Of a DNA stretch of 51,707 nt, positions 1 through 51,707 are shown one piece after another. Source of the stretch: Archangium sp. (GTDB lineage Bacteria > Myxococcota > Myxococcia > Myxococcales > Myxococcaceae); contig JAUYRZ010000019.1 in NCBI GenBank assembly GCA_030695565.1, forward strand, positions 1-51,707, given 5' to 3'. The translations under genes were made by a program, and so were the position numbers. The stretch's first letter is position 1. Every line of letters starts with the position of its first letter. The notes under the pieces are model-generated. The model ran no database searches and was not told the DNA's origin. It was given only the letters and a program-made list of their open reading frames with translations.

Positions 1-1
1 A

Positions 2-3000
2 GCTTCCGCCGGCCCGTCGATCGACCTCGAGGCGTTGATGATGACGATCGTGGCCGAGAAGACCGGCTACCCGAAGGAGATGCTCGGCGCGCAGATGGAG
101 CTCGAAGCCGACCTCGGCCTCGACTCGATCAAGCGCGTCGAGATCCTCTCCGCGATGCGCGAGCGCGCGCCGAACCTGCCTGAGGTGAAGCCGACTGAGC
201 TGGCCACCCTGCGCACGCTCGGTCAGATCGTCGATCACATGAAGGCCGCTGGTGGTGCCGCGTTCCAGTCGGCGCCTGTTGCACCTGCTGCGTCCTCGAC
301 CTCGCTCGGACAGACCAGTGCGCCTTCGGTCGATCTCGAAGCGCTGATGATGACCATCGTGGCCGAGAAGACCGGCTACCCGAAGGACATGCTCGGTGCG
401 CACATGGAGCTCGAAGCCGACCTCGGCATCGACTCGATCAAGCGCGTGGAGATCCTCTCCGCGATGCGTGAGCGCGCGCCGAACCTGCCTGAGGTGAAGC
501 CGACCGAACTGGCCACCCTGCGTACGCTCGGTCAGATCGTGAACCACATGAAGGCCGCCGGTGGTGCGGCGTTCCAGTCGGCGCCTGCCGTCACTGCGGC
601 GCCCGTCGCTGCGGCTCCTGCTGCGGGCCCGTCGATCGATCTCGAAGCGCTGATGATGACCATCGTGGCCGAGAAGACCGGCTACCCGAAGGACATGCTC
701 GGCGCGCATATGGAGCTGGAAGCCGACCTCGGCATCGACTCGATCAAACGAGTCGAGATCCTCTCCGCGATGCGTGAGCGCGCACCGAACCTGCCCGAGG
801 TGAAGCCGACCGAGCTGGCCACCCTGCGCACGCTCGGCCAGATCGTGAACCACATGAAGGCCGCCGGTGCGCCCTCCGCACCTTCGGCCCCCGCGCCCGT
901 CGCCGCTGCGACCGGCCCCAAAGCGAACGTCGAACGTTTCGCGCTGCGTGAAGTGCCCGCGACTTCGGTGGGCATGGCGCTCTCCGGAATCCTCGGCGCA
1001 CAGCGCATGGCCATCACCGACGACGGCGCCGGCATCGCCGCCGCCCTGGTGACCTCGCTCGCGAAACACGGCGTGAAGGCCACCGTGGTGACCACCGTTC
1101 CGGCTGACGCCGACGCGGTGATTTTCCTCGGCGGTCTGCGCACCGTGAAGACCATCGACGAAGCGGTCGCTGTCAACCGCGAGGCCTTCCGGGCCACGCG
1201 CGCCGTGGCCGCCCGCTTCGGCGAGACCGGCGGCACCTTCGTCACCGTGCAGGACACCGGAGGTGACTTCGGTCTCTCCGGCCGCGACGGAACCCGCGCC
1301 TACCTCGGCGGCGTCAGCGCGCTCGCCCGCACGGCCGCCCTCGAGTGGCCCAAGGCGGCCGTGAAGGCCATCGACCTCGAGCGCGGTGCACGCGACGCGA
1401 GCGCCACGGCCCACGTCATCGCGCACGAGCTGCTCGGTGGCGGCACCACGTTGGAGGTCGGTCTCCACGCCGACGGCCGCCGCACCAGCCTCGCCTCGGT
1501 CCACACCGCTTCTCCCTCCACCGCGGCCGCGACGATGAACTCGTCTTCCGTGGTGGTCGCCTCGGGTGGTGGCCGTGGCGTGACCGCCGCGGGCCTCATC
1601 GAACTCGCCAAGGCGAAGAAGCCGCGCATCGTGCTGCTCGGCCGCACCCCGCTGGGTGAAGAGCCCTCGGAGCTGCGTGGCATCAACGACGAGCCCGGCC
1701 TCAAGCGGGCCCTGATGCAGCGCGCGCAGGCCGAGGGCAAGAAGGCCACGCCGGCCGAGCTCAACGGTCAGCTCGCGTCGTTGCTCGCGCTGCGTGAGAT
1801 CCGCGCCACCATGGCGGCGCTCAAGGCGGCGGGCTCCGACTCGCGCTACGTGGCGGTCGACGTCGCCAACGCGGCGGCGCTCTCTGCAGCACTCGAGACG
1901 GTGCGCCAGGAGTGGGGCCCCATCACCGCCATCGTTCACGGCGCGGGTGTGCTGGCTGACAAGAAGATCGCCGAGAAGACCGACGAGCAGTTCGATCGCG
2001 TGTTCGACACCAAGGTCAGCGGCCTGCGGGCGCTGCTCGCGGCCACCGCGAAGGATCCGCTCACCTCGTTGTGCCTGTTCTCCTCCATCGCCGCGCGCAC
2101 CGGGAACCCCGGGCAGTGCGACTACGCGATGGCCAACGAAGTGCTGAACCTCGTCGCCTGCGCCGAGCGTGCACGCCGCGGTTCGACCTGCACGGTGCGC
2201 TCGATTGGTTGGGGCCCGTGGGAAGGCGGCATGGTGACGCCGAGCCTCAAGGCGCACTTCCAGCAGATGGGCGTCGCGCTCATTCCGCTCGACACCGGTG
2301 CACAGCGTTTCGTCGACGAGCTGATCGGCAGTGGTGACGACGTCACCGTGGTCGTCGGTGGTTCGCATGGCGAAGGCGCGTTGGGCGCGAAGGTGGTCCC
2401 TTCGGCGACCGTCGAAGTGCGCGTCGACTCGAAGTCGCACCCCTACCTGGCGGACCACGCGATCGCCGGCGTGCCGGTGGTTCCGATGGTGCTGGCGGTG
2501 GAGTGGTTCCTTCGTGCAGCGCGCGCGTGCCGGCCTGACCTGGTGCTGGCGGCCGTCAAGCAGGTGAAGGTGCTGCGCGGCATCAAGCTCGACGGCTTTG
2601 GCGGTGCGGGTGATCGCTTCGTGATCAGCGCCAGGCAGCTGTCGAACGGTTCAGGCGCTGAGATCGGCGTCGAGCTCCGCGGCAAGGGCGACCTGCTGCA
2701 CTACAGCGCGACCGTGAAGATGACGACGGGCACCGTGGCGCAGCCGGAGCTCGAAGCGGCGCCGGTGCTGGAGAAGTGGACGCAGGCCGCGGTGTACGAC
2801 GGTCACGTGCTCTTCCACGGCCCGAGCTTCCAGGTGATCGACTCGGTCAAGGGCGTCTCACGTGAAGGCATCGTGGGCACGCTCTCGGGCACGCAGAAGT
2901 CGGCGTGGGCCGGCGAGTCGTGGCGCAGCGACGCAGCCGCGATGGATGGTGGTCTCCAACTGGCGCTGCTCTGGTCGCGGCACGTGCTCGGCGGCGCGGT

Positions 3001-3199
3001 GTTGCCGATGGCGATGGGCGAGTACCGCAGCTACCGCGACGGGCTGACCGAAGGCCCGATGCAGGGCGTGGTGCACGGCCGGAAGATCCACGATCAGCGC
3101 ACGGTCTGCGACATCGCCTTCTCGGATGCGAGCGGCCACGTGGTGGCTGAGATCATCGGCGTGGAGACCGTTCTCCGCCCCGATAGCGCACGTAACTGA
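2..3199 (+). CDS. pfa2: PUFA synthase subunit Pfa2, 3' part (ACP-ACP-ACP-KR-DH)
   Basis: The 5' end lies outside the window; the frame is open from base 2. Three acyl carrier protein domains come first, each with an LG(L/I)DSIKRVEIL phosphopantetheine site (Ser codons at 125, 434 and 740). A ketoreductase with its structural half follows at about 930-2400: GGGRG nucleotide-binding motif near 1564, FSS then YAMAN with catalytic Tyr at 2123. The C-terminal PKS-type dehydratase (about 2410-3180) has an H-x3-G-x4-P motif (HAIAGVPVVP) and a D-x3-Q motif (DGGLQ). In myxobacterial PUFA synthases the second subunit is KS-MAT-ACPn-KR-DH, so KS and MAT should lie upstream. The protein iteratively extends and reduces acyl chains held on its ACPs, working with Pfa3. 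The stop is followed by a palindromic repeat and pfa3 starts 66 bp later, consistent with an operon. The pfa1/pfa2/pfa3 naming follows myxobacterial usage; pfaA is the marine equivalent. Confidence 0.88.
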   Translation, partial: ASAGPSIDLEALMMTIVAEKTGYPKEMLGAQMELEADLGLDSIKRVEILSAMRERAPNLPEVKPTELATLRTLGQIVDHMKAAGGAAFQSAPVAPAASSTSLGQTSAPSVDLEALMMTIVAEKTGYPKDMLGAHMELEADLGIDSIKRVEILSAMRERAPNLPEVKPTELATLRTLGQIVNHMKAAGGAAFQSAPAVTAAPVAAAPAAGPSIDLEALMMTIVAEKTGYPKDMLGAHMELEADLGIDSIKRVEILSAMRERAPNLPEVKPTELATLRTLGQIVNHMKAAGAPSAPSAPAPVAAATGPKANVERFALREVPATSVGMALSGILGAQRMAITDDGAGIAAALVTSLAKHGVKATVVTTVPADADAVIFLGGLRTVKTIDEAVAVNREAFRATRAVAARFGETGGTFVTVQDTGGDFGLSGRDGTRAYLGGVSALARTAALEWPKAAVKAIDLERGARDASATAHVIAHELLGGGTTLEVGLHADGRRTSLASVHTASPSTAAATMNSSSVVVASGGGRGVTAAGLIELAKAKKPRIVLLGRTPLGEEPSELRGINDEPGLKRALMQRAQAEGKKATPAELNGQLASLLALREIRATMAALKAAGSDSRYVAVDVANAAALSAALETVRQEWGPITAIVHGAGVLADKKIAEKTDEQFDRVFDTKVSGLRALLAATAKDPLTSLCLFSSIAARTGNPGQCDYAMANEVLNLVACAERARRGSTCTVRSIGWGPWEGGMVTPSLKAHFQQMGVALIPLDTGAQRFVDELIGSGDDVTVVVGGSHGEGALGAKVVPSATVEVRVDSKSHPYLADHAIAGVPVVPMVLAVEWFLRAARACRPDLVLAAVKQVKVLRGIKLDGFGGAGDRFVISARQLSNGSGAEIGVELRGKGDLLHYSATVKMTTGTVAQPELEAAPVLEKWTQAAVYDGHVLFHGPSFQVIDSVKGVSREGIVGTLSGTQKSAWAGESWRSDAAAMDGGLQLALLWSRHVLGGAVLPMAMGEYRSYRDGLTEGPMQGVVHGRKIHDQRTVCDIAFSDASGHVVAEIIGVETVLRPDSARN
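20..866 (+). repeat. Tandem near-identical ACP-coding units (3 visible)
   Basis: Three ACP-coding units follow each other with a period of 309 then 306 bp, judged by the active-site serine codons at 125, 434 and 740. The domain cores (about 20-265, 326-574, 635-866) are nearly identical at DNA level including third positions, while the Ala/Pro linkers between them differ. The array probably continues upstream of the window. This pattern indicates recent duplication or gene conversion. Confidence 0.85.
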
Positions 3200-3209
3200 C
3201 CTCCCTTTC

Positions 3210-3252
3210 TCCCTCTCCCTGCGAAAGCGGGGAGAGGGTCGGGGTGAGGGGC
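3210..3252 (+). repeat. Dispersed palindromic repeat, copy 1 (pfa2-pfa3 spacer)
   Basis: Stem ccctctccc / gggagaggg around an 11-base loop, then the tail tcggggtgagggg. It fills most of the 66 bp between the pfa2 stop and the pfa3 start, so it could act as an mRNA processing or attenuation element between the two subunits. Confidence 0.8.
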
Positions 3253-3265
3253 CTCACAGGATCAA

Positions 3266-6200
3266 ATGAACCAGTTCGAACCCATCGCCATCGTTGGCCA
3301 GTCCTGCGTGTTGCCGGGAGCACACTCACCCGCGCAGCTGTGGGCGAACGTGCTCGCGGGCAAAAGCGCCATCTCCGCCGTCCCCGCGGAACGTTGGGGT
3401 CTGCCCCGCGACTCAGTGATGGGAACGCCGTCCAACGCCTCCGACCGAACCTGGTCGGACAAGGGCGGCTACGTCACCGGCTTCCAGTTCGACGCGACCG
3501 GCACCACCATCGACGCCGCCGAGCTGCGTGCGCTCGATCCGCTCTTCCAGCTCACCATCCACACGGTCCGTGAAGCGCTGCGAAACGCGAACCTGCAAGG
3601 CACGCCCACCACGGGCCTGGTGCTGGGCAACCTGTCTTTCCCTTCGGCCGGACAAGCCCGCTACGCGGAGAGCGTCTGGCTGGGAAAGTCGCCCCGCCCG
3701 CACGCGAAGAACCGCTTCAACTCGGGCCTGCCCGCGCACCTGACCGCTCGTGCGCTGGGTCTGGGCGCCGGCGCCTTCGCGCTCGACGCCGCCTGCGCTT
3801 CCTCTCTCTACGCGATCAAGCTCGCCTGCGATCGCCTGCACGACCGCAGCGCCGACGTGATGATCGCGGGCGCGGTGAACCAGGCAGACGATCTCTTCAT
3901 CCACGTCGGCTTCTGCGCGTTGTCTGCGATGAGCAAGACGGGGCAGAGCCGCCCGTTCCACCGTGACGCCGACGGACTGGTGCCTGCTGAAGGTGCGGGC
4001 TTCGTGGTGCTCGAGCGCCTCTCTGACGCGATCGCCAGGGGGCACAAGGTCCTCGGCGTCATCCGCGGAGTCGGTCTCTCGAACGACGGTCGCGGCCGCG
4101 GCCTGCTCGCGCCTTCTGAAGAAGGCCAGGAGCGTGCACTTCGCAGCGCCTACGAGCAAGCCGGTCTCCAGCCCTCCGACGTGAGCCTGCTCGAGTGTCA
4201 CGCGACGGGAACGCCGGTGGGCGACGCGACTGAGCTGCGCAGCATGGCGCGGGTGTTCGCGGGCACGAGCGGCATTCCCATCGGCTCGCTCAAGTCGAAC
4301 CTGGGTCACCTGATCACCGCCGCGGGTGTGGCCGGGCTGATCAAAGTCCTCGCCGCGATGGAGCACGGCAAGAAGCCGCCCACGCTGCACGTGGATCAGC
4401 CGAACCCCGCACTCGAAGGCACGCCGTTCCGGGTGCTGCGTGAAGCGGAAGCGTGGACGGGGCCGAAACGAGCGGGCATCAGCGCGTTCGGTTTCGGAGG
4501 CAACAACGCGCACCTGATCGTGGAGTCGGTGGAGCTGACTCCCTCTCCCTCGAGGGAGAGGGTCGGGGTGAGGGCCTCGTCACAGATCGCCATCGTCGGA
4601 ATCGGGGCCCGAGTCGGGCAGGGCGACAGCGCCTCCGATTTCACGCGCGAACTCCTCACCGGCAAGGTCTCAAACGGTCCACGCCAGACCGTCACGGTGG
4701 GCCTCGAAGGGCTCAAGTTCCCGCCGAATGATCTGCAGCAGTCGCTCTCGCAGCAGACGACGGTGCTCGAAGCTGCGCGTGAAGCAGCGCACGGCATCAA
4801 ACTTCCCCGCGAACGCACCTCGGTGCTGATCGGCATGGGCTGCGACGCGGAGGTCTCACGTTACGGAGCACGCTGGCGTCTGGCGAGTGAAGGCACCGAC
4901 GCGGCGTGGCTCAAGACCGCGCGTGATGGGATCGTTCCGGTGCTGCAGTCGTCGGGTGTCGTCGGCACCATGCCGAACATTCCGGCGAACCGGATCAACA
5001 GTCAGCTCGACGTGGCGGGTCCGGCGTTCACGGTTTCTTCTGAAGAGGCTTCGGGGATCACCGCGCTTCGGCTGGCGGCTCGTGCGTTGGCGGCGGGTGA
5101 GATCGATGCAGCGCTCGTGGGCGCGGTCGACATGTCTCATGAGGTCGTGCACCAGACGGCGTTGAAGGAGCTGGGCCTCTCGGCGGCTCCGGGTGATGCG
5201 GCGGTCGTGTTGGTGATGAAGCGGCTCGAGGATGCTCGCCGTGATGGCGACACCGTGTTCGCTACGTTGACCCCTCACCCCGACCCTCTCCCGAGGGGAG
5301 AGGGAGTGCAGTTCGGTGAAGGCTCGATCGACTTGGTGGCTTCGTTCGGCAAGTCACACGCGGCGAATGGTTTGCTGCACGTGGCTGCCGCGGCGCTCGC
5401 GTTGCGTCATGCGGCCCGGCCGAAGTCGGGCGGAGTGGCGACGCCGTGGTTCGGCGCTCGTTCGGCGAACATCTCCGTGTCGGTGCTCGAGGCGGCGCAG
5501 GCCACCTCTCAGCTCGCGGGCGGCGATGTGGCTGCCTGGCTCGGTGAAGCGCCTGCGAAGCTGCACGTGTTCTCCGGTGCGAACAAGGCGGGCGCGCTCG
5601 CTGCACTCACCGCGCGCACTCAGTCGAACACGGGCCCTGCGCGGCTGGTGCTCGTCGCAGCTGATGAACTCGAACTCGAGGCGCGCGCTGATCAGGCGCG
5701 CCGCTGGTTGGAAAGTGGTGGTCCGGTTCCCGAAGGTGTCGCGTTCCGTGAAGCGCCCATCGCCGGCCAGTCCGCGTTCGTCTTCACCGGCGCCGCCGCT
5801 GCGTACGCGGGGATGGGCCGTGAACTCGCGCTCGCTCTCCCGAAGCAGGTCGCTGCCGTCGCAGAGCGTTGCAGCGAGCTGAAGTCGGCCACCGACTGGT
5901 TGTACGGCCCGGGTGACGGCAATCCGAAACATCCGCTCGATCAGCTGTGGGGCTCGTCGTTCGTGTGCCAGCTGCACGCGGAGATCTCCCGCCGCGTGTT
6001 GGGCATCACGCCGCATGCGACCATCGGCTACTCGTCGGGTGAGTCGAACGCGCTCTTCGCGATGGGTGCGTGGAATGATCTCGGTGAAATGATCAAGGCG
6101 AGCCGCGCTGGCTCGATCTTCACGTCCGACCTCGTGGGCACCTTCGAGGCTCCGCGCAAGGCGTGGAAGAAGCTCGGCTCGACGGGCTCGACCTGGTCGA

Positions 6201-9200
6201 ACTACCTCGTCTCTGCGCCGGTGGCTCAGGTGAAGGGCGCGATCGCCCAGGAGCCGCTGGTGCACCTCACCAGCATCAACACCTCTGACGATTGCGTCAT
6301 CGGTGGCGAGGCGACGGCGGTTGAGCGCGTGGTGAAGGCGCTGGGTACCGAGCGTACGCTCCCGCTGGGTTACGACATCGCGGCGCACTGCCCCGAGGTC
6401 GAAGAGATCCGCGACGCGTGGTGGAAGCTGCATCACCGCGCCGTGACCGACGTGCCGAACGTTCGTTTCTACACGAACGCGACGAACAGCTCGTTCAAGG
6501 CGAGCGCAGAGGCCGCCGCTGATGCGATCACCGGTCAGGCGCTGCGCACGCTGGATTTCACGAAGACCATTGAGAACGCGTGGGCCGATGGCGTGCGCGT
6601 GTTCATCGAGCACGGACCGCGTGGTCTGTGCGCTGGGTGGATCCGGAAGATCCTCGGTGAGCGTGAGCACGTGGTGGTGTCGCTCGACGTCGCGGGCCGG
6701 TCGGGTGTGCGGCAGGTGCTCAATGCCACCGCGTCACTCGTCGCTGCAGGCGTAAAGGTCGACACCGCTGCACTCGAAAAGCTCATCGCTGAAGGCGCGC
6801 CGAAGAAGAAGCTCGCAGGACCCGTCCTCACGCTCGCCGCTCACGCCCCCCCTGTTCTCCCTCTCCCTGCGAAGCGGGGAGAGGGTGGGGGTGAGGGGCC
6901 TTCCGTGCAACCAAGCCAGCCCATTGCCCAGCCGCTGGGCGAACCAAAAACTCTCATGACCCCTGCTCCGAAGCTCGAGCCCGTTCTGCAGAACCGCCAG
7001 CAATCCCTCTCCCCGACCCTCTCCCCCGCGGGGGAGAGGGAGACAGTGACGGCAGTCGTCGCCCCTTCGCGCGTCTTCACCGCGCCCGTCGCACCCGCAC
7101 CCGCGCCCGTCTTCGCCGCACCCGCTCACGTCCAGGTACCGCAAATGAACGACACGCTCTCTCGCTTCATGGCGCAGCAAGCCCAGCTCGCCGCGGTGCA
7201 CCGCGAATTCCTCGCGCAGCAAGCCGCCGTGCACGAGCGGTTCCTCGCGCTGCAGCAGTCCGCCGAAGCCGGACTCCGCCAGGCCTACGGAATCGCCTCG
7301 CAAGGAAGGCCGCCGGTCACCATCCAGGCCGCGCCGCAACCGCAGCTCCCGGCACCTGTCATCGCACCGCCGCCGGTCGTGATCGCCAGGCCCGCACCGG
7401 CCCCCGTGGTGCAGGCACCTGTCATCGCGCCGCCGCCGCCCGCCGTCGTCGCGAAGCCCGCCCCCGCACCCCTCATCGCGATCCCGGTGCAGACCAACGC
7501 CGCAAAGCCCGGCCCCAAGTACGACCGCAAGCAGCTCGAGATTCTCGCTGGCGGAAAGATCTCCTCCGTCTTCGGCCCGGCCTTCGAGAGCCAGGACGGC
7601 TACGCCCGCCAGGTGCGCATGCCTGAGCCGCCGCTGCTGCTCGCCGATCGCGTGACCGGCATCGACGCGGTGCCCGGCTCGATGGGCAAAGGCACGCTCT
7701 GGACCGAGACCGACGTGAAGGCCGACAGCTGGTACCTCGACGACGAAGGCCGCATGCCGGCGGGCGTGATGATCGAGTCGGGCCAGGCCGACCTGTTGCT
7801 GATCAGCTACCTCGGCATCGACTCACTCAACAAAGGCGAGCGCGTGTACCGCCTGCTCGGCTGCGACCTCACCTACCGCGGCGGCCTGCCCGTGCCCGGC
7901 GAGACGCTCGCCTACGACATCCACGTCGACGGCCACGCCACGCAGGGTGACGTTCGCCTCTTCTTCTTCCACTACGACTGCCACATCGACGGGAAACCCC
8001 GCCTCTCCGTGCGCAACGGCCAGGCCGGTTTCTTCACCGACGAAGAGCTCGCCAACTCCGCCGGCGTCTTGTGGGATGCGAACGAAGAGAAGCCCGCGGC
8101 CGCGCAGGTCGACGCGCCCTTCGTGAAGCTCGAGAAGACGAAGCTCAGCTCGACCGAGCTGAATGCCTTCGCCTCGGGCCGGCCGTACGAGTGTTTCGGC
8201 AAGGGCTGGGAGACCGCGCAGCCGCACGTGCGTTCGCCCCGCATCACCTCGGAGAAGATGCAGTTCCTCCACGAGGTCACCGAGCTCGATCACACCGGTG
8301 GACCGTGGGGCCGCGGCTACCTGCGCGCCGAGACGCCGGTCACGCCCGACGATTGGTTCTTCAAGGGCCACTTCAAGAACGACCCCTGCATGCCCGGCAC
8401 GTTGATGTTCGACGGCTGCCTGCAGACGATGGCCATCTACCTGGCGAGCCTCGGCTACACCATCGAGCGTGACGCGTGGCGTTTCGAGCCGGTGCCCGAC
8501 ACGAAGTACCCGATGCGTTGCCGCGGTCAGGTCACGCCCACGAGCAAACACCTCGTCTACGAAGTGTTCGTCTCCGAAGTGAGCGCGGGTCCGATTCCCA
8601 CCATCTGGGCAGACCTGCTGGTCACGGTCGATGGCCGCAAGGCGTTCCACGCCAAGCGCGTCGGTCTGCGCCTGGTGCCCGACTGGCCGATGGAGCACTG
8701 GAAGCACCTCGCGCCTGCGCAGACGCAGCTCACCGGCGAGTCAGTCCCGCTGCGTTCGCTCTCGGGCATGGTGGGTTACGTCGAGCCCAAACCCTGCGCG
8801 ACGGTCGACGGGTTTGCGTTCGACTACCACTCGTTGCTCGCTTGCGCGTGGGGCCCGCCCTCGAAGGCGTTCGGTCCGTTCTACGCGCGCTTCGACGGCA
8901 CGCGCCGCGCTGCACGTTTGCCCGGGCCGCCGTACCACTTCATGTCGCGCATCACGAAGCTCGATGGTGCGTTGGGCGGCATGAAGCCCGGCACCGGCGT
9001 CGAGGTCGAGTACGACGTGCCGGTCGAGCAGTGGTACTTCGAGCAGAACGGCAACGACACCATGCCCTTCTGCGTGGTGATGGAAGCAGCGCTGCAGCCC
9101 TGCGGTTGGCTCGCCTCCTACGTGGGCAGCGCGCTCACCACCGAGACCGACATGTTGTTCCGCAACCTCGACGGCACCGGCACGATGTTCGCGGAGATCA

Positions 9201-12082
9201 TCCCCACGAGCGGCATCTTCAAGACGAAGGTGAAGATGACCTCGCTCTCGCAGAGCGCGGGCATGATCATCGAGAACTTCGACGTCGAGTGCTTCATCGG
9301 CGAGACGAAGGTCTTCGCGATGAAGACGGTGTTCGGCTTCTTCCCCAAGGAAGCGTTCGAGAACCAGGTCGGCCTGCCGGTCTCGGCCGACGAGCGGACC
9401 CGCATGACCGCTCCGGCGAAACAGACCATCGAGCTCACCACGCGGCCCGCGAAGTACTGCGAGGGCACGCCGAAGCTCGCAGGCGACATGTTGTTGATGC
9501 TCGATCGGGTGATCGAGTTCACGCCGGATGGTGGCCCGAAGAACCTCGGCTACCTGCGCGGCGAGAAGACGGTGGACGTCGACGAGTGGTTCTTCAAAGC
9601 GCACTTCTTCCAGGATCCGGTGCAGCCGGGCTCGCTGGGCATCGAGGCGCTGTGCCAGTTGCTGCAGTTCTACATGCTCGAGAAGGGCATGGGCGAGGGC
9701 CTCAAGAACGCGCGCTTCGAGCCGCTGATGCTCGAGAAGCCGGTGACCTGGAAGTACCGCGGCCAGGTGGTGCCGAAGAACAAGGTCATCGGCAGCGAGA
9801 TCCAGATCACGGAGATCGGCGAAGACGAGAAGGGCCGCTTCGCGATCTGCGAAGGCTGGTTGTGGGTCGACGGCAAGCGCATCTACAGCGCGAAGAACCT
9901 GGGCATGCGCATCGTGGCGGGCCCCGATGCGCCGACGCCGACGAAGAAGCAGCCGAAGGAAGAGTCGCTCGATCCGAAGAAGGACACGTGGCTGGCTGAT
10001 CACTGCCCCACGTGGACCTTGCCGGCGCTGCCGATGATGTCGATGGTCGATCGCCTCGCCGCTGCTGCACTCCCTCTCCCTTCAGGCGAGGGTCGGGGTG
10101 AGGGCCTCGTGACGTTGACGGACGTTCAAGTCAACCGCTGGCTGCCGTTCCCCGGAGGCGCGATCCGCCTGAAGACAGAAGTTGAAGAAAGCGCGGTAAC
10201 GCTGCTCGCCTGGCGCGACTCACCGAACCCTGCACTCTCGCGCTTCGAGCCGGTGGCGACCGCCAAAGTCCAGAAGGGAGCACCCGCGGCCCCCGCACCG
10301 TTTCCTCCGCTCACCGGCCTCGTCACCGAAGCCGACCCGTACGCGAGTGGCGCGCTGTTCCACGGCCCCGCCTTTCACTACCTGACCTCGCTTGCCTTCG
10401 GAGCGAATGGCTCCTCCGCGACGCTGCGGGCTGAAAACGGAAGCGTTCCTCGAGGTGCGCTGCACCAGGGTCTGCTCGACGCGGCCACGCACGGCTTGCC
10501 GCACGACAACCTCTCGCGCTGGTCTGATCAGATCCCCGCTGACGTGGTCGGTTATCCGTACCGCATCAAGCACCTGCACATCTTCCAGGCGCTGCCCGAC
10601 GCAGGTGAACTCAAGGTCGAAGCGCGCTTCGTGGGTTTCGATGGCGAAGCGCGTTTCCCGATGCTCGACGTGCAGGTTCAGCAGAACGGCCGCGTATTGG
10701 TCGACTTCCGCCTCGTCGAAGTGCTGCTCCCGCGTGGGCCGATCGGCACCGCGCCGCGTGATGAGCGCCGCCGTTTCCTGCGTGATCGCCAGTACGTGCC
10801 GAACGTCGCGCTCTCGAGCTTCGATGGCCGCACCACGGGCCTGAGCGCGCAGGTGCTCCGGCAGAGCGACTGGCTGCCCGGCAACGTGGCGACCATCTAC
10901 GACGTGGCGCCCGAGCGCCGCGGAGACCTCGTCGCCGAGGTCGCGCAGAAGGAACACGTCTCCCGCCGAGCCTTCGTGCACGCCTCGGCGGTGACGGTGG
11001 AGCCCGGTGGCGCACGCGCCGCGGTGCGTCCCCTTCGTTTCCACCCGCTGCAGGTCACGCGCGCGGGTGACGACGTGCTCGTCGCCGATGCCTCGCCGCC
11101 GGTGCAGGACCTGACGGCAGTGAAGACCTACTGGCGCAAACACTTCGGGGTGGGCGAGTGGCCGGTGGAAGATCTCTATTACGGCCTCGTCGAGCGTTTC
11201 GTCGGTGACGTGGTGCTGGCGGATCCCGCGGCGTTCGCGGCGGTGCAGGGCCGCAGCTGTCTGTATGTCGCCAATCACCAGGTGGGCGTCGAGTCGTTGC
11301 TCTTCAGCATGGTGATCAGCGCGTTGAGCAAGACGCCGACGGTCACGCTGGCGAAGGCAGAGCACCGCACGAGTTGGCTGGGCACGCTCATCGCGCACAA
11401 CTTCTCGTACCCCGGCGTGATCGACCCCGGGGTGATCACCTTCTTCGATCGCGACGACAAGGAGTCGCTGGTCAAGATCATCGGAGAGCTCGCCGGTGAG
11501 ATGAAGCAGCGCGGCAAGAGCGTGATGGTGCACGTGGAAGGAACGCGTTCACTCGCGGGCCGCACGCCGGTGCAGAAGATGAGCAGCAGCTTCATCGACA
11601 TGGCGATCGCCATCGGCGCGCCCATCATTCCGGTGCGGCTGGTCGGTGGTCTGCCGGTCGCTCCGCTCGAGACGCGCCTCGAGTTCCCGGTCGGCTTCGG
11701 CCGCCAGGACTACTGGCTCGGAGCGCCGTTGATGCCGGAGCAGCTCGCGAAGCTCACCCTGAAAGATCGCAAAGACGTGGTCATCGCCGCGATGAACGCG
11801 CTCGGGCCTGACCTCTCGACGGAAGTGCCGTTGCCTGGTGATGCACAGTTCGGTGTGGCCGCGGAGGGTTGGCGTTCACGGACGGGCGCGACGGCGGAAG
11901 ACGCGGTCTTGTTCACCACGCTCGCGGGCCTGCGCAATCCGGGAGCGGAAGTGAAGGCGATGCTCGAGGGTGCACGCGCGGGCAAGCTCACCGTCACGTC
12001 GGATCCGCGCTCGCAGTGGTTGGGGCGATTGGCGAAGCGGTTGTTCGGGGCGAATGGTCCGGCGGTCGAAGGCCTGCAGTAG
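3266..12082 (+). CDS. pfa3: PUFA synthase subunit Pfa3 (KS-CLF-AT-DH-DH-DH'-AGPAT)
   Basis: 2938 aa multidomain synthase. KS (1-420) has Cys177, His312 and His348. The chain-length-factor domain (about 438-800) has Glu594 where the KS cysteine would be. The AT domain (about 830-1150) has GYSSG with Ser923 and His1116. A Pro/Ala linker (about 1180-1420) contains a short Gln/Ala helix. Four FabA-like hot-dog folds follow: two carry the catalytic His (HFKNDPCMPG, His1702; HFFQDPVQPG, His2113), and each is preceded by a His-less pseudo-copy (WYLDDEG, WYFEQNG). A PKS-type DH-like fold (about 2235-2490) has His2246 and Asp2405 (DAATH). The C-terminal AGPAT domain has NHQVGVES (His2671) and EGTR (Glu2758). 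Pfa3 sets chain length, places double bonds and may move the finished acyl chain onto lysophosphatidic acid. The C-terminal AGPAT is the hallmark of some myxobacterial PUFA synthases. Five stretches are encoded by in-frame palindromic repeats. ATG chosen as the first start before the KS. Confidence 0.92.
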   Translation: MNQFEPIAIVGQSCVLPGAHSPAQLWANVLAGKSAISAVPAERWGLPRDSVMGTPSNASDRTWSDKGGYVTGFQFDATGTTIDAAELRALDPLFQLTIHTVREALRNANLQGTPTTGLVLGNLSFPSAGQARYAESVWLGKSPRPHAKNRFNSGLPAHLTARALGLGAGAFALDAACASSLYAIKLACDRLHDRSADVMIAGAVNQADDLFIHVGFCALSAMSKTGQSRPFHRDADGLVPAEGAGFVVLERLSDAIARGHKVLGVIRGVGLSNDGRGRGLLAPSEEGQERALRSAYEQAGLQPSDVSLLECHATGTPVGDATELRSMARVFAGTSGIPIGSLKSNLGHLITAAGVAGLIKVLAAMEHGKKPPTLHVDQPNPALEGTPFRVLREAEAWTGPKRAGISAFGFGGNNAHLIVESVELTPSPSRERVGVRASSQIAIVGIGARVGQGDSASDFTRELLTGKVSNGPRQTVTVGLEGLKFPPNDLQQSLSQQTTVLEAAREAAHGIKLPRERTSVLIGMGCDAEVSRYGARWRLASEGTDAAWLKTARDGIVPVLQSSGVVGTMPNIPANRINSQLDVAGPAFTVSSEEASGITALRLAARALAAGEIDAALVGAVDMSHEVVHQTALKELGLSAAPGDAAVVLVMKRLEDARRDGDTVFATLTPHPDPLPRGEGVQFGEGSIDLVASFGKSHAANGLLHVAAAALALRHAARPKSGGVATPWFGARSANISVSVLEAAQATSQLAGGDVAAWLGEAPAKLHVFSGANKAGALAALTARTQSNTGPARLVLVAADELELEARADQARRWLESGGPVPEGVAFREAPIAGQSAFVFTGAAAAYAGMGRELALALPKQVAAVAERCSELKSATDWLYGPGDGNPKHPLDQLWGSSFVCQLHAEISRRVLGITPHATIGYSSGESNALFAMGAWNDLGEMIKASRAGSIFTSDLVGTFEAPRKAWKKLGSTGSTWSNYLVSAPVAQVKGAIAQEPLVHLTSINTSDDCVIGGEATAVERVVKALGTERTLPLGYDIAAHCPEVEEIRDAWWKLHHRAVTDVPNVRFYTNATNSSFKASAEAAADAITGQALRTLDFTKTIENAWADGVRVFIEHGPRGLCAGWIRKILGEREHVVVSLDVAGRSGVRQVLNATASLVAAGVKVDTAALEKLIAEGAPKKKLAGPVLTLAAHAPPVLPLPAKRGEGGGEGPSVQPSQPIAQPLGEPKTLMTPAPKLEPVLQNRQQSLSPTLSPAGERETVTAVVAPSRVFTAPVAPAPAPVFAAPAHVQVPQMNDTLSRFMAQQAQLAAVHREFLAQQAAVHERFLALQQSAEAGLRQAYGIASQGRPPVTIQAAPQPQLPAPVIAPPPVVIARPAPAPVVQAPVIAPPPPAVVAKPAPAPLIAIPVQTNAAKPGPKYDRKQLEILAGGKISSVFGPAFESQDGYARQVRMPEPPLLLADRVTGIDAVPGSMGKGTLWTETDVKADSWYLDDEGRMPAGVMIESGQADLLLISYLGIDSLNKGERVYRLLGCDLTYRGGLPVPGETLAYDIHVDGHATQGDVRLFFFHYDCHIDGKPRLSVRNGQAGFFTDEELANSAGVLWDANEEKPAAAQVDAPFVKLEKTKLSSTELNAFASGRPYECFGKGWETAQPHVRSPRITSEKMQFLHEVTELDHTGGPWGRGYLRAETPVTPDDWFFKGHFKNDPCMPGTLMFDGCLQTMAIYLASLGYTIERDAWRFEPVPDTKYPMRCRGQVTPTSKHLVYEVFVSEVSAGPIPTIWADLLVTVDGRKAFHAKRVGLRLVPDWPMEHWKHLAPAQTQLTGESVPLRSLSGMVGYVEPKPCATVDGFAFDYHSLLACAWGPPSKAFGPFYARFDGTRRAARLPGPPYHFMSRITKLDGALGGMKPGTGVEVEYDVPVEQWYFEQNGNDTMPFCVVMEAALQPCGWLASYVGSALTTETDMLFRNLDGTGTMFAEIIPTSGIFKTKVKMTSLSQSAGMIIENFDVECFIGETKVFAMKTVFGFFPKEAFENQVGLPVSADERTRMTAPAKQTIELTTRPAKYCEGTPKLAGDMLLMLDRVIEFTPDGGPKNLGYLRGEKTVDVDEWFFKAHFFQDPVQPGSLGIEALCQLLQFYMLEKGMGEGLKNARFEPLMLEKPVTWKYRGQVVPKNKVIGSEIQITEIGEDEKGRFAICEGWLWVDGKRIYSAKNLGMRIVAGPDAPTPTKKQPKEESLDPKKDTWLADHCPTWTLPALPMMSMVDRLAAAALPLPSGEGRGEGLVTLTDVQVNRWLPFPGGAIRLKTEVEESAVTLLAWRDSPNPALSRFEPVATAKVQKGAPAAPAPFPPLTGLVTEADPYASGALFHGPAFHYLTSLAFGANGSSATLRAENGSVPRGALHQGLLDAATHGLPHDNLSRWSDQIPADVVGYPYRIKHLHIFQALPDAGELKVEARFVGFDGEARFPMLDVQVQQNGRVLVDFRLVEVLLPRGPIGTAPRDERRRFLRDRQYVPNVALSSFDGRTTGLSAQVLRQSDWLPGNVATIYDVAPERRGDLVAEVAQKEHVSRRAFVHASAVTVEPGGARAAVRPLRFHPLQVTRAGDDVLVADASPPVQDLTAVKTYWRKHFGVGEWPVEDLYYGLVERFVGDVVLADPAAFAAVQGRSCLYVANHQVGVESLLFSMVISALSKTPTVTLAKAEHRTSWLGTLIAHNFSYPGVIDPGVITFFDRDDKESLVKIIGELAGEMKQRGKSVMVHVEGTRSLAGRTPVQKMSSSFIDMAIAIGAPIIPVRLVGGLPVAPLETRLEFPVGFGRQDYWLGAPLMPEQLAKLTLKDRKDVVIAAMNALGPDLSTEVPLPGDAQFGVAAEGWRSRTGATAEDAVLFTTLAGLRNPGAEVKAMLEGARAGKLTVTSDPRSQWLGRLAKRLFGANGPAVEGLQ
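4540..4578 (+). repeat. Dispersed palindromic repeat, copy 2, in frame in pfa3
   Basis: ccctctccctcgagggagagggtcggggtgagggcctc, encoding SPSRERVGVRAS at the KS/CLF boundary (about residues 425-437). The frame is preserved and the TGA in the repeat tail is avoided in this frame. Confidence 0.8.
5271..5306 (-). repeat. Dispersed palindromic repeat, copy 3, in frame in pfa3
   Basis: Opposite orientation (cccctcaccccgaccctctcccgaggggagaggga). It encodes PHPDPLPRGEG within the CLF domain (about residues 669-680), between a conserved beta-strand region and the next helix, probably a surface loop. Confidence 0.8.
6858..6900 (+). repeat. Dispersed palindromic repeat, copy 4, in frame in pfa3
   Basis: Stem ctccctctccctg / gggagaggg with tail tgggggtgagggg. 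It encodes LPLPAKRGEGGGEG (about residues 1198-1212) at the start of the long linker between the AT and dehydratase parts. Confidence 0.8.
7004..7042 (-). repeat. Dispersed palindromic repeat, copy 5, in frame in pfa3
   Basis: Opposite orientation, with the tail replaced by a second ccctctcccc as in the copies at 21824 and 38061. It encodes SLSPTLSPAGERE in the AT-DH linker, only about 105 bp from copy 4. Confidence 0.75.
10071..10109 (+). repeat. Dispersed palindromic repeat, copy 6, in frame in pfa3
   Basis: ctccctctcccttcaggcgagggtcggggtgagggcctcg, encoding LPLPSGEGRGEGL about 25 residues after His2246 of the third, PKS-like dehydratase fold. Confidence 0.8.
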
Positions 12083-12136
12083 TGGAGCTGGCTCATGGAA
12101 AGTGCGCTGGTTTGATCGCGCACGTGGTGAAGGCAC

Positions 12137-12850
12137 ATGAAAACCACGCTCCCTTCAGGCAAGGCCCCTCACCTCGACACAGCGCGGCTGTACTGGGTGC
12201 GCCCCGAGACGTTCATTGAAACGCCTGCTGCACTCGCTTTGCTCACCGCCGACGAACGAGCCCAGCACCAGCGCTTCATTCCCCCTGGCAAGCGCCGCGA
12301 ATACCTGGTGGCCCGCGTGCTCGCCCGCACAGTCCTGGGCAACGCACTGAACTGCGCCCCCGAGTCGGTGCACTTCACCACCAACCCCTGGGGCCGGCCC
12401 GAAGTCGAAGGTCTGCACTTCAACCTCACGCACACCGACGGCCTGGTGACGCTGCTCCTCTCAGAGCACCACGAAGTAGGAGTCGACACCGAGCTGCTCA
12501 CCCGCGCGCCGAAGCTGCTCGAGCTCGGCCCCAACGTCTTCGCGCCAAATGAACTGAAAGACCTGACCGCACTGCCAGCTGATCGACGCGCGCAAAGAGC
12601 CGTCACGCTCTGGACGCTCAAAGAGAGCTACATCAAAGCGCGCGGAATGGGCCTGGCGCTCGCGCTCGATGGCTTCGCCTTCCGCTTCACCGCCGAGGGG
12701 CTTCAACTCGAAGTCGAGCCTGGGTTGAACGACGACGGTGCGCGCTGGCAGTTTCAGACCCTCACCTTCGGGCCGCACCTGATCAGCACCGCCATCCACC
12801 ATCCTCCGGGTGATCCGGTGACGCTCGAGCTGCTCGAAGCCCGGCTCTGA
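12137..12850 (+). CDS. Sfp-type 4'-phosphopantetheinyl transferase
   Basis: 237 aa, the usual size for Sfp/Gsp-type enzymes. It moves the phosphopantetheine arm of coenzyme A onto the serine of ACP domains. The three family signatures are present: FNLTHTDG, VGVDTE (Mg-binding Asp and Glu) and WTLKESYIKA (Lys of the W-KEA motif). The gene starts 54 bp after the pfa3 stop on the same strand with GAAGG a few bases before the ATG, so it is probably co-transcribed with the PUFA synthase and activates the repeated ACPs of Pfa2. PUFA synthase loci usually need a dedicated Sfp-type partner (PfaE in marine bacteria). Confidence 0.92.
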   Translation: MKTTLPSGKAPHLDTARLYWVRPETFIETPAALALLTADERAQHQRFIPPGKRREYLVARVLARTVLGNALNCAPESVHFTTNPWGRPEVEGLHFNLTHTDGLVTLLLSEHHEVGVDTELLTRAPKLLELGPNVFAPNELKDLTALPADRRAQRAVTLWTLKESYIKARGMGLALALDGFAFRFTAEGLQLEVEPGLNDDGARWQFQTLTFGPHLISTAIHHPPGDPVTLELLEARL

Positions 12851-12888
12851 ACGATCAGTCAGTACGCCGACTGGCGCACACCGGCGTG

Positions 12889-12953
12889 GAGGGTTAATTC
12901 AACCCTGCGCCGTTTCAAATGACGGGGCCAGGCTCCCCTTTTCGGAAGCCTGA
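12889..12953 (+). promoter_or_regulatory. Structured leader upstream of the cold-shock gene
   Basis: Two short hairpins precede the cold-shock ATG at 12975: agggtt/aaccct with a 5-base loop (12890-12906), and caggct/agcctg around a T-rich loop (12929-12952). The first could also end transcription from the PPTase gene. Cold-shock mRNAs commonly carry structured, temperature-sensitive leaders, so a regulatory role is plausible but not shown by sequence alone. Confidence 0.3.
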
Positions 12954-12974
12954 GATCGAAAGCAGAACAGTCAA

Positions 12975-13181
12975 ATGGCAACCGGTACCGTGAAGTGGTT
13001 CAACGATGCGAAGGGTTTTGGGTTCATCAGCCAGGATGGCGGCGGAGACGACGTCTTCTGCCACCACACCGCGATCACCGCGGATGGCTTCCGTACCCTC
13101 GCAGAGGGTCAGAAGGTGGAGTTCGATGTGAACAAGGGGCCCAAGGGCCTGCAGGCGGCGAACGTACGCGTCGTCAGCTGA
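12975..13181 (+). CDS. Cold-shock domain protein (CspA family)
   Basis: 68 aa, the normal size of a single cold-shock domain. It begins [18 protein letters not shown], which includes RNP1 (KGFGFI). The RNP2 position reads VFCHHTAI instead of the usual FVHFSAI, a Cys-His variant in the nucleic-acid-binding face. The family binds single-stranded RNA/DNA and melts mRNA structure. It stands alone behind a 124-bp spacer after the PPTase gene and ahead of a strong hairpin. Confidence 0.95.
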
Positions 13182-13202
13182 TTTCCAGCTTCTGATTTAC
13201 CC

Positions 13203-13238
13203 CTGGGGCTCAGTCTCTTCACCGAGGCTGAGCCCCAG
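13203..13238. terminator. Bidirectional hairpin terminator between csp and histidine kinase genes
   Basis: Perfect 11-bp stem ctggggctcag/ctgagccccag, extendable by four further pairs including a G-T to a 6-base loop. It lies exactly between the stops of two convergent genes (13181 and 13239). No long T tract follows on either strand, so it could be a terminator or a 3'-end protecting hairpin for both transcripts. Confidence 0.65.
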
Positions 13239-15302
13239 TCATTTCAGAACGCGCCCATCCAGCACCTCGCGGACTTTGCTCGTGAGCGTCTCGACGGTGA
13301 GTGGCTTCTCGAGGAAGTTGATCCCCGAGTCGAGCACGCCGTGGTGCACGATGGAGTTGTCCGTGTAGCCGGACATGTAGAGCACCTTCATCTCGGGGCG
13401 CACGGAGCGCAGTCGATCGGCCAGCTGACGGCCGGTCATTCGGGGCATCACCACGTCGGTCAGCAACAGGTCGATGCGCGCGGGGTGTTGTTCACAGATG
13501 AGCAACGCGTCGCCGCCGCTCTGCGCTTCGAGCACGTGATAGCCGTGACGTTTGAGCACCGTGCGCGCGAGGGTGCGCACCCGCTCTTCGTCTTCCACCA
13601 GCAGCACCGTCTCGGCCCCGCGTGAAGGCGCCACGAACGCCGGCGCGCTCACCTCGGGTTCGTGGGCCGCGGCGTTCGCGCAGGGGAAGTAGACCTTGAA
13701 GGTCGTGCCTGCGCCGGGCTCGCTGTAGACCCAGATGTGCCCGCCGCTCTGCTTGACGATGCCGAACACCGTCGAGAGCCCCAGGCCCGTTCCTTTGCCG
13801 GGGCCCTTGGTGGTGAAGAACGGGTCGAACACGCGCGCGCGGGTCGCCGCGTCCATGCCGCAACCGTTGTCGCTGACCGCCACCATCACGTGCAGGCCCG
13901 GCGTCACCTCGGGGTGCTCCCGGGCGTAGTCCTCACTGAGGTGCACGTTGGAGGTCTCGATGGTGAGCTTGCCGCCGTCAGGCATCGCGTCGCGTGCGTT
14001 GACGGCGAGGTTCATCACCACCTGCTCCAGTTGGCTGGGGTCGACCTCCACCATTCCGAGGTCGTGCTGCGGGAGCACGGTGAACTCGATGTTCTCACCG
14101 ATGAGGCGGCGCAGCAGACGCTCGAGCCCCGAGATCAGCGTGTTGAGCGCGACGATGCGCGGCTTGAGGATCTGCTTGCGGCTGAAGGCGAGCAGCTGCC
14201 TGGTGAGGTCGGCGGCGCGGCGTCCGGCGGCGACGATCTCCACCACGTCTTCGCGCATCGGGTCGCCTTCGGTCAGGCTCGACTCGATCATCCCGCCGTA
14301 GCTCAGGATGACCGACAGCAGGTTGTTGAAGTCGTGCGCGACGCCGCCGGCGAGGCTGCCGATCGCCTCCATCTTCTGCGACTGGCGGAGCTGATCCTGC
14401 GCGTGGCCCAACGCGGCCTGGGTGCGCCTGAACTCACTCAAGTCGGTCGCGCAGACCAGCACCTCCGTCTTGCCGAGCAACGCCACGCCCATCAGCACCG
14501 AGACGCGCGAGCCGTCTTTGCGGAAGAACTCGCGCTCGTGCGGGGGCACCACGCCATGGGACATGAGGAGAGCGCGGTTGCGGGCGGTGACCTCGGCGTA
14601 TTCGGGCGGCGTCAGCTTCAGGCCGTCGAAGGCCGGGTCGAGCAGCTCTTCGCGCGAGTAGCCCACGATCTTGGAGAAGCCCTCGTTCACCTCGAAGACT
14701 TTGCCCTTCGTATCGGCGATGGAGATGGCCATCAGGCCTGACTCGAAGAGCCGGGTGAAACGGTCTTCCGCCAACCGGCGCTTGGCGATCTGCGCAGTGA
14801 GTTCTGCGTTGCTGGCCTGCAACTCGGCGGTGCGTTCGGCCACCCGGAGTTCGAGCTCGTCGTGAGATCTCTTCAGCGCCTCCTGGCTGGCCAGGAGCGC
14901 CGCCGCTTCCTTCTTCTGCTGCGAGATGTCGCGCGAGGTCACGGCCAGCGTCTCACCCAGCGGTGCCATGTGATAGCGGATCCACGTCACGTCGATGCCG
15001 GTGACGGCGACAGAAGTCTCTTCTTCGGTCGGCTGCCGGCTCTCCACCACCGCCGCAAAACGAGCGATGAAGGGGGCCATCTCACCTCGCGGGAAGAGCG
15101 TGAGCATCGTCTTGCCGATGACCTCGGCGCGCGGCTTGTGCAAACGCTCTTCGGCGCGTTGGTTCATGTCGGCGAAGCGGAAGTCGACGATGACCTGCTG
15201 CTTGTCGCGAATGGCCGTCACGATGTAGAACGCGTCGAAGCTTCCCGCGACGAGAGAACGCAGGCGTTCGCGTTCTGATGTTTCATTGGTTGCTGAATCC
15301 AC
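13239..15302 (-). CDS. Cytoplasmic PAS-PAS hybrid histidine kinase with receiver domain
   Basis: 687 aa from a GTG start at 15302; the frame stays open to 15413 but that extension has no domain and would need a TTG. Order: PAS-like sensor (about 15-125), coiled coil, second PAS (about 185-300), HisKA dimerisation domain with phospho-acceptor His323 (VAHDFNNLL), HATPase (N box NLAVNARDAMPDGG, DNGCGMD, GKGTGLGLS) and a C-terminal receiver with Asp616 (LLTDVVMP) and the FLEKP lysine. No membrane segments are visible, so it senses cytoplasmic signals and probably passes phosphate from His to its own Asp, then through a phosphotransfer protein. The Asn in HDFNN is typical of this orphan hybrid kinase group. 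The signal and output are unknown; neighbours give no obvious partner. Confidence 0.9.
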   Translation of the reverse strand: MDSATNETSERERLRSLVAGSFDAFYIVTAIRDKQQVIVDFRFADMNQRAEERLHKPRAEVIGKTMLTLFPRGEMAPFIARFAAVVESRQPTEEETSVAVTGIDVTWIRYHMAPLGETLAVTSRDISQQKKEAAALLASQEALKRSHDELELRVAERTAELQASNAELTAQIAKRRLAEDRFTRLFESGLMAISIADTKGKVFEVNEGFSKIVGYSREELLDPAFDGLKLTPPEYAEVTARNRALLMSHGVVPPHEREFFRKDGSRVSVLMGVALLGKTEVLVCATDLSEFRRTQAALGHAQDQLRQSQKMEAIGSLAGGVAHDFNNLLSVILSYGGMIESSLTEGDPMREDVVEIVAAGRRAADLTRQLLAFSRKQILKPRIVALNTLISGLERLLRRLIGENIEFTVLPQHDLGMVEVDPSQLEQVVMNLAVNARDAMPDGGKLTIETSNVHLSEDYAREHPEVTPGLHVMVAVSDNGCGMDAATRARVFDPFFTTKGPGKGTGLGLSTVFGIVKQSGGHIWVYSEPGAGTTFKVYFPCANAAAHEPEVSAPAFVAPSRGAETVLLVEDEERVRTLARTVLKRHGYHVLEAQSGGDALLICEQHPARIDLLLTDVVMPRMTGRQLADRLRSVRPEMKVLYMSGYTDNSIVHHGVLDSGINFLEKPLTVETLTSKVREVLDGRVLK

Positions 15303-15431
15303 GCCCAGATTCCCCGTTCTCGCGCGGTGCCCCACGACCGCAGTGGCAGAACAAAACAGTGAAGACCCGGCAGCGCAATCAACACTGCACGTCAGGAACC
15401 TGACGCTGCGCAACGCCCCGTTCGGGTTGGA

Positions 15432-15815
15432 TCAGCCCCGCTGGATCAGCTCGATCTTGTAGCCATCGGGGTCCTGCACGAAGGCGATCACCGTGGTGCC
15501 GTGTTTCATCGGCCCGGCCTCACGCGTCACCACGCCTCCGCGCTTCTTGATCTCCGCGCAGGCGGCGTACGCGTCGGGCACCTCGAGCGCGATGTGGCCG
15601 TAGCCCGTGCCCAGCTCGTACTTCGAGGTGTCCCAGTTGTGGGTGAGCTCGAGAGCGGCCTGCTCCGACTCCGGGCCGAAACCGACGAAGGCGAGGGTGA
15701 ACTTGCCCTCGGGGTAGTCGCGCCGGCGCAACAAGGTCATGCCCAGCACCTCGGTGTAGAAGGTCAACGACCGTTCGAGATCGCCCACCCGAAGCATGGT
15801 GTGAAGGATGCGCAT
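15432..15815 (-). CDS. gloA: Glyoxalase I (lactoylglutathione lyase)
   Basis: 127 aa, the length of bacterial GloA. It converts the hemithioacetal of methylglyoxal and glutathione to S-lactoylglutathione (EC 4.4.1.5). All four metal ligands fall at the E. coli positions: His5, Glu56, His74 and Glu122. The start MRILHTML was chosen because it matches the family start exactly; the upstream open frame is an artefact of high GC. The ATG is 27 bp from the start of the divergent plsB-like gene, so the two promoters must overlap. Confidence 0.94.
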
Positions 15816-15842
15816 GCGACTCTCTACGGTATCGTCCGCCGC

Positions 15843-18167
15843 ATGTCCGCGTCGGGAGTGCAGGGTCGAGTCTTCCTCGTGGATGGTGATGCCTTCGATC
15901 GCCGGCTCATCGAAGCGTGGATCGCCAAGAACCACCCGGGCGTTCCGGCCGAGCTGATCAGGATTCCGCCCACCCGCGCGTGGGATGCGGGCACCCTCCA
16001 TCCCTCCCTCGTCGAGCGGTTGACCCGCGGTGACGACCCGGTGCTCACGCCGGTGCGCGTGGCGTGGTTGCCGCGGCAGCTCCAGGGCGAACGTGCGGTG
16101 CGGCTCTTCGACCTGCTCACCCTGGGCAATCCGCGCGCGCCCGGTCTCATCGGCAAACGGTGGGTGCTCGCGCGCCAGCCGGATCGCTGCCGGGTGGTGG
16201 AAGGTGAACCCGCGCCCCTGGCCGCGCTCAAGTCGCGTTGGCTCACGGGCGGTGGTGACAAAGACGCCGACGCTGCTTCTTTTCCCCTCTTCGTGGTGCG
16301 GCAGGCCGCGCTGGCCCTGGAGCGCGCAGAGCGGCCGCTGCGAGGTGCGCGCTACAAGGTGCCCCGCTTCGTGCGTCAGGAGATCCTCGCGCACCGCGAG
16401 TTCCGCGCCGGGCTCTCCACGCTCTCCACCAGCACGGGGCTCTCCCCGGAGAAGGTGAAACGCCGTGCGGGCTACTACCTCGGTGAGATCGCCGCGCGGG
16501 TCAGCCCCTACGTCATCGACCTGGTGCACCGGTTGATCGGCGTCATCTACCGCCAGGGCTACGGCGAAGAGGTGATCTACGACCGGCCGAAGCTGCAGGC
16601 CCTGCTCGCGCCCAAACCGGGGCAGACCGTGGTGTTCCTGCCCACGCACAAGTCGAACCTCGATCACGCCATCTTGCAGTTCCTGCTCTACGACAACGGC
16701 TCGCCGCCCAATCACACGGCCGGCGGCATCAACATGAACTTCTTCCCCATCGGGCCCATCTTCCGGCGCACCGGGGTGTTCTTCATTCGCCGCTCGTTCA
16801 AAGACAACCCCGTCTACAAGTTCGTGCTGCGCCAGTACGTCGACTTCCTGGTGGAGAAGCGCTTCTCACTCGAGTGGTACATCGAGGGTGGCCGCTCGCG
16901 CTCGGGCAAGCTGCTCCCGCCGCGCTTCGGCATGCTCGCCTACGTGGTCGATGCGTGGAAACGCGGCCGGGCCGATGACGTGCTGCTGGTGCCGGTGTCG
17001 ATCGCCTACGACCAGATCTCCGACGTGGGCGACTACTCGCGGGAAGCGCGCGGCGGGGTGAAGGAGAAGGAGGGCCTGGGCTGGTTCGTGAAAGTGATTC
17101 GGTCGCTCAAACGCAGCTACGGCAACATTCACGTGCGCTTCGGTGAGCCGGTCTCGTTGCGCAGCGAGCTGGGCACGCCGCAGCCGCCGGGCGCGGAGGC
17201 CGACTCGGAAGAGAAGAATCTCCCCGTGCAGAAGCTCGCCTTCGAGGTCTGTCACCGGATCAACCGGGTCACGCCCATCACCCCCAACGCGGCCATCTCG
17301 CTCGCGCTGTTGGGTGCAGGTGAACGCGCCGTCTCGGTGGACGAGCTGCTCTACCTGCTGCGAAACCTGGTGCAGTACGCGCGCAAACGCTCACTGCCTT
17401 CCACCACGCCGCTCGATGATCTGGAGACGCCCGAGGGGCTGACCCGCCACCTGCGTGGCCTCGCGGAGAACGGGGTGGTGCGCTGCTTCGATGAAGGGCC
17501 CGAGCCGGTGTGGGCGCTGGTGCCTGATCAGTTCCTCACCGCGGCGTATTACCGGAACACCATTCTTCATTTCTTCGTGACCGCCTCCATCGCAGAGCTG
17601 GCCTTGCTGCACGCGGCCAACGCTCCGGCTGCGCGGCGGCAGGTCTTCGACGACGAGGCGATGCGGCTGCGCGACCTGCTCAAGTACGAGTTCTTCTTCG
17701 CAGACAAAGATGAGTTTCGCGTCGAGCTCGCCGCGGAGGTCGCTTTTCACGCGCCCGATTGGGAAGCGCGCCTGGAGAAGGACGAGGCGGAGGAGGTGGT
17801 GCGGCGGTTCAAGCCGTTCAGCGCGCATCGCATTCTGCGGCCGTTCGTCGATGCGTGGCGCACGGTGGCCGATGCGTTGTTGCGGCACGATGGCAAGGCG
17901 CCGGTCGAGGAGGGCCCGTTCGTGGAGAAGTGCCTGGCGCTCGGGAAACAGTACGTGCTGCAGAAGCGGGTGCACTCGGAGGAGAGCGTCTCGAAGGTGC
18001 TCTTCGCGACGGCGCTCAAGCTGGCGGCCAATCGGAAGCTGCTCGGCGTGGGCGAGGGCCTCGTCGAGCGGCGGCGCGCTTTCGCGGAGGAGCTGAAGGA
18101 TGTGGTGCGGCGGCTCGATGCCGTGGAGTCACTCGCCGCCAGCCGCAGGGCCGGGCTCATCGATTGA
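15843..18167 (+). CDS. plsB: Glycerol-3-phosphate 1-O-acyltransferase (PlsB type)
   Basis: 774 aa, close to PlsB (about 800 aa). It acylates sn-glycerol-3-phosphate at position 1, the first step of phospholipid synthesis, at the inner membrane. Acyltransferase blocks in order: HKSNLDH (His269, Asp274), [21 protein letters not shown]-type block ([12 protein letters not shown]) and [10 protein letters not shown]. The C-terminal third is the variable PlsB extension. The gene is 3.8 kb downstream of a PUFA synthase with a built-in lysophosphatidic acid acyltransferase domain, so together they could load both glycerol positions. It is divergent from gloA, and its 3' end faces an inverted pair of palindromic repeats. 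Confidence 0.9.
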
Positions 18168-18180
18168 AGTGAAAAACCTC

Positions 18181-18228
18181 GCCCTGCGAAGCGGGGAGAG
18201 GTCGGTCCGCAGGACCGGGTGAGGGGCC
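18181..18228 (+). repeat. Dispersed palindromic repeat, copy 7
   Basis: Variant gccctgcgaagcggggagagg followed by a small ggtccgcaggacc palindrome inserted in the tail and ending gggtgagggg. Together with copy 8 it forms an inverted pair filling the convergent spacer between plsB and the cNMP-binding gene. Confidence 0.75.
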
Positions 18229-18245
18229 CACCTCCGCAGCCCGAA

Positions 18246-18291
18246 GGCCCCTCACCCCAACCCTCTCCCCGCTGCGCAGGGAGAGGGAGCT
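18246..18291 (-). repeat. Dispersed palindromic repeat, copy 8
   Basis: ggcccctcaccccaaccctctccccgctgcgcagggagaggga, opposite orientation to copy 7 and separated from it by 17 bp. The pair can fold into one long hairpin and probably ends transcription from both sides. Confidence 0.8.
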
Positions 18292-18753
18292 TCAGGTGAA
18301 GTCGTGCTGCATCTGCTCGGTCAAATTCTCCTCACCGCGCTTCAACGCCAACCGCACCAGCACCTGCCGCACCGTCGGGTAGTCCGCGATGATGTCCTTC
18401 ACCTTCGGCATCTCGAACCGCATCAAGGTCACTGGCGTCGCCGCCTTCACGGTCGCCGAGCGCGTCTCGCCCAACAACGCCGCCATCTCCCCGAAGAACG
18501 CACCGCGATCCAGTGACGCAATGGTGCGCGACTTCCCGTCCTCCTCGACCAGCACGTCGAGCCTGCCCTCGGAGACGATGAAGAACGCGTCGCCGGTCTC
18601 ACCCTGCGTCACCACCACCCCGCCCGGAGCGTGGACCTCCGTCTTCGCCACCGCCATCAGCCGCAGCTGACCGGGCTCATCGAGCAACGCAAACAACCGG
18701 GACTGCGCGCGAAACTTCTCCAGCTCGGGGTTGGGCACCGGGCCAGAGTACAA
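18292..18753 (-). CDS. Single-domain cyclic-nucleotide-binding protein
   Basis: 153 aa from a TTG; a GTG at 18738 would give 148 aa and neither start has a clear ribosome site. Nearly all of the protein is one cNMP-binding fold: FFIVSEGRLDVLVEEDG beta-roll and the phosphate-binding cassette GAFFGEMAALLGETRSATV. There is no helix-turn-helix after it, so unlike CRP it is not itself a DNA-binding regulator. It may be a regulatory subunit or sensor for cAMP or cGMP. The start lies 9 bp from the divergent transglutaminase-like gene. Confidence 0.85.
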   Translation of the reverse strand: MYSGPVPNPELEKFRAQSRLFALLDEPGQLRLMAVAKTEVHAPGGVVVTQGETGDAFFIVSEGRLDVLVEEDGKSRTIASLDRGAFFGEMAALLGETRSATVKAATPVTLMRFEMPKVKDIIADYPTVRQVLVRLALKRGEENLTEQMQHDFT

Positions 18754-18762
18754 TGACTGACC

Positions 18763-20259
18763 GTGTTGCGCGCGTTGTGGATCCTCCTCCTGCTGGGCAT
18801 CACCTTCCTGGGCGTCTGGCTCGCCTCGTCACTCATCGCCTTTGCGGGAGGCCCGGCCGAGCTGGCCTGCGTGGGCGCGGTGTTGCTCTTCCCCGTGCTG
18901 CCGCTCTGGTGGGAGAAGCGCGCGACCGACGCCTTCTACGCGCAGCTCCGGCGCTCGACGCGGCTGCTGCCCAAGAAACGCGCGCTCACCGGGTGGACCC
19001 GGGTGGCCCTGCGCACTCTCTTCATCAACGTGGTCTTCCTTTCCGCGCTGGTGCTGCTCTGGCCGAAGGTGGCCTTCGCCGCGCTGGCCACCCGGGGTGA
19101 CTGGTTTTTGGGAGACGCCGACGGCGAGTGGGCTCAACGCGGCCGCGCGGTGTTGCTCTCGGCGGCCTCGGGTCTCGAGTGGGTGCACAAAGCCGCGCAC
19201 GACAACCCCAACCGCAAACCCGAAGACGACCAGCCGGTGCCCGACACCGTGCAGCCCGTGGTCGCGGTGGTGACCCCCTTCGGGAGCGGCGCGCGCTGGC
19301 GGCCTCGCGACAAGCCGGTCGAAGAGCCCGTGCGAGACCCCATCGTGCCCACGCCCGACGTGCCGCCCGAACCGTTGCCCGAGCCCGAGCAGGCCGCCGC
19401 GTGGACGGTGGGCTCCACCACCTGGCCGTGGACTCACACGGTGCACCCGGTGGTGGTGGGCATGACGGCCAGTGACGAGACCAGCCCCGAAGCGGTCGCC
19501 CGCTACATCAGCGCCCGCGTGATGGATCCGTTCGAGCGCGTGAAGGCGCTGCACGACTGGGTGGTCACCCGGCTGCGCTACGACCACGCGTCCATCACCG
19601 GCCCCCGCAAGGCACAGGATGCCCGGTCGGTCTTCGACAGCCGGCTCGGCGTCTGCGAGGGCTACGCGCGATTGCTGGTCGAGCTGGGCAAACACTCGGG
19701 CGATCACGTCGTCTACCTCACCGGCGAAGTGCGCGAACAACACGGCGAGCTCGCACCCGTGGGCCATGCGTGGAACGCCGTCGAGGTGAAAGGCGCCTGG
19801 TACCTCGTCGACGCCACCTGGGATGACCCGACCATGACCGACGGCTCCGACGCGTACGAGACGACCTATCTCTTCATTCCGCCCGACCTCGCGGCGCTCG
19901 ATCACTTCCCCGATGAGCCGCGCTGGCAGCTGCGAGCGCAGCCCATGTCGCGCGCGGCGTTTCTCCGTCAGCCCCTGGCCAGGCCCGGGCTCGCGCGCGA
20001 ACACCTCGAGCTCAAGTCACCTTCGCGCCTGGTGGTGCAGGTCGGTGAGACCTTCGAGCTCATGCTCGGGAATCCGGCGCGCCGCTTCGTGATGGTGGAG
20101 CTGTTGCCCGAGCACGTGACGTGCGGGCCCAGTGATGAAGCCGAGCTCTCGCTGTCGTGCCCGGTGGTCAGCGGTTCGAAAGAGGCCATCGTCTTCGTGA
20201 ACGCCGAGCGTGACGGCGCGTACGACTCGGTGGCCAGCTTCAAGCTCGAGCCGCGTTAG
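18763..20259 (+). CDS. Transglutaminase-like membrane protein
   Basis: 498 aa from a GTG start. Two N-terminal hydrophobic segments (about residues 2-24 and 30-48) and a third (about 87-107) anchor it; a Pro/Glu-rich linker (about 150-215) leads to the catalytic domain. The Cys-His-Asp triad of the transglutaminase/protease-like fold is visible: Cys298 (GVCEGYARL), His335 (GHAWNAVEV) and Asp350 (LVDATWDDP). Such domains in bacteria are usually peptidases or cross-linking/processing enzymes of the envelope, and the topology suggests the domain is periplasmic. The substrate is unknown. Confidence 0.85.
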   Translation: MLRALWILLLLGITFLGVWLASSLIAFAGGPAELACVGAVLLFPVLPLWWEKRATDAFYAQLRRSTRLLPKKRALTGWTRVALRTLFINVVFLSALVLLWPKVAFAALATRGDWFLGDADGEWAQRGRAVLLSAASGLEWVHKAAHDNPNRKPEDDQPVPDTVQPVVAVVTPFGSGARWRPRDKPVEEPVRDPIVPTPDVPPEPLPEPEQAAAWTVGSTTWPWTHTVHPVVVGMTASDETSPEAVARYISARVMDPFERVKALHDWVVTRLRYDHASITGPRKAQDARSVFDSRLGVCEGYARLLVELGKHSGDHVVYLTGEVREQHGELAPVGHAWNAVEVKGAWYLVDATWDDPTMTDGSDAYETTYLFIPPDLAALDHFPDEPRWQLRAQPMSRAAFLRQPLARPGLAREHLELKSPSRLVVQVGETFELMLGNPARRFVMVELLPEHVTCGPSDEAELSLSCPVVSGSKEAIVFVNAERDGAYDSVASFKLEPR

Positions 20260-20804
20260 TTGTTCGGCAACGACAGCCTGATGCTTCTCAGACTCATGCC
20301 CAGCTCCGCCGCGCCGCGCTGAAAGCAGACCGCGGCATCCCAGGGTGCGCTCACTGGCATTCACTCATGATGGAAAATTCCCCGTCCAGTCACCGGCGGC
20401 GAGGTACACGGTCACGCTCGCACCCGTCGAGCGGGAGTGAAAGTGACCCGAAGTTCAGGCATCGCCCGTCCGTTCGACGAGCACGAAAAGAATTCGCACG
20501 CATCGCAAGATTCGCGCGCCGTTCGACGGCAGGCTTCGTGATTTCGCGCGGGTGCGTTCGGCACGGCTGATGCTGAAAGTGGGGACAGGCAGGGCTCACA
20601 CAGCCTGCTGGATTGCCACCTCAAGAGGTCTTCGACCCAGTGGCAACCGCGAAGCCGAGTACGCCGTGGATTGACTCCACGCCGCGCAATCAGTCGCGTG
20701 GCACCGGACCAACCCGCGACGTATCTCGGCTTTTGCGTTCGCATCACTTGCCTCCCTCTCCCTTCGGGCCCTTCGGGAGAGGGTTTGGGTGAGGGCCTCG
20801 CGAT
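20260..20804. other. 545-bp intergenic stretch without a recognisable gene
   Basis: Between the transglutaminase-like gene and oleD. No open frame here has family motifs, a ribosome site or a plausible composition; short frames on both strands are chance. The only recognisable element is palindromic repeat copy 9 at its right end. Confidence 0.6.
20751..20800 (+). repeat. Dispersed palindromic repeat, copy 9
   Basis: cctccctctcccttcgggcccttcgggagagggtttgggtgagggcctcg, lying 4 bp beyond the oleD stop. On the minus strand it is the first structure met by transcription leaving the ole operon, so it may help end it. Confidence 0.8.
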
Positions 20805-21815
20805 TCAAAGCCGTCGCGAAGCGATCTCCCCCTGCAGCCAGCTCACGGTTCGACGGTGAGCCTCTTCGTCACTGATCAGCAGCCTGTACCCGAAGTCGTT
20901 CCGCGCGGCCGTGAGATCGTAGTGATGCGACGTGCCGAGCTGCGCAGCGACGAAGCGAGTCATCTTCGGCTCGCCCTTCAAGCCGAACACCGACCACACC
21001 GCTTCCATCACCGCGCCCACCGCATACGCGATCGGCAGCTTCACCCGCCGCGTGACCGGCGCAATCCCGATGGCCGACAGAATCGCGCCCACCCACGCAT
21101 CAGGGTGAACCGGAGTTCCCTGGCTGATGAAGTACGCCTTGCCGGCGGGCTTCGGTGCATCTCCGGTGAGCGCATCGAGGGCCAACAGGTGCGCATGCGC
21201 CGCGTTGTCCACGTAGGTCACGTCGACCTGATTGCCGCCGCCGATCCACGCGAGCTTGCCGGACTTCGCGCGGGTCACCAGCCGCGGCAGCAGGTGGGGA
21301 TCTCCCGGGCCGTAGACCAGGTGCGGTCGCAGCGCGCAGGTGACCAGCCCGTTCTTCCCATTCGCGGCCAGCACGCGGCGTTCGGCTTCGGCCTTGGTGC
21401 GCGGGTAGTGGGCGAGGTGTTTGGCGGGGTAGGGCAGTGACTCGTTCGCGTGCTTCGCGTCGCTGCCGTCGAAGGTGACCGAGGGCGAGCTGGTGAAGAC
21501 GAAGCGTTTGATGCCGTGGTGCATCGCCGCGTCGAGCAGGTTCTGCGTCGCGGTGATGTTGCTCGATTCGTAGTCGGCGGCTTTGCCCCAGACGCCGGCT
21601 TTGGCGGCGACGTGGATGATCGCGTCGACTCCGGTGACCGCTTCTTGCGCGACTTTGGGATCGGCGAGATCGCCTCGCACGTGCACGCAGCCGAGCTTCA
21701 GCAGGTCGGGGTAGTCGCCGCGCGCGACCGTACGCACTTCGTCTCCGCGCGCTCGGAGCATGCGGGCGATCACGCCTCCGACGAAGCCGCCGGCTCCGGT
21801 GACCAGGATCTTCAT
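20805..21815 (-). CDS. oleD: OleD, NADPH-dependent 2-alkyl-3-ketoalkanoate reductase
   Basis: 336 aa short-chain dehydrogenase of the extended epimerase/3-beta-HSD type. The Rossmann motif VTGAGGFVGG is at the N-terminus; the active-site FTSSPSV serine region is followed by Tyr137-Pro-Arg-Thr-Lys141 (YxxxK). OleD reduces the 2-alkyl-3-ketoacid made by OleA to the 2-alkyl-3-hydroxyacid. Assignment rests on the family plus its place as last gene of oleA-B-C-D: it starts 5 bp after the oleC stop. Confidence 0.9.
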   Translation of the reverse strand: MKILVTGAGGFVGGVIARMLRARGDEVRTVARGDYPDLLKLGCVHVRGDLADPKVAQEAVTGVDAIIHVAAKAGVWGKAADYESSNITATQNLLDAAMHHGIKRFVFTSSPSVTFDGSDAKHANESLPYPAKHLAHYPRTKAEAERRVLAANGKNGLVTCALRPHLVYGPGDPHLLPRLVTRAKSGKLAWIGGGNQVDVTYVDNAAHAHLLALDALTGDAPKPAGKAYFISQGTPVHPDAWVGAILSAIGIAPVTRRVKLPIAYAVGAVMEAVWSVFGLKGEPKMTRFVAAQLGTSHHYDLTAARNDFGYRLLISDEEAHRRTVSWLQGEIASRRL

Positions 21816-21820
21816 GTGCG

Positions 21821-23509
21821 TCAGCCCTCTCCCCGACCCTCTCCCCCTCGGGGAGAGGGAGGCACTGGAGTTTTTGGCGAGAGCAGGCTGGGTCTCTGTT
21901 TGGCCGCCCAGATTGCCAGTGCTTCCCGTTCCAGCTTCGCGTTGTGGCGGCGATCGACGGGCAGTGGACCGAAGTGCAGCAACGCCGCGTGCAGGCCTTC
22001 ACTGCCGATCTTCGCCTTGAGCGACGTCAGCATCGCCGCTTCCCAATCAGGCGCGAGCCGCGGCTTCTCACCGGCTACCTCGAAGATCACCACGCCCACC
22101 TGCTGGCCCCGTTCACCCAACCCCACGAACGCCGCTCGGGAGAAGCTTCCTTCTTCAGCGACGGCCTCCACCGGAATCGAGTGCAGGGTGCCGTGCTTCG
22201 TCTCCACCCGATGCGCCTTGCGCCCGCAGAACCACAACCGCCCCTGCGCGTCGAAGTACCCGCAGTCGCCCATGCGATGCCAGAAACCTTCAGGTGCGTT
22301 CGCGTCGAGGATCTTCGCTTTCGCGTTGGCCTCTTTCGCGCGCTCACTGTGCGTGTCGTCGTACGCGCGGGTGACACACGGGCCGCGCACGATGATTTCC
22401 CCGATTTCACCGGTGGCCAGTTCACGCGACTCACTCAGCGTGCTGATGGCCTCGTCGGTGATGGCGATGATCTTCACCGCCACATCCGGAGCGAGCGCGC
22501 CCACGCACGTGCCTTTGCCCGCACGGGTCAACCCCGCGGTCTCCGCCAACACGGCGCGCCCATTCATGAAGGCCACCGGCAACGCTTCGGTCGCGCCATA
22601 CGGCGTGAACACGTCGCCGTCGGGAAGCTGCGCCAACAACCGCTCATGCAGCTGCGGCCGCACCGGAGCACCCGCGGTGAGAATGCGCTTCACGCCTTTG
22701 AGCTCGACCTTGTTCGCCGCGAGGTAGCGCGAGAACGGCTCCCACAAGGCGGGCGACGCGAAGGCGCTGGTCGCACCCTGCATCGCCTCGAAGATCTTCT
22801 CGGGCTTCGCCTTCGCGGGAAACCGGAAGTCCATGTCGGGGAAGACCGCGGTCATTCCCATCGCCACGGAGAAGAGGCCGAACGGGAGAAAACACGCGAC
22901 GTCCACCTCACCGGGCTGGATGTGGAACATGTCGCGAATCGCGGTGGCCTGCCCCGCGAGCATGCCGTGCGTGTACAGCACGCCCTTCGGCGCACCCGTG
23001 CTGCCCGAGGTGTAGAGCACCGCCGCGACTTCATCCGCCGCGGGCTCGTGCACTTCACTTCCGTTGGCTTCCTTCTTGAGCGCATCGAGTGACTTCGCGC
23101 CGGGGAAGAAGCGGCCGCCCACCAGCACCTGAATGCGCACTGACGCAAAGGCGCTGCGGAATACCAGGCGCAGCACGTGCGCTTTGGCGATGCCGATGAG
23201 CCCGACTGGCCGCTGCTCTCGCACGCAGGAGAGGACGTTCTTCGCGCCCATGCCGGGATCGATCAACACCGGCACCACACCCGCCTGGAAACAGGCGTTC
23301 ACCAGCACCACGAACTCGATGCCGGTGGCGACGAAGAGCGCCGCGCGATCTCCCGGCTTCAGCCCTGCCAGTCGCAACGCAGAGGACGTCTCGTCGAGCG
23401 CCTGCTTGAACTGTTCGAACGAGAGACTTCGGCCCGACTTCTTGTCGACCAGCGCGAGAACGCCGGGCTGCGTGGTGGCGAAGGCGCGCGGCAGCGAACA
23501 AGCATTCAT
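21821..23509 (-). CDS. oleC: OleC, beta-lactone synthetase (AMP-forming ligase family)
   Basis: 562 aa member of the ANL (acyl-CoA synthetase) family. OleC activates 2-alkyl-3-hydroxyacids with ATP and closes them to beta-lactones. Motifs: YTSGSTGAPKG (about residues 166-176), YGATEALPVA, HRMGDCGYFDAQGRLWFCGRK and the C-terminal VDRRHNAKLER lysine motif. The ATG overlaps the oleB stop by four bases (ATGA). The last 14 residues, PPSPRGGEGRGEG and the preceding Val, are encoded by a palindromic repeat at 21824-21862, so the native stop seems to have been replaced. Confidence 0.92.
   Translation of the reverse strand: MNACSLPRAFATTQPGVLALVDKKSGRSLSFEQFKQALDETSSALRLAGLKPGDRAALFVATGIEFVVLVNACFQAGVVPVLIDPGMGAKNVLSCVREQRPVGLIGIAKAHVLRLVFRSAFASVRIQVLVGGRFFPGAKSLDALKKEANGSEVHEPAADEVAAVLYTSGSTGAPKGVLYTHGMLAGQATAIRDMFHIQPGEVDVACFLPFGLFSVAMGMTAVFPDMDFRFPAKAKPEKIFEAMQGATSAFASPALWEPFSRYLAANKVELKGVKRILTAGAPVRPQLHERLLAQLPDGDVFTPYGATEALPVAFMNGRAVLAETAGLTRAGKGTCVGALAPDVAVKIIAITDEAISTLSESRELATGEIGEIIVRGPCVTRAYDDTHSERAKEANAKAKILDANAPEGFWHRMGDCGYFDAQGRLWFCGRKAHRVETKHGTLHSIPVEAVAEEGSFSRAAFVGLGERGQQVGVVIFEVAGEKPRLAPDWEAAMLTSLKAKIGSEGLHAALLHFGPLPVDRRHNAKLEREALAIWAAKQRPSLLSPKTPVPPSPRGGEGRGEG
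21824..21862 (-). repeat. Dispersed palindromic repeat, copy 10, encoding the OleC C-terminus
   Basis: gccctctccccgaccctctccccctcggggagagggag. It lies between the conserved end of oleC and its stop at 21821, just ahead of the oleD start at 21815, in the middle of an otherwise tightly packed operon. Confidence 0.8.
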
Positions 23510-24438
23510 GACGTGAGGAACTTCTCGACCAGGGGCAACACCCGCTCGGGCGCGTCTTCCATCACGTAGTGGCCCACGTCGGTCCACGCGTGCACGTCGG
23601 CTTTCGGAAAATGCCGCTGCCACGTCGCGCGGAACTTCGGCGTGAAGCAGAAGTCGGCATCGCCCCACAACAGCAGCATCGGCTTCTCCGCCAACACCGG
23701 GAGCTTCTCTTCGACCTGCTTGAGCCGCTCCCACGAGGGGTGGCTCGCCTTCATCGGAATGTCTTCCACGAAGCGCAAGGTGGCCAGGCGGTCGTGCGCG
23801 TTGCCGTACGGCGCCAACAACCCGGCGCGTGCAGCAGGCGACAGCTTCTTCTCCACCGCGCGAATGGTGGCTGCCACGGCGAAGCCATTGAAACCGAGCA
23901 CTGCCCATTTGCCGAAGACCGGAATGCGGCAGCTCGCGATGGAGAGCGGAATGTCCTGGCTGCGGAACGCGGCGGTGTTGGTGATGACCAGCTTCTGCAC
24001 GTCGGCCGGCCGCTCGGTGGCCACACCCATGCCGATGGCCCCGCCCCAGTCGTGCACCACCATCGAGAACCTCTTCACCTCGAGGTGGCCGAGCAGCTTC
24101 TGCACGTTGTCCACGTGATCAGCGAGCCGATACGTCCACCCCTGCGGGCGATCCGAAAGTCCGCAGCCCAGATGATCAGGCACGATGCAGCGAAACTGCC
24201 CGCGGAGCGCGACCACCAGCTTGCGCCAGTAGAAGCTCCACGTGGGGTTGCCGTGCAGCATCACCACCACCGGCGCGTCGCGAGGGCCTTCGTCGAGGTA
24301 GTGCATCCACAACGGGTTGCCGCTGCTGCCCACGTCGAGCCAGTTCGAGGCGAACGGATACTCCGAGGCCCACGAAGCCGACTTCAACTGCACCGGCGCG
24401 CGCGGACCACTGGGGCGATTCGACGGCTCGGCGGTCAC
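23506..24438 (-). CDS. oleB: OleB, beta-lactone decarboxylase (haloalkane dehalogenase-like)
   Basis: 310 aa alpha/beta-hydrolase. OleB removes CO2 from the cis-beta-lactone made by OleC to give the long-chain cis-alkene. Visible residues: oxyanion region HGNPTWSFYWR, nucleophile Asp130 in VVHDWGG, acid region LLWGDADFCF and His290 in VGHYVMED, the pattern of haloalkane-dehalogenase-like enzymes. The GTG start overlaps the oleA stop (GTGA) and the stop overlaps the oleC ATG (ATGA), so translation is coupled. A further GTG 3 bp upstream is possible. Confidence 0.9.
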   Translation of the reverse strand: MTAEPSNRPSGPRAPVQLKSASWASEYPFASNWLDVGSSGNPLWMHYLDEGPRDAPVVVMLHGNPTWSFYWRKLVVALRGQFRCIVPDHLGCGLSDRPQGWTYRLADHVDNVQKLLGHLEVKRFSMVVHDWGGAIGMGVATERPADVQKLVITNTAAFRSQDIPLSIASCRIPVFGKWAVLGFNGFAVAATIRAVEKKLSPAARAGLLAPYGNAHDRLATLRFVEDIPMKASHPSWERLKQVEEKLPVLAEKPMLLLWGDADFCFTPKFRATWQRHFPKADVHAWTDVGHYVMEDAPERVLPLVEKFLTS

Positions 24439-25469
24439 CACACGACCTCCATCATCGCGCACGAGAGGCCTGAGCCGATGCCCATCAACGCGCAGCGGTC
24501 GCCCTCGATCACGCGGCCGGCTTCCACGGCGAGGCCCAGGGTCATGGGCACTGCCGCCGGGCCGATGTTGCCGTGCTCGGGGTAGGTGAGGAACGCCTTG
24601 CCCAAATCGAGCTCGAGGCGTTGGCACAGCGTCGCCACGTGAATCGCGCCGACCTGGTGACAGATGAGGTGCGCGAGGTTGTCGGGTGCCCACCCCAGGC
24701 GATCTTTCGCGCGGGCGAAGGTGCGGTGCGCGAGCTCGACGCCGCTGTTGAGCAGGCGGGGCGCGTCGGTCTTCATCCACTCCGCCGTGCCCAGGCACAC
24801 CGTCGACGACGCGCTGTCACCGAGCGTCACGCTCCCGCGCACTGCGTGGGTGGTGGTCGCGAGATCTTTGTGCACCAGCAACATGGCCACTGCGCCCGAG
24901 CCGAGCGTGAGCGTGGGCAGCGCTTCGCGGTAGTCCTGCATGGTGGAGGTGGGCTGGTTCAGGCGCTGCACCGTGCGCTGCACCACGTGACGGCTGCTCT
25001 CCGCGACGACCACCAGCGCGACGTCGACGCGGCGCTGCTCGATCCACATCGCGGCGAGGTCCATGCCGTTCATGAAGCCCAGGCACGCGTTGCCGATGTC
25101 GAACGCTTCGCACTCGGTCGACAACCCGAGCTGGCCGCGCACCAGCGCCGCGACGGAAGGCTCGAGGTAGTCCTTGCAGACGGAAGTCGAGATGACGAGC
25201 CCGGTGCGCGCGAGCAGGTCGGCGTTGCCCGCCTGCGCGTAGGCCTTGCGTGCGGCCGTGGTGGCGGCGTCGGCGATGGTGGTGCCTTCGGTCCAGAAGC
25301 GGCGCGCGGTGATGCCCACCAGTGACTCGAAGCACCCTGCCGGAATGCCGAGGCGCCGGTACGTCGGCGACAGCTCGTCTTCGATCACCTTCGACGTCAC
25401 GCGGTGCGGCGGCACCTCGAGGGCGAGGCTCTCGATGAACACATTGCGGTAGGGGGAAGGAGAGGACAC
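24435..25469 (-). CDS. oleA: OleA, acyl-CoA head-to-head Claisen condensing enzyme
   Basis: 344 aa thiolase-superfamily protein resembling KAS III. OleA joins two long-chain acyl-CoAs to a 2-alkyl-3-ketoacid, the first committed step of olefin synthesis. Cys129 (FDIGNACLGFMNGMD), His271 (CHQV) and Asn301 (EHGNIGPAAVP) match the catalytic positions of Xanthomonas OleA. The GTG at 25469 aligns the N-terminus (YRNVFIESLA) with that family; the open frame upstream is unlike OleA. First gene of oleABCD; 60 bp separate it from a divergent gene, which must hold the operon promoter. Confidence 0.92.
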   Translation of the reverse strand: MSSPSPYRNVFIESLALEVPPHRVTSKVIEDELSPTYRRLGIPAGCFESLVGITARRFWTEGTTIADAATTAARKAYAQAGNADLLARTGLVISTSVCKDYLEPSVAALVRGQLGLSTECEAFDIGNACLGFMNGMDLAAMWIEQRRVDVALVVVAESSRHVVQRTVQRLNQPTSTMQDYREALPTLTLGSGAVAMLLVHKDLATTTHAVRGSVTLGDSASSTVCLGTAEWMKTDAPRLLNSGVELAHRTFARAKDRLGWAPDNLAHLICHQVGAIHVATLCQRLELDLGKAFLTYPEHGNIGPAAVPMTLGLAVEAGRVIEGDRCALMGIGSGLSCAMMEVVW

Positions 25470-25529
25470 TGAGGGGCCATCCGTGTCGCAGGCCGCCCCG
25501 AAGGTCAACCGATAGTAAGAGGTTTTCCC

Positions 25530-26060
25530 ATGCGAACCGCAGCCCTGCTTCTGGCCCTGACCTCCACGTTTGCGCTGGCCGATGAATCGAACTGCTCGGT
25601 CATGCTTACGGACACTGGCGAGCAGAAGATCAACGTCATCAAGATCGTCCGCGAATACACGTCGTTGGGCCTCAAAGACGCGAAGGACCTGGTCGAGGCG
25701 CCCAAGCCGAAGCTCCTTCGTGAGGGGCTGAGCCGGGCCGATGCAGACGCGTTGGTGGCGGCCCTGGCCGCGAAGGGGGCGAGCGCCGAGGTGCGCTCGA
25801 AGGGCGAACATCCCGTGCCCCAGGCGCGCACGCCGAAGGCCGCCCGCTTCGACGTGAAGCTGGAGAGCTTCGGGCAGAGCAAGATCAGGGTGATCAAGAT
25901 CGTGCGCGACCGCACCGGCCTGGGGTTGGCGGACACCAAACGGCTGGTCGAGTCAGCCCCCGTGGTGGTGTCTTCAGGCCAGAGCAAGCCCCTCGCGGAG
26001 TCGATGCTCACCGACCTGCTCGCGGCCGGAGCGAAGGCCTCGATCATTCCGTCGCCCTGA
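25530..26060 (+). CDS. Secreted protein with two L7/L12 C-terminal-like domains
   Basis: 176 aa. A signal peptide (MRTAALLLALTSTFALA, cleavage before Asp-Glu) is followed by two copies of a fold resembling the C-terminal domain of ribosomal protein bL12: copy 1 (about 33-90, KINVIKIVREYTSLGLKDAK) and copy 2 (about 112-172, KIRVIKIVRDRTGLGLADTK). In bL12 this surface binds translation factors; a secreted tandem version cannot do that and must have another role. Ribosome site AAGAGG precedes the ATG. It is divergent from oleA. Function unknown; the fold assignment is from the conserved VIKxVR...GLGLxxAKxLVE pattern. Confidence 0.85.
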   Translation: MRTAALLLALTSTFALADESNCSVMLTDTGEQKINVIKIVREYTSLGLKDAKDLVEAPKPKLLREGLSRADADALVAALAAKGASAEVRSKGEHPVPQARTPKAARFDVKLESFGQSKIRVIKIVRDRTGLGLADTKRLVESAPVVVSSGQSKPLAESMLTDLLAAGAKASIIPSP

Positions 26061-26143
26061 GAACATTCCGTGTCGGTCGAAGTTCGCTGACGGTGGCAGG
26101 GTCAGTGCCGACACGTGCGCTCGATACCTACGACGAGTGATGG

Positions 26144-29100
26144 GTGGTCCGGCGTTACGCTCAGGTCGTGGTCTCGCCGTCTTCGCGATTGTTCGTGTTG
26201 GTCCTGCTGGTCTCCAGCTGCGCGCCGTCTGAGCCGATTGGTCAGCGACACGACGAGCTGATCTCGTTGGGGCCGATGACCTCGCCTCGGTGGTGGCACG
26301 TCACCGCGCTGCTCGCCGATGGGCGCGTGCTGGCGGCCGGCGGGTACCCGACCATCGCGCAGAACGCGACCAACACCGCTGAGGTCCTCGATCCTCACAG
26401 CGGCGTGTGGACCGCGGTGCCCCCGCTCTCCGCCCTGCGCGCGCAGCCCACCGCGACGCTGCTGCGCAACGGCAAGGTGCTGGTGGTCGGTGGCTATCGC
26501 GGGAGCGGTAACAACTCGTTCGCATCCGCCGAGTTGTTCGATCCTTCGACGAACACGTGGGCCGCCACGCCGCCGCTTTCGAGTGGTCACGCGTATCACA
26601 CGGCCACGCAGCTCTCGGATGGCCGGGTGTTGATCTCCGGCGGGTGGGACTCGGGCAGCTCCATCGCGGTCGTCGAGGTGTACGACCCGGTCATCAACAA
26701 CTGGAGACCCGCTGCCAGTCTCGGTGTCGCGCGCAACACCCACGCGGCGGCGCGCTTGCGCAATGGCAGGGTGTTGGTCAGCGGCGGCCGTGATGCCACG
26801 GGCGCGTACGTCGCGAGCGCTGAGCTGTTCGACCCGGCCACCGGGCTGTGGACACCCACCAGCTCGATGGCGTTCGCGCGGCAACGGCACACGCTCACCG
26901 TGCTGCATGACGGCCGGGTGCTGGCGGTGGGCGGGCGTGACTCGGCCAGCAATGGCCTCGCTTCCGCGGAGCTCTACGATCCTGCGACCGGGCTGTGGAC
27001 TGCCACGGGGGCGATGAGCACACCGCGTGGTTTTCACAGCGCGACGCTGATGCCCGATGGAAGCGTGGTGGTCAGCGGCGGGTGGAACTCCACCGCGGGC
27101 GCTGACGTGGCGAGCGTGGAGCGCTACCTGCCGACGCTCGGCACCTGGGCCCTTCAGGCGCCGCTCTCGGCCGTGAAAGACTCGCACACCGCGACGATGA
27201 TGCCCGATGGGCGCGTGTTGATCAGTGGTGGTTCGAACACCATCGCGCTCGCCGATGCGGAGCTGCTCGAGCTCAATCAACCCACGGTGAGCTCCGCTGC
27301 TGCGCTGCAAGTGCCTCGCGTCAATCACACCGCCACGTCGTTGCCCGATGGCCAGGTGTTGATCGCGGGTGGCGAAGCGGGCGCCGTGGCCCTCGCGACC
27401 GCGGAGCGCTTCGATGAAGGGACCGGCAACTCGGTGCCCACCGGGCCCATGCAGGAGCCGCGTACGTTCGCTGCGGCGACGCTGTTGCTCAACGGCAAGG
27501 TGCTGGTGACGGGCGGCAGCAATGCGGGTGGTGAGCTCGCGACCGCCGAGTTGTTCGATCCGGCCACCGGGCGCTGGGTTCGCGCGGGCACCATGACGCT
27601 CGCGCGCAGCGGGCAGAGCTCGACGTTGTTGGCCGATGGCCGCGTGTTGATCGCGGGCGGCGGCTCGCTCGCGGATGCCCGCATCTACGATCCGGCCACC
27701 GGGCGCTGGACCATCACCGGCGCGATGACCACGGCACGCCGGTCGCACACCGCCACGTTGTTGTTCACCGGGAAGGTGTTGGTGACGGGTGGCGTCGGGC
27801 TCTCCAGCGCGGAGTTGTTCGACCCGCTCACCGGCACCTGGAGCCCGGCCGCTTCCATGGCGATCGCGCGCAGCCGGCACACCGCCACGCTGATGCCCGA
27901 TGGTCGAGTGCTCGTCACCGGGGGCGCGAGCGCTGAGCTGTACGAGTCCGCGGGGAATGCGTGGAGTCCCGCAGGGTCACTGCTCGCCGCTCGCGTGGGC
28001 CACACGGCGACGATGCTGCAGTGCGGGGATGTGTTGATCGCGGGAGGCGGGTCGCCGAGCACGGAGCTCTTTCGGCCCATGCGCGGTGCGTTCGCGGCCG
28101 GGCCTTCACTGGGCGCTGCACGCAGCGGACATGGCGCGACGTCGCTGCCTTCGGGGCGGGTGTTCTTCAGTGGTGCAGGTGCGAGTGAGCTGTTCGACGA
28201 GGGGCGCGGTGTGGCGGCCGCCGCGCAGCCCGCGATCAGTGGTGCGTTGGCGAATACCAACCCGGGCGCGTTGCTCATCGTCGACGGCACCTTGTTCACC
28301 GGTTGGAGTGAAGGTTCGGCGGGCAGTCACCAGTCGTCTCCCTCGGATCTTCCTGTCGTGCAGGTGCGCAGGTTCGAGAACGAGGCGGTGGTGCGCTCGA
28401 GCCTGCGGGACTTTACTGCCAACAGCGTGCGGGTGCAGTTGCCAGCGGTGACGCAGGCGGGGTGGTACCGCGTGAGCGTGACGGTCAATGGTGCTCCTAG
28501 TGTGGCTCGCTCGATGTTGGTGCCGGCCAGTGGGGCTTCTTCTTCTTTGGGGGCGAGCTGCACGATGCCGGGCGCTTGCGCGAGCGGGTTCTGCGTCAAT
28601 GCCGTCTGTTGTGATCAGGCCTGCACGGATGGTTGCTCGGTCTGTTCGGTTGCCTTGGGTTCGGGGTCGAACGGCGCTTGTGAGATTCCGCCGGCCTCTT
28701 CGTGCTCGGCGGATGGTGGTGCTGTTGATGGTGGCTTGTTCGATGGTGGCTCCTTCGATGGTGGCTTGTTCGATGGGGGCTCCTTCGATGGTGGCTCCTT
28801 CGATGGTGGCTCCTTCGATGGTGGCTCCTCCGATGGTGGCTCCTCCGATGGTGGCTCCTCCGATGGTGGCTCCTCCGATGGTGGCTCCTCCGATGGTGGC
28901 TCCTCCGATGGTGGCTCCTCCGATGGTGGCTCCTCCGATGCGGGATCCTTCGATGCGGGTTCCTCCGATGCGGGTGTTGTTGATGCGGGCTTTGTCGACT
29001 CGGGTCTTGTCGACGCTGGTGAAGCAGATGCGGGTCAGGCTGACGGTGGCGTTGTCGATGATGAGGTCGACGGTGGCGCCTCGCGGCGAAACTTGAGTGT

Positions 29101-29248
29101 CGGTTTTAGCTGCAGTGCCGCTGGTGGTCCCGCCTTGTGGCTGTTGCTTGCTTTGGCCTGGGTGGCTCGCGGCCCCTCACCCCGACCCTCTCCCCGCGTT
29201 CGCAGGGAGAGGGAGAGCGGATTTGATGAGGTCGCTTGCGACGAGTGA
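26144..29248 (+). CDS. Kelch-repeat lipoprotein with MYXO-CTERM-like anchor
   Basis: 1034 aa. The N-terminus has a signal peptide with lipobox LVSSC (Cys near residue 26). About a dozen kelch-like blades follow to about residue 690, each with a DGRVLxxGG and an AELFDPxTxxW signature, forming one or two beta-propellers. Then come a beta-sandwich-like domain, a Cys-rich segment (GASCTMPGACASGFC...), an Asp-Gly-Gly-Ser repeat tract, and a C-terminal CSAAGGPALWLLLALA membrane segment like MYXO-CTERM sorting signals. It is probably on the cell surface. The last part (GPSPRPSPRVRRERES) is encoded by a palindromic repeat, and the 3' end overlaps the convergent M48 gene by 72 bp. GTG at 26144 used; GTG at 26168 is an alternative. 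Confidence 0.85.
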   Translation: MVRRYAQVVVSPSSRLFVLVLLVSSCAPSEPIGQRHDELISLGPMTSPRWWHVTALLADGRVLAAGGYPTIAQNATNTAEVLDPHSGVWTAVPPLSALRAQPTATLLRNGKVLVVGGYRGSGNNSFASAELFDPSTNTWAATPPLSSGHAYHTATQLSDGRVLISGGWDSGSSIAVVEVYDPVINNWRPAASLGVARNTHAAARLRNGRVLVSGGRDATGAYVASAELFDPATGLWTPTSSMAFARQRHTLTVLHDGRVLAVGGRDSASNGLASAELYDPATGLWTATGAMSTPRGFHSATLMPDGSVVVSGGWNSTAGADVASVERYLPTLGTWALQAPLSAVKDSHTATMMPDGRVLISGGSNTIALADAELLELNQPTVSSAAALQVPRVNHTATSLPDGQVLIAGGEAGAVALATAERFDEGTGNSVPTGPMQEPRTFAAATLLLNGKVLVTGGSNAGGELATAELFDPATGRWVRAGTMTLARSGQSSTLLADGRVLIAGGGSLADARIYDPATGRWTITGAMTTARRSHTATLLFTGKVLVTGGVGLSSAELFDPLTGTWSPAASMAIARSRHTATLMPDGRVLVTGGASAELYESAGNAWSPAGSLLAARVGHTATMLQCGDVLIAGGGSPSTELFRPMRGAFAAGPSLGAARSGHGATSLPSGRVFFSGAGASELFDEGRGVAAAAQPAISGALANTNPGALLIVDGTLFTGWSEGSAGSHQSSPSDLPVVQVRRFENEAVVRSSLRDFTANSVRVQLPAVTQAGWYRVSVTVNGAPSVARSMLVPASGASSSLGASCTMPGACASGFCVNAVCCDQACTDGCSVCSVALGSGSNGACEIPPASSCSADGGAVDGGLFDGGSFDGGLFDGGSFDGGSFDGGSFDGGSSDGGSSDGGSSDGGSSDGGSSDGGSSDGGSSDGGSSDAGSFDAGSSDAGVVDAGFVDSGLVDAGEADAGQADGGVVDDEVDGGASRRNLSVGFSCSAAGGPALWLLLALAWVARGPSPRPSPRVRRERESGFDEVACDE
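28741..28935 (+). repeat. 15-bp tandem array (13 units) coding for (D-G-G-S-S/F)n
   Basis: Thirteen consecutive 15-bp units based on cgatggtggctcct(t/c), eight of them identical from 28816 on. The period is a multiple of three, so copy-number change by slippage keeps the reading frame and only alters the length of the spacer before the membrane anchor. Asp-Ala-Gly variants continue to about 28975. Confidence 0.95.
29171..29214 (-). repeat. Dispersed palindromic repeat, copy 11, shared by two convergent genes
   Basis: ggcccctcaccccgaccctctccccgcgttcgcagggagaggga. On the plus strand it encodes the Arg-rich tail of the kelch protein. On the minus strand it encodes LPLPANAGRGSG and supplies the TGA stop of the M48 protease from its GGGGTGAGGG tail. 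Confidence 0.85.
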
Positions 29249-30565
29249 CTCTTCTCCCTTCACCAACACCATGCCCACCCCAGGACTCCAGCGCGGCTCG
29301 TAACCTTGTCTCGCCAGGCGCACCGTCAGCCACTGTACCAACCACGACACGGCATCACGCCGCCTCGCCTCACGCGACATGAAGCGCATGCCAGTCGACA
29401 GCCGCTCCGACAGCGACTCTGCGTCGGCCAGGAGCTCCGGCAACGCCGCCACCTCGGTGTGCTTCGCGAGCACCGTGCCTTCCAGCGCCTGGTCGAACTC
29501 CTCGATCAATCGCGGACCGAGTTCGCTCCAGCTCAGCTCCTGCATTCCCTGCAGGTCTCCGGTGAAGGTCATCTCCATCACCATCGCCTCCATCGCGCGC
29601 TCGTCATCACCCAGAAGCTGCAGCGCAGGAGGGCTCGCCGACAGCCGGCCTTCACCTTGCGGCAACGCGGAGAGCCGCTGCTCCTGCGTGGGGTGCGTGT
29701 CCCACGGGCTGGGCTCCGAGTGCCGCAGGCTCTCGAGCACCTCGCGGAAAGCTTCGCGCAACGCTCTGGGCTCAGGCAACGCCCGGTACCCCGCCATCAC
29801 CGGCACCCGCAGTCCACGTTGCAGCAACGGCACCACGTCGAGCTGAAGATACGTCTGCCAGAGCGGGCCGTTCTCGTGCACCAGGCGCAGCGCATTGCGC
29901 GCGGCGGTCGCGCCGGCCACCTTCGCAGACAACGCGTCGGCCGAGAGCTCCTGCGCGCGCGAGACCGAAGCGGTCAGGCGCAGGTACGACTTTCCGTACG
30001 CGCGAAAGGGAACGTCGAGGAAGAACATCGAGTCGTCGAGCTGACCGATGGCCGCCGCCAGGGCGAGGCGCGTTCGGTACACCAGCGGACCCAACGTGAC
30101 GTCGTGCCCGACGTGGTGACCGAACTCGTGCGCGACCACCGCGGCCAGTTCGTCCTGCTTCATCCACATCAACAGCGGCAGCCCCAGCGTCATGGTGGGC
30201 ACGCGCTTGAAGAAGCCACGCCGCTCCAGGCCGGTGAAGGCGGTGGCTTCCATCGTGAGGCGCAGCTCGGCCGGCACGCGTGCTCCGGTGCGGCGCGCGA
30301 GGTCTTCCACGAACGCGAACAACGCCGGCGCTTTGCTGCGCTCGAGTGAACGAGTCGCCTCTTCTTTCGGAGCGAAGCGCGGCCGCAGCGCCCACGCGAC
30401 GGTGAGCCCCAGCACGCCGGAGATCACGCCCGCGGCGGTGACGTGCCGCGAGTAGGTGCCTTCAGCCCACGGCACCCAGAGCAGCGCACCCGTCAGCGCG
30501 AGCCCGAGCACGTAGAAGCCTGCCCACCAGGTCAACGCCAGCAACGCTCGCAGCCGCGCGCTCAT
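29177..30565 (-). CDS. M48-family membrane metalloprotease
   Basis: 462 aa. Two N-terminal hydrophobic segments (about 8-30 and 42-60) precede a peptidase domain with HEFGHH zinc-binding motif (about residues 145-150) and the downstream AQELSADA glutamate ligand. M48 enzymes (HtpX, BepA-like) clear damaged membrane or outer-membrane proteins. The final residues come from palindromic repeat copy 11, whose tail provides the stop codon. The next minus-strand gene upstream, the Hint lipoprotein, ends 3 bp before this start, so the two may be co-transcribed. Confidence 0.9.
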   Translation of the reverse strand: MSARLRALLALTWWAGFYVLGLALTGALLWVPWAEGTYSRHVTAAGVISGVLGLTVAWALRPRFAPKEEATRSLERSKAPALFAFVEDLARRTGARVPAELRLTMEATAFTGLERRGFFKRVPTMTLGLPLLMWMKQDELAAVVAHEFGHHVGHDVTLGPLVYRTRLALAAAIGQLDDSMFFLDVPFRAYGKSYLRLTASVSRAQELSADALSAKVAGATAARNALRLVHENGPLWQTYLQLDVVPLLQRGLRVPVMAGYRALPEPRALREAFREVLESLRHSEPSPWDTHPTQEQRLSALPQGEGRLSASPPALQLLGDDERAMEAMVMEMTFTGDLQGMQELSWSELGPRLIEEFDQALEGTVLAKHTEVAALPELLADAESLSERLSTGMRFMSREARRRDAVSWLVQWLTVRLARQGYEPRWSPGVGMVLVKGEESLVASDLIKSALPLPANAGRGSG

Positions 30566-30568
30566 CGG

Positions 30569-31198
30569 TCACTCGCAGGAGCACTCACCCACGGAGGTCG
30601 TGCCCGCGTCGTCATACTTCGTCATGCAGATCACGAAGCTCGTGCCCGCGTCGGCGCACGTGCACGTGTGGCCCTGGTAGACGTTCTCCTGATTGAACTC
30701 GCATTGGCGCGCGATGCTCTTGTTGTGCACCAACACTCCACTGGCCACGAAGTTGTGCAGCTCGTGCATCACGGTGAGATCGAACACCTCGGAGATGCCC
30801 GCGGAGACCTGCCGCGTGTGCACCTCGACGGCACGCGGCGCGGCGCCGTCTTCCGGAACGAGCAGCAAAGAAGTGCGCTGACCGAGCACCCAGTCACCCG
30901 CCGGCGCCCAGGTCTTCGAACGCGGATCGTAGAGCGGATGATCAGTCGTGCAGGTCAGTGAGAAGCCCTCTCCCTCGAGCTGCATCACCTCGCGCGTGGC
31001 GCGCGCGACGGCCGTGATGGGCGAGGCCACCTTCTCCCCGGTCGAAGGGTCGATGCACCACACCGTGTCTTGCTCGATCAGGTCTTCGATGGGCCGCTTG
31101 CCTCGAGGCGTCCACACCAACATGCCCCTCGCGATGCACGTCGAAACGCAGGAGGCCAACGACAACGAACCCAACAACGCCGCCAGAGGCTTGTTCAT
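30569..31198 (-). CDS. Lipoprotein consisting largely of a Hint (intein/hedgehog-like) domain
   Basis: 209 aa from MNKPLAALL; an in-frame upstream Met precedes no signal peptide. The lipobox LASC puts the lipid Cys at 17. Only four residues on, Cys21 starts a Hint domain: block A CIARGMLVWTPRGKRPIEDL, block B TTDHPLYD with KTWAPAGDW after it, and the C-terminal VFDLTVMHELHNFVASGV then VHN (His158-Asn159). The residue after Asn159 is Lys, not Cys/Ser/Thr, so true protein splicing is unlikely; N- or C-terminal self-cleavage of the bacterial intein-like type is more likely. The 50-residue tail is Cys-rich (seven Cys, including CTC and CSC). Lies 3 bp upstream of the M48 protease gene. Confidence 0.85.
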   Translation of the reverse strand: MNKPLAALLGSLSLASCVSTCIARGMLVWTPRGKRPIEDLIEQDTVWCIDPSTGEKVASPITAVARATREVMQLEGEGFSLTCTTDHPLYDPRSKTWAPAGDWVLGQRTSLLLVPEDGAAPRAVEVHTRQVSAGISEVFDLTVMHELHNFVASGVLVHNKSIARQCEFNQENVYQGHTCTCADAGTSFVICMTKYDDAGTTSVGECSCE

Positions 31199-31348
31199 GG
31201 GCCTCAATGTCTCACAGGACCCCATCGAAATCTTTCCGCGGTGTCACTGGCGATGGAGGCGAGTGAAGACCGAAAAGAGGGGTGGCCGCGCGCTCGCGAA
31301 AGAGCAGCTCGACTTCCCCGAGAACGTCGCCTGCGGCAGACTGGCGGC

Positions 31349-31924
31349 ATGCGCGATCCGAAGCACGAGGCGACGTACGCCGACCTCGAAGCGCTGCCCG
31401 AGCAGCTGGTAGGGCAGCTCATCGAGGGCGTCCTCATCGCGATGCCTCGCCCCTCCGTCGGGCACGCAGTGGTCACGAGCAACCTGGGCAACGATCTTGG
31501 CTCGCCGTTCGGAAGAGGTCGCGGAGGGCCCGGAGGCTGGTGGTTTCTCGACGAGCCGGAGCTTCACTTCGGCAAGAACGTTCTCGTGCCTGACCTCGCG
31601 GCCTGGCGCAAAGAGCGCATGCCGACCCTGCCTCCGGCGACGACTCCGTTCATCTCTCTCGCCCCAGACTGGGTGTGCGAGGTGCTTTCGCCGCGTACGG
31701 CATCCTACGACCGCATCCAGAAGCGCCGAATCTACGCGCACGAGAAGGTGGGCTTCCTCTGGTACGTCGAGCCCGTCGAGCGAATCCTCACCGCCTACCG
31801 CCACGATGGGACTGAGTTTCGGGAGATCGGAACCTGGGGCGGTGAAGAAGACGATCGCGTCCGCGTGCCGCCGTTCGATGCCATCGAGCTCGAGCTCAAG
31901 GGGCTCTGGGCGCCGGTGGAATAG
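31349..31924 (+). CDS. Uma2-family (PD-(D/E)xK nuclease-like) protein
   Basis: 191 aa, the family's normal length. The core VPDLAAW, CEVLSPRTASYDRIQKR and FLWYVEP pattern of Uma2/DUF820 proteins is present, with the Asp, Glu and Lys expected for a restriction-nuclease-like active site. The family is expanded in cyanobacteria, Deinococcus and myxobacteria; its biological role is not known. MRDPKHEATYADLEAL was chosen as start because family proteins begin with a short tag before the T-x-x-E/D-L segment. Confidence 0.9.
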   Translation: MRDPKHEATYADLEALPEQLVGQLIEGVLIAMPRPSVGHAVVTSNLGNDLGSPFGRGRGGPGGWWFLDEPELHFGKNVLVPDLAAWRKERMPTLPPATTPFISLAPDWVCEVLSPRTASYDRIQKRRIYAHEKVGFLWYVEPVERILTAYRHDGTEFREIGTWGGEEDDRVRVPPFDAIELELKGLWAPVE

Positions 31925-32035
31925 AGCTGGTGAACCCCGAGGCCGGGTACCACCGGGTGGGTCGTTTCGAGGGCCTGCCCTGGCAACACCTGCTGCTCTC
32001 CGCGCTGTGACTTCGGGTGCTACGACTGCACTCAC

Positions 32036-32959
32036 ATGAGTTCGACGCCCACGCCCTTTCCCATCGGAACCCCCGGAGTGCCCTGGACCACCGCCGACCG
32101 TGTTGCCTGGCGCGCCTCGGTACCGAAGCGACGCAGCTACGTCGACGAGGTGGTGAGCGCCATCGAGCGGCTCGCCTCTCGCTTCGAGATCGTCTCGTAT
32201 GGCGCGCTCGACTACGGCGGTGACGGGCGCTTTCCGCTCCTTCTGCTGAAGAGCCGCGGGTGGGTCGACGGCCTGCCCATCGCGATGGTGACGGGCGGTG
32301 TGCATGGCTACGAGACGAGCGGCGTGCACGGCGCGCTGCGCTTCGCCGAGCGCGACGCGAGCACCTTCGAGGGCCGGCTCAACCTGCTCATCGCGCCCTG
32401 CGTCAGCCCCTGGAGCTACGAGCGCATTCAGCGGTGGAACCCTGACGCGGTCGACCCCAACCGCTCGTTCAAGCCGGGCGGGGCGGCGGCCGAGGCTTCG
32501 CTGCTGATGGCGTACGTGGCGCCGTACCGCGGCCGCTTCCTCGCGCACCTCGACCTGCACGAAACGACCGACTCTGACGAGAGTGAGTTTCGACCTGCGC
32601 TCGCGGCGCGCGACGGCAAGCCCTTCGAGCCTGGCGAAATTCCCGACGGGTTTTACCTGGTGGATGACGCCGCCAACCCGCAGCTCGGCTTTCAGCAGGC
32701 CATCATCAGGGCCGTCGAGGCGGTGACGCACATCGCCGAGGCCGATGACCAGGGCCGGCTCATCGGTGAGCCGCTGCAGTCACGCGGCATCGTGAACTAC
32801 GACGCAAAGCCGCTGGGCTTGTGCGTGGCGCTCACCGGCGCTCGCTTCACCACGACGACCGAGGTGTACCCCGACAGCCCGCGCAGCACCCCCGCGCAGT
32901 GCAACGAGGCGCAGGCGACCGCGGTGCGGGCGGGTTTCGAGTTCGCGCTCGGGAGTTGA
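32036..32959 (+). CDS. M14-family zinc carboxypeptidase-like protein
   Basis: 307 aa without a signal peptide. Zinc ligands GGVHGYETSG (H-x2-E) and HLDLHETTD, the substrate-binding NRSF and a later TTTEVYPDS glutamate match the M14/aspartoacylase-succinylglutamate desuccinylase group. It probably removes an amino acid or acyl group from a small cytoplasmic substrate. It stands alone, with the Uma2 gene upstream and the exonuclease III gene convergent. Confidence 0.88.
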   Translation: MSSTPTPFPIGTPGVPWTTADRVAWRASVPKRRSYVDEVVSAIERLASRFEIVSYGALDYGGDGRFPLLLLKSRGWVDGLPIAMVTGGVHGYETSGVHGALRFAERDASTFEGRLNLLIAPCVSPWSYERIQRWNPDAVDPNRSFKPGGAAAEASLLMAYVAPYRGRFLAHLDLHETTDSDESEFRPALAARDGKPFEPGEIPDGFYLVDDAANPQLGFQQAIIRAVEAVTHIAEADDQGRLIGEPLQSRGIVNYDAKPLGLCVALTGARFTTTTEVYPDSPRSTPAQCNEAQATAVRAGFEFALGS

Positions 32960-32980
32960 GGATTCGGAGAGGGAGTTTCA

Positions 32981-33811
32981 TCAGAAGAGTGTCAGTTGGG
33001 GCCCCGCCGGTGGTTTGATTTCCCTCGGCCCGCCCTGCTTGACCTGCGTCGGATCGAACAGCGGCCCTTCGAACACCGCCGTGACCGGCCCATGATCGCT
33101 GGTGCCGAACTCACGCAGCGAGGTGCACTTCATCGCCTTGCTGGTGAGCGCAGGGCTGCTGGTCACGAAGTCCAACCGCCAGCCGATGTTGCGCTCGCGG
33201 TACTGCCGCCACGGCGCCCACCAGGTGAACAGCGCGTCATCTTCAGCGGCGAAGTGCCTCCCGAGATCCGTCAGCCCGTGCGCGAAGATGGCCTCGAGCA
33301 ACGCGCGTTCACCCGCGGTCTGCCCGGCGAGGTTCGGGTCGCGCAGCTTCTCGTGCACGTCACGCTCGGTGCGCGCCACGTTGAAGTCACCGCAGAGAAT
33401 CAGCCGCATGCCCGCCGCGTGCCGCTCGGCCACGTACACCTGCATCGCTTCGAGGAAGCGCAGCTTGGCGGGGAAGTCCTTGCCTCCGTTGGGCACGTAG
33501 ATGCTGGCCACTTCCACATCACCCAGCGTCGCCACCAGAATTCGGCACTCCACGTCGAACGAAGGCGAGCTGAACACCGGCTGCACCGGGCACAACGTCT
33601 TGCTGATCAGCAGCGCGACTCCGGAGTAACCACCCAGCCCATGCCAGTGCGCCCAGTAGCCTTCCGGCTCCGCGATGCTCACGGGGATCTGGTGAGGTGA
33701 AGCCTTGAGCTCCTGAAGACACAACACGTCCGGTTTCTCCAACCGCAACCAGTCCGACACCTGCGACTCGCGCGCGCGGATGCCGTTCACGTTCCACGTG
33801 GTGATCTTCAT
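32981..33811 (-). CDS. xth: Exodeoxyribonuclease III / AP endonuclease
   Basis: 276 aa. It cuts DNA at abasic sites and degrades 3' ends in base-excision repair. Family signatures: MKITTWNVNGIRAR, LCLQELK (catalytic Glu), CGDFNVA (Asp, Asn) and the C-terminal GTSDHGPV (Asp-His). The ATG overlaps the stop of the upstream minus-strand gene by four bases (ATGA), so the two are translated together. Confidence 0.95.
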   Translation of the reverse strand: MKITTWNVNGIRARESQVSDWLRLEKPDVLCLQELKASPHQIPVSIAEPEGYWAHWHGLGGYSGVALLISKTLCPVQPVFSSPSFDVECRILVATLGDVEVASIYVPNGGKDFPAKLRFLEAMQVYVAERHAAGMRLILCGDFNVARTERDVHEKLRDPNLAGQTAGERALLEAIFAHGLTDLGRHFAAEDDALFTWWAPWRQYRERNIGWRLDFVTSSPALTSKAMKCTSLREFGTSDHGPVTAVFEGPLFDPTQVKQGGPREIKPPAGPQLTLF

Positions 33812-35895
33812 GGAGGCCAGTGATCGAGCGCGCTGATGACGAAGCCGCTGAGCTTCGCGTCTTGCCGCACGAGCTTCTGCAACCGCTCCTTCTCCGTGGG
33901 GGCGATGCCTTCTGCCCGGCTGCGCGTCAGGTACATCACCGCCCGGGTGAGCGGCGAGAAGCGTCTGGTCTCCAGCTCGGGCTGACCCGCGGTCAGAAAT
34001 CCCTCCAGCGCTCTCCGCTCGGAAGGCGTGAGGTGGGTGCGGCGCGCGAAGGTGGTGGCGGCGCTGTGTTTCCGGCGCACCGCCTCGGCCCAGATCAACA
34101 CGGAGAGCTCCGCGTCCAGGCCCTGCACCTCCTCCATCGGCAGGTTGGGCAACTCCGCGAACAGCGCATCACCGCTCTTGTGCACGGCGGTCAGGAAACG
34201 CGCGGTGCGCTCCAGGGGCGTGTGTTCGAGGTCCTTCACCGGCAAGCCCGCCATCAGCCGTGCGCGCTGCCGCTGCGGATCACTGGCCAGGCGCGCGAGC
34301 CAGGGGCTGGTGTCCTGTGTTGCTGCCATCGCCAGCCGGGTGGCCGCGACCACCGCGTCCAGGCCCATGGGGTTGGGACAATCGGTGAGCGCCCCGAGCA
34401 CTTCAGCTTCCTGGTGCAGCGCCACCGAGGCGAGCGCGGCGAGATCGGCATCACCGCACGCCGCCGTGGGCTCGTCTTGCAGGCGCTGTCTCCACACGGC
34501 GAGTGAACGCTCCCACTGACCCTCTCGAATCGCGGCGTACTCCACCGAGCGCCGGAGCCCGTCGTGCTCCGGGTGTTTCTCCAGCGCGGCTTCCCAGGTG
34601 GCGAGGTTCTGCTTCTCGGGCGCGGCGCGAATCAGCAGGAACGCGAGATCGGCATCGTCGGGCCTGGTGGTCTTTCGCGCTTCGAGATCGAAGAGCAGCT
34701 CATCGAGGTGGCCGGTCTCTTCCGCGGCCCAGATCACCGCGCGCTCGGTGTCGAGATCATCGCCCCTGCGTTGGTGGAGTTCCTTCGCCTGCTCCCACAC
34801 GCCTTCGTCAGCACCGGTCAGCAGGGCCGCGATCACCGGCAGGGTTTCTTCTTCCGGTTCGACTTCACCCCCGGAGCGCAGGGCCTTCACCACGGTCGCC
34901 AGGCGCGTGGCATCACCCTTCATGTAGAGCTGCACCACGCAGGCAGACTGGCTCCCGTCACCGGGTTGCCGCCACGCTGCGCTGAGCATGGTGCGGCTGA
35001 TCACCTTGGTGCCCTTGCTCATCGACACCGACTTGTCCGCTTCGCGGAACAGGAAGTCGATGTTCGATTCCACCACGAGACGTTGGCCGCACAGGAAGGT
35101 GAGGTTCGGCTCGGGCTGCCACGCCGGCTCGACCGCGTAGTAGTTCACGATGTACTTGAAGAGCGGGCTGACCCCGCCCACGTTCCAGATGAACGCGTCG
35201 TTGCCGCTGGCCACCTCGATGGGCCCTTCGTCGACGACTTCACCTTCCACCAGCGCGCGCGCAGGTTGACTGCCCACGGGCACGGTGAGCGCAGCGGTGC
35301 TGTTCGGCGCGATGGTGGCCTTCTGCCCGCCCACCTCGACCTGGATCGATTTTCGAAAACCATTCGCCACGGTGACCGTCGCGAACCGTGAATCCTGAAA
35401 CGCACCCCAGGCACCGCTGACCACCAGCAAGGCGGCGGCGAGCGCAGCGGCCCGGCTCCATGCCCAGCTGAAGCCGCCCATCGGAACACGCGCGAAGATT
35501 CGATACGTGTTGGTGGTGTCGCCCGGGCCCACCACGTACGCCCCCAAGGGGAGCAGCGGCAGCTTGAAGAGAATGACGATGAAGTGACCGGTGATGTACG
35601 TGCCGTCTTGTTGCCGCTCGTCTTCGCCCACGAAGCCCACCCCGGCGCTGTTCATGGTGAACAGGCTGGGCGTTCCGTTGAGCGGGCGCGCGAAGAGCCG
35701 GCGGTTGCCCAGCAGCTCCTTCACCAGCGGCTGGTGCGCCTTGAGCCGGCCCGTCCACGAGCCCCAGCGCAGCGCGCGGTAGAGCTTGAACGGATCGCCC
35801 GAGCCCAGGGCCGCACGAACGGGACCGTCTTCAGCGGCGATGCGCTCCAGCTCTGGCATGCGTTGCAGCAGGCCAGCGGGATCAGACGGCGTCAT
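33808..35895 (-). CDS. Membrane protein with TPR-like helical repeats, unknown function
   Basis: 695 aa from MTPSDPAGLLQRM, preceded by a good ribosome site (GAGGAG). One hydrophobic segment around residues 148-168 (ALAAALLVVSGAWGAF) separates an N-terminal cytoplasmic part from a beta-rich domain (about 175-290, FATVTVANGFRKSIQVEV) and a long C-terminal helical-repeat region (about 350-690) with alternating Ala/Leu/Trp/Glu. No catalytic motif is seen. Its stop overlaps the exonuclease III start, and ettA ends 16 bp upstream, so this is the middle gene of an ettA-TPR-xth cluster. Confidence 0.8.
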   Translation of the reverse strand: MTPSDPAGLLQRMPELERIAAEDGPVRAALGSGDPFKLYRALRWGSWTGRLKAHQPLVKELLGNRRLFARPLNGTPSLFTMNSAGVGFVGEDERQQDGTYITGHFIVILFKLPLLPLGAYVVGPGDTTNTYRIFARVPMGGFSWAWSRAAALAAALLVVSGAWGAFQDSRFATVTVANGFRKSIQVEVGGQKATIAPNSTAALTVPVGSQPARALVEGEVVDEGPIEVASGNDAFIWNVGGVSPLFKYIVNYYAVEPAWQPEPNLTFLCGQRLVVESNIDFLFREADKSVSMSKGTKVISRTMLSAAWRQPGDGSQSACVVQLYMKGDATRLATVVKALRSGGEVEPEEETLPVIAALLTGADEGVWEQAKELHQRRGDDLDTERAVIWAAEETGHLDELLFDLEARKTTRPDDADLAFLLIRAAPEKQNLATWEAALEKHPEHDGLRRSVEYAAIREGQWERSLAVWRQRLQDEPTAACGDADLAALASVALHQEAEVLGALTDCPNPMGLDAVVAATRLAMAATQDTSPWLARLASDPQRQRARLMAGLPVKDLEHTPLERTARFLTAVHKSGDALFAELPNLPMEEVQGLDAELSVLIWAEAVRRKHSAATTFARRTHLTPSERRALEGFLTAGQPELETRRFSPLTRAVMYLTRSRAEGIAPTEKERLQKLVRQDAKLSGFVISALDHWPP

Positions 35896-35911
35896 GTGAA
35901 CTCCTCGCAGG

Positions 35912-37588
<1,677 letters not shown>

Positions 37589-37646
37589 GCGGCGGAGTAC
37601 CGCGTGGGCCTCGTCGCTGCAACGGCTCTGCAGTACGAAGGACGCC

Positions 37647-38060
37647 ATGTTGATCCTCTCGGTGGATCGGACGCAGTTGCTCAAGCTCGACCTGCTGCCC
37701 ATCCAGAGCGATCCGGAAGACCATGAGGGCTGGGTCAACTTCCGGCTGGAGGCGGGGCCGGTTCACAGCGAGCGGTTGGTGCTGGCTTCGCATGATCTCT
37801 ACCTCACGGGAGAGCATGGCGAGCTGGCCGAGCTGGTCGACGGGTTGATTGCGGTCGCTGAAGGCACGCCTGCGTTTTCGTTCAATCCGGCCGAGCGGGA
37901 TTTTCGGTTGATCGCGTTCCGGCGCGAGGCGCACGTGACGTTGGAGGTGTCGGTGCCCGATGTGGCGCCTGACCTGGTGCTGGTCGTCGCGGCCGACGAG
38001 CTGAGGCGTTTTGCGGAGGGGCTGCAGCTCGAGTCTCAGCAGTTGGGGTTTTATCTTTAG
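37647..38060 (+). CDS. Small protein, possibly WapI-like, unknown function
   Basis: 137 aa from ATG with GAAGGA at a good distance. The protein is beta-rich (GWVNFRLEAGPVHSERLVLASHDL) followed by a helix and further strands (AHVTLEVSVPDVAPDLVLVV). The arrangement resembles WapI-family immunity-type proteins, but I cannot confirm this from sequence alone. No toxin gene is adjacent. Its stop abuts palindromic repeat copy 12. Confidence 0.7.
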   Translation: MLILSVDRTQLLKLDLLPIQSDPEDHEGWVNFRLEAGPVHSERLVLASHDLYLTGEHGELAELVDGLIAVAEGTPAFSFNPAERDFRLIAFRREAHVTLEVSVPDVAPDLVLVVAADELRRFAEGLQLESQQLGFYL

Positions 38061-38098
38061 CCCTCTCCCCAACCCCTCTCCCCCTCGGGGAGAGGGAG
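38061..38098 (-). repeat. Dispersed palindromic repeat, copy 12
   Basis: ccctctccccaacccctctccccctcggggagagggag, starting directly after the TAG of the gene at 37647 and preceding the convergent gene that ends at 38135. The cggggagaggg stem can work as a terminator for both. Confidence 0.8.
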
Positions 38099-38134
38099 CT
38101 CGTGGAGCTCGTGGAGCTCGTCGTCGTCAGCTTG

Positions 38135-38512
38135 TCAGCGCGTCGAGTCGGTCGAGTACGAGCCGTAGCTGGACAACCCGTAGGACGGCTCGCGGTTGGC
38201 GGGGGTCAGCTTCTTCGCCTCGAGCGCCTGGGCGAGGCACTCACGTGCACGGGCCAGGGCACGCTCGGCGTCACGCAGCGCGATGCAGGCTTCTTCAGCC
38301 GCGCTGTCGGTCGCACCTTCGAGCGCCTGCGCCGCGTCGGAGATCGCGTGCGCCGTGCTGTCGATGACGGTGGTCGCGCGGAAACAGGTGCGCGCCCGAA
38401 CCAGATAGTGCTGCCAACGACCGGGCGAACCGGCCGGGGTCGACTTCGTCTTCGGGGAGTGGCTCTGGGTGAAGTGCGTCATGGGAAGCACACTGCCAGA
38501 GGGGACTGACAT
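38135..38512 (-). CDS. Hypothetical protein, Ala/Glu-rich helical
   Basis: 125 aa; a start at 38482 (MTHFTQSHS) would give 115 aa. The N-terminal third is Ser/Thr/Pro-rich, the rest one long helical stretch (STAHAISDAAQALEGATDSA to ARECLAQALEAKK), then a Tyr/Ser-rich tail (YGLSSYGSYSTDSTR). No family recognised. An AT-rich stretch (38541-38560) lies upstream and probably holds its promoter. Confidence 0.5.
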   Translation of the reverse strand: MSVPSGSVLPMTHFTQSHSPKTKSTPAGSPGRWQHYLVRARTCFRATTVIDSTAHAISDAAQALEGATDSAAEEACIALRDAERALARARECLAQALEAKKLTPANREPSYGLSSYGSYSTDSTR

Positions 38513-38566
38513 CCAACCTGAACAGGCGTGCCCCTGAAGGATAAAATAACCAGTAAGTACGAGCCG

Positions 38567-39133
38567 TTACGCCTGTTTTTGAGGGTGCTCGCCAGTCCAC
38601 CTCTGGTCCCGCATCGATGAGCGCAACTCGAGCTCGCAGGCCTTCGCGCCGGTCAGCGAACACTCGGGTTGAACGATGAGCACGACCACGCCCACGCTCT
38701 GCAGCGCCTCGTGCAGAAAGCCCTCGTCGACCGCGCAGTGATGTGGCGTCTTCTTGCGCAGCACCGAGTGGCCCGGCCCGAAGCCGAGCACTTCCCAACC
38801 CCCGATGTTGTGCCCGCGATTGGCGAAGCGGTACATGTGATCGAGCCCGTAGATGACATCGCCTGCGCTGCGCAGCTTCTCCCCCATGCGCTGATGATGC
38901 GTGTCGCGGAAGAACTGCCGGCCCATCTGCAGCAACGACGCGCGGCCTCCGCGATGGAGCACCTGCTGCTGAAGCTGGAGCATCGTCTGCATCGGGTACC
39001 ACGCCTCGTGGTTCATCGATCTGAGGCGCTCCACCCAGTACGGACCGAGGACCTCTTCGGGAAACCGCATGGTGTTCAGCACCGCCATCAAGTCGGAGCC
39101 GAGCGCTTCGTGGGATGCATTCTCGTAAGTCAT
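38567..39133 (-). CDS. Hypothetical protein, possibly V4R/haem-NO-binding-like
   Basis: 188 aa. Features include FPEEVLGPYWVERL, a W-Y-P-x-Q-x-M-L helix, FANRGHNIGGWEVLGFGPG and KKTPHHCAVDEGFLHEAL, then CSLTGAKACELELRSS. The order (helical half, then beta strands with a PHHC motif and a late Cys pair) resembles small-ligand-binding V4R-type domains common in myxobacterial sensors. This family call is tentative. Confidence 0.65.
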   Translation of the reverse strand: MTYENASHEALGSDLMAVLNTMRFPEEVLGPYWVERLRSMNHEAWYPMQTMLQLQQQVLHRGGRASLLQMGRQFFRDTHHQRMGEKLRSAGDVIYGLDHMYRFANRGHNIGGWEVLGFGPGHSVLRKKTPHHCAVDEGFLHEALQSVGVVVLIVQPECSLTGAKACELELRSSMRDQRWTGEHPQKQA

Positions 39134-39201
39134 GGCGCTTGCGGAATAACCCGCCGCGTCACGCGACCTCCCCCCGGCACTGGGTAATGCGCAGCCTTCA
39201 G

Positions 39202-40185
39202 TTAGGGCTGATCTCTCCAGCCCTCGATCGTGAGCACCTGCTTTTTCACCACGCCAGCATCGGTGCTGATGATCAGCTCGGCCAGCTCCCCGGATTTTTC
39301 GGAGAAACGAAAGCGGAGCTGCCGCCCGGGGAGCAGCCAGGTCTCGTCGTCATCTCTTTCGCTCGTCTTCACGACGCGCCCGAGTGCGTCGTAGCCTTCG
39401 GTGGATCCCGAGCGGCCATCGCCCTCACGATCGACGGTGCGCTGAATCATTCTCTCCGACTGATCGAACAGATCACTGCGATCAGTGCGCCAATCGTCAT
39501 CGAGGTCGAAGTCCCGCCGAACCAGAAGGCCCTTGGTATCGAAGGAGTCGGTGCGCTCGAAAACGCCATCCTCGTTTGCGTCGTACGAGGTGCTGCTCAG
39601 CCGGCCCTTCGCGTCGAAGGAGTCCACCTGTTCGAAATTGTCGTCGTCATCGCGGTCGCAGCTGCGGCTGATCAGATGGTCGCGCACCCGTTGTTCGAGG
39701 CATTGCGAGTACGACCAGCTCCACTCTGACGTCCGCGAGGGCCGAATCTTGGGCAGTTGCCGCTCCTGCCACAGCAAAACTCCGAGGCCGATCGTGCTGA
39801 GCGCGAGGAGCAAGGTGAAGACGGGCGGTCGAGACTTCGCTGGCGTGGGTTTCGTTTCCGGCAGCTTCTCGGCTGCGGCGAGATCGTTCTGACAGCTCCA
39901 GCACACCTCGAACGTCGCCGGGCTGCTCAGGCCGCATGAAGGGCACCGAACGTCACCGGTCTTCGTCGCCTGCTCCCTCAAAGCCGCAGAAAGAACGCGT
40001 CGTGCGCGCTCGAGCTGATCGGGTTCGACCCAGAGTTCCACCATCACCTCGGACGATGGAATCACGCCCTGCAACGCCGAGAGCTGCTCGCCGATCAGCT
40101 CGACCTCGATCGACTCCCGCTCCAACGCGATGCGCCCCAGCTGACCTTCAGAGGAAGGAAAGCGACCCAATCGAACCCGTGCCAT
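39202..40185 (-). CDS. DUF2007-like protein with zinc ribbon, TM helix and Asp-rich repeats
   Basis: 327 aa from MARVRLGRFPSSEGQLGRI. Four parts are visible: an N-terminal DUF2007-like segment (about 1-75, VELWVEPDQLERARRVL), a zinc ribbon (RCPSCGL...CWSCQ, about 80-100), one membrane helix (VFTLLLALSTIGLGVLLW, about 122-140), and a C-terminal array of 5-6 Asp-rich units (DRDDDDNFEQ, DANEDGVFER, DLDDDWRTDR, DREGDGRSG) that look like short calcium-loop repeats. The Asp-rich part is probably outside the cytoplasm. Function unknown. Confidence 0.8.
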   Translation of the reverse strand: MARVRLGRFPSSEGQLGRIALERESIEVELIGEQLSALQGVIPSSEVMVELWVEPDQLERARRVLSAALREQATKTGDVRCPSCGLSSPATFEVCWSCQNDLAAAEKLPETKPTPAKSRPPVFTLLLALSTIGLGVLLWQERQLPKIRPSRTSEWSWSYSQCLEQRVRDHLISRSCDRDDDDNFEQVDSFDAKGRLSSTSYDANEDGVFERTDSFDTKGLLVRRDFDLDDDWRTDRSDLFDQSERMIQRTVDREGDGRSGSTEGYDALGRVVKTSERDDDETWLLPGRQLRFRFSEKSGELAELIISTDAGVVKKQVLTIEGWRDQP

Positions 40186-40234
40186 GCGCGGCAGTGTGCT
40201 CCATCGACGCGCGGACTCGGCTAGCTTTCGCCGC

Positions 40235-40657
40235 ATGTTTCGACCCGCTCACGTCATCCTCCTCCTCGCGCTCGGCTGCGGCACGAACACGGAGGTCGAG
40301 CCCCAGCTCACCATCGCGCAAGGTCTCTACGGTCAGCTCACCCAGGCCTGCAAAGAGCTGGACTGCGTCGGCGCGCCGCGCGAGGGGTCTCCGGTGGCGT
40401 GGTTCGATCGGTCTCCGTACGTGACCGACGGCGGCGTCAAACCAGAGCCTGTCTTCGAGAGCGTCTCGGGCAAGAACGGCTTCTACGAGTTCGCGATCGA
40501 CTCGAACGTGCGCGGCTACCTGGCGATCGGTGAGCTGCGCCCCACGAACGGCGTGCAGTGGTTCACCGCGACCGCCGCCACCATTCCCCGCGGGCTGGCT
40601 CGCATCGATTGGCGCGCGGGCCCCGGCAACGACGGCACCTGGACGGACAAGCAATAG
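40235..40657 (+). CDS. Small lipoprotein, unknown function
   Basis: 140 aa. MFRPAHVILLLALGCGT is a lipoprotein signal peptide with lipobox LALGC, so the mature protein starts at Cys15. The rest is short and beta-rich, with GKNGFYEFAIDSNVRGYLAIG resembling carboxypeptidase-regulatory/Cna-B-like sandwich repeats. It is divergent from the DUF2007-like gene with 49 bp between starts. Confidence 0.75.
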   Translation: MFRPAHVILLLALGCGTNTEVEPQLTIAQGLYGQLTQACKELDCVGAPREGSPVAWFDRSPYVTDGGVKPEPVFESVSGKNGFYEFAIDSNVRGYLAIGELRPTNGVQWFTATAATIPRGLARIDWRAGPGNDGTWTDKQ

Positions 40658-40722
40658 ACCGACAGGCAGGGCAGGGCTTTACATTGGCTGCGCTCCACGG
40701 TTACTGCCCTCTCATGGCGTCC

Positions 40723-40736
40723 CGGGAGCTCCTCTG
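40723..40736 (+). promoter_or_regulatory. Ribosome binding site deciding a CTG start
   Basis: cgggagctcctCTG: GGGAG at 40724-40728, about 5-6 bases before CTG 40734. It is the only well-placed purine-rich site before the first conserved cysteine. Confidence 0.4.
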
Positions 40737-41282
40737 ATCGATCTGTGTGAATCCTGCGGCATGTGCTGCAACGGGACGCTCTTCAACTACGTCACGCTCA
40801 CGTCTGACGACCTGCCCAAGCTGGAGAAGTACACCCAGCTCAAGCTGAAGATTCGCAACGAGCAGGCCACCTTCGACGAGCCGTGCGTGCTGCACACGGG
40901 AACGGGCTGCAGCGCCTACGAAGATCGCCCCGGCACTTGCGAGCGCTACGTGTGCGGCGTCTTGCGCCGGGTGGAGAAGGACGAGCTGACCGAAGAAGAA
41001 GCGCTCCTGGTCATCAAGGAAGGCAAGGCGCTGGTCGAGCACGTGAAGGAGTACGTCGCCTTCGAGCCCGGCATGCCCATCGCCGTCAGCACCTGGGAAG
41101 CGCCGCCCGAAGACATCAGCGCCGAGGCGAAGTTCGCGTGGGAACGCACGGCGTATCACCTGGGGAAATGGTTTCTGAACACCGTGAAGGAGGAGGTCGA
41201 GCCTGCGGTTCCGGCGGCGCCTCCATCGGGTTCACCCGAGCGGGCGAAGGTCACCCGCGCCAGCCTCTTCGCCAAGCGCTGA
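40734..41282 (+). CDS. YkgJ-family cysteine-cluster protein with probable CTG start
   Basis: 182 aa if read from CTG at 40734. The family pattern is clear: CESCGMCC near the N-terminus, then CVLHTGTGCSAYEDRPGTC and YVCG, a cysteine set thought to bind zinc or an Fe-S cluster. The frame has no ATG, GTG or TTG close upstream of CESCG, but GGGAG lies 6 bases before the CTG. A 7-codon ORF (ATG at 40714) ends on a TGA overlapping this CTG. C-terminal helical tail ends RASLFAKR. Confidence 0.82.
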   Translation: MIDLCESCGMCCNGTLFNYVTLTSDDLPKLEKYTQLKLKIRNEQATFDEPCVLHTGTGCSAYEDRPGTCERYVCGVLRRVEKDELTEEEALLVIKEGKALVEHVKEYVAFEPGMPIAVSTWEAPPEDISAEAKFAWERTAYHLGKWFLNTVKEEVEPAVPAAPPSGSPERAKVTRASLFAKR

Positions 41283-41298
41283 GCTCGGGCTGACAATG

Positions 41299-41321
41299 AG
41301 ATGACAGTGGCTCTGTCATCT
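41299..41321 (+). promoter_or_regulatory. Inverted repeat just before the HlyIII-family gene
   Basis: agatgacag tggct ctgtcatct: 9-bp arms around 5 bases, ending 8 bases before ATG 41330. No T tract follows, so it is either an operator or a leader hairpin rather than a standard terminator for the YkgJ gene 16 bp upstream. Confidence 0.45.
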
Positions 41322-41329
41322 TGATCAGC

Positions 41330-41998
41330 ATGATGGAACTGACCAGCCAGGCGCAGGTCTCCGCAGCGGAGAAGGTCAAGCCGCTGCTGCGTGGCACCTT
41401 TCACACCTTCGGCTTCGTGGCCGCGCTCTTCGGTTTCGCCGAGCTGAGCATCGCGCCCGTCGAGGGCTGGCGATACGTGGCGGGCCTGATGTTCGCGGGC
41501 TCGTTGACCTTGATGCTCGGGTTGTCCGCGCTCTACCACCGCCCCAACTGGAGCCACGCTGCGCGCAACCGGCTCCGCATGGCGGATCACGTGGGCATCT
41601 TCTTTCTCATCGCCGGCACGTACACGCCGTTCGCCGCGTTCCTCTCGCCCCAAACGTGGACGCCGGGGCTCATCGGCATGTGGGTCGGCGCGGTGGCGGG
41701 CATCACGTACGCGGTGGTGAACAGCCACGGCAATCGCATCATCCGCGCGTCGACCTACGTGGTGCTCGGGCTCTGCGCGGCGCCGATGATCCTGGGGCTA
41801 CCCAAGGACCTCGGTTGGGTGCGCACCGGGATGATGCTCCTGGGCGCGGCCATCTACATCCTCGGAGCGGGCGTCTACGCGAAGCGCTGGCCCAACCCGA
41901 AGCCGTCGGTGTTCGGGTACCACGAGATTTTCCACGTGATGGTGCTGGTCGCGGCCGGCCTGCACTACGCCGTCGTGTGGAGCCTCCAGCGCACGTAA
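41330..41998 (+). CDS. Hemolysin III / PAQR-family membrane protein
   Basis: 222 aa with seven hydrophobic segments. Family residues: LSALYHRPNW (Ser and His), ADHVGIFFLIAGTYTPF (Asp-His) and FGYHEIFHVMVLVAAGLHY (two His), which bind zinc in the PAQR fold and suggest hydrolase (ceramidase-like) activity; the bacterial role is poorly known. ATG 41330 is followed by a second ATG at 41333; TTG at 41321 is also in frame. Confidence 0.92.
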   Translation: MMELTSQAQVSAAEKVKPLLRGTFHTFGFVAALFGFAELSIAPVEGWRYVAGLMFAGSLTLMLGLSALYHRPNWSHAARNRLRMADHVGIFFLIAGTYTPFAAFLSPQTWTPGLIGMWVGAVAGITYAVVNSHGNRIIRASTYVVLGLCAAPMILGLPKDLGWVRTGMMLLGAAIYILGAGVYAKRWPNPKPSVFGYHEIFHVMVLVAAGLHYAVVWSLQRT

Positions 41999-42182
41999 TT
42001 CACTCGACGCCGAGTTGTTTGTTGCTCGAGCGCCGGAGGTCGATGACCCTCTCAAATCTCTCCGGAGAGCCACTCGATGCGGTCAGGGTGCCCGACACTG
42101 AACTGGCGGATGCTGAGTGGGCCCTGCGGAGCTTGAGTTCGTGCGGCGACGGGTCTTACTCGTCTGCCTGAGGAGAAAGACC

Positions 42183-42428
42183 ATGGAGAGTCTGACCATC
42201 AAGTTGCCCCGCCAGCTCAGCGCCCGAGTCACGCGGCTCGCGAGGAGGCGCAACGTCTCGCGCTCCGCGCTCGTGCGTGAGGCGCTCGAGTTGCTCACCA
42301 GTGATCGCGGCGGAGAGACGTTCATCGACCGCGTCAGCCAGTACGTCGGAGCCGGAGACGATCTGCCTGCAGACATCCTCACGAATCCCAAACACATGAA
42401 GGTCTATGGCCGTCGACCGCGACTCTGA
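42183..42428 (+). CDS. Ribbon-helix-helix antitoxin (VapB/CopG type)
   Basis: 81 aa. MESLTIKLPRQLSARVTRLARRRNVSRSALVREAL is a classic ribbon-helix-helix: a beta strand, then two helices. GAGGAG lies 7 bases before the ATG. The C-terminal half would contact the toxin. It sits directly upstream of a PIN-domain toxin remnant, so it probably repressed its own operon; it may now be an orphan. Confidence 0.85.
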   Translation: MESLTIKLPRQLSARVTRLARRRNVSRSALVREALELLTSDRGGETFIDRVSQYVGAGDDLPADILTNPKHMKVYGRRPRL

Positions 42429-42684
42429 TTCTCGACACCGGGCCATTGGTGGCATTGCTCAACCCGCGGGAGCCACACCATGAGTGGGCGACCGAGGCGC
42501 TGCGCGTGCGGGCTCGCGTGGTCACTTGTGAGGCCGTCGCCAGCGAGGCCTTCTTCCTCCTTCGCACGTTGAGCGAGTTGATGCCACGTGCCACGTGCCA
42601 CGTGCCGCGGTCGCGACTCTCGACTCGGATTTTCGGGTCTACCGACGAAACGGTCGCCAGGTCATCCCGCTGCTGATTCCCTGA
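42407..42684 (+). pseudogene. VapC-type PIN-domain toxin, decayed
   Basis: Reading from 42425, LILDTGPLVALLNPREPHHEW followed by VVTCEAVASEAFFLL is the N-terminal half of a PIN toxin (Asp of ILDTG, Glu of CEA). No normal start codon exists in that frame; the ATG at 42406 is one base out of frame. The C-terminal end (ATLDSDFRVYRRNGRQ...LLIP, ending at TGA 42682) appears in another frame. About 40 codons are missing between the halves, at a triple gccacgt repeat near 42590-42608. It is read as a disabled RNase toxin next to an intact antitoxin. Confidence 0.7.
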
Positions 42685-42758
42685 CACGGCGTACAGCGGC
42701 GCGTCGTTGGTCGTCACCTCGCCGTAAGACAAATCAGAAACGAAGTACGAAACGAGGT

Positions 42759-42801
42759 CCCCTCTCCCTCTGGGCCCTCTGGGAGAGGGTCAGGGTGAGG
42801 G
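42759..42801 (+). repeat. Dispersed palindromic repeat, copy 13
   Basis: ccctctccctctgggccctctgggagagggtcagggtgaggg, in the 289-bp spacer between the toxin remnant and the FHA gene. Copy 14 lies 120 bp further on in the opposite orientation. Confidence 0.8.
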
Positions 42802-42921
42802 TGACGACATCGACAAGTCGATCGCCTTGCCGACCAGCTCGAAGCACAGGCCGGTGTCGACGGCCTCCTGATCAGCGAGCCCGAGTTTTATTGGTGAGTT
42901 CGAGCGACAGGCCGGCTTGAA

Positions 42922-42958
42922 GGCCCTCATCGCGACCCTCTCCCGACGGGAGAGGGAG
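42922..42958 (-). repeat. Dispersed palindromic repeat, copy 14
   Basis: ggccctcatcgcgaccctctcccgacgggagaggga, ending 16 bp before the FHA gene start. It forms an inverted pair with copy 13. Confidence 0.75.
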
Positions 42959-42973
42959 ATAAGGTCTCGACCG

Positions 42974-44047
42974 ATGAGCATCTGGGCGTTCCTGGGGTCG
43001 GCGGGCGAGGGCAACGATGACTTCGAATTGCTGCAGTCCCTGCCGATGCGCGAAGGCATCATCGGCACCGACGCCTCGTGTGCCTGGCGACTCACCGACC
43101 CCATGCTCACCCCGCAGCATGCCCGCGTGCTGACGCGAGACGATGCCTGGTACATCGGCGGCATCGCGGCCGCTTCACCCACTCGGGTGAACGGCGTGGC
43201 CACCCTGCCCGGCGAAGCGGTCCGCTTGTCCGTGGGCGACATCGTTCAGCTTGGCAGCGCGCGTTTCCGTTTCGGAGGTGAGCCGCCCCCTCGCACCGCC
43301 ATCGACCCGAATGATGAAGAGGCGGTGATGGTGGTCGGTGATCGCATGGCTGAGGGGGGGCTGCCGCTGGGCAACCGCATTCTTGAACGGCAACCGCCTT
43401 CGCCCGACTGGCTGCCGGGGTTCGAGACAGCGCTCGCTCAGGCCCGCATCGTCCCAGAGTGGACGGGAGGCTTGCTCACCAGCCTCACCGTGCGCGAGTA
43501 CGGCATCCCACAACTGAAGACGATCTTCGCGGATGAAGCCGCCGTGTCGCTCGAGCAGCTCACGCTCTTCGTGGCGACCTGTCAGGAGGGCTCCGAAGAA
43601 GAGGCAGTGCGCTCGCTCCTTCAACTGCTGGCGGAAACCCGGCCTCCCCGACTTCGCACGCTGGACCTCGGGTGGCTGCACGCCCCTCTTTCGAAGAATG
43701 CCGGGCGTGATTGGTACGCCGTCGCCCGGCGCATTCCCCTCGAAGGAACACTTCAGGAGACCCATCGGCTGGCGGGGCGCATGCGGTTCACCATGCTTCG
43801 CGAAGGATTGGGTTGGCCCGCGCTCGGTGCGACTGCCGCGCTCCCGTTCATGCCCGACGAAGCCGCGACGGCTTTGGAGCGGCGGCGCGCCACGATGCTC
43901 CACGCCAACCCCGGACAGGGGGCTGGCATTCGGACCAACAACCTGGAGTTGAGGATCAATGGCGTGCTGGGTGAGTCATCGCGCCGTTTGATTCACGGCG
44001 ATGTCGTCGAGGGCGACGATTTCACGTTTCGGTTTGAGGAGTCGTAG
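42974..44047 (+). CDS. FHA-domain protein with an FHA-like C-terminal motif
   Basis: 357 aa from MSIWAFLGSAGEG; the open frame upstream is repeat-derived. Residues about 20-100 are a forkhead-associated domain (GIIGTD, LTPQHARVL, NGVATLPGEAVRLSVGDIVQLG), which binds phosphothreonine on Ser/Thr-kinase targets. A leucine-rich central part (about 140-310) has no clear family. The C-terminus LRINGVLGESSRRLIHGDVVEGDDFTF repeats the second half of the FHA pattern. Myxobacteria use many FHA proteins with Ser/Thr kinases; one such kinase is encoded 5 kb away. Confidence 0.85.
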   Translation: MSIWAFLGSAGEGNDDFELLQSLPMREGIIGTDASCAWRLTDPMLTPQHARVLTRDDAWYIGGIAAASPTRVNGVATLPGEAVRLSVGDIVQLGSARFRFGGEPPPRTAIDPNDEEAVMVVGDRMAEGGLPLGNRILERQPPSPDWLPGFETALAQARIVPEWTGGLLTSLTVREYGIPQLKTIFADEAAVSLEQLTLFVATCQEGSEEEAVRSLLQLLAETRPPRLRTLDLGWLHAPLSKNAGRDWYAVARRIPLEGTLQETHRLAGRMRFTMLREGLGWPALGATAALPFMPDEAATALERRRATMLHANPGQGAGIRTNNLELRINGVLGESSRRLIHGDVVEGDDFTFRFEES

Positions 44048-44048
44048 C

Positions 44049-44068
44049 GGCCCCTCACCCCGACCCTG
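44049..44068 (-). repeat. Partial dispersed palindromic repeat, copy 15
   Basis: Only the tail and first arm remain (ggcccctcaccccgaccct), directly after the TAG of the FHA gene. The second arm is missing, so this is a truncated copy. Confidence 0.6.
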
Positions 44069-44072
44069 CGCA

Positions 44073-44957
44073 CTATTCGCGGAGGCGGCCGGCCGCGTAC
44101 GGGCCCATGTTCTGCGCTACCGGCGCGGCCTCCTGGCCCATCGCGCGGTACACGTCGAACACGTTGCCGTTGAGCACCACCGCGTCAGAGCCCCAGCGCG
44201 CCCCGTCGTTCATGCTCGCGTGATTCACCACGCGGTGCGCGTCGTACCCCGCCACGCGCAGGGCGCCGATCACGTGCGTCATGATCTCCGCGCAGACGTT
44301 CCGGTCTTCTGCACGCGTGAACAGCTCGGAGTACTTCGAACGCGCCCACCGCGCCGCGCTGAGCGCCGCCGCTTCAGGGCTCGACTTGTCGATGTTCGCC
44401 TCCGCGTACTCCGGGCGCAGCGGCACCGTGCGGAGCGGCGCACCGGGCTCCACCAGCGTCACCGTCGGCGCGGGCGGCGGGACAGGCGCCGTGGGCGGGG
44501 TGACCGGCGCGGGCACGTTCACCGGCGCGGCCTGCTTCTCCGCGTACTCGGGGCTGTTGAGGAACGTCTGGCGGATCTCCTCGCGCGACACGCCCCGCGC
44601 CAGGCCGGCCATGTGCGCGTTGAAGCCCTCGAGATCCGGCTCGCGGTTGAGCAGCTCGCGATAGAGCCCCTTCACGAAGTCGGTCTCGCCGCGGCCCACG
44701 GCAACCGGCGCCGCGACCTTCGGCTTCGCGTTCTCGAAACGATCGGCGAAACGTTCGACGCTCCGGCTCACCGACTTCGCGAGCTTCGTCTCGAGCTGGT
44801 GGGTTGCCTGACTGACCGCCTGGCGCACTTCAGGGCTGCGGGTGAGTGCTGCGCCGGCGTCACGGAAGAACTGGTTCAGTTTGGTCATTCGCATGGTGGC
44901 ACGGAATTGCAGCTTCGAGGCCAGCCTCGCGCCGCCACCAAACGACTGAATTTGCAT
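44073..44957 (-). CDS. DUF4214-like protein with C-terminal possible cysteine-peptidase fold
   Basis: 294 aa; a later ATG at 44888 would drop 23 residues. Residues about 90-140 (FVKGLYRELLNREPDLEGFNAHM... REEIRQTFLNSPEY) match DUF4214, a helical domain in surface or secreted proteins. A Pro/Ala/Val linker (about 145-170) leads to a C-terminal part with NVCAEIMTHVIGALRVAGYDAH, VVNHASM and RWGSDAVVLNGNVFDVY, spaced like a Cys-His-Asp papain/transglutaminase-type domain. This last reading is tentative. No signal peptide is visible. Confidence 0.78.
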   Translation of the reverse strand: MQIQSFGGGARLASKLQFRATMRMTKLNQFFRDAGAALTRSPEVRQAVSQATHQLETKLAKSVSRSVERFADRFENAKPKVAAPVAVGRGETDFVKGLYRELLNREPDLEGFNAHMAGLARGVSREEIRQTFLNSPEYAEKQAAPVNVPAPVTPPTAPVPPPAPTVTLVEPGAPLRTVPLRPEYAEANIDKSSPEAAALSAARWARSKYSELFTRAEDRNVCAEIMTHVIGALRVAGYDAHRVVNHASMNDGARWGSDAVVLNGNVFDVYRAMGQEAAPVAQNMGPYAAGRLRE

Positions 44958-45098
44958 CACGTGCGCAATTTGATTTCACCTGATGCGCAACAGCGCACAT
45001 GCGCGCGCGTGTCGCAGTTCACAAGCGATGCGCAAGCAAGCCGCTGATCATTTCGCTCTCAGGCAGTGAGAGTCGCCGCGATTCCGAGCAGATGCGCG

Positions 45099-45794
45099 TC
45101 AGTCGTCGAGCACTGAAAGCAGCTCCCGTAGCTGGGCGGGCCGCGCCGAGCGCACGATGAGTTCTGCCAGTGGCTTTCGCCAGCGAGTGGTGTCCACGGC
45201 TTCCAGCAGCAGCTTCAGCTCGACGATCAACTGCGCATCCGCCGAGGGGGTGAGGCCGTCTTCGGCCACCGTCGCGCCTGACGCCCAGGCCTCCAGCACG
45301 CGCGAGACGGCCAGCTCGGTGTGGGAGCGGCGCTCGATGCCTTCGACCACCGCACGGGTCGCTTCGAACGTGGCGGTGTTCGGCTGCGCGCTCGGGCGGG
45401 CGCCGAACAGGTCGAGCACTTCGCCTTGAGGGGGCCACACCTCCTGGCGGGCGAAGGCGATGACGTCGAAGCCGGCTTCGTCCTTCAGGTGCGGGTCGGC
45501 GCCAGCGGCCAACAGCCGGCTCACCACGGGAGCAGCCCGTGACGCGCTGGTGTCGAGCACGGCGCAGTGCAGGGGCGTGCGCCCGAAGAAGCCCCGCACG
45601 TGAGGAGAAGCACCGGCTTCGAGCAGGAGCGCCACCGCCGCGTCGAACTTCTGCTGACAGGCGTGGTGCAGCAGCGTGTCACCCGACGCTCCCTGCTGGG
45701 CAACGAGCGCAGGCATTTCGGCGAGCGCCGCGGCCAGAGACTCGAGGTCACCTTCTTCGATGAACGACACGGCGTTCGACAGCGACGGGCGCAT
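45099..45794 (-). CDS. Ankyrin-repeat protein
   Basis: 231 aa. Three ankyrin repeats (about 1-110): SGDTLLHHACQQKFDAAVALLLEAGASPH, FGRTPLHCAVLD...RLLAAGADPHLKDEAGFDVI. The C-terminal half is helical and without a known family. It starts one base after the stop of the PEBP gene and so is its operon partner. A protein-binding role is likely; no enzyme motif is present. Confidence 0.85.
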   Translation of the reverse strand: MRPSLSNAVSFIEEGDLESLAAALAEMPALVAQQGASGDTLLHHACQQKFDAAVALLLEAGASPHVRGFFGRTPLHCAVLDTSASRAAPVVSRLLAAGADPHLKDEAGFDVIAFARQEVWPPQGEVLDLFGARPSAQPNTATFEATRAVVEGIERRSHTELAVSRVLEAWASGATVAEDGLTPSADAQLIVELKLLLEAVDTTRWRKPLAELIVRSARPAQLRELLSVLDD

Positions 45795-45795
45795 G

Positions 45796-46392
45796 TCACG
45801 GACCGTAGCTGCTGGTCAGCGCGACCGTCTCGATCACGTGCGCGGTCAGCGCGGCCTGCACCTGCGCGCGGGTCGAAGTGGTGCTCACCCCCGGCAGTGT
45901 GGCCACGTCGAGGCCGTGAAGCTCGAAGCGGTACACGTGCGGCGAAGGCGGGCAGGGGCCGCGGTAGCCGAAGGTGAGACCGTCGTAGCTGGTGGTCTGC
46001 TTCGCGCCGGCGGGGCTGGGAGGCTGCGCCACGTTGGACACGCCCTCTGCGAGTTGCAGGGTGGTGGCATCGACGTCCCACAGCACCCAGTGGATCAAGT
46101 TGATGGAGGTGTCGGTCATCACCAGCGCGTAGCTGCGCGCGTTCGGAATCGCGGTCCACGTGAGTGGAGGCGAGACGCGGCCCGTGGTGGTGGCGTCGGT
46201 GCAGGTGTAACGAACGGCGAAGGTGCCGCCGTCGGTGAGCACGGCGCTGCTGAGCGTCGCGGGTCCCGTGCCGGCGTCGGGTGGGCCCCCGTCGATCGTG
46301 GTGCCTGCGTCTTCGACTTCGCCGGCATCAGGGGCGGGAGCGGGTGCTCCACACGCGGTGAGGAGAAGCGCGGCGATGAGGTGTTTCGTCAT
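45796..46392 (-). CDS. Lipoprotein of the YbhB/PEBP (Raf kinase inhibitor-like) family
   Basis: 198 aa. MTKHLIAALLLTACGAP is a lipoprotein signal peptide (lipobox LTAC), followed by a short Asp/Ala/Gly linker (DAGEVEDAG). The PEBP core has RYTCTDATTTGRVSPPLTW, then SYALVMTDTSINLIHWVLWDV and FGYRGPCPPSPHVYRFELHGL. Bacterial members bind small ligands; no specific function is known. It is first gene of a pair with the ankyrin gene. Confidence 0.88.
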   Translation of the reverse strand: MTKHLIAALLLTACGAPAPAPDAGEVEDAGTTIDGGPPDAGTGPATLSSAVLTDGGTFAVRYTCTDATTTGRVSPPLTWTAIPNARSYALVMTDTSINLIHWVLWDVDATTLQLAEGVSNVAQPPSPAGAKQTTSYDGLTFGYRGPCPPSPHVYRFELHGLDVATLPGVSTTSTRAQVQAALTAHVIETVALTSSYGP

Positions 46393-46592
46393 CGAGCAGA
46401 GATGACAGGTGCTGCTCGTGCGCTGAAGCGGTCTTCCTTGAACAGCACTGTTCACCAAAAGCGCCCGCTCCCTTCGCACGGCAGACCACCGCCTTCGAGA
46501 CGGCAATCCGTCGGCCACTCTGGACGCGTCGTTCGAAGCGCAGAAGCCCTTCTTCGGAGTGAAGGCGCGCGCCTGAGCTACGGTCCACCACG

Positions 46593-48182
46593 ATGCCGAC
46601 GTCGTGGAAGGCGATGCTCTGGGGCGCGCTCATCGGCGTGCCGCTCGGGCTGTGCAACCTGGTGGTGGGGCTGAAGCTGGGCCTGGGAGTCGGCGTCGCG
46701 TTGACCGCGGTCGGCTTCGCTGGCGCCTTGCGTCGCACGCCCCTGCTTCCTTCGATGGCACCGGGTGACGCCGCGTTGTTGCAGAGCGTCGCGTCGGCCG
46801 CCGGCTACAGCGCAGGCAGCGCGGTTGCTTCGGTGCTCGCGGCGATGGTGCTCGCCGGCGTGACGCCTTCATGGCCGGTCGCGCTGGCGTGGACGCTGGG
46901 CGTGGCGCTCTTCGGCACCGCGTTGGGGTGGGCCTGGCACGCGAGCGCGGTGAAGTTGCCGTTTCCGTCAGCGACCGCCGCGGCCGAGGCGATCAAGACG
47001 TTGTGGAAGGTGGGCGCACCTGAAGCGAAAGTCACCAGCGCGCGGCCGTGGCTGCTGGCGACGGGCGGGGCGGTGGCGTTCACCGTGCTGCGCCGCATCG
47101 TGAAGGTGGTCCCGTCGACGGTGTTGAGCCGCGGGACGTATGGCCTGGGCTTCGACCTCTCGGCGCTCGCGCTCGGCGTGGGCATGTTGCTGGGCCTTCG
47201 GGTCGGGCTCTCCACCGCGCTCGCGGGCCTGTTCGTGGCGGCCATCGAAGGGCCCTGGCTCTTCGCTCGAGGGCAACTCGGCAGCGCAGACCTGGGCGGA
47301 CTCGCGGGGTGGAACGTGTGGCCTGCGACGGCGTTGATCACCGCCGCGGCCGTGACGCACCTGCTCGCGGGGCTGCGGGTCAGTGGCGCGGTCGAGCGGC
47401 CCGATGCACGTGCGCTGTTCTGGAGCCTGCTTCCCGGCAGCGCGCTCGGCCTGTTGTGCGTGTTCGCGTTCGACGCGCCGTTCTGGGCGGCCGCGCTGGT
47501 GGTGATCGCCACGCCGCTCGCGTGTGTGGTGTCCATTCGAATGACGGGTGAGACCGACGCGACGCCGGGTGCTCCGTTGGCGATGGGTCTGCAGCTGTTG
47601 TTCGGTGCGGCGTTGCCGTTTTCGCCTGGGGTGTCGATCGCCTCGGCCGGCGTGTTGGCGGGTGCTTCGGCCTCCGCGGCGGACCTGGTCAGCGACGTGA
47701 AGACGGGCACGTTGGTGGGGCTCGCTCCGCGCCGTCAGCTGGTCGCGCAGCTGATCGGTTGCGTGGTGGGCGCGTTGGTCGCGGTGCCGGCGTTCCTCTT
47801 TCTCGCGCGCGGCGCGTTGGGTGGAGCGGAGTGGCCGGCACCCGCAGCCCAGATGTTCCTCGCCGCGGGCCGTGCGGCGTCGGGCGATGCGGGGCTCGGT
47901 GCCGGACTTCGGCTCGCGTGCGTCATCGCCGCGGTGTTCGGAGTGGGGCTGGCGTTGCTCGAACGGAAGGAGCGCTTCTCCTCGCGCATGCCTTCACCGA
48001 TGGGCATCGGGCTCGCGTTGTTGGTGCCTCCGTCGATGGCGGTGACCATCGGGGTGGGGGCGTTGCTCGGCTACTGGGCGCGCAAGCACACCGCGTTGCC
48101 GTCGGTGGCGTCGGGTCTGATGGTGGGTGAATCCATCGGGGAGCTGACCGCGGCCGTGCACGACGCGGTGGGAAGTTCATGA
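46593..48182 (+). CDS. OPT-family transporter
   Basis: 529 aa with about 12-14 hydrophobic segments. Family signatures: LPFPSATAAAEAIKTL and SASAADLVSDVKTGTLVGLAPRRQ. OPT proteins import peptides or metal chelates into the cytoplasm. The stop overlaps the start of the Ser/Thr kinase gene (ATGA), so the two are translationally coupled, which suggests that the kinase acts on or reports the transport state. ATG 46593 precedes a first membrane segment directly. Confidence 0.88.
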   Translation: MPTSWKAMLWGALIGVPLGLCNLVVGLKLGLGVGVALTAVGFAGALRRTPLLPSMAPGDAALLQSVASAAGYSAGSAVASVLAAMVLAGVTPSWPVALAWTLGVALFGTALGWAWHASAVKLPFPSATAAAEAIKTLWKVGAPEAKVTSARPWLLATGGAVAFTVLRRIVKVVPSTVLSRGTYGLGFDLSALALGVGMLLGLRVGLSTALAGLFVAAIEGPWLFARGQLGSADLGGLAGWNVWPATALITAAAVTHLLAGLRVSGAVERPDARALFWSLLPGSALGLLCVFAFDAPFWAAALVVIATPLACVVSIRMTGETDATPGAPLAMGLQLLFGAALPFSPGVSIASAGVLAGASASAADLVSDVKTGTLVGLAPRRQLVAQLIGCVVGALVAVPAFLFLARGALGGAEWPAPAAQMFLAAGRAASGDAGLGAGLRLACVIAAVFGVGLALLERKERFSSRMPSPMGIGLALLVPPSMAVTIGVGALLGYWARKHTALPSVASGLMVGESIGELTAAVHDAVGSS

Positions 48183-51100
48183 CGCGCGACGAGACAGTCC
48201 TCGAGGCGCATGGTTTTTCTGATGCGCGGCTCATGGCCAGCGGTGGAGCTGCACGCGTCTACCAGGTGGTCCGCGATGGGCGGCCACTTGCGCTGAAGGT
48301 GGTCGGAGTCGAACTCGCTCCACAGCTTGTCATCGAAGCGCGATTGCTCGTTCGCGTGGGGGCGCCGTACGTGCCGGTGGTGCACGCGGTTCATCACCGG
48401 TTGTTGGTGCTGGAGTGGCTCGAAGGCCAGACGATCGATCGCACCAGGCCCGGGGCGAACGGTGGGCTGTCTCGCGTGGCGCGCTCGCTCACCGAAGCGC
48501 TGGCGAACGTGCACCGGCTCGGTCTGGTGCACCGCGACATCAAGGGCTCGAACGTGATGGTCGAGCCGAGTGGGCGCGCACGCTTGTTCGACTTCGGCCT
48601 GGCAAGCGAAGGTCAGACCATCGCCGCGCGCAGGCAGGGAACGCCGACGACGATGGCGCCCGAGTCGTGGGAAGGCGGTGCGGTCGGCCCAGCAGCCGAC
48701 GTCTACGCACTGGGCGTGTTGCTGTTCGAGGTGCTCACCGGCCGGCCGCTCTTCGAAGGCGATGCGTCGACGCTCGAGGCGGCCCATCGACAATTGCGTG
48801 CACCTGCTGCGGGGCTGGGCGCTGCACTCGACGCAGTGCTCGCGCGTTGCCTGGAGAAAGCGGCCTCGCAGCGGTACCCCGACGCCGGTGCCGTGCTGGA
48901 CGCACTGGTCCCCGCACTCGAGAATCCAGGTGCTGTCGCGCCGCCGCCTGCCAGGCCCGCGAGCGCCGCAGCCGAACTGACCGCGTTGGTGGCCGTGCAC
49001 ACCACGCTCTCTCTGCCGACCCTCGCCAAGGCGATGGAAGCCGAAGGAGCCGTCTGGGCCGGCGCACTCCCTCACCAACTCCACGAGCTCCCTCTGCCCC
49101 GCGGGGGAGAGGGCTTACCCACCACCGCACACCTCTTCGCCCGCCCCCATCCACTCGGCCCGGCGCAAGGCCTCGCGAACCTCGAAGCGGCACTCGCTTC
49201 ACTCTCAGAAGTCACCAGCTCCACGCTCCACGTCGCGCCTCTCAAAGTGCGAGTGGGCAGTACGAGCGTGAGGATCTCCGGCCCCGCGCTCCAGAATGCA
49301 GACTGGGTTCAGAGCGCCGGTCGCTCCGTCACCACCGAAGCGGCGAGCCATCTGGCGTCACGCCCGCGCGTGACACCGACCCTTCGAACACAGGAGCTGC
49401 CCTGGCTCGACGACGGCTCGAGGCTCCCGCCGATCCTCGCCGCGCTCGAGCGACCCGAACCGCAGCTCATCTGGGTGCGAGCACCCTCAGGCAGCGGCCG
49501 TACGCGGCTGCTTCACGAACTCGAACGTGCGCTGAAGAACACGAGCTGGCTGAATGATCCAAAGCCCGACGGCGTGCTCCTCGTCGACGACGCCGAACAC
49601 CTCTCGTGGGCGAACTGGGAAATGCTCGAGGCCTCGACCGCGCCGGGTGCATCCACGCGGCGTGACGTGGTGCTGGTGGCAGACGAACGCCTGCCGGCGC
49701 TCCGCCCGGGCCTCGGCTCACGCGCGGCGTCGTTCGTGACGGTCACTCCGACGCTGCTGGCCGACACCGAAGCTGCGCAGTTGGTGCGGGTGTTGCTCGC
49801 GCCCGCCGAGCTGATTCCAGACGAGGTCGTCGTTCGCCTCGCGCGCGCAGGGGAAGGTCACCCGGGGCATCTGGTGGAGCTGGTCGACGTACTCCGCCGG
49901 CGCGGCTTGCTCGCGCCCGACGCGAACACGGGCGAGTGGCGCCTGGCCTCCGAGTCTTCGTGGTCCGAGCTGACCGGTGAACGCAGCGCGACGCTCGCGC
50001 AGGCGGCGCTCGCTGGAGTGCCGGGTGCACTGCACGACGTCGCGCGCCTGCTCGCCCTGGCCGAGTGGCGTCTCACGGCGGAAGACCTCCAGCGCGCGTT
50101 GTCGGCGTTGCCCGCTTCGTTCGAAGCGCGTCGGTTCGATGCGGCGACGGCGTTGGCTCGCCTCAGTGCACTGGGTCTGCTCGTGCAGCGCGGTGTGCGA
50201 CGGGCGTTGGCTGCGCAGCCGGGTCCCCGCGCGGTCGAGCTGCATCGGGCGTTGGCCAGCGTGCTGGCGGAGCGGATTGGGCTGGCGTCGCTGGAGGCAG
50301 AGGCGAGTGGGTTGCTCGCGGAGAGCCTCGGTGCCGAAGTCACTCCTCGACTTCTCTCGGTGGGAACGGCGGGCGCAGAAGCGGCGCGTGCTTCTCGACT
50401 GCGCTCGGAAGGAACGGGGGCGCTCGCGCAGCACGCGCACGCCGCGGGCTGGCAGGAGGCTGCACTGCCGGCTTCGACCGTCGTGGGCCTGCGCGCGCTG
50501 AGTGAAGGTGATGCGTTGAGCGCCGAGGGCCACCTGACGCGTGCGCTCGCGTTGGAGAACTCGGATGGGCTCCGGCTCGCCCGGGCCATTGCGCGCCGGC
50601 AGCTGGAGCACTTCGCAGGTGCATTGAGTGATGTCCGCGCCGTGAAGGGTGATGGCTCGGCGCGCATCGCAGCGCATCTCGAGGCGTCGCTCTCGCTCGA
50701 TTGGATGAACGAGTTCGCTTCGGCCAACGAGGAAGCAGAGGCTGCGTTGCGGCTGGGCGGTGAGTTCGAGGCAGCGCCAAGTGCGCTGGGCCTTGCGCTG
50801 CGCCTGGCGCGGGGCCGGCTTCATGTTCGTGCCGGTCGTTGGGCCGAGGCCACGGAAGTGCTCGCCCCGCTGTGTGAGGTGACCCCGCGGCCCAGTGAAG
50901 TGGAGACGGTGTTGGGTGCGTTCGCGCTCGCCGCTTCGGTGGCGTGCGTGGAGGGTGCACTCGAGCGGTCAGAGACGCTGTTCGCCGCGGGCCTCGCGTT
51001 GTGGGCTCGCTGCGGTCATCCAGTGGTGGGCTGCGCGCTGCTGATCAACCGGCCGATGTTGTGGATGGCCAGGGGCCAGGTCGACGAGGCGCTGAGTGAC

Positions 51101-51565
51101 CTGGCCGAGGCCGCGCGATCGAGCCGGCGATTGGGGCATGCGCAGATCGAACGCGTCGCAAGCCACAACCTCGCGCAGTACCTGCTGTGGCTGGGACGGG
51201 TGGGAGAGTCGGAGGCACTCGCTCGCCGCGCTGTCGCGCTCGCGAAGTTACGGTTGGGGGAGGCGGCTCCCGCGGCAGATGCGTTGCTGCTCGCCCGGGT
51301 GGCGGTGGAGAAGGGTGATGCGGCGGAGGCGCGGGCGCTGGTGCACTCAGTCGGTGCGCGAGCGCTCAACCCGTCTGAGGCGCTGCAGCGCGATGTGGTG
51401 CTCGCGTGGCTGGGTGAAGGCGCGTGGACGACGGTGCTGGTGGCTCGTGACGGCGTCGTGCCTGATGAATTGTTGGATGCGGCGCGATTGGCGGCTCGCG
51501 CGGGTGTGCGTGAGGCGAAGGCGGTGGTGGAGGCGCTTTCGGCTCAGTCGAACTTCTTTCGCTAG
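48179..51565 (+). CDS. Ser/Thr protein kinase with ATPase and TPR-like regions
   Basis: 1128 aa. The N-terminal Hanks kinase (about 1-260) has a glycine-poor loop (MASGGAARVYQV), Lys40, His118-Arg-Asp120 with KGSNV, Asp138-Phe-Gly and APES, so it looks active. A central AAA-like ATPase (about 420-640) has a Walker A variant (SGSGRTR) and Walker B LLVDDAEH. The C-terminal 450 residues are Ala/Leu-rich helical repeats of TPR type. This layout is common in myxobacteria for large signalling kinases. A palindromic repeat encodes ELPLPRGGEGLP at about residues 302-313, between kinase and ATPase. Start overlaps the OPT gene stop. Confidence 0.9.
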   Translation: MTRDETVLEAHGFSDARLMASGGAARVYQVVRDGRPLALKVVGVELAPQLVIEARLLVRVGAPYVPVVHAVHHRLLVLEWLEGQTIDRTRPGANGGLSRVARSLTEALANVHRLGLVHRDIKGSNVMVEPSGRARLFDFGLASEGQTIAARRQGTPTTMAPESWEGGAVGPAADVYALGVLLFEVLTGRPLFEGDASTLEAAHRQLRAPAAGLGAALDAVLARCLEKAASQRYPDAGAVLDALVPALENPGAVAPPPARPASAAAELTALVAVHTTLSLPTLAKAMEAEGAVWAGALPHQLHELPLPRGGEGLPTTAHLFARPHPLGPAQGLANLEAALASLSEVTSSTLHVAPLKVRVGSTSVRISGPALQNADWVQSAGRSVTTEAASHLASRPRVTPTLRTQELPWLDDGSRLPPILAALERPEPQLIWVRAPSGSGRTRLLHELERALKNTSWLNDPKPDGVLLVDDAEHLSWANWEMLEASTAPGASTRRDVVLVADERLPALRPGLGSRAASFVTVTPTLLADTEAAQLVRVLLAPAELIPDEVVVRLARAGEGHPGHLVELVDVLRRRGLLAPDANTGEWRLASESSWSELTGERSATLAQAALAGVPGALHDVARLLALAEWRLTAEDLQRALSALPASFEARRFDAATALARLSALGLLVQRGVRRALAAQPGPRAVELHRALASVLAERIGLASLEAEASGLLAESLGAEVTPRLLSVGTAGAEAARASRLRSEGTGALAQHAHAAGWQEAALPASTVVGLRALSEGDALSAEGHLTRALALENSDGLRLARAIARRQLEHFAGALSDVRAVKGDGSARIAAHLEASLSLDWMNEFASANEEAEAALRLGGEFEAAPSALGLALRLARGRLHVRAGRWAEATEVLAPLCEVTPRPSEVETVLGAFALAASVACVEGALERSETLFAAGLALWARCGHPVVGCALLINRPMLWMARGQVDEALSDLAEAARSSRRLGHAQIERVASHNLAQYLLWLGRVGESEALARRAVALAKLRLGEAAPAADALLLARVAVEKGDAAEARALVHSVGARALNPSEALQRDVVLAWLGEGAWTTVLVARDGVVPDELLDAARLAARAGVREAKAVVEALSAQSNFFR
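49087..49114 (+). repeat. Dispersed palindromic repeat, copy 16, in frame in the kinase gene
   Basis: ctccctctgccccgcgggggagagggct: the stem only, without the gggtgaggg tail. It codes for LPLPRGGEG in the linker after the kinase domain. Confidence 0.7.
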
Positions 51566-51594
51566 GCCCTCACCCCGACTCTCTCCCGAAGAGG
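51566..51594 (-). repeat. Partial dispersed palindromic repeat, copy 17
   Basis: gccctcaccccgactctctcccgaagagg, immediately after the TAG of the kinase gene. The second arm is degenerate. The remaining 110 bp of the window show no gene. Confidence 0.6.
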
Positions 51595-51707
51595 CTGTTG
51601 ATCTAGTCGGGAGTGGTTGACCACCCGCACCCTGTCGTGATCTTGGGTGCGCGTGAAGCAATCACGACGGTCGACGAAGACGCATCGGCTGCCTGAGCAG
51701 CGGCAGG

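Follow-up and report, generated by a model that had tools for sequence, protein, structure and literature searches.

A BIL-like Hint domain between lipid anchor and small cargo in predicted lipoproteins of Archangium and its relatives

A BIL-like Hint fills most of a 209-residue predicted lipoprotein of Archangium sp., and the architecture is new: a lipid anchor, the Hint, a lysine and a small cargo follow one another. We favour, with modest confidence, the reading that this is an exported, lipid-anchored autoprocessing protein of BIL type (A-type-like) whose Hint cuts a secreted cargo loose from the lipid anchor. This reading combines a predicted fold with observed catalytic residues, lipobox, six-Cys tail and selection.

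Results

Layout of the Hint lipoprotein

The window, the whole stretch of 51,707 nucleotides analysed here, contains on its minus strand an open reading frame at 30569–31198 (stop codon included) whose translation is a predicted lipoprotein of 209 aa; translation, homologues and purifying selection all speak for a gene. The features of this gene described below lie on the same strand. Residues 1–16, MNKPLAALLGSLSLAS, form a putative signal peptide (31151–31198) of a pattern kept in homologues and are followed by Cys17 in the lipobox LASC (LSLAS-C17), which was assigned by pattern only. The putatively lipidated Cys17 and the Val-Ser-Thr behind it (31139–31150) make up the entire N-terminal flank of the Hint domain, in the homologues' manner, and the domain itself runs from Cys21 to His158-Asn159 (residues 21–159; 30722–31138). 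Signal peptide and lipobox Cys, a combination that homologues share, suggest that the protein is exported and lipid-anchored, with the lipid presumably on Cys17. Within the Hint, block A reads C21-IARG, block B Thr84-Thr-Asp-His87 (30938–30949), block F D140-LTV...H148-NF and block G VLV-H158-N159. At the C-terminal junction, His158-Asn159/Lys160 (30719–30727), the conserved Lys at +1 opens a tail of 50 residues (160–209; 30572–30721) with exactly six Cys, which appears to be a beta-rich mini-module. A first-pass annotation had described a lipoprotein whose Hint begins four residues after the lipid Cys and whose mature part is mainly Hint with intact Cys21, TxxH and His158-Asn159 followed by Lys, and the order Cys17, VST, Cys21 and the motifs listed here confirm that description.

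The Hint fold and its conservation

The assignment to the Hint superfamily goes beyond chance. TIGR01443 (intein_Cterm) matched at 2.2e-6, over its curated cut-off, while the matches to Pfam Intein_splicing (6.4e-7) and intein_Nterm (0.0016) stayed under the cut-offs of those profiles; inteins and BILs in the PDB matched the Hint sequence with values down to 3.5e-7. An AlphaFold2 model built from 27 homologues reached a mean pLDDT of 90.8 (~97 in the Hint), and the predicted Hint aligned with solved structures of mini-inteins, of BILs and of the Hedgehog Hint over ~135 residues at Z ~19–21 and rmsd ~2 Å; the top Foldseek match of the model was BIL2 of Tetrahymena (6y75/6tmm). The horseshoe beta fold of the superfamily is thus predicted with confidence (Z up to 20.9), and its N-terminal Cys/Ser and block-B TxxH are represented by invariant C21 and T84-D86-H87. 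As in A-type BILs, the domain ends in His-Asn and the +1 residue is not Cys, Ser or Thr, being Lys in every lipoprotein-type homologue.

Cys21, Thr84, Asp86, His87, Asp140, His148, His158, Asn159 and Lys160 are invariant among 11 homologues of 42–67% identity, and Cys21, His87, His158, Asn159 and Lys160 are also invariant in 27 more diverged Hints, some of which had been picked out by a scan for VHNK itself. Throughout the lipoprotein form, Cys1, the block-B His and HNK do not vary. Comparison with the paralogue of the same genome gave dN 0.14 and dS 0.81 for the Hint, comparison of the homologues L098 and L099 gave 0.05 and 0.28, and overall dN/dS was ~0.17. The gene is coding and its Hint is under purifying selection. 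In the tails, which are short and loosely aligned, dN was near dS or saturated in most pairs.

Distribution of the architecture

A first protein scan across genome contigs returned zero matches; a protein search identified a paralogue of 68% identity on another contig, and the architecture is present twice in this genome. Relatives carry more, and strong Hint-profile matches occurred in 12 of 96 genomes of the same bacterial family, up to several per genome. Relatives were found in Archangium and metagenome-assembled genomes of Myxococcaceae, in Nannocystis pusilla and in Polyangiaceae, and at greater distance in Planctomycetota, where some Hints stand directly behind a lipobox-like Cys (L075, L076). 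Most profile matches, with few exceptions, are predicted lipoproteins in which the Hint starts 0 to 6 residues after the lipid Cys, and in L003, L007 and L025 the lipid Cys and Hint Cys1 are adjacent. A signal peptide and lipobox were present in 17 of 17 lipoprotein-type homologues recovered without bias. The first-pass annotation had stated that bacterial Hints are mostly parts of toxins or large surface proteins, not short lipoproteins; the Hint lipoprotein is no isolated oddity, since it recurs in 12 of 96 family genomes, Nannocystis, Polyangia and Planctomycetota. Literature searches found no paper about Hint lipoproteins in myxobacteria, and the myxobacterial Hints treated by Burglin (2008) are a different, secreted group (PMC2362128).

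Several variants were seen along the way. L059 (1437–2453) is a single predicted lipoprotein with two tandem Hints, each ending in HNK (HNKS and HNKL), and in L066, L068, L069, L077 and L083 the Hint lies at the extreme C-terminus, with HNK[SQ] and no more than 4–27 residues behind it. Hint lipoprotein copies at L009:1501-1656 and L067/L096 are broken by an in-frame stop or frame change and represent pseudogenes or assembly errors. L197, L198, L200 and L213 are Cys-rich proteins of a Polyangia type whose Hint has no C-terminal HN. Two other Hints of the Archangium genome, at G000:C61:11624-12031 and G000:C18:9117-9338, belong to large proteins (open frames >2300 aa), the former with a PT-HINT match and Asn at +1.

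Lysine at +1, lost jointly with anchor and cargo

Protein and profile searches recovered, without bias, 17 lipoprotein Hints, and Lys follows Asn in all of them. These searches also yielded 36 other Hints ending in HN, none of which has Lys there; the position is taken by N, G, T, E, Y, C, Q, F, I, S or L (Fisher's test, p = 3e-14, for sequences that are related and hence non-independent). A second, profile-based scan used the pattern VHNK[SQ], and since this pattern itself selects VHNK, its matches do not count as evidence for Lys at +1 and were omitted from the 17. Distant secreted Hints fetched with the VHNK pattern also carry the residue, and Lys at +1 may therefore mark a wider class. On a tree of 76 Hints, the label required 7 changes.

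In this tree, the lipoprotein Hints of the present type cluster in a group of 26 (support 99/99). A signal peptide is missing from three members, placed in two separate positions (L028 with L095; L093); in these, GLLVGD or GVVMRN stands where VHNK would be and the Cys tail is absent, but Cys1 and TxxDH are retained. Anchor, Asn step and cargo were lost jointly, twice independently, which links the Asn-Lys junction to the form that is exported and bears cargo. Retention of Cys1 and TxxDH in the paralogues without a signal peptide suggests that the N-terminal chemistry may serve a purpose in itself. Loss of Cys21 or Asn159 in orthologues had been proposed beforehand as the finding that would speak against autocleavage; Cys21 was never lost, and Asn159 was lost only in the two paralogue lineages that are also without signal peptide and tail. 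L100 (G115:C12), L095 (G118:C256) and L093 (G116:C85), Hint paralogues with intact Cys1 and TxxDH and without signal peptide, HNK and tail, are putative cytosolic Hints.

The six-Cys tail and other cargo

All six Cys are invariant across 15 tail modules, and the remaining tail sequence diverges; the tails of L094 and L105 have 24 Cys each, equal to four modules. For the tail alone, AlphaFold2 predicts five beta strands (pLDDT 88.9). Foldseek with the tail alone gave no match at E <= 0.001, and the tail has no Pfam match. Its profile is weakly similar to fibronectin type I (E 0.0025), and the solved chains that reach Z >= 2 against the tail model, four in all, are FnI modules or NEL. FnI and VWC modules have in common with the tail a CxC...G.G...C core, whereas Z is only 2.0–3.1, the tail is short and it has a third disulfide pair. 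This weak likeness to fibronectin I and VWC is a lead, not demonstrated homology.

Behind HNK, the family carries as cargo one or four six-Cys modules, Ig-like repeats (L070) or an alpha/beta hydrolase, the latter as the C-terminal part of the Hint lipoprotein at L056:5938-7572 (Chlorophyllase / PAF-acetylhydrolase profile). Across 60 genomes, every six-Cys module that was found stood behind a Hint, and the idea that it is a separate lipoprotein module split by the Hint as by an intein was rejected accordingly. Two sets of candidate modules were also set aside, namely the weak matches L131–L135, with an unconvincing Cys pattern, and L123, which sits among sugar-nucleotide genes.

Gene neighbourhood

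An M48-family peptidase gene (29177–30565, minus strand; Pfam Peptidase_M48, 3.8e-13) starts at 30565, 3 nt past the stop of the Hint gene at 30569, and because of this short gap the two genes are probably co-transcribed here. The coupling to an M48 gene pointed out in the first-pass annotation is thus real as adjacency, but the linkage is unique to the window: no M48 gene was found near any other Hint locus, and M48 homologues in relatives sit away from Hint genes. The protease was therefore rejected as a functional partner and stands outside the conserved system. No neighbour gene common to Hint loci across genera was found; neighbours are conserved within one genus only (L098, L099, L093), and the paralogue lies between hisG and a thioredoxin gene. 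Elsewhere in the window, the plus strand encodes an exported-looking protein of 1034 aa (26144–29248) with nine kelch repeats (Pfam kelch), a stretch rich in Cys and a long repeat of DGGS, and a protein of 176 aa with a signal peptide (25530–26060), in which two apparent repeats similar to the ribosomal L7/L12 C-terminus (INVIKIVREYTSLGLKDAKDLVE) were judged by eye only.

Discussion

In Hint domains, thioester formation depends on Cys1 and the block-B His, and cleavage at the C-terminus on His-Asn. The 209-aa protein has every residue for this chemistry, and the tail is probably cut off by the protein itself or re-joined to the lipid, since the arrangement is kept in the whole gene family. In the scheme that we favour, the protein would be exported and lipidated at Cys17, after which the Hint would fold beside the membrane. 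The Thr20-Cys21 bond would be converted to a thioester via Cys21 with the assistance of His87, and Asn159, assisted by His158, would cyclise and break the Asn159-Lys160 bond, parting the cargo, a disulfide-rich and possibly fibronectin-I-like module of 50 residues, from the lipid-anchored Hint. Because the N-terminal side consists of a lipid stub only and all cargo lies on the C-terminal side, cyclisation of Asn159 would detach the cargo from the anchor. Most likely, a cargo beginning at Lys160 would be released, while the Hint would stay on its short lipid stub or be freed through hydrolysis of the thioester. The constant order of anchor, 0 to 6 residues, Hint, HNK and variable cargo suits a release device with interchangeable cargo. 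Both cleavages, release of the cargo and a role at the cell surface are presumed in this scheme, and the earlier suggestion that self-cleavage would free the Cys-rich tail gains support as a prediction from the full set of catalytic residues.

The strict Lys at +1, the retention of both reaction ends and the near-absent N-terminal flank fit ligation equally with release. Excision with ligation, the chief rival of release and a possible though doubtful outcome, would let the amine of Lys160 take the lipidated N-terminal peptide from the Cys21 thioester, either through its alpha-amine after Asn cyclisation, which gives a normal peptide bond, or through its epsilon-amine, which gives an isopeptide; the Hint would leave, and the six-Cys module would be lipidated. 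This would explain why Lys is fixed in the 17 unbiased lipoprotein Hints and in none of the 36 others, and why Cys1 and HN are both strictly retained. The nearest fold, BIL2, ligates its N-terminal partner onto a lysine of the C-terminal flank through an isopeptide to the epsilon-amine (PMC8616854), and splicing has been reported for A-type BILs without a +1 nucleophile (Dassa 2004; Aranko 2013, cited by PMC5874633, PMC7664689 and PMC4031507). The statement in the first-pass annotation that splicing is not expected was therefore too strong. On the other hand, these accounts conflict with a review according to which A-type BILs do not ligate (PMC7765530), and BILs without Cys, Ser or Thr at +1 yield mainly cleavage products (PMC7664689). 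Since a gene could encode such a lipidated product directly, the gain is moreover unclear, and a Hint-less lipoprotein bearing the six-Cys module was not found in 60 genomes. Slightly more doubtful still is the notion of a self-ligating lipoprotein maturase, in which the lipidated peptide passes from the Cys1 thioester to the conserved Lys at +1, forming a peptide or isopeptide bond, and the Hint removes itself.

It is improbable that the Hint is silent, a folded scaffold in an intact lipid-anchored six-Cys protein. Autoprocessing is a prediction and Lys160 is not a canonical +1 nucleophile, but Cys1, TxxDH and HN are invariant across strongly diverged sequences, and Asn was lost exactly where lipobox and cargo were lost. 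Least credible, in our judgement, is a small effector of polymorphic-toxin type whose toxin tail is freed by the Hint. A Hint upstream of a C-terminal toxin is a known release device (PMC3482391), and the tail is Cys-rich and fast-diverging; however, PF07591 (PT-HINT) is absent from the Pfam matches up to E 1, the sole PF07591 match of this genome belongs to the other gene on G000:C61, close relatives keep one six-Cys module and do not swap toxin domains, no common neighbour offers itself as an immunity gene, and Lys at +1 separates the lipoprotein Hints from toxin Hints. PT-HINT membership was rejected, the profile being unmatched and the tail being without toxin domain or shared immunity neighbour, and so was intein membership, with Lys160 instead of Cys, Ser or Thr at +1 and with no tail found apart from a Hint across 60 genomes.

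The release scheme that we favour can be set beside known Hint systems. A-type BILs (Amitai 2003; Dassa 2004; 2lwy of Clostridium thermocellum, Aranko 2013) have the same fold (Z 19.3, 2.0 Å, 133 aa), Cys1, TxxH, a C-terminal His-Asn and a non-nucleophilic +1 residue, and occur in fast-varying secreted proteins of bacteria, whereas the Hints described here stand directly behind a lipoprotein anchor (0–6 flanking residues) in small stand-alone proteins whose cargo is conserved and whose +1 residue is always Lys. BIL2 of Tetrahymena BUBL1 (6y75/6tmm), the best Foldseek match (Z 19.6; 19–20% identity), belongs to a eukaryotic polyubiquitin-like locus, its acceptor lysine lies within the ubiquitin-like domain rather than at a fixed +1, and it has no lipid anchor. 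Mini-inteins (Mtu RecA, Ssp DnaB, Npu DnaB) share fold and motifs (Z 20–21), but inteins reside in conserved host proteins with Cys, Ser or Thr at +1, whereas no Hint-less host protein was found here. The HINT of polymorphic toxins likewise sits just upstream of a variable C-terminal cargo that it is thought to free (PMC3482391), yet the lipoproteins have no RHS or filamentous stalk, and other Hints of the phylum have N, G, T, E and other residues at +1, never K. The Hog domain of Hedgehog has the same Hint fold and forms a thioester to an N-terminal signal peptide at the membrane (1at0, Z 19.3), but it has a sterol-recognition region and no C-terminal Asn step, whereas the N-terminal partner here is a lipid stub only.

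To our knowledge, little is understood of what intein-like domains do naturally in bacteria outside toxins, and the family provides compact (~200 aa) proteins that stand alone and bring anchor, Hint and cargo into direct contact. Owing to this contact, release and ligation are separable by one mass measurement, and the fixed Lys at +1, lost with lipobox and cargo in two lineages, makes a clear prediction for chemistry at the membrane. If the maturase notion were true, lipid would be attached to cargo without an enzyme and with Lys as dedicated acceptor, a bacterial counterpart to the lysine ligation by BIL2 of Tetrahymena. If ligation occurs, the family would offer an enzyme-free path to lipid-tagged proteins, possibly also as a tool.
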